The notes under the pieces: generated by a model
What the model was told of the DNA's origin: nothing
The model's input: the letters and a program-made list of their open reading frames with translations, nothing else
Databases searched by the model: none
Virus record (IMG/VR): IMGVR_UViG_3300048591_000101
Location: 1-31,319 of that record
Origin: a virus
Length of the DNA stretch: 31,319 bases
Reading direction: 5' to 3' (one strand)
Shown: positions 1 through 31,319 of the stretch, in pieces
Layout of the letters: each line of letters starts with the position of its first letter
Numbering within the stretch: the first letter of the stretch is position 1
Program-made: the position numbers and the translations under genes

Positions 1-244
1 CTGTGACCTTAGTTACAGTCGCCCCAGTAAGCGACGAATCGTGAGCGATGATATTCCGCGTAACCGAGTAACTACCAAAAGCCCCGTCGTTGATTACCGT
101 CGCACCAGACCCCGGCCCGCCATAGGTGACTGCCGTTGCAGTGATCGGCTGCCGCGTGAAATCCACCAGCAGTGTGCCGGTCGTGGTGAGGTCGATGCCA
201 GAGCCGCCGCCGCGCCGCCAGAGGTTCAGCCCTATACCGATCAT
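1..244 (-). CDS. Partial small tail-tip/structural protein, runs off left edge
   Basis: An open frame of 81 codons starts with ATG at 244 and continues past the left edge without a stop. Its start overlaps the stop of the upstream 123-aa gene as ATGA (241-244), the coupling used throughout this operon. The N-terminus reads MIGIGLNLWRRGGG and is followed by a Thr/Val/Gly-rich segment that looks like beta structure (LLVDF, TATAVTYGG, FGSYSVTRN). I do not recognise a defined family. Its position after the tail fibre cluster suggests a tail-tip or receptor-binding accessory protein, which is inference. The opposite strand and third frame are also open here but look like shadows. Confidence 0.6.
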   Translation of the reverse strand, partial: MIGIGLNLWRRGGGSGIDLTTTGTLLVDFTRQPITATAVTYGGPGSGATVINDGAFGSYSVTRNIIAHDSSLTGATVTKVT

Positions 245-612
245 GGCTCAAAGTTCCACAAGCAGGAATCGTTGGTGATGATCCACGCACCTGAGCGGAT
301 GTACTTGAACGTCAGCGACCCCGCCGCCGTCAGCTCAACGTACTTGTCAGCCGTTCCACCGTTGACCGTATGGCCGGAGCCAGGCTTGAAGCGGAAGGCG
401 TAACCAGCCACCCGCTCAAGGGTGTACTCGTCGTTAATCACAGGACTGGCTGGGGCGGTCAGCATCACGGTGACGGTTGCGCCGATGTTCGTGCAGTGCT
501 TGCCGGACTCGGCAATGGTGAGGGTGTCTGAGGCGGTGAAGGCTTCAGAAAGTCCATAGGACTGACCGCGATCAACCCGTCCGATGCGCCCCGTTGACCT
601 TGCATTTGTCAT
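241..612 (-). CDS. Small tail-associated protein with duplicated N-terminal motif
   Basis: This encodes 123 aa from ATG at 612, with AGGA seven bases upstream. The N-terminal 32 residues (MTNARSTGRIGRVDRG...FTASDTLT) match the N-terminus of the 60-aa product at 801-983 at about 22 of 32 positions, so the two are paralogues. The remainder is Thr/Gly/Val-rich with short alternating hydrophobic stretches and probably forms a beta fold. It contains GHTVNGGTADKYVEL and ends WIITNDSCLWNFEP. This resembles the beta-sandwich decorations on phage tail fibres and spikes, but no named family is recognised. It lies 1 nt after the 77-aa gene and its stop overlaps the next gene as ATGA. Confidence 0.65.
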   Translation of the reverse strand: MTNARSTGRIGRVDRGQSYGLSEAFTASDTLTIAESGKHCTNIGATVTVMLTAPASPVINDEYTLERVAGYAFRFKPGSGHTVNGGTADKYVELTAAGSLTFKYIRSGAWIITNDSCLWNFEP

Positions 613-613
613 G

Positions 614-983
<370 letters not shown>

Positions 984-986
984 AAT

Positions 987-1193
987 TTAGACCTTATATT
1001 GTTTGCGCATCTGGACCCATGCGAGCTTGATCAGCCCGGCGAGGGCGACGTTCCGCTGTGCCGCTGTCATGCCGTCTATCAGCGCCTCCAGTTCAGCCAG
1101 CGTCTTGGCGCGATAGATGGCTCTCAGAGCCGGATCGGTGCGCAAGGTGCCAAATACGTTTGCCGGTGCTGGTTTGACGACGTGGTGTTTCAT
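987..1193 (-). CDS. Hypothetical 68-aa tail-operon protein
   Basis: A short protein begins MKHHVVKPAPANVFG at 1193; its ATG overlaps the stop of the 140-aa gene as ATGA. The body is predicted largely helical (KTLAELEALIDGMTAAQRNVALAGLIKLAWVQMRKQY) with basic ends. No cysteine cluster, signal peptide or membrane segment is seen. It is not recognised. Location and coupling suggest a tail or tail-assembly role. Confidence 0.6.
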   Translation of the reverse strand: MKHHVVKPAPANVFGTLRTDPALRAIYRAKTLAELEALIDGMTAAQRNVALAGLIKLAWVQMRKQYKV

Positions 1194-1612
1194 AATGCGG
1201 TCACCGTGACGGTCAGGGCGATGTACGGGAAGGCCGGTGTCACCGTAACGCTGATCTGCCCCGGATCATCGGCGGTGATTTCCAGCGTGCTATCGGTCGC
1301 GGTGTAGGTGGTGGTGCCGTTGCCATCAGTCACGGCCACTGTTGCGCCGATGGGGATGCTGGATAGTGTGGCGGTGTCGGTGCCGTTGGCGGTGATGGTG
1401 GACTTGTCGAGCGTGCAGGCAGTTGTCGGGCGAGCGGCGATGAATGCCGGCGTCCCATTGATATAGCTATCGGATTCATTCGGCAGGCTCTCACTCTCAA
1501 GCAGCGAGCAGCCCGCTGGAAGCGGCGCAGCGTTTGCAGGGTGATCTGCCTCATACGACCGCCTGCCGACTATTGCGCCGTCTGAATTGCGATATATAAC
1601 TGCGAATGTCAT
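1190..1612 (-). CDS. Tail fibre accessory protein with Ig-like C-terminal domain
   Basis: This is a 140-aa protein whose ATG at 1612 overlaps the tail fibre stop (ATGA). Residues 1-60 (MTFAVIYRNSDGAIVGRR...) look like the short domain seen in phage tail fibre accessory proteins. Residues about 64-140 have the alternating pattern of an Ig-like/invasin-type beta sandwich: CTLDKSTITANGTDTATLS, VAVTDGNGTTTYTAT and ISVTVTPAFPYIALTVTV. Such domains on tail proteins usually mediate weak binding to cell-surface glycans. It may be a fibre tip subunit or a fibre assembly protein; the sequence does not decide. Confidence 0.6.
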   Translation of the reverse strand: MTFAVIYRNSDGAIVGRRSYEADHPANAAPLPAGCSLLESESLPNESDSYINGTPAFIAARPTTACTLDKSTITANGTDTATLSSIPIGATVAVTDGNGTTTYTATDSTLEITADDPGQISVTVTPAFPYIALTVTVTAL

Positions 1613-3966
1613 GTCGGTAATGTCGTGCCGATTATCCCGGCCGCTCCAAGATTTGAGTTGTTCACTGTAAGGGCTCCCTCAAAGTACAGGTTGCCGGCCG
1701 TTGACTGGCCTCTGGCCTCAACGTAGATACTGATTGACTGACTCCATCCGGTTGCCGGCGCTCTGTATGTGTAGCTCAGAACCTCGGAATCAGACTGCCC
1801 TTCAGCGCAGTTGTACATTCCGTTTGCGCCCATCTGCACACCAGCTCCGCCGTCATACGACACCATCATTCGCCAGTTCGCGCTGTTGTTGCCGGCCGAT
1901 ATGTTTTTCGTGTGAAAGTTGATTTTCAGCACGAACGGCTGCTGCACAGATTGCAGCCGTCGGCCAGAGTACCCGCCAGAGTATGTTGGGTGATAAATCG
2001 ACGGCACAGTGATGATCGTGTGGTAGTTGCCATCATAGGTCGTGCTTAGATTCGCACTGCCCATGCCGGTGAACGATTGGGCGAGCGAGGCGTCATATCC
2101 GCCTGACGTGGCAGCCATCAGCGCCGCATCAGCGTCCCATGTGACCCGGCTGCTAACCAGTGTCCCGACGATATAGAACTTATCAGCAACCGAATCGTAG
2201 TAGACCTTCGCCCCGCTCCCCGGCGAGCCGCTGGCGCTGCCCTTCGTCCCTGAGCCGATCCAGAACGGGAAATCGTGACCAGCCCCCTGCAACTCGACGC
2301 GGTTGCCGCTGCCTGCCGTGCGAAACAACGTCGCCAGCACGAAGTCTGCCGCCAGCGCAGCAGCAGTCACGGTTCCTGTTGTGATATCAGCGCCATCGAC
2401 AGCAAGTAGCCATTCGTCAGGAACCGCAGCCGCTCGGTACACCTTCTTGTTGCTGGTCAGGTAGACGAGTGACCCACTTGGATATGTCGCACTCGGCAGC
2501 GCCGGAAGTGACGACACCACTTTCACTGGCCGCATGGTCGTTGAGAACGCCGCTAAGTCGTCTATTGATCCAGCCTGAATGTCGCCTGAGTAGACAAGGT
2601 GCGAGTTCTCGTAGGGGACAGCACTGAGCGCCGTGCCGTTGCCAGCCGCAACCGCCGATGCGATCACGCCAGATGACCGGCCATAGGTGCCAAAGGCGAC
2701 CATCGTTGACGTGGCCGTGAACGTAGTCCATGCCGTGCCGTTGTCGTAACGCCAGCCAGCGCGTGACTTGCGAGCAGCACCAATCCGCAAGCCAGCAAAC
2801 GGTGTCGAGCCGGTGTTGGTTTCCAGCAGAAGCCAGCCCTCTGACACATCCTGCGATGTTGCTATTGCGCCATTCGGGACGCTGACAGCAACGCCGTCGA
2901 AGGAAATCTCTCCCGGTCCTGCCGTTGGCGTACCAGTTGCATCGAATCCGTGGACATACATCGAACCGTTGACCACGGTGGCCGACATGTCTGAGCGGTT
3001 CGCCCGTACAGACAGGATGCGGCTGGCGGGGGCACCATCAGCGCCATCAGCGCCATCAGCACCATCAGCGCCATCAGCACCATCAGCGCCATCAGCACCA
3101 TCAGCGCCATCAGCACCATCAGCGCCTGGCAATCCGATAACTGCGCCGTATGACGTTCCGATCAGCACCCTGATTACGTCTCCGGAAACGCATGGCGAGG
3201 CGAGAGTGACGGTCGTTGAATCTGTCTCCGTGTAGTCAGCCGCCGCCAACAGGGACCCGTTGAAGAACACCTCAATTGAGTCAGCACCAGTCGTGTATGA
3301 CGGCACGGTGAATGCCGTTTGCCCAGTTGTAGCCGTAACCTCTCCAACAACCTTGACCCCGGCCACGCCTGCCGGACCTTGCGGCCCGGTGTCACCAACC
3401 GGCCCCTGCGCTCCGGCTGCGCCTGTTGCGCCTGTTGCGCCTGTTGCGCCAGCCGGACCAGGCGGACCTTGCGGCCCCATAGGACCGTCATCCCACACAA
3501 CCTCACCGGACGAGTTTTTGTACAGATACTTGCTGTTTGTTTCCGCCCCGCTAGGAATTGCGGGGATAGGATCGTCCAGATGTGACACTCGCAGCGAGCG
3601 GGCCAGCACTTCCTCCTGCTGCTGCTCTATCATCGTCAACCGATCAAAGGCATCCTCATGGATCGTGGCGAGGAACCGGCCTTGATTCCTGATGTCCGTA
3701 GGTTGCGTTATGTCCAGCACACGGCGCACCAGAACTGTCGTGTTGACTAGCGGTGCGGTCAGGAAGGTGACAACACCACCGGCCTCAGACCCTGCGCCAG
3801 AGACCGTATAATGCGTCGTGAGCGTCTGTGCTGTTTCTACGCCAACGTAGTCAACCAGCGACACAACAAGGTCAGAATCGGCCAGAAACCGCGCCGGAAT
3901 GGCGAAAGCGGTCGTGACGCCGTTGCCACTGAACTCCCAAGTAGAGACTTCCGTTTCAACCGTCAT
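1609..3966 (-). CDS. Tail fibre protein with T7-type N-terminus and collagen-like shaft
   Basis: This 785-aa fibre would bind the host receptor. I place the start at ATG 3966 (MTVETEVSTWEF) because AGGGGA lies six bases upstream; a longer frame from 4002 would add 12 residues without such support. Residues 1-130 match the virion-anchor domain of T7-like tail fibres (NGVTTAFAIPARFL, VLVRRVLDITQPTDIRNQGRF, DAFDRLTMIEQQQEEVLARSL). Residues 161-203 are 14 Gly-X-Y triplets. Residues about 204-273 form a second beta domain (GQTAFTVPSY, FFNGSLLAAADYTETD). Residues 281-310 are ten exact GAD triplets. The C-terminal 470 residues are beta-rich and would hold the trimeric distal tip. The repeats make the length prone to slippage. 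Confidence 0.85.
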   Translation of the reverse strand: MTVETEVSTWEFSGNGVTTAFAIPARFLADSDLVVSLVDYVGVETAQTLTTHYTVSGAGSEAGGVVTFLTAPLVNTTVLVRRVLDITQPTDIRNQGRFLATIHEDAFDRLTMIEQQQEEVLARSLRVSHLDDPIPAIPSGAETNSKYLYKNSSGEVVWDDGPMGPQGPPGPAGATGATGATGAAGAQGPVGDTGPQGPAGVAGVKVVGEVTATTGQTAFTVPSYTTGADSIEVFFNGSLLAAADYTETDSTTVTLASPCVSGDVIRVLIGTSYGAVIGLPGADGADGADGADGADGADGADGADGADGADGAPASRILSVRANRSDMSATVVNGSMYVHGFDATGTPTAGPGEISFDGVAVSVPNGAIATSQDVSEGWLLLETNTGSTPFAGLRIGAARKSRAGWRYDNGTAWTTFTATSTMVAFGTYGRSSGVIASAVAAGNGTALSAVPYENSHLVYSGDIQAGSIDDLAAFSTTMRPVKVVSSLPALPSATYPSGSLVYLTSNKKVYRAAAVPDEWLLAVDGADITTGTVTAAALAADFVLATLFRTAGSGNRVELQGAGHDFPFWIGSGTKGSASGSPGSGAKVYYDSVADKFYIVGTLVSSRVTWDADAALMAATSGGYDASLAQSFTGMGSANLSTTYDGNYHTIITVPSIYHPTYSGGYSGRRLQSVQQPFVLKINFHTKNISAGNNSANWRMMVSYDGGAGVQMGANGMYNCAEGQSDSEVLSYTYRAPATGWSQSISIYVEARGQSTAGNLYFEGALTVNNSNLGAAGIIGTTLPT
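3037..3126 (-). repeat. Ten 9-bp tandem repeats coding Gly-Ala-Asp
   Basis: On the plus strand ten consecutive 9-mers atcagc(g/a)cc encode ten GAD triplets of the fibre on the minus strand. The g/a difference alternates over most of the tract, giving a secondary 18-bp period. This near-perfect DNA identity points to recent expansion by slippage or unequal recombination. Confidence 0.95.
3358..3486 (-). repeat. Collagen-like Gly-X-Y tract of the tail fibre
   Basis: Fourteen Gly-X-Y triplets (GPMGPQGPPGPAGATGATG and onward) encode a collagen-type triple helix segment. Three GAT triplets are encoded by identical 9-mers (tgttgcgcc on the plus strand), a second site of possible length variation. 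Phage fibres use such tracts as rigid trimeric shafts between the anchor and the tip. Confidence 0.9.
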
Positions 3967-4030
3967 GCCGAATCCCCTGTATCGCCCTGTAGAAGCTACC
4001 AAATATATCTATGCAATGCATCATTTTTCC

Positions 4031-7000
4031 TCACTTGGCCGGTTTGCCAAACGCCGCCACCATCCATGCGGGGCGCACTTGGTTGTATTGATCCTGCTCA
4101 ACAGCGTCGTATAGGCGCATGAGCTGTGTTGTCGGGATCGGCTGGACGCCGCTGGTGGTTGTCAGTGCAGCCTTCCAGAAGGCACGGTCCATTTCGCCTT
4201 GCTGCGCTTGCCCGACCAGCGTAACCGCCCCGGCAACCGGCCCCATGCCTGCTGGACCGTTGTACTGGTGGAACCCCTCAACCGCCCCGCTGACCTCCCG
4301 AGCGCCGACGAACAGGCCCATGCCAGCCACCAGTGTTGACCGCGCCAACTTGGTAGCTATTTCCTCCGGCTCGTCGTCATCCCAATCACCCCGCAGTGCC
4401 GCATAGATCGCCTCTTGCAGCACAACAGGAACCACGACAATCAGCGCCAGGCTGGCAAAGGCATATGCCGCCCCACCGGCCCCGCCCATCTGCCGAGCCA
4501 TAGCAATAGTCTCTGCCGACAGCATCTGCATCTGGTTCATGTAGCTGTAGAAGGTCGTGAACAGCCGCTGTACCTGCCCGCCAGACATCATGCCGCTCAG
4601 GTCGCCTATCTGGCCGCTACCCTGCGTGTCCCTGATTGTGCGGTCTGCCAGCAGCACCGCGTCCTCATGGGACTCTGCACCCATGCCCCCGTCTTTCTTC
4701 TCGGCCAGCGCCTTCTCATACGCGCCCATCCAGATAACCGTGTCGGTCAGGGACTGCATCTGCGCGATCAGCCAAAAGAATGACGCGCCTGCCGTCTTGA
4801 ACGCCGTTTCGGCTAGGGACGTTGAAAAGTGCCGGTCATTCAGTTCAGCCATTTCTCGGTTCATTACGTCCTTGCGGTTTGCCATGAACTGCGACTGGCT
4901 ACGAATCCACCCACGGGTACGAAATATCTGCCCGTGACCACCGGCCATTGCCGAAACGAACCCCTTAGCGATCCACATTGGCCCAACACGGGTCATCGCT
5001 GGGATGACGCCAAGCGACTGCACAATAGCCGTCAGCATGTTCAGTGCCATACCGCCAGCCGACGCTCCAACGCGCCACCGTGCCGCCATTCCAGCCATGC
5101 CGTCGCTTTGCTGGATATGACCGGCAGCAACCCGCTTCAGCGCATTGCGCAGCTCGTTGTAAACCTGGTCGCCATACACATCCACCACTGAGTTCCGCAC
5201 GTTGTCAGCGCCGAGCAGTCTTGCGGTGTCCATGACGTACTCGTAGTACGACAGGTAGTGGGTAACTTCAGCGATATGCTGAGTGACCACAGAGAAGTCC
5301 AGACGGAATGGCGGGTGCTTGGCTTTTGCCTGCCGCTCATGGGTGAAGTCCCGTGACGGAAGGATTTGCCCGCCACCCTCGCTCATCAGCCGCTCGGCAC
5401 TCTGCGACAACTGGTTACGGAACGACACCGAAGCCCGCTGCTCGCCCTCGATAGGCAGGTATCCGCCTGTCAGATGTCCAGCCTTGACATCGAACGGTGT
5501 TGCCACAACCCGTGGCGCGGCGATCCCGCGAATCTTCTTCTCTTTCTCAGCAACAGCGTCATAGTAGGAGTCAATCTGCGCCCATATGTTGTTGAGAAAC
5601 TTAACGTCCTTCGCAGTCAACGTGTCGAGGATGGCCCGCACTTCAGCCTTTGTGATCGGGATTGGAACCTTGTTGCCGCGCGCATCGGTCGCCGTCCGAG
5701 TGGCAAACCCAGCCTGCATCATCTTGTTGGTATTGTCGGCATTGCCGAGATTGAGCGCGAACATCAGCCGCCCCATATGAGTCAGGGCGATATTGGTCCC
5801 CGGCACAATCTTCGGGTTACGCGTCATCATCAGCCGTTCGCGCTTGTTGTATATCTTCGCGGCCTTGCCAAGCGCCAGTGTTGCGTCTCGGTGCATCTTG
5901 GCCTGCGTGTCATCGGCCTTCTGCAATCCCTTCAGCAGCAGATTGAAGCCGACGCCGTTATCCTTCAGCCCATCAAATACCTCACGCACATGGCTGGCGA
6001 AGTTACGATGGTGAGCCGCAAACCACCGTAACCCGCGCATCAACTTATGCTGCGGAAGGCGCATCTCGTTGTGAGTGATCGCTTGCCGACCATCCCTGGC
6101 ATTGTCACGGACAGCGCCCGCCAGCGCCTCTTGCCCTTCGCTCAAGGTCTGCTTGGCCTTGTCGTCGAGCAGCTTGTTGATGCCGCGTGCCAGTGTCGCC
6201 AACTGGATCACGTCATCGTGCAGCGCGTTAAACTCAGCGACCGTCATCTCCTGATACGGCTTCGCGCCGCTCATTACAAACTCGGACAGCTTGGGCGGGA
6301 TATGGGCAACGCTGGTCGGGTCTATCTCGCCGTCCTTGAACTCAGCCTGTAGCGCCTGCACGAATGCCTGCAACGGCATGATCTGGCGGCGGCGAACGTC
6401 AGATATTTTCTTCATCTCCACCTGAGCCAGCAGCGCCTCAATCTGCTCCAAATAGCCCTCGCCAGCCCTGCCGATGGCCTGCCGCATACGAACACTGGTC
6501 AGCGCCAGCATCTGATTGCGCTTGGTGTTGACAGACTTCTCAATCTTCCGCGCTTCGGTATACAGCGCGATGTTCAAAATCTCCGTGCGCTTGTGCTTGA
6601 CAGCAGCCGCAAAGTCCTTCGCCTTGACCGCATCAATCGCCTTTAGCGAAGCCGCCCGAGCTATCTTCCGATACTGCTCGGGCTTGATCTGGCCGATGGG
6701 TTTATTCCACAGCACGCTCTTGGCGTACTGACGAGCTATTGCCAGCGTGATTGGCGGGCCTGCGCTTTTCTCCGCATTCCGCGCCTTGCGATCCGCAACC
6801 GCTTCCGCCTTCCGCTGTATGGCGGCGACAGCCCGCATTGCACGCTGCTCGGCAAGCGCGATGGCAAGTCCTGTCTCGCCGGACGTGACTTCCTCTACCG
6901 CCTCCATCGCCAGCGTGCCGTCATAGATCACGTCCGGGTGTTCAACCCGCATCCGGCGCTCAGTCTCGGCCTTGATGGCCTCGTTCATATCCGGCGACGA

Positions 7001-10000
7001 TGCCAGTTCCTCGACCATCTCATCGGCGGTGTTGTAGCCAGTCACACGCGCCACGTCCTCAAGCCGCATCCCCAAGTCTGGCAGGCGCACTTTCTTGCCA
7101 TAGCGGGTGATCGGCTTGCCGGTTTTCTGGTCAAGCTCGTACTGCTTCTGCCCTGATGCCACCAGCCCCAATTCACGCAGTCGCGCCACCAGCGGGTTCT
7201 TGATGATCTTCTTGTCATCGCCACGGGCATTGGTGCCGTAGTTCTCAGCCAGATCAGCGGCGTTGAACTTCAGATTCTCGACGTTAGGCAGCCGTATGCC
7301 GTCAGGCGTGGTGCCGTCGCGCATGGCGAAGATCGCCCGATACACGCGCATGGCGTGTACCTGTTTTGCAACCTCATCCTTGATGGCCTGATAGTGCGAC
7401 TTGCTCATGTCGCGCTCTGCCTTTTCCTTTGCGGCGGTCAGCTTCCGCAGTTGCAGCGCAACGGCATCGTCGTGCTTGCGCTGAATATCCTTGCGATACG
7501 CCTCCATTTCCTCTGGTGCCAGGATGTTCTGCTTGTCAATCTCCGTCAGTAGGTCAAGCGCCCCCTTCTGCTCCATCGCGGCAGTTATCTCGGCGTCGGT
7601 CGCCATCATTCGCTTCATCACATCTTCGACAGCAGGGCTGACAGCGATACCCCTATGGACAATGCCGCTGTAGACGCGCATAAGCCATGCACTCATGGCG
7701 GCGAACACGTCACGCAGCGCCAGCGACGGAGCCTCGCCCTTCGCCACCCACTTCTCAAAGCCTTTGGCGAACTTTTCCTCATGCTCAACGGTGATCTGGT
7801 CTGGCGATTTTATCTTCCACCAGTCCATCAGCGTCTGCATGTCGGCCTGCATCTGCGGCGTGCCATTACCATCCTTCGTCAGTTCGATCAGCATACGAAG
7901 GAAGATATGCGATCCCTCATGGATGAACGTGCTGCGATCCTGCGCCTTGAACAGTTTGATGATGGCTTGCGTGCCTGTGAAGGTAACGGAGCCTTTCGGT
8001 TCGGATTTGCCCTGCTTTTGGAATAGGGTGTCCCCACCACCCGCCGTAACCTGCTCATTGTTCTTGGCGTGTAGCTGCTTGGCGATCTGCTGCGGCGTCT
8101 GGCTAAGGTCGATGTCGAACGCATTGATGGCGTCGTGCAGCGCATTCAGATCGGCGTTCATGCGCTCCGCGTTGCTATTGATGTTTCTGGTCGAATACAC
8201 CTTCTTGCCGCCTAGTTCATCGGCAATCAGTTCCAGCAGCGCATTCTGGTCATGTTCGGTGATGTAACCGGCCTCCTGCGCCATCCCTGCCATGTCGTCA
8301 AGATTCTTCCCGGCCTCATTGATGAGCCTCTGGAACCTGGCATCCATGCCCTTCAGTTCGCCGCCTTTGTCGTACTTCAGCCCGCCATTCTTGCGAATGA
8401 ACTCAAGCACGCTATCGCCGTACATATCCTTGTCAGTTGGCCCCTGACCCATCTGGATCATGTGGATTTGGCTTTCCAGTACCTTCGTGTTTGATGCAGC
8501 CGACTCAAGCCCCGGCATGTACCGCTTGATGATCGGGTCGAACATCGCCCTGATGCTGGCAAGACTCCGCCCACTGCGACTTGCCGCCGCGCCATAGCCA
8601 GACGCAAGGTACTTCGCAAATGTGTCAGCAGACTCCGGCGTGTGGGCGCTGCCAACAAGCTGCCCGCGTATGTCGTCCTCAAGCGCCTGAAGGTCGGTTG
8701 TCGCAGCGTCCTCTGCGCCGACATCTTCAGCCGTGATGTCCTGATCGGCTTCAGCCTGTGCAGTCTCATACTCATAGCGCGTCATGCCGTCAGGGTCGAA
8801 CGACATATGCTCAGACAGCGCCGACTTGTCACTGCTCTGCGAGACACGCGCAGCCCATTCCTCAATGGGGACTGCGATAGGACCGCCGCTCGCCACAGCC
8901 TCATCGTAGGCTTCCGCGCTACCGAATATCTCAATAGCCTTCTCACGAGGATCTTCGTCCTGCGACTGGTACAGCGTCTGGAAGCCTTCAAGATTGACGT
9001 ATGCGGTTTCCTTGCCAGTGCCAGCAGCAGCCTCCTTGACGAAGGATTTGTACGTCTCAGGCGACTTGGCGAACGGGATTTTCGTCGCCGCCTCGTTCAA
9101 CTGGTCGATTGTCTTGTCGGGGCGATAATCGCTGTACTTATGCTCGCGGGCGATCCGGTAGGAATTGATGCTTGCGCCTGGCAGCAGCATCAGCGGGTAC
9201 ATGAACGCTGCGCCTTCCGCTTCTGCGCCAATGTCGCCGACTATCTCTCCGGCAGACCGCAGCGGCAGACCTGACTCTGCGCGGGCGTAATGCTCTCCCA
9301 AGATAGTGCTGGCCCGTTGCCCAACCTCCTGAGCAACGCCTTCCCCAAACGACGCGCCGACCTCTTTCGCCAGTACGGCAAACTTGGCGGCAGTCGTGGG
9401 GTCTTTCAGTGCTGCACCAACAGCGGCTTTGATAGCGGCTTTCGTGCCGAAATTCTTGAACGCCGGAATGGAGTCAAAGAGTATCTTCGCCTCGGTCATG
9501 CCGAACGCGCCGTTGATAATGCCGACCACGTTAGCCGCCAGTCGTGCCGCCTCACGGTCAACGCCGGGTATCATCGTGTACTCGCGGAACGCATTGGCAC
9601 GCTCTAAGCGCCCTTCCTCGATGCCTGATCCAATGATCGCACCTGACTTCATCGCCAGCGCCGTCGCCTCAAGCGTCACAGCGGGCGGCAACTTCAGCAG
9701 CAATGACGTGGTAGCAACAGCCGCAGCAGTGTTAGCACTCAGCTTGCCACCAGCCGTCATCGTCCTCGCAATGTTCGCTACGTTTTCGGCAGGCATGGTC
9801 AGGAACCGCCCAACCCAACTACTGCCGTAGTCATCACCGCCAACCGACGACGCTTCCTCCAACACATCACGACGCGCAGCCATCTCCGGCGTCATCGTGC
9901 CGTCCATGTCGTGCATGTTGATGTTGGTAATCTCGTTCCTGAAGTACGACCGATTGACAGCCTGACCAGGTGCCTTCAGCAGCCACTCCATTTTTCCCAT

Positions 10001-10456
10001 CTCGACAAACTTGTCGCGGCTGATGGCAGTCCGGTGCGGGTTAGCCTCGCGCCACGCCTTCAACGACGGCGTGTACTCTGACATCGCCGCGATGTCCTGC
10101 TGCTCCTTCTCTTTTGCGATAGCTGCGACAGCGCCGGGGGCTTGCATTGCCATGCCATACGGCAGACCAGTCATGGACAACTGCTGCAACTGCTCGGCAG
10201 CTTCGTCGCCGGTCATGCCGCGTGCCAGATACTCGTTGTCGGCGTTCTCAAGCGGCGGCTCCGGCTTGGGCGGCTCATGTGCGGCTACCGGCTCGACGAG
10301 CGCCTTCAGCTCCGGCACAGCGACCGTAGTGCTAGGACGAAAGATAACCCCGCGCTTCGGGTCAGCGTCCGGCTTCGGCTGCTCGGCCCCAAGTGGCGCT
10401 GCGTCAGTCAGGCCCGCATCAAGCGGGTCGCGCGGACGTAGCTGAATGACGCTCAC
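4031..10456 (-). CDS. Giant DNA-ejection/internal virion protein with zincin motif
   Basis: This 2141-aa protein begins GTG-AGC-GTC at 10456, overlapping the upstream stop as GTGA. It occupies the slot of the largest ejection protein (T7 gp16 position) in BPP-1-like podoviruses. Residues 1-110 are Pro/Glu/Ala-rich and probably disordered. Residues 841-930 carry FIHEGSHIFLRML (HEGSH at 846-850, an HEXXH zinc metallopeptidase signature) followed by EHEEKFAKGFEKW, the pattern of a zincin-like domain of large polyvalent phage proteins. Residues about 990-1350 are charged and helical, likely coiled coil. Residues 1790-2030 have hydrophobic helices, including AYAFASLALIVVVPVVLQEA near 1998-2017, which could cross a membrane during injection. 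No lysozyme or transglycosylase motif is evident. The ejection role rests on position and size. Confidence 0.8.
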   Translation of the reverse strand: MSVIQLRPRDPLDAGLTDAAPLGAEQPKPDADPKRGVIFRPSTTVAVPELKALVEPVAAHEPPKPEPPLENADNEYLARGMTGDEAAEQLQQLSMTGLPYGMAMQAPGAVAAIAKEKEQQDIAAMSEYTPSLKAWREANPHRTAISRDKFVEMGKMEWLLKAPGQAVNRSYFRNEITNINMHDMDGTMTPEMAARRDVLEEASSVGGDDYGSSWVGRFLTMPAENVANIARTMTAGGKLSANTAAAVATTSLLLKLPPAVTLEATALAMKSGAIIGSGIEEGRLERANAFREYTMIPGVDREAARLAANVVGIINGAFGMTEAKILFDSIPAFKNFGTKAAIKAAVGAALKDPTTAAKFAVLAKEVGASFGEGVAQEVGQRASTILGEHYARAESGLPLRSAGEIVGDIGAEAEGAAFMYPLMLLPGASINSYRIAREHKYSDYRPDKTIDQLNEAATKIPFAKSPETYKSFVKEAAAGTGKETAYVNLEGFQTLYQSQDEDPREKAIEIFGSAEAYDEAVASGGPIAVPIEEWAARVSQSSDKSALSEHMSFDPDGMTRYEYETAQAEADQDITAEDVGAEDAATTDLQALEDDIRGQLVGSAHTPESADTFAKYLASGYGAAASRSGRSLASIRAMFDPIIKRYMPGLESAASNTKVLESQIHMIQMGQGPTDKDMYGDSVLEFIRKNGGLKYDKGGELKGMDARFQRLINEAGKNLDDMAGMAQEAGYITEHDQNALLELIADELGGKKVYSTRNINSNAERMNADLNALHDAINAFDIDLSQTPQQIAKQLHAKNNEQVTAGGGDTLFQKQGKSEPKGSVTFTGTQAIIKLFKAQDRSTFIHEGSHIFLRMLIELTKDGNGTPQMQADMQTLMDWWKIKSPDQITVEHEEKFAKGFEKWVAKGEAPSLALRDVFAAMSAWLMRVYSGIVHRGIAVSPAVEDVMKRMMATDAEITAAMEQKGALDLLTEIDKQNILAPEEMEAYRKDIQRKHDDAVALQLRKLTAAKEKAERDMSKSHYQAIKDEVAKQVHAMRVYRAIFAMRDGTTPDGIRLPNVENLKFNAADLAENYGTNARGDDKKIIKNPLVARLRELGLVASGQKQYELDQKTGKPITRYGKKVRLPDLGMRLEDVARVTGYNTADEMVEELASSPDMNEAIKAETERRMRVEHPDVIYDGTLAMEAVEEVTSGETGLAIALAEQRAMRAVAAIQRKAEAVADRKARNAEKSAGPPITLAIARQYAKSVLWNKPIGQIKPEQYRKIARAASLKAIDAVKAKDFAAAVKHKRTEILNIALYTEARKIEKSVNTKRNQMLALTSVRMRQAIGRAGEGYLEQIEALLAQVEMKKISDVRRRQIMPLQAFVQALQAEFKDGEIDPTSVAHIPPKLSEFVMSGAKPYQEMTVAEFNALHDDVIQLATLARGINKLLDDKAKQTLSEGQEALAGAVRDNARDGRQAITHNEMRLPQHKLMRGLRWFAAHHRNFASHVREVFDGLKDNGVGFNLLLKGLQKADDTQAKMHRDATLALGKAAKIYNKRERLMMTRNPKIVPGTNIALTHMGRLMFALNLGNADNTNKMMQAGFATRTATDARGNKVPIPITKAEVRAILDTLTAKDVKFLNNIWAQIDSYYDAVAEKEKKIRGIAAPRVVATPFDVKAGHLTGGYLPIEGEQRASVSFRNQLSQSAERLMSEGGGQILPSRDFTHERQAKAKHPPFRLDFSVVTQHIAEVTHYLSYYEYVMDTARLLGADNVRNSVVDVYGDQVYNELRNALKRVAAGHIQQSDGMAGMAARWRVGASAGGMALNMLTAIVQSLGVIPAMTRVGPMWIAKGFVSAMAGGHGQIFRTRGWIRSQSQFMANRKDVMNREMAELNDRHFSTSLAETAFKTAGASFFWLIAQMQSLTDTVIWMGAYEKALAEKKDGGMGAESHEDAVLLADRTIRDTQGSGQIGDLSGMMSGGQVQRLFTTFYSYMNQMQMLSAETIAMARQMGGAGGAAYAFASLALIVVVPVVLQEAIYAALRGDWDDDEPEEIATKLARSTLVAGMGLFVGAREVSGAVEGFHQYNGPAGMGPVAGAVTLVGQAQQGEMDRAFWKAALTTTSGVQPIPTTQLMRLYDAVEQDQYNQVRPAWMVAAFGKPAK

Positions 10457-12069
10457 TTGCTACCCCTCAGTGCCTTCAGGTACAACTCGACGCCTTCATC
10501 GCCTCTCGTCGCCCATATGGCGTATGCCTCGTTAAGCATATCGTCTGTCAGTGTGACGCCTGCCTCGCTTGCCATATCGTTCAGTATTTTTACCGAGTTC
10601 GCATCGATGGTCTCTGGAACGTCTGACGTGTCGATATATGCCGTATCTGGCAGCGGCAGATTTGCGTCAGGCTTATCGTCAAACCACCAATCGCGCTGAA
10701 CCAAAGCATATTTCCTCGCCCACTTCTCCGATGCAAACCTAGACAGTTCATCGTCAAACTGCTGACTTGTAAGCTTGCCGTCAGCGTTCAGTGATTCGAT
10801 GCGATTGGCAAACTCAACGGTAGCCGACTCAAACTCTGTCTTTGCCTGTCCTGTCAGTTCTTTCGCATCAGGGAACAACGTCGCCCGCAGCACCCTAGAC
10901 GCCTGCGTAGAGCGCGTCATATGCTCTGTTTCTTTCGGCTTCAGCGGTGCGTTCTGATCCTTCCTGACATCATCCATCCGAGCCTTCAGTCGCGTGATGT
11001 CTGATTCAGACATGCCTTCGTAGTACGGGATCAGATCAAGGCTCTTGAACTTGACTGGATCGCGCACCGACATATCCATCAGCGATGAATACAGGTAATC
11101 GCTGCGGCTTGTGTCCTTTTGCTCGCCATTCATCATCCTGAGCATAGCCTGACGCCCGGAGTCATCGAGGTTCGACAGCATCTCAGTCGTGATAGCGCCT
11201 GCGCCCTTGTCAAAGTACAGCTTGCTGGTCGCCTCAAACTGCTGGTTCTTGCGATAGGCTTCCTCTTGGCGGGCGAACGATATAGCAGACCGACGCTCTG
11301 CCAACTCACGCTGTGCCGCCACCTTCCCGTACTGAACGACAGCCGCCTCATCTTCCTCAGTCAGCGTATCGCCGTATTTGCCCATGTACGCCTTCGCTGC
11401 GTCGTACTGACCCTTGTTGATAAGGTTCTCGGCAACACCGCGACGGGCACCAGATTCCTGCTCCTTCTGCTTCTGCGCGACAATTTCCGGCGTCCAGCCC
11501 GCCACTGAGCCAAGATCAGTCACGGCGTTCCGCACGAGCTGGATATGTCGTTCACTCTCATTCGGATCAGTCGCCGACACAGCCTTGTCGCGTGCGGTAG
11601 TAATAGCCGCCTCGATCCCAGTTACATACAGCTTCTGCGTCTCGCCGTATTCGTGCCGAGCCATCGACCGGCGTAGGTGATTACCCCTATCAGCCGTGTA
11701 CCCGTCTAGCGCCAACAGCACATCAGGGTTTGTCGCGTACTTCCCGCGTATCGCCCCAATCTTCTCGTCCCAGCCAGGCATGTACCTGGATTCCAGGTTG
11801 ACAGCGTTCTTGCCGCGCTGTGCAATAACCCCTGTTTCCGGGTTTGACTCAATATCGTCGGCCACGGCGTCAACCGCCGCCCGCGCCTCGTAGACGCTGG
11901 CAATCGTCGCCTTGCGCTTCTCGTCCTGATAGATGCTGTCCATCGCCGCGCCGACCTGAGACAGCGCCTTGTCGGCACCCTCAAGCGGCTGCGGGGCGGG
12001 AGCAGTCCGAACGTCCGGTACAGCCCGGAGCGAAACCCTGTTCTGCTGGTATGTTGGAACCCGTGGCAT
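10453..12069 (-). CDS. Internal virion / DNA ejection protein (T7 gp15-like position)
   Basis: I choose ATG at 12069 (MPRVPTYQQNRVSLRAVP), which overlaps the previous stop by one base (TGATG). The frame stays open to 12201, but that extension would lie wholly inside the gp14-like gene. The product is 538 aa and mostly charged helix (EKRKATIASVYEARAAVDAVADD, KQKEQESGARRGVAENLINKG), as in ejection proteins that form a tube through the periplasm. It lies between the gp14-like gene and the giant ejection protein, as gp15 does in T7. Sequence identity with gp15 is not claimed; the assignment is by order and composition. Confidence 0.75.
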   Translation of the reverse strand: MPRVPTYQQNRVSLRAVPDVRTAPAPQPLEGADKALSQVGAAMDSIYQDEKRKATIASVYEARAAVDAVADDIESNPETGVIAQRGKNAVNLESRYMPGWDEKIGAIRGKYATNPDVLLALDGYTADRGNHLRRSMARHEYGETQKLYVTGIEAAITTARDKAVSATDPNESERHIQLVRNAVTDLGSVAGWTPEIVAQKQKEQESGARRGVAENLINKGQYDAAKAYMGKYGDTLTEEDEAAVVQYGKVAAQRELAERRSAISFARQEEAYRKNQQFEATSKLYFDKGAGAITTEMLSNLDDSGRQAMLRMMNGEQKDTSRSDYLYSSLMDMSVRDPVKFKSLDLIPYYEGMSESDITRLKARMDDVRKDQNAPLKPKETEHMTRSTQASRVLRATLFPDAKELTGQAKTEFESATVEFANRIESLNADGKLTSQQFDDELSRFASEKWARKYALVQRDWWFDDKPDANLPLPDTAYIDTSDVPETIDANSVKILNDMASEAGVTLTDDMLNEAYAIWATRGDEGVELYLKALRGSK

Positions 12070-12524
12070 CAGCGTGTTTTCCCGTACTGCCAACCCTGAG
12101 CGCCGTGCGTCAGGGCGGTCATAAAGCCGCTGGCGATGGTCTGTTTCTTCTGTTGCTTGCCCAGTGTCTCGGTGATGTTTGCCTGCTGGTTCAGCCCCCA
12201 CGCTTCCCGCGCTGCATTATTGCGGATCGTGATGGCATCTTCCTCGCCAAGCTGGTATGTATCCTCCACAAGTCGCCCAGCAGACCCTGTGCCGACCTGT
12301 ACGCCATTTGCGGCCAAAGCCGCTACCTGAGAGCCTGCCAGCGCCCGCGTGTCCCTACGGAGCCTGTATTCGTCTATGGAGCCTCTTACCACCGCGTCAC
12401 GGGCCTGATACCGCATCTGGTCGGCGTTTGCCTTCGCCGCGTCAGCCTGCGCCTGTCCAGATGTCACGCCACTCGCAGCAGCTACCCCGGCAGCACTGAG
12501 CTGCATCATCACCGGATTACACAT
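12069..12524 (-). CDS. Internal virion protein, T7 gp14-like
   Basis: This 151-aa protein starts MCNPVMMQLSAAGVAAASGV. Proteins of this class open with MC-x-P or similar, have an Ala/Gly-rich hydrophobic helix (residues 8-20) and then a long Gln/Ala/Asp/Arg-rich helix (QAQADAAKANADQMRYQARDAVVRG). A second conserved-looking part reads AGSQVAALAANGVQVGTGSAGRLVEDT. The T7 homologue is ejected first and forms the outer-membrane pore for DNA entry. The gene overlaps the gp13-like gene by 8 bp and the next gene by 1 bp. Confidence 0.8.
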   Translation of the reverse strand: MCNPVMMQLSAAGVAAASGVTSGQAQADAAKANADQMRYQARDAVVRGSIDEYRLRRDTRALAGSQVAALAANGVQVGTGSAGRLVEDTYQLGEEDAITIRNNAAREAWGLNQQANITETLGKQQKKQTIASGFMTALTHGAQGWQYGKTR

Positions 12525-13017
12525 TCACTTGCCCCTGCCGCTGCTTGTTTGTATCCATGTAAAACCGCCGAAAAGGCAACCCGAAGTGCCCATATGGCTC
12601 CGGCTGGCCCAGTTCAAAACCCAACCACCGCAGCCACCGCTTTGACGCCTCATGCCGGTCATCGACGTAATTGACCAGGCTCCCGTACAGTTCCAGCAGA
12701 TGTCGCATGTAGCGCCTGTTCTCCCGCAGGAACACGAATTGGTGGCTGTTCATAAGATTCGTGCCAACCAGCCACGGTACGCCATGCCGCGTCAGGATCG
12801 ACACCGGGGATATGCCGAATATGCACAGCAACTCGCCGTCAACCGTCGCCGTCAGGGCGGGCACGGACGTTGCCACACCATCCTCGATAGACCGACGCGG
12901 ATCATTGCCGGTCGTCGCATATATCTCGTCCCAGTCGGCCTGCCGAATGTCGGCCATCAGCACGTCTACATCCTCTGCTTTTGCACTGCGTACAACGGGG
13001 CGGCTGACCCTGCTCAT
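12517..13017 (-). CDS. Gp13-like internal virion protein (GNAT-like fold)
   Basis: The 166-aa product resembles the T7 gp13 family of internal virion proteins, which have an acetyltransferase-like fold. Visible features are VRSAKAEDVDVLMADIRQADWDEI at the start, the central SVPALTATVDGELLCIFGISPV, GVPWLVGTNLM and the C-terminal part SKRWLRWLGFELGQPEPYGHFGLPFRRFY, where the WLxxLGF motif is typical. In T7 the protein is needed for assembly of the internal core. There is an ATGA overlap with the nozzle gene at 13014-13017. Confidence 0.8.
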   Translation of the reverse strand: MSRVSRPVVRSAKAEDVDVLMADIRQADWDEIYATTGNDPRRSIEDGVATSVPALTATVDGELLCIFGISPVSILTRHGVPWLVGTNLMNSHQFVFLRENRRYMRHLLELYGSLVNYVDDRHEASKRWLRWLGFELGQPEPYGHFGLPFRRFYMDTNKQRQGQVNV

Positions 13018-15947
13018 GGGCCACCTGTCACGTCTGGCACCACTGCCAGCACAGTCAGCGGCAACGGATTCGTCTGCCGAATGACAACCCGCCCGTGGTC
13101 GTTGTAGGACGATGTAAGTTGCACTTCCGAAACCCCGGTCGTTGCAGCCGGAGCCTCGTAGTCGTCCTCCTGCCCACGCGACAGGTACTCATTCAGGGCA
13201 CTACGGTCAGACCCCGCAACGAACCCTCGGCTGTCCTGCACATACAGCGCCACACGCTTGACCAGTTTGCTCTGCATGTAGGCTGAACTCTTGCCGACGA
13301 TGTTGATGTCGAGCGTTTCCATTTCAGCCGTGAACGGCAGTCCGATATGGACAACCACGCCATGCTGCCCAAGCTGCACAGACCCGTCATCCTCGACATC
13401 AAGGCTGGCATGAACCGTTGAATCAGCACACACCGCAACCGTCTTGCCAACAAGGTGATCCAATCCGTAGAACAAGTCCTTTGCCAACCCGTAGTCCGTC
13501 GACGCTACAGACCTGATTGACGCGGGCACGTCGATCAGCGACAGCAGCAATGCTGATGTTGGCCCGTAGACGGTCGTGATCCTGCCGCGATAGATGTACT
13601 CGTCGGCGTATACCCATATCTCGTTGCCAACGTCGCCAGACTCAAGCAGGCTATCCGTCAGCGCCACGGTGACGCTTTGCCCGCTGGCCCATGTCCCGCC
13701 TGTCAGCGTGACCGTATCCGTGCCATTGCCGCGTCCGTCATAGGTCAGCGATGCGTCAACGCATACCACGTCACGGGTATCGTCAACATCACGGTTTGTC
13801 AGCGTCTCAACGTACCGCTGCTCGACGCCATTGATCGTGCGCTTGACGATGAAGTACGGCACGTCAACGCCACCTATCGGTATCGCACACACGCGCTCCA
13901 CGATGCCGTCTGTGTCATGTGTTGCCCATCCAACAACCTCCTGCTCGCGCAGATAGGTTAGAGACAGCAAGACACCATCAGACCGCACGATCCACACGAT
14001 GCCATGCGGCTCGTCTGCGAAAGACATATCAACCACGGTGCGCGTCGGCGTCAGCAGATGCGATGCCGTCAGCGTCACATCGTCGCCAGTAAACTTGTCG
14101 GCATTGACCTGATACTGAAGGTCACGAATCTTCGTGCCGTTGTATGTCACATACAGCGCCGTATCGCCGATGATGACGGCTGGCAACTCACCAGCGCCAC
14201 GGTAAACCTGCGGCCTGAACCCAACCGTAGTCGGCGTGATCGCGTCGTTATCGCCTGCACCGATACGCCATGCGCCGGATGATGTCAGCGCGACAAGCTG
14301 ATCTAGCGGCACCAGATCATTGATGGCGTTGATCTGACGTGCGTTCATAGTCATCGCTATGGAATCAGAGTCTATGCCAGGGATACTAAACCCATAGTCG
14401 TCATACTCGCCGACCTTCGACATATCCACGCGCTGCGGTGTCGCCCGCGTGCCACTGAATACCTTGCGGTCACCGTAATACGTCCCGGTGCGCGGATAGC
14501 CCTGATCTTCTGACCATGCGCCGAACGCCCAGATGTCGGTCAGGTTGTTGCTGTTGATTTGCGTCACAGTAACATCAGCAGCGAGAGCCGGGGCAACGAG
14601 AAACGTCAGCACGTCAGTTGTCCGATTAACGGTATAGTCTGTCGGGCTTAACTGCTCCCCATCGACAAGAACCTCATAATCGTCTGCGCGTGACGATGTA
14701 GCACCAGTCACGCTCAACGTCACATCAGCGCCATCACCAGTCATCGTCCACGGCCCTGCGGCAATAACCGTTCCACCAACCACAGAGTCAGGCAAGCGCG
14801 ACAGCACGGTTGCCGTCACTTGGGTCGGAGACGTATACGCTGTGATGCGCAGTATCCCGTACCCACTGTGCAGGTACTGCCACGTCACTCCGGTACGGTC
14901 GGCAAGACCAGTTACCCGCTTGCCGTCGCCATCCGGCGCAACGCCTTCTTCATGAGTCGGCTTCACGCTGCCAGTTGCGATAGATTGCGAGTGCGCCCGA
15001 GTCAGACAGGAATACGTCTTGCCATCAGACCTGCGCAGAAGTCCATAGGTCTCACTGTTTCCGGGGACGTTTATCAGCTTGCTTGGCTCCCACGGTGGCA
15101 CGCGCCGAAGGTCTTTTTCCTCCATGTAGAACAGAGCGCCGACATGGTTTGCATTGAAGATATTGCTGTCTGCCGTCAGGGTAACTGAGCCTGATACTGC
15201 TGATGCATACACAGTTCTGGCCTCGTCTGGATTAATGTCCAGAAACGGCCCATCCTCAAACTCCGCCTCAGTAAACGTGAAACTCGTTGCGCTGGTACGC
15301 GCCAAGTCATACTGCGGATAGTCGCGGTGCATGACAGTCATCACGTCAGCGGATTGCGTGACGCGAATGCCGTCTACATCATCCTCAGTGTATGGCGTGA
15401 CAACCTGCAAGCACGCCTGTACGGTGCCACCGCTGACATAGGTGCCTCCTGCCGACGAATTACGAGCCACACGGAATGTCGTCGTTGTTGGCACGGCAGC
15501 AACCGTCCAGTCGTCGTTGATTGCCTTGTAGCCACCAGTCGCCACCACGTCCCTGATCGCCACCACGTCATCGACAGCCAGACCATGCGCACCGCTGGTC
15601 GTAACGACAAAATGCCCGCCAGTCTCGCCAACACTGGTTACGGTGAAAACGGTTCCAGTCCTGACTTTCGCATTGTTAGCGTAGAACATTGCGTACAGGT
15701 GCCCGAACTCGATCAGGTATACCTGCTCAGTCGAGTAGATGAACTTCACCAGCACTGACTTGCGATCCTGGTACTTCGTCCTCGCCAGATACCGAGTGCC
15801 GCTCCGACTTGACGCGCCTCCGAACGGTCTGACAAACATATTTGTCAGCTTGCGAAGCGCCGTGCTGTACAGGGACAGGTCTACGCGCCCGTACAGCGAC
15901 GGTGAAATCTCTCCCCGACTGAATGACGGTTGCGGTAGTTCGCTCAT
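13014..15947 (-). CDS. Tail nozzle protein (tail tubular protein B, T7 gp12-like)
   Basis: A 977-aa beta-rich protein begins MSELPQPSFSRGEISPSLYG, the standard start of podoviral nozzle proteins, followed by LRKLTNMFVRPFGGASSRSGTRYL. It would form the hexameric end of the short tail that contacts the host surface. Residues about 98-180 (FTVTSVGETGGHFVVTT..., HGLAVDDVVAI, TTTFRVARNSS) and about 400-464 (TMTGDGADVTLSVTG, YEVLVDGEQLSPTDYTV, VLTFLVAPALAADVTVTQ) are beta-sandwich insertions. The second resembles a domain in the tail fibre (NGSLLAAADYTETD) and may aid surface binding. Its start overlaps the tail tube A stop as ATGA. Confidence 0.88.
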   Translation of the reverse strand: MSELPQPSFSRGEISPSLYGRVDLSLYSTALRKLTNMFVRPFGGASSRSGTRYLARTKYQDRKSVLVKFIYSTEQVYLIEFGHLYAMFYANNAKVRTGTVFTVTSVGETGGHFVVTTSGAHGLAVDDVVAIRDVVATGGYKAINDDWTVAAVPTTTTFRVARNSSAGGTYVSGGTVQACLQVVTPYTEDDVDGIRVTQSADVMTVMHRDYPQYDLARTSATSFTFTEAEFEDGPFLDINPDEARTVYASAVSGSVTLTADSNIFNANHVGALFYMEEKDLRRVPPWEPSKLINVPGNSETYGLLRRSDGKTYSCLTRAHSQSIATGSVKPTHEEGVAPDGDGKRVTGLADRTGVTWQYLHSGYGILRITAYTSPTQVTATVLSRLPDSVVGGTVIAAGPWTMTGDGADVTLSVTGATSSRADDYEVLVDGEQLSPTDYTVNRTTDVLTFLVAPALAADVTVTQINSNNLTDIWAFGAWSEDQGYPRTGTYYGDRKVFSGTRATPQRVDMSKVGEYDDYGFSIPGIDSDSIAMTMNARQINAINDLVPLDQLVALTSSGAWRIGAGDNDAITPTTVGFRPQVYRGAGELPAVIIGDTALYVTYNGTKIRDLQYQVNADKFTGDDVTLTASHLLTPTRTVVDMSFADEPHGIVWIVRSDGVLLSLTYLREQEVVGWATHDTDGIVERVCAIPIGGVDVPYFIVKRTINGVEQRYVETLTNRDVDDTRDVVCVDASLTYDGRGNGTDTVTLTGGTWASGQSVTVALTDSLLESGDVGNEIWVYADEYIYRGRITTVYGPTSALLLSLIDVPASIRSVASTDYGLAKDLFYGLDHLVGKTVAVCADSTVHASLDVEDDGSVQLGQHGVVVHIGLPFTAEMETLDINIVGKSSAYMQSKLVKRVALYVQDSRGFVAGSDRSALNEYLSRGQEDDYEAPAATTGVSEVQLTSSYNDHGRVVIRQTNPLPLTVLAVVPDVTGGP

Positions 15948-16591
15948 CCACGCACCGATATGCTTGGGCTGTCTGGCATGATGTCAGACACGCGCTCGTT
16001 CTGCGTCATCGCAGATGCCAGATGCAGGGCCGATGCATACTCTTGGCCTGCCGCAGTTACCAGCCGCGTCTCGGCACGCAGCGCAGCTCCGGCCTCTTTG
16101 GCGAGCAGCCATGCCAGCGTATTTGTGAACAGTGAATCAAACAGCAACGAATCAGTGACACGGCTCGTATACACCAGATAGGCGTCAGACTGGTCTGTAG
16201 CGATGATCCGCTGCGACGTGTACGCGGAGTATTGCTGATCGAATGGGATGCGAGAATTCGTGTACGCCATCGCCATAGGCTCGTAGCCATATGGACTCAG
16301 TGATGCAAGCCTTGCTCCAGCACTCGTAGTAATCTGTCTGGCAAGCACACAGTCAGTCGGGTAGGCATAAGCGAGCGCCCACCCAGGCGGCGGCGACTCC
16401 GGCAGTAAGGCGAGAGCTTGGACTGTTTTCGCAAAACCCCACGGATGGGCGCGAAGCACCGTGTCTCTGCACTGCTCATACCATAAGCTGCATACACGGC
16501 GATTCTCCGTTTCTTCGGTGAGCGATGCCACCCGTTGCGTGACGCCGATGCGCGACAGCGCCATGTTGTAGATGTTGATTACGGACGCCAT
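15944..16591 (-). CDS. Tail tube protein A / head-tail adaptor (T7 gp11-like)
   Basis: The 215-aa product starts MASVINIYNMALSRIG and continues SLTEETENRRVCSLWYEQCRDTVLRAHPWGFAKT. This is the N-terminal signature of podoviral tail tubular protein A: NxALxxIG, a C-x-x-x-Y-xx-x-RD segment and a hPWxFA box. It would form the ring between portal and nozzle. This is the first gene after a strong hairpin terminator, and GAGGTAAGCGC precedes the ATG as ribosome binding site. Confidence 0.88.
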   Translation of the reverse strand: MASVINIYNMALSRIGVTQRVASLTEETENRRVCSLWYEQCRDTVLRAHPWGFAKTVQALALLPESPPPGWALAYAYPTDCVLARQITTSAGARLASLSPYGYEPMAMAYTNSRIPFDQQYSAYTSQRIIATDQSDAYLVYTSRVTDSLLFDSLFTNTLAWLLAKEAGAALRAETRLVTAAGQEYASALHLASAMTQNERVSDIMPDSPSISVRG

Positions 16592-16604
16592 GCGCTTACC
16601 TCAT

Positions 16605-16632
16605 AAAAAGGAAGGGCGGCACGAAGCCGCCC
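16605..16632 (-). terminator. Intrinsic terminator between capsid and tail genes (minus strand)
   Basis: Read on the minus strand, a perfect 7-bp stem GGGCGGC/GCCGCCC with loop TTCGT (16614-16632) is followed by TTCCTTTTT (16605-16613). It lies just after the 87-aa gene and before the tail tube A gene. It should reduce transcription from the abundant capsid genes into the tail genes, although no promoter is evident between it and tail tube A. Confidence 0.8.
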
Positions 16633-16658
16633 CTCCGTAGTCACTCGCTCATGCGGCT

Positions 16659-16922
16659 TCAGAGTACGTTGTCAGACTGAAGGTGTGCCGCTGCGCCTTT
16701 GACGATGGCGTTGTGCGCCATCTCCATAGCATCGCGGTTTGCAATCTGCTTACGCTTGAGCGCATCGCGCCGCTCAAACTCTTTCTTGTAAGCAGCCTGA
16801 TCCTTCTCGGACTCCGGCTCCATCCACTTGCCAAGATCACTGACGTTCTCAACCTCGAAAACCTCGTCAACCTTGCGCCGCTTCAGGTCGTAGTAGCCGA
16901 CTTCCTTTGCCTTGACTCTCAT
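16659..16922 (-). CDS. Small conserved phage protein downstream of capsid genes
   Basis: This encodes 87 aa beginning MRVKAKEVGYYDLKRRKVDEVFEV. The opening (basic, with GYYxxKRRxxxxVFEV and then KWMEP) is a pattern met in short phage proteins next to capsid and cement genes. The remainder is a charged helix (KKEFERRDALKRKQIANRDAMEM). It lies 16 nt after the Bbp16-like gene and 26 nt before the terminator hairpin. No function is known to me. Confidence 0.7.
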   Translation of the reverse strand: MRVKAKEVGYYDLKRRKVDEVFEVENVSDLGKWMEPESEKDQAAYKKEFERRDALKRKQIANRDAMEMAHNAIVKGAAAHLQSDNVL

Positions 16923-16938
16923 CTGTTACCGCTCCTGG

Positions 16939-17409
16939 TTAGACTGCAAGACGCATGTTGTCGCTGTAGGCACGGTACGCGCTGATGTCAGCCGTCAGGA
17001 AGGCATCAACAGTACCATTCGTTTCAGACGTGGTGACGTTGTAGCGAACGCCAAGATACCGCTGATAGCTGCCAGTCGGCAGTTTGACCGCAGCAACCCG
17101 GTAGCCAGCAATCAGCACCGACTTCGCCAGATCACCGGAAGTCCAGTGAACTGTCGCAGCCGTTGCCAAGTTCTCCGTGGAATCTGATTCCAGCGTGAAC
17201 GTCACGGTGCCAGCCGCAGCCCATGCAGTACCGATCTGTATGACAAGGTACAGATCTTCACCAACACCGATGTCACGAGTGACGTTCGGATACGCCCCAC
17301 CCTCATTCTTGACGGCAGTGTTGCCGATCAAGTCAATGACGTTGGTTGAGATGGCGTCAATCGTGATCGCCTGATTGTTAGAAAACAAGTTTTGTGCATC
17401 AAGAATCAT
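16939..17409 (-). CDS. Bbp16-family capsid cement (stabilisation) protein
   Basis: The 156-aa product starts MILDAQNLFSNNQAITIDAISTNVIDL. It matches the capsid cement protein family named after Bordetella phage Bbp16: an N-terminal MILDAQxxFSxxQA box, STNVIDLG-like strand, GEDLYLVIQIGTAW, an LAKSVLIAGYRVAAVKLPTGSYQRYLGVRYNV segment and a final FLTADI strand. The family forms a jelly-roll decoration at capsid symmetry axes and rigidifies the shell. The gene follows the major capsid gene by 12 nt, its usual place. Confidence 0.88.
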   Translation of the reverse strand: MILDAQNLFSNNQAITIDAISTNVIDLIGNTAVKNEGGAYPNVTRDIGVGEDLYLVIQIGTAWAAAGTVTFTLESDSTENLATAATVHWTSGDLAKSVLIAGYRVAAVKLPTGSYQRYLGVRYNVTTSETNGTVDAFLTADISAYRAYSDNMRLAV

Positions 17410-17421
17410 GGTTGTTCCCCT

Positions 17422-18423
17422 TTAGGATACGGTGGCTTCATTGCACCGGAGCGCGTCACAAGTACGCACCGGGATGCCACGAAGCATGGTTTTCGGCTTG
17501 CCTTCTTCCTCGCCGACGTTCAGGTAGACGTTGCTCTTGCTCAGCGCCTGAAGATCAAGGAACTCCTTGACCGTCCGGTTGGCGTAGAACGCGCAACGAC
17601 CCATGCCGGGAGTCGGAATGCGATGGATGGCCTTGACCATGTTGTTGATAAGCGGAACAGCCGTGCCAGCCGTATCAAGCTGCGACTCGTCGATGTTGGC
17701 AATACGCACCGCGTAACGCCAGTCGCGCAGCGCGATACCGCACTTCCACTGCCACTGATCCTGATAGGCCCGCAGACGGGTGCCTGCCATGCCAGCAGTC
17801 GTCTCAACGGTCACTTCGCCATGATCGTTGTGAACCAGACCGGCTTGCGAACCCTTCGGGAAAATGCCGTGAACAGTCTGACCGCCCCAGCAGATCAGCC
17901 AGACCGACATGTTGTCGGAGCCTGACGGAGATGCGGTTGCGCTCAGGATGTTCTTGCCGTTTGCAGCAGAAGTCGAAGAATACCGGGCAGCCAGACCGGT
18001 GAATTCCTCGGGAGCGGTGCTGGAATTGCCGTAGAACAGAGTATCGGCCATTTCCTGATTCATCGCCTCGATGAACGCCTGAGCCTCAGACAGACGGAAC
18101 GCCGGGGTATTGCCGTTCAGCATGGCAAGGTCTTTATCAACCTCGGACCACGCTTCCAGGATGCCGCACGCCTCGTCGATCTGTGCCGTGGTGCTTTTCG
18201 ACGGCTGGACGCCGTTGTTGAGCAAGCGCCATGCAGCAGTCGGCAGACCAGTGCGAACGGTCGTCCGATGGCCGGTAGGCAGATTGCCTTCAGCCCACAG
18301 CATGTCGATCAGGATGTCGTTTGTCTGACTCAACATTTCAACGATGGAAGGAACCTTGCCATCGGGGTCAAGCCGCTTTGCCCAGTCGGCAATCGTCAGT
18401 ACGTTTGCGCCAAGAGTAGCCAT
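17422..18423 (-). CDS. Major capsid protein
   Basis: This is a 333-aa protein, MATLGANVLTIADWAKRLDPDGKVPSIVEML onward, of the BPP-1/Bcep-type podoviral capsid family (HK97-like fold by family knowledge). Supporting segments are ILIDMLWAEGNLPTGHRTTVRTGLP, LNGNTPAFRLSEAQAFIEAMNQEMADTLFYG, GKNILSAT and KTMLRGIPVRTCDALRCNEA at the C-terminus, where the new capsid subunit usually ends in a V-R-x-x-D-A-L/I motif. The length is normal. It lies between scaffold and cement genes, with GAGG upstream of ATG. Confidence 0.88.
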   Translation of the reverse strand: MATLGANVLTIADWAKRLDPDGKVPSIVEMLSQTNDILIDMLWAEGNLPTGHRTTVRTGLPTAAWRLLNNGVQPSKSTTAQIDEACGILEAWSEVDKDLAMLNGNTPAFRLSEAQAFIEAMNQEMADTLFYGNSSTAPEEFTGLAARYSSTSAANGKNILSATASPSGSDNMSVWLICWGGQTVHGIFPKGSQAGLVHNDHGEVTVETTAGMAGTRLRAYQDQWQWKCGIALRDWRYAVRIANIDESQLDTAGTAVPLINNMVKAIHRIPTPGMGRCAFYANRTVKEFLDLQALSKSNVYLNVGEEEGKPKTMLRGIPVRTCDALRCNEATVS

Positions 18424-18446
18424 GATTTAAGTCCTCACCTGTGGAG

Positions 18447-19061
18447 CTATTTAGCCCCGTAAAACAACTCTGCCGTATCGACAGCGGCGGCGGATTTGCT
18501 TCCGCGCACGACACTATCTTCCGACAGCTTTTTACCGACGTTCAGACAAAACCGGATCAACTCCGGGTGATTGCCAAGCCCAGTCTCGTTGAGCATCTTT
18601 GCCAGTTCTGGCGAACCAAAGTCGCTGATCGCCTTCTGTGCGACTGCGATGTTGGCCCCAAACTTGTCGCCGCCATACTCTTTGTCGGCTTGGGCTGTCT
18701 TGGCCCATTCGGCAACGGTATCGCCGATCAGCTTCTGCTGTGCCTCCGCGAGCTTTGCGACTTGCCCTGCGTACAGATCAACGACCTTCTGTGCGCCTTC
18801 CTGAGTCATCCCAAGCGATTTTGCAATGGGTTCAAACTCAGCCAGCACAGTCGAGTCGAGTTCCGTACCTTCAGGCAGTTTGAAAGCCTCATATTTCTCC
18901 GGCACGACAGGGGCGGCAGCCGCTTCCTCCGTCTTGCCGGTCGTCTCTGTCGTCTGTCCAGTATCGCTACTGGCGACAACAGCCTTGTCGTCAGCCTGAC
19001 CATCGCCCGCAGCCGCGTCGGTTGTTGCCTGTGCGGTAAGGACTGTTTCAGTCTGAGTCAT
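18447..19061 (-). CDS. Capsid scaffolding protein
   Basis: The 204-aa acidic product has a disordered Asp/Thr/Ala-rich N-terminus (residues 1-52), then VPEKYEAFKLPEGTELDS, EFEPIAKSLGMTQEGAQKVVDLYA and LAEAQQKLIGDTVAEWAKTAQAD. This is the usual build of podoviral scaffolds, located directly before the capsid gene. Scaffolds line the inside of the procapsid and leave on maturation. Older annotations sometimes call such proteins peptidases, but no protease motif is visible. It overlaps the Bbp19-like gene by 14 bp. Confidence 0.8.
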   Translation of the reverse strand: MTQTETVLTAQATTDAAAGDGQADDKAVVASSDTGQTTETTGKTEEAAAAPVVPEKYEAFKLPEGTELDSTVLAEFEPIAKSLGMTQEGAQKVVDLYAGQVAKLAEAQQKLIGDTVAEWAKTAQADKEYGGDKFGANIAVAQKAISDFGSPELAKMLNETGLGNHPELIRFCLNVGKKLSEDSVVRGSKSAAAVDTAELFYGAK

Positions 19062-19368
19062 CGGATTCCTCTACTTTTTCCAGCGGCCTCTCAGCCGGTT
19101 TACGCAACAGATCGGTCAGCAGTTCTGGCGATATGAACGCTATCTCGTTCATGATCCCGACCCCTACACTGCGAACCCCCTCTTTCCAGTACATCCGGCT
19201 ACCGTTAGGGTCTAACGACACGCCGAACACGTTGCACTGCACTAGTAGGCGTGAGATATACCGCTTCCCTTCAGGCGTTGCAACAATTTTTCGCAAGTCC
19301 TCAAGTTCTTCGTTGCGCCTGGTCGCCTGTTCCTCACGCGCCTGACGGGTCGTTGTCGGCTTGCTCAT
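19048..19368 (-). CDS. Bbp19-like small phage protein
   Basis: The 106-aa product contains the core EELEDLRKIVATPEGKRYISRLLVQCNVFGVSL, then GVRSVGVGIMNEIAFISPELLTDLL. This matches the short Bbp19-like domain found between portal and scaffold genes in BPP-1-related phages: D-h-r-x-h-h-x-T/P-x-G-R-R/Y-h-h-x-R-L-L...F...EGxRxVGhxh. Function is unknown. Its start is coupled to the portal stop by ATGA (19365-19368). Confidence 0.8.
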   Translation of the reverse strand: MSKPTTTRQAREEQATRRNEELEDLRKIVATPEGKRYISRLLVQCNVFGVSLDPNGSRMYWKEGVRSVGVGIMNEIAFISPELLTDLLRKPAERPLEKVEESDDSD

Positions 19369-21068
19369 CCGGCCAGAGCCTCACCAATGTTGGTCAGTGC
19401 CGTATCCCCACCAGTCGGCGTCTCGCCGAGCATCTTCACCGTCTTAGCCATCTCTGGCATCTGCTGCGCGGCCTGCGCCGCCTGCGCCTGCTCTGCCCGT
19501 GCCGCTCGTATCTCTGCAACTACCTTGTCGTCGCGCACGACTGTCGGCGGAATGCCCTGCGACTGCGTGTACTCGTCAATCAACTGATCGAAGTCCACCT
19601 TGTCGCGGGCATCCGGGTCAATGCCAGCTATCGACGTGACAAACGCCACGGTGCGCTCAAGACCACCAGTAGCTACCATGCGCTGTGCCTGCGCCATGAT
19701 GCTGATGTACTCGACCTTCAGATCTATCTCCGCCAACTCAGGCGGCGGCGGCGGCAGCAATGGCGTGCCCATCAGCTTGCCTTCCCAGTACGGCTTACTG
19801 CGCCGAACCATGATGTTGAACGTCCTGTCGATCAGGTTATCCAACACTTCATCGTTCAACCGCTCAAGCACCGGCCCGAGCTGCAACAGCTTTTCCTCGT
19901 GCCGCTCGTCAATCTCACGCGCCGTAATCTCGCGCCGATCACTCTGCGAAATCATCAGAAACAGATTCTCGTACATCGCAATCTTGATGCGTTCCTGAAT
20001 CTCCCGTATGTCGAGCATCAGTGCCTGAATCTCAGGCTTGATCGTATACGCCGGGGCGAACCCCGTGTTCTGTTCAGAAAATACCGTCATGCCTGGCAAC
20101 GCCGATGGCATGTCGTTCCGCATGGAAGGATGGGCAACCATCGGCGGGTCAACGTGCTTGTCGATGGCCTGCGCTTTGCGCTTCTGCTGTAGCTGCAACG
20201 CCCGTGCATCGCCGAGCGCGTCCATCGCGGGACTCGACCCATACACCTCGTCGCTCGTCACTTCCCACCGACCGGCCATGACAGGGTTTTCGTGGTAGCC
20301 CTGCTTGCTCAGAAACTTGTCCTGAGCGTCACCTTCAGACGCCTCGTAGTACACAGACAAGGCTCCCATGCCCTTCGCGCCAGAAGCGCCAATCTCACGG
20401 TCGCCGTTTGGAGTGATGATATGCACAACGTCGATCTGCTGCTCAAAGTTCCCCGACCGAACCAGATTCTCAACCTGCGGCGACAGGGCGGCGCGTCCGA
20501 ACTTCTGCACCAACTGCCGAACCGTCAGCCTGAAATCGCGCACGAACGTATCGTTCTGCAAGTCGGAATTGTTCGCCAAGTAGTACGACCCGATGGTGAA
20601 CGGCTGGCAGCGAATAACCTCAGTCGGATGGTCGTCTACAAGCATCGCCATCGTGCCAAAGACGCCCAACTCGCTGTAAACAACCGGCAGCGTGTTGTAC
20701 AGATTCGACCGAGAGAACACGTCCCGCATACGCTGCTCGACCGCGTACAGCCATTGCTTGACGGGCACATACTCCATTAGCCCCAGGTCAGGCGTCGTGA
20801 GCCTGAACCACGGACGCGCCGGAGAAGTCAGACCGGCCATCAGCCCTGACGCCAATGTGCGGGCCGCGTAGCGCGGCGTGCCGTCGATCAGCTTCTGGTT
20901 TCTCTTGTCGCCGCGCCTCGATGTGCTGTTGCTCTGAACGCCCAACCACTCACCGCGCCTCGGCAGGAAATGGTCTGACAGGTCGCGCCAGTGAGGCTCC
21001 CAGGATGCTCGATCCTGCTTCAGTGCCGATACCAGCCGCCCGTATCGCTTGCGCTCAGTCTCCGCCAT
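19365..21068 (-). CDS. Portal protein (head-to-tail connector)
   Basis: The 567-aa product begins MAETERKRYGRLVSALKQDRASWEPHWRDL. Supporting family segments are LPRRGEW, KLIDGTPRYAARTLASGLMAGLTSPARPWFRL, VYSELGVFGTMAML and QKRKAQAIDKHVDPPM, all typical of the bacteriophage head-to-tail connecting protein family (Pfam PF12236 by memory). Twelve copies form the ring through which DNA is packaged and ejected. The C-terminal 70 residues are Ala/Gln-rich (AEIRAARAEQAQAAQAAQQ), probably the barrel helix. Normal length. Confidence 0.92.
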   Translation of the reverse strand: MAETERKRYGRLVSALKQDRASWEPHWRDLSDHFLPRRGEWLGVQSNSTSRRGDKRNQKLIDGTPRYAARTLASGLMAGLTSPARPWFRLTTPDLGLMEYVPVKQWLYAVEQRMRDVFSRSNLYNTLPVVYSELGVFGTMAMLVDDHPTEVIRCQPFTIGSYYLANNSDLQNDTFVRDFRLTVRQLVQKFGRAALSPQVENLVRSGNFEQQIDVVHIITPNGDREIGASGAKGMGALSVYYEASEGDAQDKFLSKQGYHENPVMAGRWEVTSDEVYGSSPAMDALGDARALQLQQKRKAQAIDKHVDPPMVAHPSMRNDMPSALPGMTVFSEQNTGFAPAYTIKPEIQALMLDIREIQERIKIAMYENLFLMISQSDRREITAREIDERHEEKLLQLGPVLERLNDEVLDNLIDRTFNIMVRRSKPYWEGKLMGTPLLPPPPPELAEIDLKVEYISIMAQAQRMVATGGLERTVAFVTSIAGIDPDARDKVDFDQLIDEYTQSQGIPPTVVRDDKVVAEIRAARAEQAQAAQAAQQMPEMAKTVKMLGETPTGGDTALTNIGEALAG

Positions 21069-21079
21069 CGCCGCGCCCC

Positions 21080-21649
21080 TTACTGCCCGAGCAGTGTCTT
21101 AGCTCCGAACGATGGCAGACCGCCACCATTTGTCAGCAGCGTACTCGCCCGACCAGACGCGCCCATTGCACGCGCCCGGTTGCGGGCTGTCTTGCGGGCT
21201 GCGTCGTAGTCTTGCAACACCGATCCACCTGGCATCTGCGCTGTCGGCGTCTTTTGATTCGCCAGCAGCGGGCCAGCGGCACCAGCCACCGTCGCGCCAA
21301 CCTTTGCTGCGGTCGCTATCTTAGCTGCCGTCGCCGCGTTAGCCGCCTCAGTCGCGCCAACCGCTCCAGTCACGTTGCTCAAACTCGCCGCCCCAACCTT
21401 CGACGCCAGCGCCGCGTCAACACCGCCAGTCGTCAGTGCGCCACCGACGCCGGATGCGCCTGCCGCACCAGCACCCGCCGTACCTGCGGCTCCTGCGGCT
21501 CCTGCACTAGCTGCACCAGCGCCACCAGCACTAGCCGCACCACCAGCACCCGCAGCACCCGCCGCACTCAATCCGCCATATGCAGCCGCGCCAATGCCCG
21601 TGACAGCAGCCGCCAAGCCCGCAACCTTGATAACCTTCGCGTTACACAT
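21080..21649 (-). CDS. Ala/Gly-rich virion-associated protein
   Basis: This is a 189-aa protein with AGGAGA five bases before ATG 21649. It starts MCNAKVIKVAGLAAAVTG, echoing the MCN start of the gp14-like protein. It has an extremely Ala/Gly-rich middle (residues 20-75, AAGAAGAGGAASAGGAGAASA) and a more conserved C-terminus with VLQDYDAARKTARNRARAMGASGRASTLLT and KTLLGQ. Short proteins with such a TLLTxGxG...KTLLG ending occur between terminase and portal genes in podoviruses. They are probably minor virion components, perhaps membrane-active during ejection. The role is inferred. Confidence 0.7.
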   Translation of the reverse strand: MCNAKVIKVAGLAAAVTGIGAAAYGGLSAAGAAGAGGAASAGGAGAASAGAAGAAGTAGAGAAGASGVGGALTTGGVDAALASKVGAASLSNVTGAVGATEAANAATAAKIATAAKVGATVAGAAGPLLANQKTPTAQMPGGSVLQDYDAARKTARNRARAMGASGRASTLLTNGGGLPSFGAKTLLGQ

Positions 21650-21661
21650 CCACGTCTCCTG

Positions 21662-23140
21662 TCAATGCAACCGGGCTATCCGCCCTTCCTCGGCCTCGTC
21701 GCGTTGCCACGGATCATAGTCCTGCACTGCGGTAATACCAAACTCTTTCTGTGCCCGCGCCAACCGCCCACGCGCACGACCCTCTATCGGATACGCAAAC
21801 GTCAACGCCAACGCATCTCCCCAGTCAGGCGACCGACCCAACCGCGCCTTGATCTGATCCTTGTCCTCAATCATCAGCTTGTCTGCCCGAAACGTATACG
21901 TCGGCTCCGTCAGGTCAGCAATCAACTCCGGTATGTTCGGCAACCACCCGCCACCCTTCACCCACTCCGCCATCAGAAACCACATCTCAGCACGCTTGTT
22001 CAAATACTTCCCAGTGTTCATCGCCCGACCGCTGAACGGCACACCTATCGGCGACCGACCCAACCGACGCAAATTGTCGATCCACCCACTCCCGTACCCG
22101 CCCGTGTCGTCCACGAAGCACGCATCAGCGTCCACCGCACCCCACTCCAGCGACACATGCGCCGCACCACTCACCGAGTCCATGTTCCGCCACAGCCTCG
22201 GCTCAAATACCTTCCGACCCTGGCGGCGCATCAGCACGCTCGCGTCATCACCAAACCGCGCCACGTCTACACCCATCACGACAGCATCACCCTCCCATAC
22301 CAGCGGCTCATACCGGCGCGATACCGCCTCCATCACATCCCCCAACCCCAACAAGCTGTTCAAACTCGACGGCGGAAACCGCCCAAATACGTTCACCAGC
22401 ACCCACGGGTTCTCCGCCCCGTACATCCCAATCTGCTGTCGCGCCCACTCCGCACTCACACGACTCGACCTCAACGGACTGTCTGGATCCCCCGTTATCT
22501 CCGTCACATGCCACAGCGCCCGATCCCGCGTCGCCGCCCGATACAACGGACCACTCAGCATCGTCGGATTACCAGCCTGTACAATGTGACCCTCAATGCA
22601 CGACGACAACCCAGCCTCAGCCGTCGCCATCACCGCGTCCGGTATGCCCCCGCTCTCGTCCAACAAGAACATGATGTAATCCGCGTGCAAACCCGCCAAC
22701 GTATCCGCCTGCGCCTTCGGATCACCACTCTTGGGCCACGTCCTCGCACTCATGAACCACGTCTCGGGATACTGCTTGCTGCTGATCCGTGTCTTGGTCC
22801 ACGAAAATAACTCCGTCAGCAATACCGACTTCTGCTGCCACTTCGCCATCTCCGCCCACAAATTGTCCGACAAGTTATCCCCAGTCACGCTCGTCGCCGC
22901 TATCTTCGGAAATGGCCGCGTCAACAAAAAATTCCACGCCAACCACGACAGCAACGCTGTCTTACCAGGTCCTTTGCACGCCTGCATCGCCAACCGCTGA
23001 TTCCCAGGAAATGCCTCCAACACCCTCACCTGCCACGCATCAGGCTCTACCCCAAATAACTCCCGCACCATCAGCGCCGGACTATCCTTCCAACGCGGCA
23101 ACCGCTCCGCAAACGCCGCCTGTACGTCAGCCGTTAACAC
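21662..23140 (-). CDS. terL: Terminase large subunit (packaging ATPase-nuclease)
   Basis: A 492-aa protein starts with GTG at 23140, with GAGGG about seven bases upstream. The ATPase domain has Walker A ACKGPGKT (residues 54-61) and Walker B FLLDES (158-163, with catalytic E162). The RNase H-like nuclease has D292 in GVDVARFGDD, D344/D345 in CFVDDTGG and D442 in SPDWGDAL. It drives DNA translocation into the prohead and cuts the concatemer. Coding-strand composition is unusual: the plus strand here is markedly C-rich (30 C versus 11 G in 22081-22140), and codons often end in G (GCG, CGG, ACG), unlike the ejection gene. This suggests a different recombination history. Confidence 0.93.
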   Translation of the reverse strand: MLTADVQAAFAERLPRWKDSPALMVRELFGVEPDAWQVRVLEAFPGNQRLAMQACKGPGKTALLSWLAWNFLLTRPFPKIAATSVTGDNLSDNLWAEMAKWQQKSVLLTELFSWTKTRISSKQYPETWFMSARTWPKSGDPKAQADTLAGLHADYIMFLLDESGGIPDAVMATAEAGLSSCIEGHIVQAGNPTMLSGPLYRAATRDRALWHVTEITGDPDSPLRSSRVSAEWARQQIGMYGAENPWVLVNVFGRFPPSSLNSLLGLGDVMEAVSRRYEPLVWEGDAVVMGVDVARFGDDASVLMRRQGRKVFEPRLWRNMDSVSGAAHVSLEWGAVDADACFVDDTGGYGSGWIDNLRRLGRSPIGVPFSGRAMNTGKYLNKRAEMWFLMAEWVKGGGWLPNIPELIADLTEPTYTFRADKLMIEDKDQIKARLGRSPDWGDALALTFAYPIEGRARGRLARAQKEFGITAVQDYDPWQRDEAEEGRIARLH

Positions 23141-23225
23141 AACTAGCCCTCACTTATATGCCCTCGCTGTAATTTTGTGGTGACAAGAGCAGCGGAATTT
23201 TGTGGATTTTTTCAAGCACCCCCCC
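23141..23225. other. Interval between terminase genes with direct repeats
   Basis: This 85-bp interval is AT-richer than its neighbours. AATTTTGTGG occurs twice, at 23171-23180 and 23196-23205, 25 bp apart. A run of eight C (23219-23226) abuts the small terminase stop. Terminase recognition sites often lie in or next to the small subunit gene, so this could be part of a packaging site, but that is only a suggestion. Confidence 0.4.
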
Positions 23226-23846
23226 CTACCCGCGCTCATGGGACTCCGGCGAAAACCCCGGGTCGCCCGGTGTCGGCGGAAGGGGACCCATCTGCTGCGC
23301 GGTTGCGCCGGCAGGCGCTGCATCATGCTCGATGGTCGCGCCTTGCTCGATGGCACGCATAGCCTGAGGTGCTGCTAACCCTGCTGCCTGCAGGACGGCC
23401 AGCCAGTCGAGCGCGTCAGTAGTCGCGGCCTGCTTGGGCGGGTCGTAGGTGCTGCGGTTGCGAACTCGCATGAGGAATTGCCTAGTTTCGATCCTGAGAC
23501 GGTCGCGTGTCGTGTCGGCATCGTCTGCGCCGTCTGCTATCTGCACCAGCTCATCCGACCAGGCATCAGCCTGTAGTTCTAGCGCCTGCTGATACCGGCC
23601 GGCGAACCCGGCCACATCGTCGACCGCCCAGCGACGGACTGTCGCCGCACGCGGATATCCCGGCTGCTGGCATATGTCGGCCAGCGTCCGACCGTCTGCG
23701 AGCTGGTCGAGGATCGCGCCTGCCACGTCTGCGCTGTACGCGGTACTGACCGGAGCCGGGTCCATTGGGCAGTCGCCCGGCGGTCGCTCGATCGCGTCAA
23801 GCACGCGGGACGGCGGTGCATAGTCTAATCCTGGTGTCTGTCGCAT
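23226..23846 (-). CDS. terS: Terminase small subunit (Sf6 type)
   Basis: The product is 206 aa from ATG 23846; a start at 23765 (MDPAPVST) is also possible. The core LADGRTLADICQQPGYPRAATVRRWAV is a helix-turn-helix as in Sf6-like small terminases. It is followed by FAGRYQQALELQADAWSDELVQIADGADD and RLRIETRQFLMRVRNRSTYDPPKQ, the usual oligomerisation helices. The last 70 residues (Ala/Pro-rich, ending PGFSPESHERG) are longer than typical and probably disordered. It recognises the packaging site and recruits the large subunit. It is the first late gene, after the central noncoding region. Confidence 0.85.
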   Translation of the reverse strand: MRQTPGLDYAPPSRVLDAIERPPGDCPMDPAPVSTAYSADVAGAILDQLADGRTLADICQQPGYPRAATVRRWAVDDVAGFAGRYQQALELQADAWSDELVQIADGADDADTTRDRLRIETRQFLMRVRNRSTYDPPKQAATTDALDWLAVLQAAGLAAPQAMRAIEQGATIEHDAAPAGATAQQMGPLPPTPGDPGFSPESHERG

Positions 23847-24030
23847 GGCCGCGACCTTAGCACGGCGCCGCCAGACAGCCTATATGCCTGCCTGCTGATA
23901 GATGGCCTGTAGGCCCTGCCCTATGCCTGCCGGAGCCGTGACTGTGCGTTAGCGGCGATTGTGCGCGGTTCGCCTATTCGCTTGCAGGAATCGTGCCAAA
24001 TTGGCGCTATTTGGACGCCATTTTAGGTCG

Positions 24031-24224
24031 TTGTGCAGTGCAACTTTACATAATCTGTCAATGTTAGATAACACACGTAACCATGCGGGTTCTAACGTTC
24101 TCTGACGGTGACAAAAACAGGGTCCAGGCCACGCCCAGTATGGCTCTAACGCTCTTACTCTACTTTTCCAAACATTTTGCGTAAATGTGGTGCTGCTGTA
24201 TGCAGACCCTATTGTGCAGTGCAA
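24031..24224 (+). repeat. Direct repeat TTGTGCAGTGCAA, two copies
   Basis: An exact 13-mer occurs at 24031-24043 and 24212-24224, once just inside the left end and once near the centre of the large inverted repeat. The related GTTGTGCA is also present in inverse orientation at 24362-24369. The copies could be protein-binding sites; their relation to the larger structure is unclear. Confidence 0.7.
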
Positions 24225-24358
24225 GACAATATATATCAGTAATAGGGTAATAGAGAGTAAGAGCGTTAGGGCTATATGTGGCAAGGGTTTGAGGCTGATT
24301 TCGTCACCGTTAGATGACGTTAGAACCCGCGTCAATGCTGGGCCTCTCTAACAGAGAT

Positions 24359-24367
24359 TTATGCACA
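24359..24367 (+). promoter_or_regulatory. Consensus DnaA box TTATGCACA
   Basis: TTATGCACA fits the DnaA consensus TTATNCACA exactly. A related ATATGCACATAAC follows at 24378-24390, and TTATGCGCA (one mismatch) lies on the minus strand at 24442-24450. A cluster beside a large inverted repeat and near the primase gene is compatible with a replication origin. DnaA boxes also occur by chance. Confidence 0.45.
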
Positions 24368-24456
24368 ACGACCCAGAATATGCACATAACGGTCATTTTC
24401 CTCTTGCACCGCAAAAACGTGCTGCAACGCCGAAAACCGTATGCGCATAATCCAAA

Positions 24457-24470
24457 TTGACCTAGATCAA
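24457..24470. promoter_or_regulatory. FNR/ANR/DNR-like palindrome TTGACCTAGATCAA
   Basis: The 14-mer differs at one position from the FNR-type consensus TTGAT-N4-ATCAA and sits within AATTGA-N6-TCAATT, a perfect inverted repeat (24455-24472). A possible -10 TATTAC (24491-24496) lies about 27 bp downstream, placing the site centre near -40 from the implied start. This is the class II activation geometry. Regulation by a host oxygen- or nitric-oxide-sensing factor is inference. Confidence 0.4.
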
Positions 24471-24533
24471 TTCCCCGCTGCATTGCGGAATATTACGGTT
24501 TGGTAATGTTTGCCATATTGGCGTCATCGCATG

Positions 24534-24562
24534 TTGACACGTGATAACAATGCCCCTATTGT
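24534..24562 (+). promoter_or_regulatory. Sigma70 promoter of the 115-aa gene
   Basis: TTGACA (24534-24539), a 17-bp spacer and TATTGT (24557-24562) form a near-consensus promoter 34 bp before the ATG. The -35 is embedded in TTGACACGT, a 9-mer also present at the divergent promoter at 30658-30666, so both may respond to the same phage repressor. Confidence 0.75.
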
Positions 24563-24595
24563 CTACCCATCGACAACCACAAAAGGAGATAAATC

Positions 24596-24943
24596 ATGAG
24601 TACACCTAACAACGCCCGACATGTGGCATGGCATGTAATCCTGCACATGCAGCACAATGGATGGTGGCTGCACTCGGTCCATGACGGCAAAAAAACCGTC
24701 AATCTCGCGAGGCTCTCGCCGCATGAAGCCCGGTTGCGGGCGATGGAAACGATCTTCAGCCTGGACGATGCATCGCTGCGCTTCCTGCGCCCGCAGCCGG
24801 GCGACACCGAAACAGTCGTCCGCCACGTGTTGATGATCCCCAGCAACGGCGCGAAAATCGTCAGCGATTGGACCTGTGCCAAAGACGATAGTGACGGATT
24901 CGGAGCATGCATGCATGCTGCGCTGGCGATGTATGCAGCATGA
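24596..24943 (+). CDS. Unknown 115-aa protein in a moron-like cassette
   Basis: This is the only rightward gene in the interior of the window. The start at 24596 is set by a strong AAAAGGAGAT site and a consensus promoter upstream; an intrinsic terminator (25078-25105) closes the unit. The product begins MSTPNNARHVAWHVILHMQHNGWW and is rich in His and Trp near the start. It has LARLSPHEARLRAMETIFSL in the middle, two cysteines late (SDWTCAKDD, FGACMHAALAMY), and no signal peptide or membrane segment. I do not recognise the family. An autonomous promoter-gene-terminator unit in antisense to the surrounding operons is how phage morons are arranged; these often encode host-modifying or anti-defence functions. 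That is inference. Confidence 0.75.
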   Translation: MSTPNNARHVAWHVILHMQHNGWWLHSVHDGKKTVNLARLSPHEARLRAMETIFSLDDASLRFLRPQPGDTETVVRHVLMIPSNGAKIVSDWTCAKDDSDGFGACMHAALAMYAA

Positions 24944-25077
24944 TCGCTCGCACAGTGGCGCGCACACTAGCGATTATTGAGACGGATCAGCGCAGCCAAG
25001 CAGCCTAGCGGGCAGCGGGTTAGCAATAGCCTGCTGCACGATGAACCACTAACCAACCGCAGCCAGACCCACCCTTA

Positions 25078-25105
25078 AACCCGGCCTAGCGCCGGGTTAT
25101 TTTTT
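25078..25105 (+). terminator. Intrinsic terminator, plus strand, perhaps bidirectional
   Basis: An 8-bp stem AACCCGGC/GCCGGGTT (25078-25085 and 25091-25098) with a 5-nt loop is followed by ATTTTTT on the plus strand. It ends transcription from the 115-aa gene. The hairpin overlaps the TAA stop of the primase gene, and read leftward it is followed by TTTAAG, so it may also weakly terminate the early operon. Confidence 0.85.
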
Positions 25106-27148
25106 GCCGCGCTTCCAGGCCCGCTTCGTTGATCCGTCAAGGTAGACGGTTGTCGACTTGTACCCCATGCGCCGCAGGATCGACGCCACGCGTAGCTGGA
25201 TCGCCCGGTCCCATTGGGATGCTTTCATACCGAGTGCATCCATACAGCCCGCATAATCGACCGTATCGCGGCCTTGCAGCCATGACTTAAGCAGGGTTTC
25301 CCATTCGTCAATTTCAAACCGCTTCTCTACTTCCGCCGCCGCCAGGTCTGCATCAATATCCCACCAGGACCGGCCAGCCTTGTATAGCGCGACTGCTTCC
25401 GCAAAGAGCTGGTTCCGATTGTCGGACAGATATTCTAGATTTACTTGCGCGGCTTCGACCGGCCAGAATCTGCGCCCGCCGGTGTCGTCGGTTTGCCACG
25501 TGTCGCGGTTGGTCGTGCCCGCGAACACGGCTCGGCGCGGAAAGTCCTGCACCCGGCGTCCGTAGCTTGGCCGATAGCGGTCTATTCTGGTCGTGATGAT
25601 TCCCTTGATCCGCTCGACATCGGCCCGCTTGAAGGCGTGCAGCTCGGATATTTCGACCAGCCAGGCACCGGCCAGTGATTGAAGGAAATCCTTACTCTGG
25701 ATCGACTCGTGACACTCGCTGTACCACTTGCCGCCCAGAATGCGCAGCGCCTGGGTTTTGCCGACACCTTGAGAGCCTTCAAAGATTGGCATTGTGTCTA
25801 CTTGGCAACCGCCCTGATAGGCGCGGGCAACCATTGACGTAAGCCAGCATCGACCGACCGCCCAAGTGTATTTGTTACTTGGCGCGCCGAAGGCATCTGG
25901 CAGCATCATCTCTAGGCGGGGTTCCTTGTCCCATTTCAAGGTTTCGAGCCATTCCATAACTTCATTCGTGGTGCGCCGCCGTGCCAGTATCTGTAGCGCA
26001 TCCTCAATAGGGCTGGCCCGGACTTCAGCCAGCCCGCACTCCCGCTGCATGGTCAGGTTAAGCCTGAGCGTATCGGCGTCCGTCCACTTGTAATAGGCGT
26101 CTGGGGTATCTGCTCCCCACGAGCTGAATACGGTGCCGTGGAAATCGTCGTAGTAGAACCTGCCGAGAAACGGCCTGTGACCTTCTAGCACCCGCATGAC
26201 ATTATCCAGCGTGCCCTTCGCGTGCCCTACCTTGCCGACCAGGTTAAGCCGCTGGTGCAGCTCGGCAATGCTTAGGGGCGCATCATCGCCCACCGGATCG
26301 CACACGGGCGCACGGACGGCACCAGATGGCTCGACAACGCCGAGCGATGGCGGGCGCTTGGATACCTGCACGCCTGCCGTGGCTGCGCTGTAGGGCGTCG
26401 CTAAAGCCGCCTTGACGATACCGGCCAACCCTTCCCGCGTGCCGCCAGTCGCCAGCCAGTCAGATATATCGCCCTTCTCTGGCAGACCGGGCAGCAGGGC
26501 AACGCAGACCTTGCTTGCGGTCGGGAGCAGCAGCTTGGCGACCTGCGCCGCGTGGACCTGCCCGGGCGCGTCATTGTCGGGGATGATGCAGACTTGGGCA
26601 CCGGCAAAGATGGGCGTCCATTCTTCGCGCCACTTGCCTGCCCCGCCAGCATTGCACGTTGCAACACAGTTGAGACCGTAGAGCGCATCAACGTCTTTCT
26701 CACCCTCGACGATCAGGACGGTACGGTTAGCCGCTATCCCGGCGCGTAACTCCGGCAGCCGGTAGGGTACGTGCCGCACGCCGACTAGCGACCAGAGCCA
26801 GCCGCCCTTGCCATCGGGTTGCCGCTGCTTGAAGCCTTTAGGCTCGTAGCGCAGCGCCTGGAACAGCACCGCGCCTTGCTCGTCAGTGTAGTTGTATTCC
26901 GCCACAATCCGGGGACGTGACGCGGGGATGATGGCGACCGGTGGCGCGGGCCAAAGGCGCATGGCCTTCAGCGCCTCAACGACCTGGGATTGCTCGCAGC
27001 CCGCGTGACACTTGACCAGCAGTTTGCCGTCTTTGTCGGTAAGGCTCAGTGAGGCTTGGTTATCGTCGTGTGATGGGCACCTTGCGGTGCTATATGTGCC
27101 GTGGTGCGTGGCACCTCCGAGAGATTCAGCGACTTGTCTAGCATCCAT
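25097..27148 (-). CDS. DNA primase-helicase with VapE-type ATPase domain
   Basis: The 683-aa product joins three parts. Residues 1-60 carry a CHC2-like zinc site: C24-P-S-H27 with C47-H-A-G-C51. Residues about 140-235 are a Toprim domain: VEGEKDVDAL (147-156), DND (191-193) and KGD (225-227). Residues about 400-640 are a virulence-associated-E (VapE)-type P-loop ATPase: EGSQGVGKT (457-465), WLVEISEL (496-503), GTTN (544-547) and an arginine finger in GGRRFWP (557-563). It would prime and unwind phage DNA. The ATG at 27148 has only a weak CGGA upstream. A 102-bp gap separates it from the nuclease gene, holding the GGTTCTAACGT site. Confidence 0.9.
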   Translation of the reverse strand: MDARQVAESLGGATHHGTYSTARCPSHDDNQASLSLTDKDGKLLVKCHAGCEQSQVVEALKAMRLWPAPPVAIIPASRPRIVAEYNYTDEQGAVLFQALRYEPKGFKQRQPDGKGGWLWSLVGVRHVPYRLPELRAGIAANRTVLIVEGEKDVDALYGLNCVATCNAGGAGKWREEWTPIFAGAQVCIIPDNDAPGQVHAAQVAKLLLPTASKVCVALLPGLPEKGDISDWLATGGTREGLAGIVKAALATPYSAATAGVQVSKRPPSLGVVEPSGAVRAPVCDPVGDDAPLSIAELHQRLNLVGKVGHAKGTLDNVMRVLEGHRPFLGRFYYDDFHGTVFSSWGADTPDAYYKWTDADTLRLNLTMQRECGLAEVRASPIEDALQILARRRTTNEVMEWLETLKWDKEPRLEMMLPDAFGAPSNKYTWAVGRCWLTSMVARAYQGGCQVDTMPIFEGSQGVGKTQALRILGGKWYSECHESIQSKDFLQSLAGAWLVEISELHAFKRADVERIKGIITTRIDRYRPSYGRRVQDFPRRAVFAGTTNRDTWQTDDTGGRRFWPVEAAQVNLEYLSDNRNQLFAEAVALYKAGRSWWDIDADLAAAEVEKRFEIDEWETLLKSWLQGRDTVDYAGCMDALGMKASQWDRAIQLRVASILRRMGYKSTTVYLDGSTKRAWKRGKK

Positions 27149-27157
27149 TGTTATTCC

Positions 27158-27175
27158 GTGGTTCTAACGTGGTTC
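27158..27175. promoter_or_regulatory. Direct repeat and GGTTCTAACGT site before primase gene
   Basis: GTGGTTC occurs at 27158-27164 and 27169-27175, an 11-bp period (about one helical turn). Between and within them lies GGTTCTAACGT (27160-27170), identical to an 11-mer in the left outer arm of the central inverted repeat (24088-24098) and, inverted, in the right arm (24317-24327). The position, ten bases upstream of the primase start codon, suits an autoregulatory site or iteron. Confidence 0.5.
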
Positions 27176-27250
27176 ACAAAAAAGGAACGACAGGGAAAGC
27201 CAGCGGAACCACCACACTAGCTTTGTCGGTTGACCCTATCCCTGCGCCCC

Positions 27251-27607
27251 TTAACCCTCCAACATTGCCAGCGCTTCATCTGCGCTAGTGACGACACCGG
27301 CAAGCCCGCCCGCAGCCTGCACGGCTTTGATAAATCTCACTTGGTCGCCGGTCGGTTTGCCGCCCTTGCGCTTGACCTCGAGCGCGGCGAACTGCGCGAT
27401 AGTCTGCCCGACCATCTCCGGCGTGATGGTGACCGGCCGCCAGCCGATCAAGTCACTACTCCCGACACAAAGACCATAGCGCACTATTCGCCCGTCCCGG
27501 TCGTAGAGTTGGCCGACATTGTTGCGAAATATGCGCCCGCCGGCATTGCTCCATGCAAGGCGCACGTCTGCAACGATAGCCGCCTCACTTTGCTTTCCCG
27601 ATGGCAT
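27251..27607 (-). CDS. VRR-NUC domain nuclease
   Basis: The 118-aa product shows the minimal VRR-NUC fold of the PD-(D/E)XK group: an N-terminal helix (SEAAIVADVRLAW), a GGRIFRNNVG strand, VGSSDLIGW with the acidic residue D52, EVKRKGGK with E77 and K79, and a C-terminal Q89 in TGDQVRFI. Stand-alone phage VRR-NUC proteins cleave branched or flap DNA and are often encoded beside helicases and primases, as here. The start (ATG 27607) lies 23 bp inside the 57-aa gene, with AGGA upstream. Confidence 0.9.
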   Translation of the reverse strand: MPSGKQSEAAIVADVRLAWSNAGGRIFRNNVGQLYDRDGRIVRYGLCVGSSDLIGWRPVTITPEMVGQTIAQFAALEVKRKGGKPTGDQVRFIKAVQAAGGLAGVVTSADEALAMLEG

Positions 27608-27758
27608 CGCGCATTTCCTGTAGCTTGTTCAGTTCCGGCGCGTCAGGTGCGTAGAATTTCAGCGCACCTTCCAGCATTCTTATCATGTCCCGCTGTAGCG
27701 CGAGCAGTCCCGGTTGCGTGACGATGGCAGTAGGTTGGATTCTCACCGGGGTATTCAC
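27585..27758 (-). CDS. 57-aa hypothetical protein between helicase and nuclease
   Basis: The GTG start at 27758 overlaps the helicase stop as GTGA, the signature of this operon. The product reads MNTPVRIQPTAIVTQPGLLA and then helices with LQRDMIRMLEGALKFYAPDAPE and LQEMRDAIGKAK. It has no cysteine or known motif. It may be a small partner of the helicase or nuclease. Coding status rests on the exact overlap and on filling the whole gap between two certain genes. Confidence 0.65.
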   Translation of the reverse strand: MNTPVRIQPTAIVTQPGLLALQRDMIRMLEGALKFYAPDAPELNKLQEMRDAIGKAK

Positions 27759-29140
27759 GCTACTACCCTCCGACGCCTTGCGTCAAATACATGCTTGGCC
27801 CAACCGACCGCGTTGCGGAACCCGCGCCGCTTGCCGACCTCGATGAGCTGCTCCAGCGTTACCGCCCGCCCCTGCTCTCTCGCTCGCTCCCGGCGCAGCA
27901 CAGAAGCCTCCACTTCCTCAAGCGTGCCTTCCTGCTGCTCGACCTTCCGCGCCTTCACAACGACCGGCGTACCGCATTGTGGGCAGGCTGACAGGCTAAC
28001 GCGCAGCACGGCGAAGCATTGCTTGCACAGGCGCAGCGGTAGCGGCTCGTCCTCGCTGGCCTTGCGCTTGCGGGCGTCGTCGCCGTCTAGCGACCAGTCG
28101 CGATCATCGTCCGGCAGCCCGTGGCGGAACGTGTTGCCCGCGTGGTCTAGAATTAATGCGCGTTCCTTACCGGGAGAGACGCGCAAGACGCGACCGATCT
28201 GTTGCAGATGCAGGCCCATGCTCATCGTCGGGCGGAGTAGGATGCCAACGTGCAGCCCAGGAAGATCAAACCCCTCGCTTATCAAGTCGCAACTCGTCAG
28301 GACATTGATGCGCCCCGCCTTGAAGTCGGCAACGACGCTGCGCCGCACGTCACGATCCATGCCGCCGTCAATGCTGACTGCGCGATAGCCCGCGTCTCGG
28401 AACTGCTGTGCAACGTGCCCCGCGTGTTCGACACTGACGCAAAACGCCACCGCTGGCAGGCCATCAGCAAGGCGCTTGTAGTGGCCGATCACATCCCCGG
28501 TGATGGATGGCTTATCGACCCGCTGGCCCAGTTCGCCGCGCACGAAGTCGCCGCCGCGCTTGTGCATCCCGGTCATATCAACACTCTTGGGCGCGAAGAT
28601 GCGATAGTCAGCAAGCGATCCCATGTCGATCAATTCGCGCACAGTCGGGCCGAGTACCATCTCATCGAACGACTGGCGCAGACCCTCGCCAGATAGCCGG
28701 TACGGTGTCGCCGTCACACCGAGGACAAACGCCTTCGGGCACGCGGCCATGACCTTGCCCCATGTAGACCCGCCCGTGGCGTGATGCGCTTCGTCTACTA
28801 CCAACAAGTCAGGCGCAGGCCGCTCGGCAAGCTGTCTCACCAGCGTAAACACGCTCGCAACGACCACGCGCACCGATGGCGGCGCACGACGACCACGCGC
28901 CAGCACACCATGCGCGACGTTGAACGCGCTCAGGGTGTCTGAGACTTGCTCCACCAACTCGTCACGATGGACCAGGACAGTGATGCGCTTGCCCTTCGCA
29001 GCAACGCGGGATGCCATATGAGCAAACGTGATTGTCTTGCCGCTGCCGGTCGGGCTAACCGCCAGCACGCGCTTGTGCCGTCGCATAGCCGCCTTGATGT
29101 CGGCAACCAGCGCGTCTTGGTATGGGCGTAGCGTTATCAC
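27755..29140 (-). CDS. DEAD/DEAH-box helicase, SSL2/UvsW-like
   Basis: I choose GTG at 29140 (VITLRPYQDALVADI), which overlaps the previous stop as GTGA and matches the usual family start; ATG 29164 or GTG 29194 would add 8 or 18 residues. The product is 461 aa. Superfamily 2 motifs are SPTGSGKT (29-36), DEAH (116-119), TAT (143-145), LISEGFDLPG and QIGRVLR (314-320). A four-cysteine zinc ribbon follows (C372, C375, C386, C389), then a charged helical tail. Such phage helicases remodel forks and recombination intermediates. The neighbouring VRR-NUC nuclease supports a joint role. Confidence 0.9.
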   Translation of the reverse strand: MITLRPYQDALVADIKAAMRRHKRVLAVSPTGSGKTITFAHMASRVAAKGKRITVLVHRDELVEQVSDTLSAFNVAHGVLARGRRAPPSVRVVVASVFTLVRQLAERPAPDLLVVDEAHHATGGSTWGKVMAACPKAFVLGVTATPYRLSGEGLRQSFDEMVLGPTVRELIDMGSLADYRIFAPKSVDMTGMHKRGGDFVRGELGQRVDKPSITGDVIGHYKRLADGLPAVAFCVSVEHAGHVAQQFRDAGYRAVSIDGGMDRDVRRSVVADFKAGRINVLTSCDLISEGFDLPGLHVGILLRPTMSMGLHLQQIGRVLRVSPGKERALILDHAGNTFRHGLPDDDRDWSLDGDDARKRKASEDEPLPLRLCKQCFAVLRVSLSACPQCGTPVVVKARKVEQQEGTLEEVEASVLRRERAREQGRAVTLEQLIEVGKRRGFRNAVGWAKHVFDARRRRVVA

Positions 29141-29319
29141 AGACCCAGCGCCCGCCTGATCCATGACTTGCGCTGCTCCGGTGCCAACCCGCACGACCGA
29201 GCGCGGTACGCCTCCAGTGCGAGCCGGTTCTTGTGCTCAATGTACGACTCCGGCTTTGGCTGCTCGATGTCGCGGAACTCTGCGCTGCGGTCATGCAGGT
29301 ATTTTTTGTAGTCCGTCAT
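29137..29319 (-). CDS. 60-aa hypothetical early protein
   Basis: ATG 29319 overlaps the HTH gene stop as ATGA, with GGGAGAG upstream. A GTG at 29325 is possible but less fitting. The product, MTDYKKYLHDRSAEFRDIE onward, is highly charged and helical, ending EQRKSWIRRALGL. It is not recognised. It lies directly before the helicase, whose start it is coupled to by GTGA. Confidence 0.65.
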   Translation of the reverse strand: MTDYKKYLHDRSAEFRDIEQPKPESYIEHKNRLALEAYRARSCGLAPEQRKSWIRRALGL

Positions 29320-29507
29320 CCCCACACTCTCCCTGAAACAATCCGACTAACCGAGTGCTGCCGTATCCCGTACAGCTCGGCAATCTCCCGCTGCTTGAAC
29401 CAGCGTGAGAAATACAGGTCGCGTATCTGCTCTGCGAGTTGGCGGCTCATGTGGCGGTAGTGGCGCTTCTCTGTCTGCGTGGCGGGGACTGTGGCGTAGT
29501 AGGTCAT
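29316..29507 (-). CDS. Small helix-turn-helix protein
   Basis: The 63-aa product has a clear HTH: LAEQIRDLYFSRWFKQREIAELYGIRQHSVSRIVSG (residues 24-59), the pattern of resolvase- and HNH-associated domains in which the second helix IAELYGI is followed by the recognition helix QHSVSRIV. It would bind DNA, probably as an early regulator. The start at 29507 overlaps the GNAT gene stop as ATGA; the frame is open further upstream inside that gene. Confidence 0.75.
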   Translation of the reverse strand: MTYYATVPATQTEKRHYRHMSRQLAEQIRDLYFSRWFKQREIAELYGIRQHSVSRIVSGRVWG

Positions 29508-30094
29508 GACTGTGACTCCAGCTTTGCCCTGTAGTCCCGCATCGACTTGCCGCGAACGAACTGCGTAACTATCCCCGTCGCCTTGTTTTTGCGCCACAAA
29601 GACGCGTCTGCAATCCCCACTGCTGGCTCTATTGCGATGGTGTCAAACAACTCTGCGGCTAACTGCTTGCGCCAGACATTGATCGTTCTCATGCGGCGCA
29701 CTCCACCGGCCTGATGCGCAATGCACTGGTAGCCTAGAGACTCCCAAAACTGATTTGCGTCAAGGTCAAAACCGCATCGGAGCGTGATGCTGCTCGCCTT
29801 GCATTCTTCTGCGTAATGCTCCATGACAGCGACAATAGCCGCCCCGTATAGCCTTCGCCTTGCATCGTACTGGATGCAGACTTGGTGACATTTAACGTCC
29901 TTGCCTGATGCGCCAACGTACAGATACCCGCATGGTTCACCATTCAGCAGACCGAGAAACAATCGCCCCTTTCCCGCCTCACGCTCAAATACCTGCTTGG
30001 GATAAAACGACAACGCCTCAGCGTTTTTCTTTTGCAGCCCATCAACGAACGCAATCAGATCAGGGTGCGACTGGACAACAATAAAGTCACTCAC
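29504..30094 (-). CDS. GNAT-fold acetyltransferase-like protein
   Basis: The start is GTG 30094 (VSDFIVVQSHPDLIAF), seven bases after a perfect AGGAGG and overlapping the membrane gene stop as GTGA; the frame is open to 30238, but that part would lie inside the small gene. The product is 196 aa. Residues 45-125 show the GNAT core: GRLFLGLLNGEPCGYLYVG, VKCHQVCIQYDARRRLYGAAIVAVMEHY in the acyl-CoA loop position, then SITLRCGFDLDANQFWESLGYQ, the classic FWxxLGY end. The C-terminal 65 residues are a separate basic part. The substrate is unknown; protein acetylation or Mom-like DNA modification are possible. Confidence 0.78.
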   Translation of the reverse strand: MSDFIVVQSHPDLIAFVDGLQKKNAEALSFYPKQVFEREAGKGRLFLGLLNGEPCGYLYVGASGKDVKCHQVCIQYDARRRLYGAAIVAVMEHYAEECKASSITLRCGFDLDANQFWESLGYQCIAHQAGGVRRMRTINVWRKQLAAELFDTIAIEPAVGIADASLWRKNKATGIVTQFVRGKSMRDYRAKLESQS

Positions 30095-30231
30095 CCCCGC
30101 ACCTCCTGGCACTGCGCCTGCGCCTTGTTCGCATCCAGCATCTGCCAGACAGACCACGCGATGACGACCAGCACTACCCATGCGCATAGGGAGTAGCCGA
30201 TCACGGCGATCAGGGTTTCGCGGTCTTTCAT
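30091..30231 (-). CDS. 46-aa single-pass membrane protein
   Basis: The start ATG 30231 overlaps the previous stop as ATGA, and the TGA stop overlaps the GNAT start as GTGA. The peptide, MKDRETLIAVIGYSLCAW then VVLVVIAWSVWQMLDANKA, has a short charged N-terminus, one hydrophobic helix (residues 7-30) and a polar tail. It could be an early inner-membrane protein such as a superinfection or host-takeover peptide; nothing marks it as a holin. Too short for routine gene calling. Confidence 0.65.
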   Translation of the reverse strand: MKDRETLIAVIGYSLCAWVVLVVIAWSVWQMLDANKAQAQCQEVRG

Positions 30232-30398
30232 CGTTCATCCCTCATCGCATCAGCAATAGCCTCTGCCAAGTCTCTCTCGGCAAGAGATCGCGTGTTGACG
30301 CCTGGATTGTCGATATGGCTTTTGAGTGACCAGCCGGTAGGCCGCAGGTTTTCCCACCAGCGTTTAGCAAGCAGCGCAATGCGTGCGGTGTCTTTCAT
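30228..30398 (-). CDS. 56-aa hypothetical early protein
   Basis: ATG 30398 overlaps the Cro-like stop as ATGA. The product begins MKDTARIALLAKRWWENLRPTGWSLKSHIDNPGVNT and ends in an acidic helix (SLAERDLAEAIADAMRDER). The W-W-x-x-L-x-P-x-G-W-S-L pattern suggests a folded small domain. It is not recognised. It shares its first four codons (MKD.) with the next gene, perhaps by chance. Confidence 0.65.
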   Translation of the reverse strand: MKDTARIALLAKRWWENLRPTGWSLKSHIDNPGVNTRSLAERDLAEAIADAMRDER

Positions 30399-30622
30399 GG
30401 CTGATCCCCGAACACGTCTGGCCGCAGATCGGCCTTGCTGATTCCGGTGACAGCCTCGACGCGCTGGCACAGTTCCGGCGCGACGGGCCGACCGCGCATC
30501 CAGTTCCAGACGCGCTGACGGTCTACCTTGAGCCGCTTGGCGAGCTTTGCCTGCCCGCCATTCGTTTCAACGTAAAGCTCCAGCAGCTTTGTGACACGTC
30601 GTATCTGTTCGTTGTTCATCAT
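30395..30622 (-). CDS. Cro/YdaS-like transcriptional regulator
   Basis: The start is ATG 30622 (MMNNEQIRRVTKLLELY), seven bases after AGGAGG; the frame is open to 30664 but lacks such support. The 75-aa product contains the HTH GGQAKLAKRLKVDRQRVWNWMRGR (residues 22-45) and ends ISKADLRPDVFG, the typical tail of Cro/YdaS-type repressors of lambdoid phages. It probably binds the TTGACACGTTGTCAA palindrome 36 bp upstream and so controls both itself and the divergent gene. It is the first gene of the early operon; no CI partner is visible in the window. Confidence 0.85.
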   Translation of the reverse strand: MMNNEQIRRVTKLLELYVETNGGQAKLAKRLKVDRQRVWNWMRGRPVAPELCQRVEAVTGISKADLRPDVFGDQP

Positions 30623-30643
30623 GTGAAGTCCTCCTGAAAATTT

Positions 30644-30672
30644 ATTGTCACCCCCCCTTGACACGTTGTCAA
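30644..30672 (-). promoter_or_regulatory. Leftward early promoter
   Basis: On the minus strand TTGACA (30667-30672), a 17-bp spacer and GACAAT (30644-30649) precede the Cro-like gene. The start would be near 30637, giving a very short leader that already contains AGGAGG (30630-30635). Confidence 0.6.
30658..30672. promoter_or_regulatory. Palindromic operator shared by divergent promoters
   Basis: TTGACA-CGT-TGTCAA is a perfect inverted repeat with 6-bp arms and a 3-bp centre. Each arm is the -35 box of one of two opposing promoters, so a dimeric repressor bound here would shut both. The neighbouring Cro-like protein is the obvious candidate. Confidence 0.65.
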
Positions 30673-30686
30673 CAGGGGAATACTGT
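30658..30686 (+). promoter_or_regulatory. Rightward promoter of the Ala-repeat gene
   Basis: TTGACA (30658-30663), a 17-bp spacer and TACTGT (30681-30686) lie 32 bp before the ATG at 30718; GGAG sits just upstream of that ATG as ribosome binding site. Confidence 0.7.
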
Positions 30687-30717
30687 CGCTACATCAGCAA
30701 CCACTACGGAGAACCAC

Positions 30718-31319
30718 ATGATAACCACCACGCTCAACGCCATACGTGAACACTCACCATGCGCCGATGGCTGGACGAAGCTGCTAGACCATCTTGGCAA
30801 GACCAAAGCTGACGATGAACCATTGCCGCTACTGACCGTACTCGATAGCAACGGTTTGGATGACACGCTCTGGTGTCTCCGCACCCGACCAGACCTTGAC
30901 AGGCTCTGGAGGCTCTACGCAGTCTGGTGCGCTCGACAGGTACAACACCTGATGACCGATCAGAGCAGCATCGACGCGCTTGATGTGGCCGAGCGATACG
31001 ATAACGGCGAGGCGACCGATGCTGAGTTGGCCGCAGCGAGGGCCGCAGCGAGGGCCGCAGCGAGTGCCGCAGCGAGTGTCGCAGCGAGGGCCGCAGCGTT
31101 GGCCGCAGCGATGGCCACAGCGAGTGCCACAGCGAGTGCCCCAGCGAGTTACGCAGTGAGGGCCGCAGCGTGGGACGCAGCGAGTTACGCAGCGAGTGCC
31201 GCAGCGAGGGCCGCAGCGTGGGACGCAGCGAGTGCCGCAGCGAGTTACGCAGCGAGATACGCAGCGAGGGCCGCAGCGTTGGCCGCAGCGAGGGCCGCAG
31301 CGAGGGACGCACCGAGGTC
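30718..31319 (+). CDS. Phage protein with Ala-rich tetrapeptide repeats, partial at right edge
   Basis: At least 200 codons run from ATG 30718 off the right edge with no stop. Residues 1-100 form a compact domain with SPCADGWTKLLDHLGKTKADDEPLPLL, SNGLDDTLWCLR and YAVWCARQVQHLM. The same features are known to me from a widespread family of small phage proteins with Ala-rich tails; its function is not established. From about residue 103 the protein is built of tetrapeptides A-A-(R/S/W/L)-(A/D/Y) coded by 12-bp units near gcagcgagggcc. This should be a long alanine helix with one periodic face. It is controlled from the shared operator with the Cro-like gene. Confidence 0.8.
   Translation, partial: MITTTLNAIREHSPCADGWTKLLDHLGKTKADDEPLPLLTVLDSNGLDDTLWCLRTRPDLDRLWRLYAVWCARQVQHLMTDQSSIDALDVAERYDNGEATDAELAAARAAARAAASAAASVAARAAALAAAMATASATASAPASYAVRAAAWDAASYAASAAARAAAWDAASAAASYAARYAARAAALAAARAAARDAPR
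31027..31319 (+). repeat. 12-bp tandem repeat array encoding A-A-x-x tetrapeptides
   Basis: About 24 units of 12 bp, based on GCAGCG(A/T)(G/T)(G/T)GCC, run to the end of the window. Alanine codons are nearly invariant (GCA GCG), while the variable codon pair changes among AGG, AGT, TGG, TTG and GCC, GAC, TAC. Longer blocks recur, for example AAWDAAS twice. Length changes by slippage are expected. Confidence 0.92.

Follow-up and report, generated by a model that had tools for sequence, protein, structure and literature searches.

A long inverted repeat on the 3′ side of a VapE-type primase-helicase gene as a probable DNA replication origin of a short-tailed phage

The locus and its genomic neighborhood

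The DNA analyzed is a short-tailed phage contig from IMG/VR of 31,319 bases, which in its full length is termed the window. The inverted repeat described here is located in a 749 bp intergenic region. The genes and regions concerned are as follows.

21662–23140, minus strand: large terminase subunit
23226–23846, minus strand: small terminase subunit (terS), Sf6 type
23847–24595 (749 bp), no strand: intergenic region with the proposed origin, from terS (leftward) to a rightward accessory gene, as delimited by open reading frames and alignment with two relatives
24596–24943, plus strand: accessory gene, function unassigned, between the proposed origin and the primase gene
25097–27148, minus strand: primase-helicase with a VapE-like domain, the proposed initiator
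27251–27607, leftward: VRR-NUC nuclease
27755–29194, leftward: DEAD/SNF2-type helicase
30395–30664, leftward: YdaS-like HTH protein

The leftward genes follow the order YdaS-like HTH protein, DEAD/SNF2-type helicase, VRR-NUC nuclease, primase-helicase, terS, large terminase, head-tail adaptor and head/tail genes. The repeat is on the 3′ side of the primase-helicase gene, at 0.7–1.1 kb from the stop codon in the window and about 2.5 kb in the related contig L005, with rightward accessory genes in between. The accessory gene at 24596–24943 is swapped for other rightward genes in L005 and in a second relative, L008. The location appears to be a hot spot for cargo genes: L008:1298–2890 and L005:1851–3870 hold several rightward genes and positions 24596–25096 of the window one unrelated gene, in phages that are near-identical.

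The primase-helicase

The helicase domain of the protein encoded at 25097–27148 matches PDB 7pds, annotated as "Similar to D. nodosus vapE" (E-value = 1.9e-71), and the primase-helicase matches PF05272 (E-value = 1.6e-71). The N-terminal half matches DnaG/Toprim primases. A structural model of the whole protein had a pLDDT of 55.6 and was set aside. The C-terminal domain modelled alone has a pLDDT of 80; its last 60–70 residues (about 615–683) are near 90 and display the order of elements of a winged helix. Fold matches of this domain are weak, with a best E-value of 0.013, and are mostly to winged-helix proteins.

The inverted repeat

The intergenic region displays a long inverted repeat at 24020–24379, where the first-pass annotation had placed it. 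The repeat score of 44 is far beyond chance, as scores are 13–17 when the whole window is shuffled 30 times with dinucleotides preserved. The main ungapped pairing, 24062–24161 with 24254–24353, extends over 100 nt, is 72% complementary and is centered at 24207.5 on a core of 92 nt. The outer pair, 24020–24037 with 24362–24379, is matched at 16 of 18 positions and has its center at 24199.5; the 16-nt asymmetry reported for it previously is real and represents a shift of the center by 8 nt. The elements of the repeat are listed below.

24020–24037, no strand: outer left arm, contains GGTCGTTGTGCA (repeat search and alignment)
24062–24161, no strand: left arm, with block A (24085–24112), a 26-bp spacer and block B (24139–24161)
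24062 (−), 24091 (+), 24101 (+), 24145 (+): left-arm copies of YCTRACR
24162–24253, no strand: core, 92 bp, candidate unwinding region, AT content 62% versus about 42% for the window
24212–24224: second TTGTGCAGTGCAA, inside the core
24254–24353, no strand: right arm, the mirror of the left, with block B′, a 26-bp spacer containing GCAAGGGTTTGAGGC, and block A′
24264 (−), 24308 (−), 24318 (−), 24347 (+): right-arm copies of YCTRACR
24362–24379, no strand: outer right arm, overlapping TTATGCACA (24359–24367)

The blocks are composed of one repeated motif, YCTRACR, which had escaped the first reading of the sequence. Eight of the 45 copies in the whole window are within 292 bp and form four exactly mirrored pairs. 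The inverted 8-mer pair statistic is 24 for this region and at most 7 in the rest of the window; the comparable values are 30 and 6 in L008, and 26 and 6 in L005.

The predicted fold of the plus-strand RNA has an energy of −160.5 kcal/mol (z = −10.8 relative to shuffles), that of the minus-strand RNA −146.5 kcal/mol (z = −9.2), and the fold as DNA −81 (z = −9.9). The comparison of both strands with shuffled controls, which the first-pass annotation had proposed, thus bears out an unusual stability on the plus and minus strands but not a preference for one of them. Since all three fold unusually well, folding energy alone does not distinguish RNA from DNA or one strand from the other.

Conservation in close relatives

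Two distinct homologues of the region were identified. One is that of L008, which is 84% identical over about 737 bp; the other, 88% identical, is the same in L004, L005 and L006. The repeat is in register in both, with scores of 36 (L008) and 41 (L004). The arms are 68%–73% identical across all three homologues and the nearest flanks 89%–98%; a 43-bp segment at 24019–24061 is 98% identical in all three. The sequence GCGGGTTCTAACG and its mirror CGTTAGAACCCGC are 100% conserved in the window, L008 and L004. Block B of L008 is altered in parallel in both arms (GGCCTGGAGC / GGCCTGAGC), and L008 carries two exact copies of a 20-bp version, CGTTCTCTAACGGTGACAGA, in direct orientation and 247 bp apart. 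The presence of such sites in both orientations points to protein binding.

Of 100 arm positions, 67 are paired in L008 and 70 in L004, where 47 and 58 are expected if the same substitutions fell randomly. Random-substitution simulations reached the observed complementarity in 0 of 2000 and 1 of 2000 cases in the two relatives. This is due in part to the unchanged blocks. L008 has 17 pairs broken and 12 gained, and L004 has 9 broken and 7 gained; pairs are thus broken and restored in similar numbers and complementarity stays at 67 and 70. Relatives that lack the blocks, or changes that disrupt pairing on both strands no less often than they preserve it, had been named beforehand as evidence against a paired element; the blocks are kept, however single changes do break pairs.

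L007, a near relative whose terminase is 87% identical, has scattered inverted motifs and no long contiguous repeat (score 15), on a contig without the helicase gene. Searches of phage and plasmid collections found no DNA similar to the element, and a scan of bacterial genomes gave just terminase relatives of 50%–67% identity, in none of which the intergenic region was recognized.

Mirrored arrays behind distant helicase relatives

In three terminase relatives (L027, L028 and L055) a related primase gene lies just before terS, and the stretch that separates the two genes has short repeats in either orientation. These repeats are of unrelated sequence, e.g. TGTACAC, GGATAG and AAGGTAGC. L075, with a more distant type of primase, has such repeats there as well. 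Because of these repeats, relatives of the primase-helicase itself were collected, giving a sample of 78 loci that encode distant relatives (helicases 27%–40% identical), of which 74 were usable for the inverted 8-mer maximum.

In 45 of the 74 loci the maximum of inverted 8-mer pairs falls on the 3′ side of the helicase gene, within 1 kb of its stop codon. The 3′ flank exceeds the 5′ flank, which has nothing comparable (Wilcoxon p about 1e-10; the sample includes some near-identical loci, so p-values overstate independence). At least 15 inverted pairs are present in 39 of 77 segments directly behind the helicase gene, compared with 1 of 111 other intergenic segments of the same loci. Long ungapped inverted repeats with a score of at least 18 are found in 28 of 78 3′ flanks versus 1 of 328 upstream 1-kb segments. 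Five named phages were examined, i.e. Pseudomonas vB_Pae_U5, Marinobacter PS3, Yersinia YeP5, APSE-2 and Bacteroides F4, and each has an array behind its helicase gene.

The repeat sequences differ between most loci, however the mirrored layout is the same. The strongest long repeats mostly have a core of 81–97 bp (L177, 92; L168, 97; L193, 89; L164, 92; L175, 85; L159, 81), and that of the window is 92 bp. Exceptions are L199 (Marinobacter phage PS3) with a core of 24 and L166 with 69. The cleanest example of the layout is at L177:6008–6259, where a VapE helicase gene is followed by a perfect inverted repeat of 80/80 bp with a 92-bp core. The sequence GGCTGAAACCCGC (at most one mismatch) occurs 8 times in 46.6 kb of 3′ flanks and 0 times in 383 kb upstream. 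The arrays of L168, L159, L164, L166, L193 and L007, otherwise unrelated, have it or a close form between their iteron clusters. The match is exact in L007.

Comparison with known replication origins

The Rep helicases of SaPIs bind iterons directly downstream of their own genes, apparently as two hexamers (PMC7581432), and PICI origins have two sets of iterons that flank an AT-rich region after pri-rep (PMC6092414). The window resembles these systems in its VapE-type helicase, in putative sites downstream of the helicase gene, though at a distance from it, and in two repeat sets around an AT-richer region, i.e. the eight mirrored YCTRACR copies, which are degenerate, on both sides of the 62% AT core. 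It differs in that SaPIs and PICIs are satellites, whereas the window represents a full phage with cargo genes between the helicase gene and the array, and in that its repeats are degenerate and mirrored about a 92-bp core.

The origin of pRN1, located 3′ of its rep gene, is a stem-loop whose sequence is poorly conserved but whose pairing is kept, and a similar stem-loop has been noted or proposed for Bordetella phage BIP-1 (PMC4234260). The window likewise has a long sequence capable of forming a stem-loop 3′ of its primase-helicase gene, less conserved than its flanks and with pairing kept despite sequence change. However pRN1 has an archaeo-eukaryotic primase domain, where the N-terminal matches of the window protein are to DnaG/Toprim primases, and its stem-loop of about 100 bp has a 21-nt stem and no iterons. 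In contrast, the arms in the window are 100 nt long and are made of repeated motifs.

The P4 alpha protein consists of a Toprim-type primase fused to a helicase, and its winged-helix domain binds repeats (PMC4234260). The P4 system, i.e. alpha with ori and crr, is like the window in combining a Toprim-type primase, to which the N-terminal half of the window protein has matches, with a helicase. P4 uses two separate cis sites. By general description, its repeat sequences and their order differ from those of the window.

A probable replication origin

The position of the element, its repeats, their mirror symmetry, their upkeep in relatives, the recurrence of arrays behind homologous genes and the helicase homology point to the inverted repeat being the phage's DNA replication origin, a mirrored cluster of putative primase-helicase binding sites. 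The probability of this reading is put at roughly 0.7. A VapE-type primase-helicase, the putative cognate protein, is encoded by the same replicon as the array. An origin hairpin was among the functions suggested by the first-pass annotation, and that suggestion stands in substance, in the form of a mirrored array of putative initiator sites 3′ of the primase-helicase gene. By inference, the element would be of a kind already known, the iteron origin of a primase-helicase.

The primase-helicase would bind the repeated sites (core YCTRACR in blocks A and B), probably by way of its C-terminal winged-helix domain. With the sites mirrored on two sides of the AT-richer 92-bp core, two helicase assemblies, one per arm, may unwind the core and be loaded in facing orientation, which would give bidirectional replication. 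The near-perfect inverted repeat would then be a consequence of the arrangement of the sites as mirror images, and a cruciform may or may not form besides.

Several observations weigh against an origin. The array is behind accessory genes in the window lineage rather than directly behind the helicase gene, to which it is adjacent in the distant relatives, and the repeats of the window are more degenerate than in most of the distant cases. L007 is without the long contiguous repeat, and GGCTGAAACCCGC is matched only distantly in the window, with 4 mismatches. Moreover, about half of the sampled helicase loci have no clear array.

Alternative explanations

An operator array whose regulator would control the two divergent operons (terS and accessory), a terminase packaging site (cos or pac) and a structured RNA are all less likely than a replication origin. 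Since the region borders terS, a packaging or operator role keeps some weight: the repeat is directly upstream of terS, between divergent genes, and has conserved flanks that include the TTGACCTAGATCAA box at 24457–24470. Such a role is nevertheless unlikely. Arrays also follow the helicase gene where the next gene is not recognized as terS; of 30 array loci, just 6 have a recognizable terS downstream, with a model built from the terS family of the window alone. Two terminase relatives without a related primase gene nearby (L012 and L018) have no excess of repeats upstream of terS, and operators are normally shorter.

A long structured RNA of either strand, e.g. the leader of a rightward accessory or late operon that acts through its hairpin, is quite improbable. 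Both strands do fold far better than shuffles, arm complementarity is maintained in the relatives, and in these the rightward genes begin beyond the repeat. However any mirrored DNA array would give the same folding signal, and homologous helicase genes have obvious iteron arrays of unrelated sequence at the same position. A rightward-transcribed RNA had been proposed on account of the mismatches in the two main blocks. These are five, as reported, and four of them are transitions, all G-T on the plus strand. The gapped mirrored arms of the window alone have 9 G-T and 5 A-C mismatches, but with L008 and L004 included the counts are 21 and 18 (p = 0.75) and the bias toward the plus strand is gone. 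Four transitions in the main blocks are too small a sample, and there is no strand bias left to explain. The proposal finds no support in Rfam either, where no family matches anywhere in the window at the gathering threshold, and both RNA strands and the DNA fold with about equally unusual stability. A long hairpin with G-U-like mismatches thus need not be RNA.

A relic, i.e. an inverted duplication or a decayed mobile element of which the ends are left, can be given hardly any weight: the outer pair resembles short terminal inverted repeats, but the element is at the same site and register in three homologues, its eight motif copies are exactly mirrored, copies are absent from phage and plasmid collections, and complementarity is upheld rather than decaying. 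From the earlier suggestion of a former inverted duplication with preserved binding blocks, the binding blocks are likely; the decay is contradicted by the 67 and 70 paired positions against 47 and 58. No empty site flanked by a target duplication was seen among the sequences compared. A 17-base pattern resembling transposon ends is also present in three other viral contigs, L084, L085 and L087, which are otherwise unlike the intergenic region; it is at about chance level and was rejected. The inverted repeats upstream of terL in L097, L099 and L095 were likewise discarded, as they look like unrelated coding or dispersed repeats.

Wider occurrence of the layout

Beyond the replication origin proposed for the window, it is suggested tentatively, at less than even odds, that phages with VapE-type primase-helicases may have a general plan of origin in common, in which a mirror-image iteron array behind the helicase gene has a nearly fixed core of about 80–97 bp and arms that stay complementary despite fast sequence turnover. 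The need for two facing helicase rings, or for an extruded cruciform, would keep the arms complementary. The literature searched, which had a limited reach into subscription journals, does not describe the recurring mirrored layout with its core near 90 bp. Few metagenomic phages have a known origin; if the arrays are origins, the sequence by itself would be enough to locate them in many phages with VapE helicases. The DNA-binding domains of the helicases and their repeats would then form a ready set of pairs for the co-evolution of initiator and origin specificity.

Additional features of the window

The sequence TTATGCACA at 24359–24367 fits the DnaA-box consensus TTWTNCACA. It is the one match in the window, where 1.2 are expected by chance, and it was dropped as a signal. 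GC skew shows no sign change at the element and is uninformative.

The sequence TTGACCTAGATCAA at 24457–24470 is unchanged in L008 and L004. It fits TTGAYNNNNRTCAA, the FNR/Anr box pattern, which has no other match in the window.

At 30980–31319 there are long repeats of GCAGCGAG-type units, which are alanine-rich in the rightward frame and run off the contig end. A perfect dyad, TTGACACGTTGTCAA, is located at 30640–30718 between the leftward YdaS-like gene and a rightward reading frame, and this is likely an early control region. Upstream of the primase-helicase start, at a distance of about 10 bp (27159–27169), the sequence TGGTTCTAACG differs by one mismatch from the array block GGGTTCTAACG, and self-regulation by the initiator is possible there.
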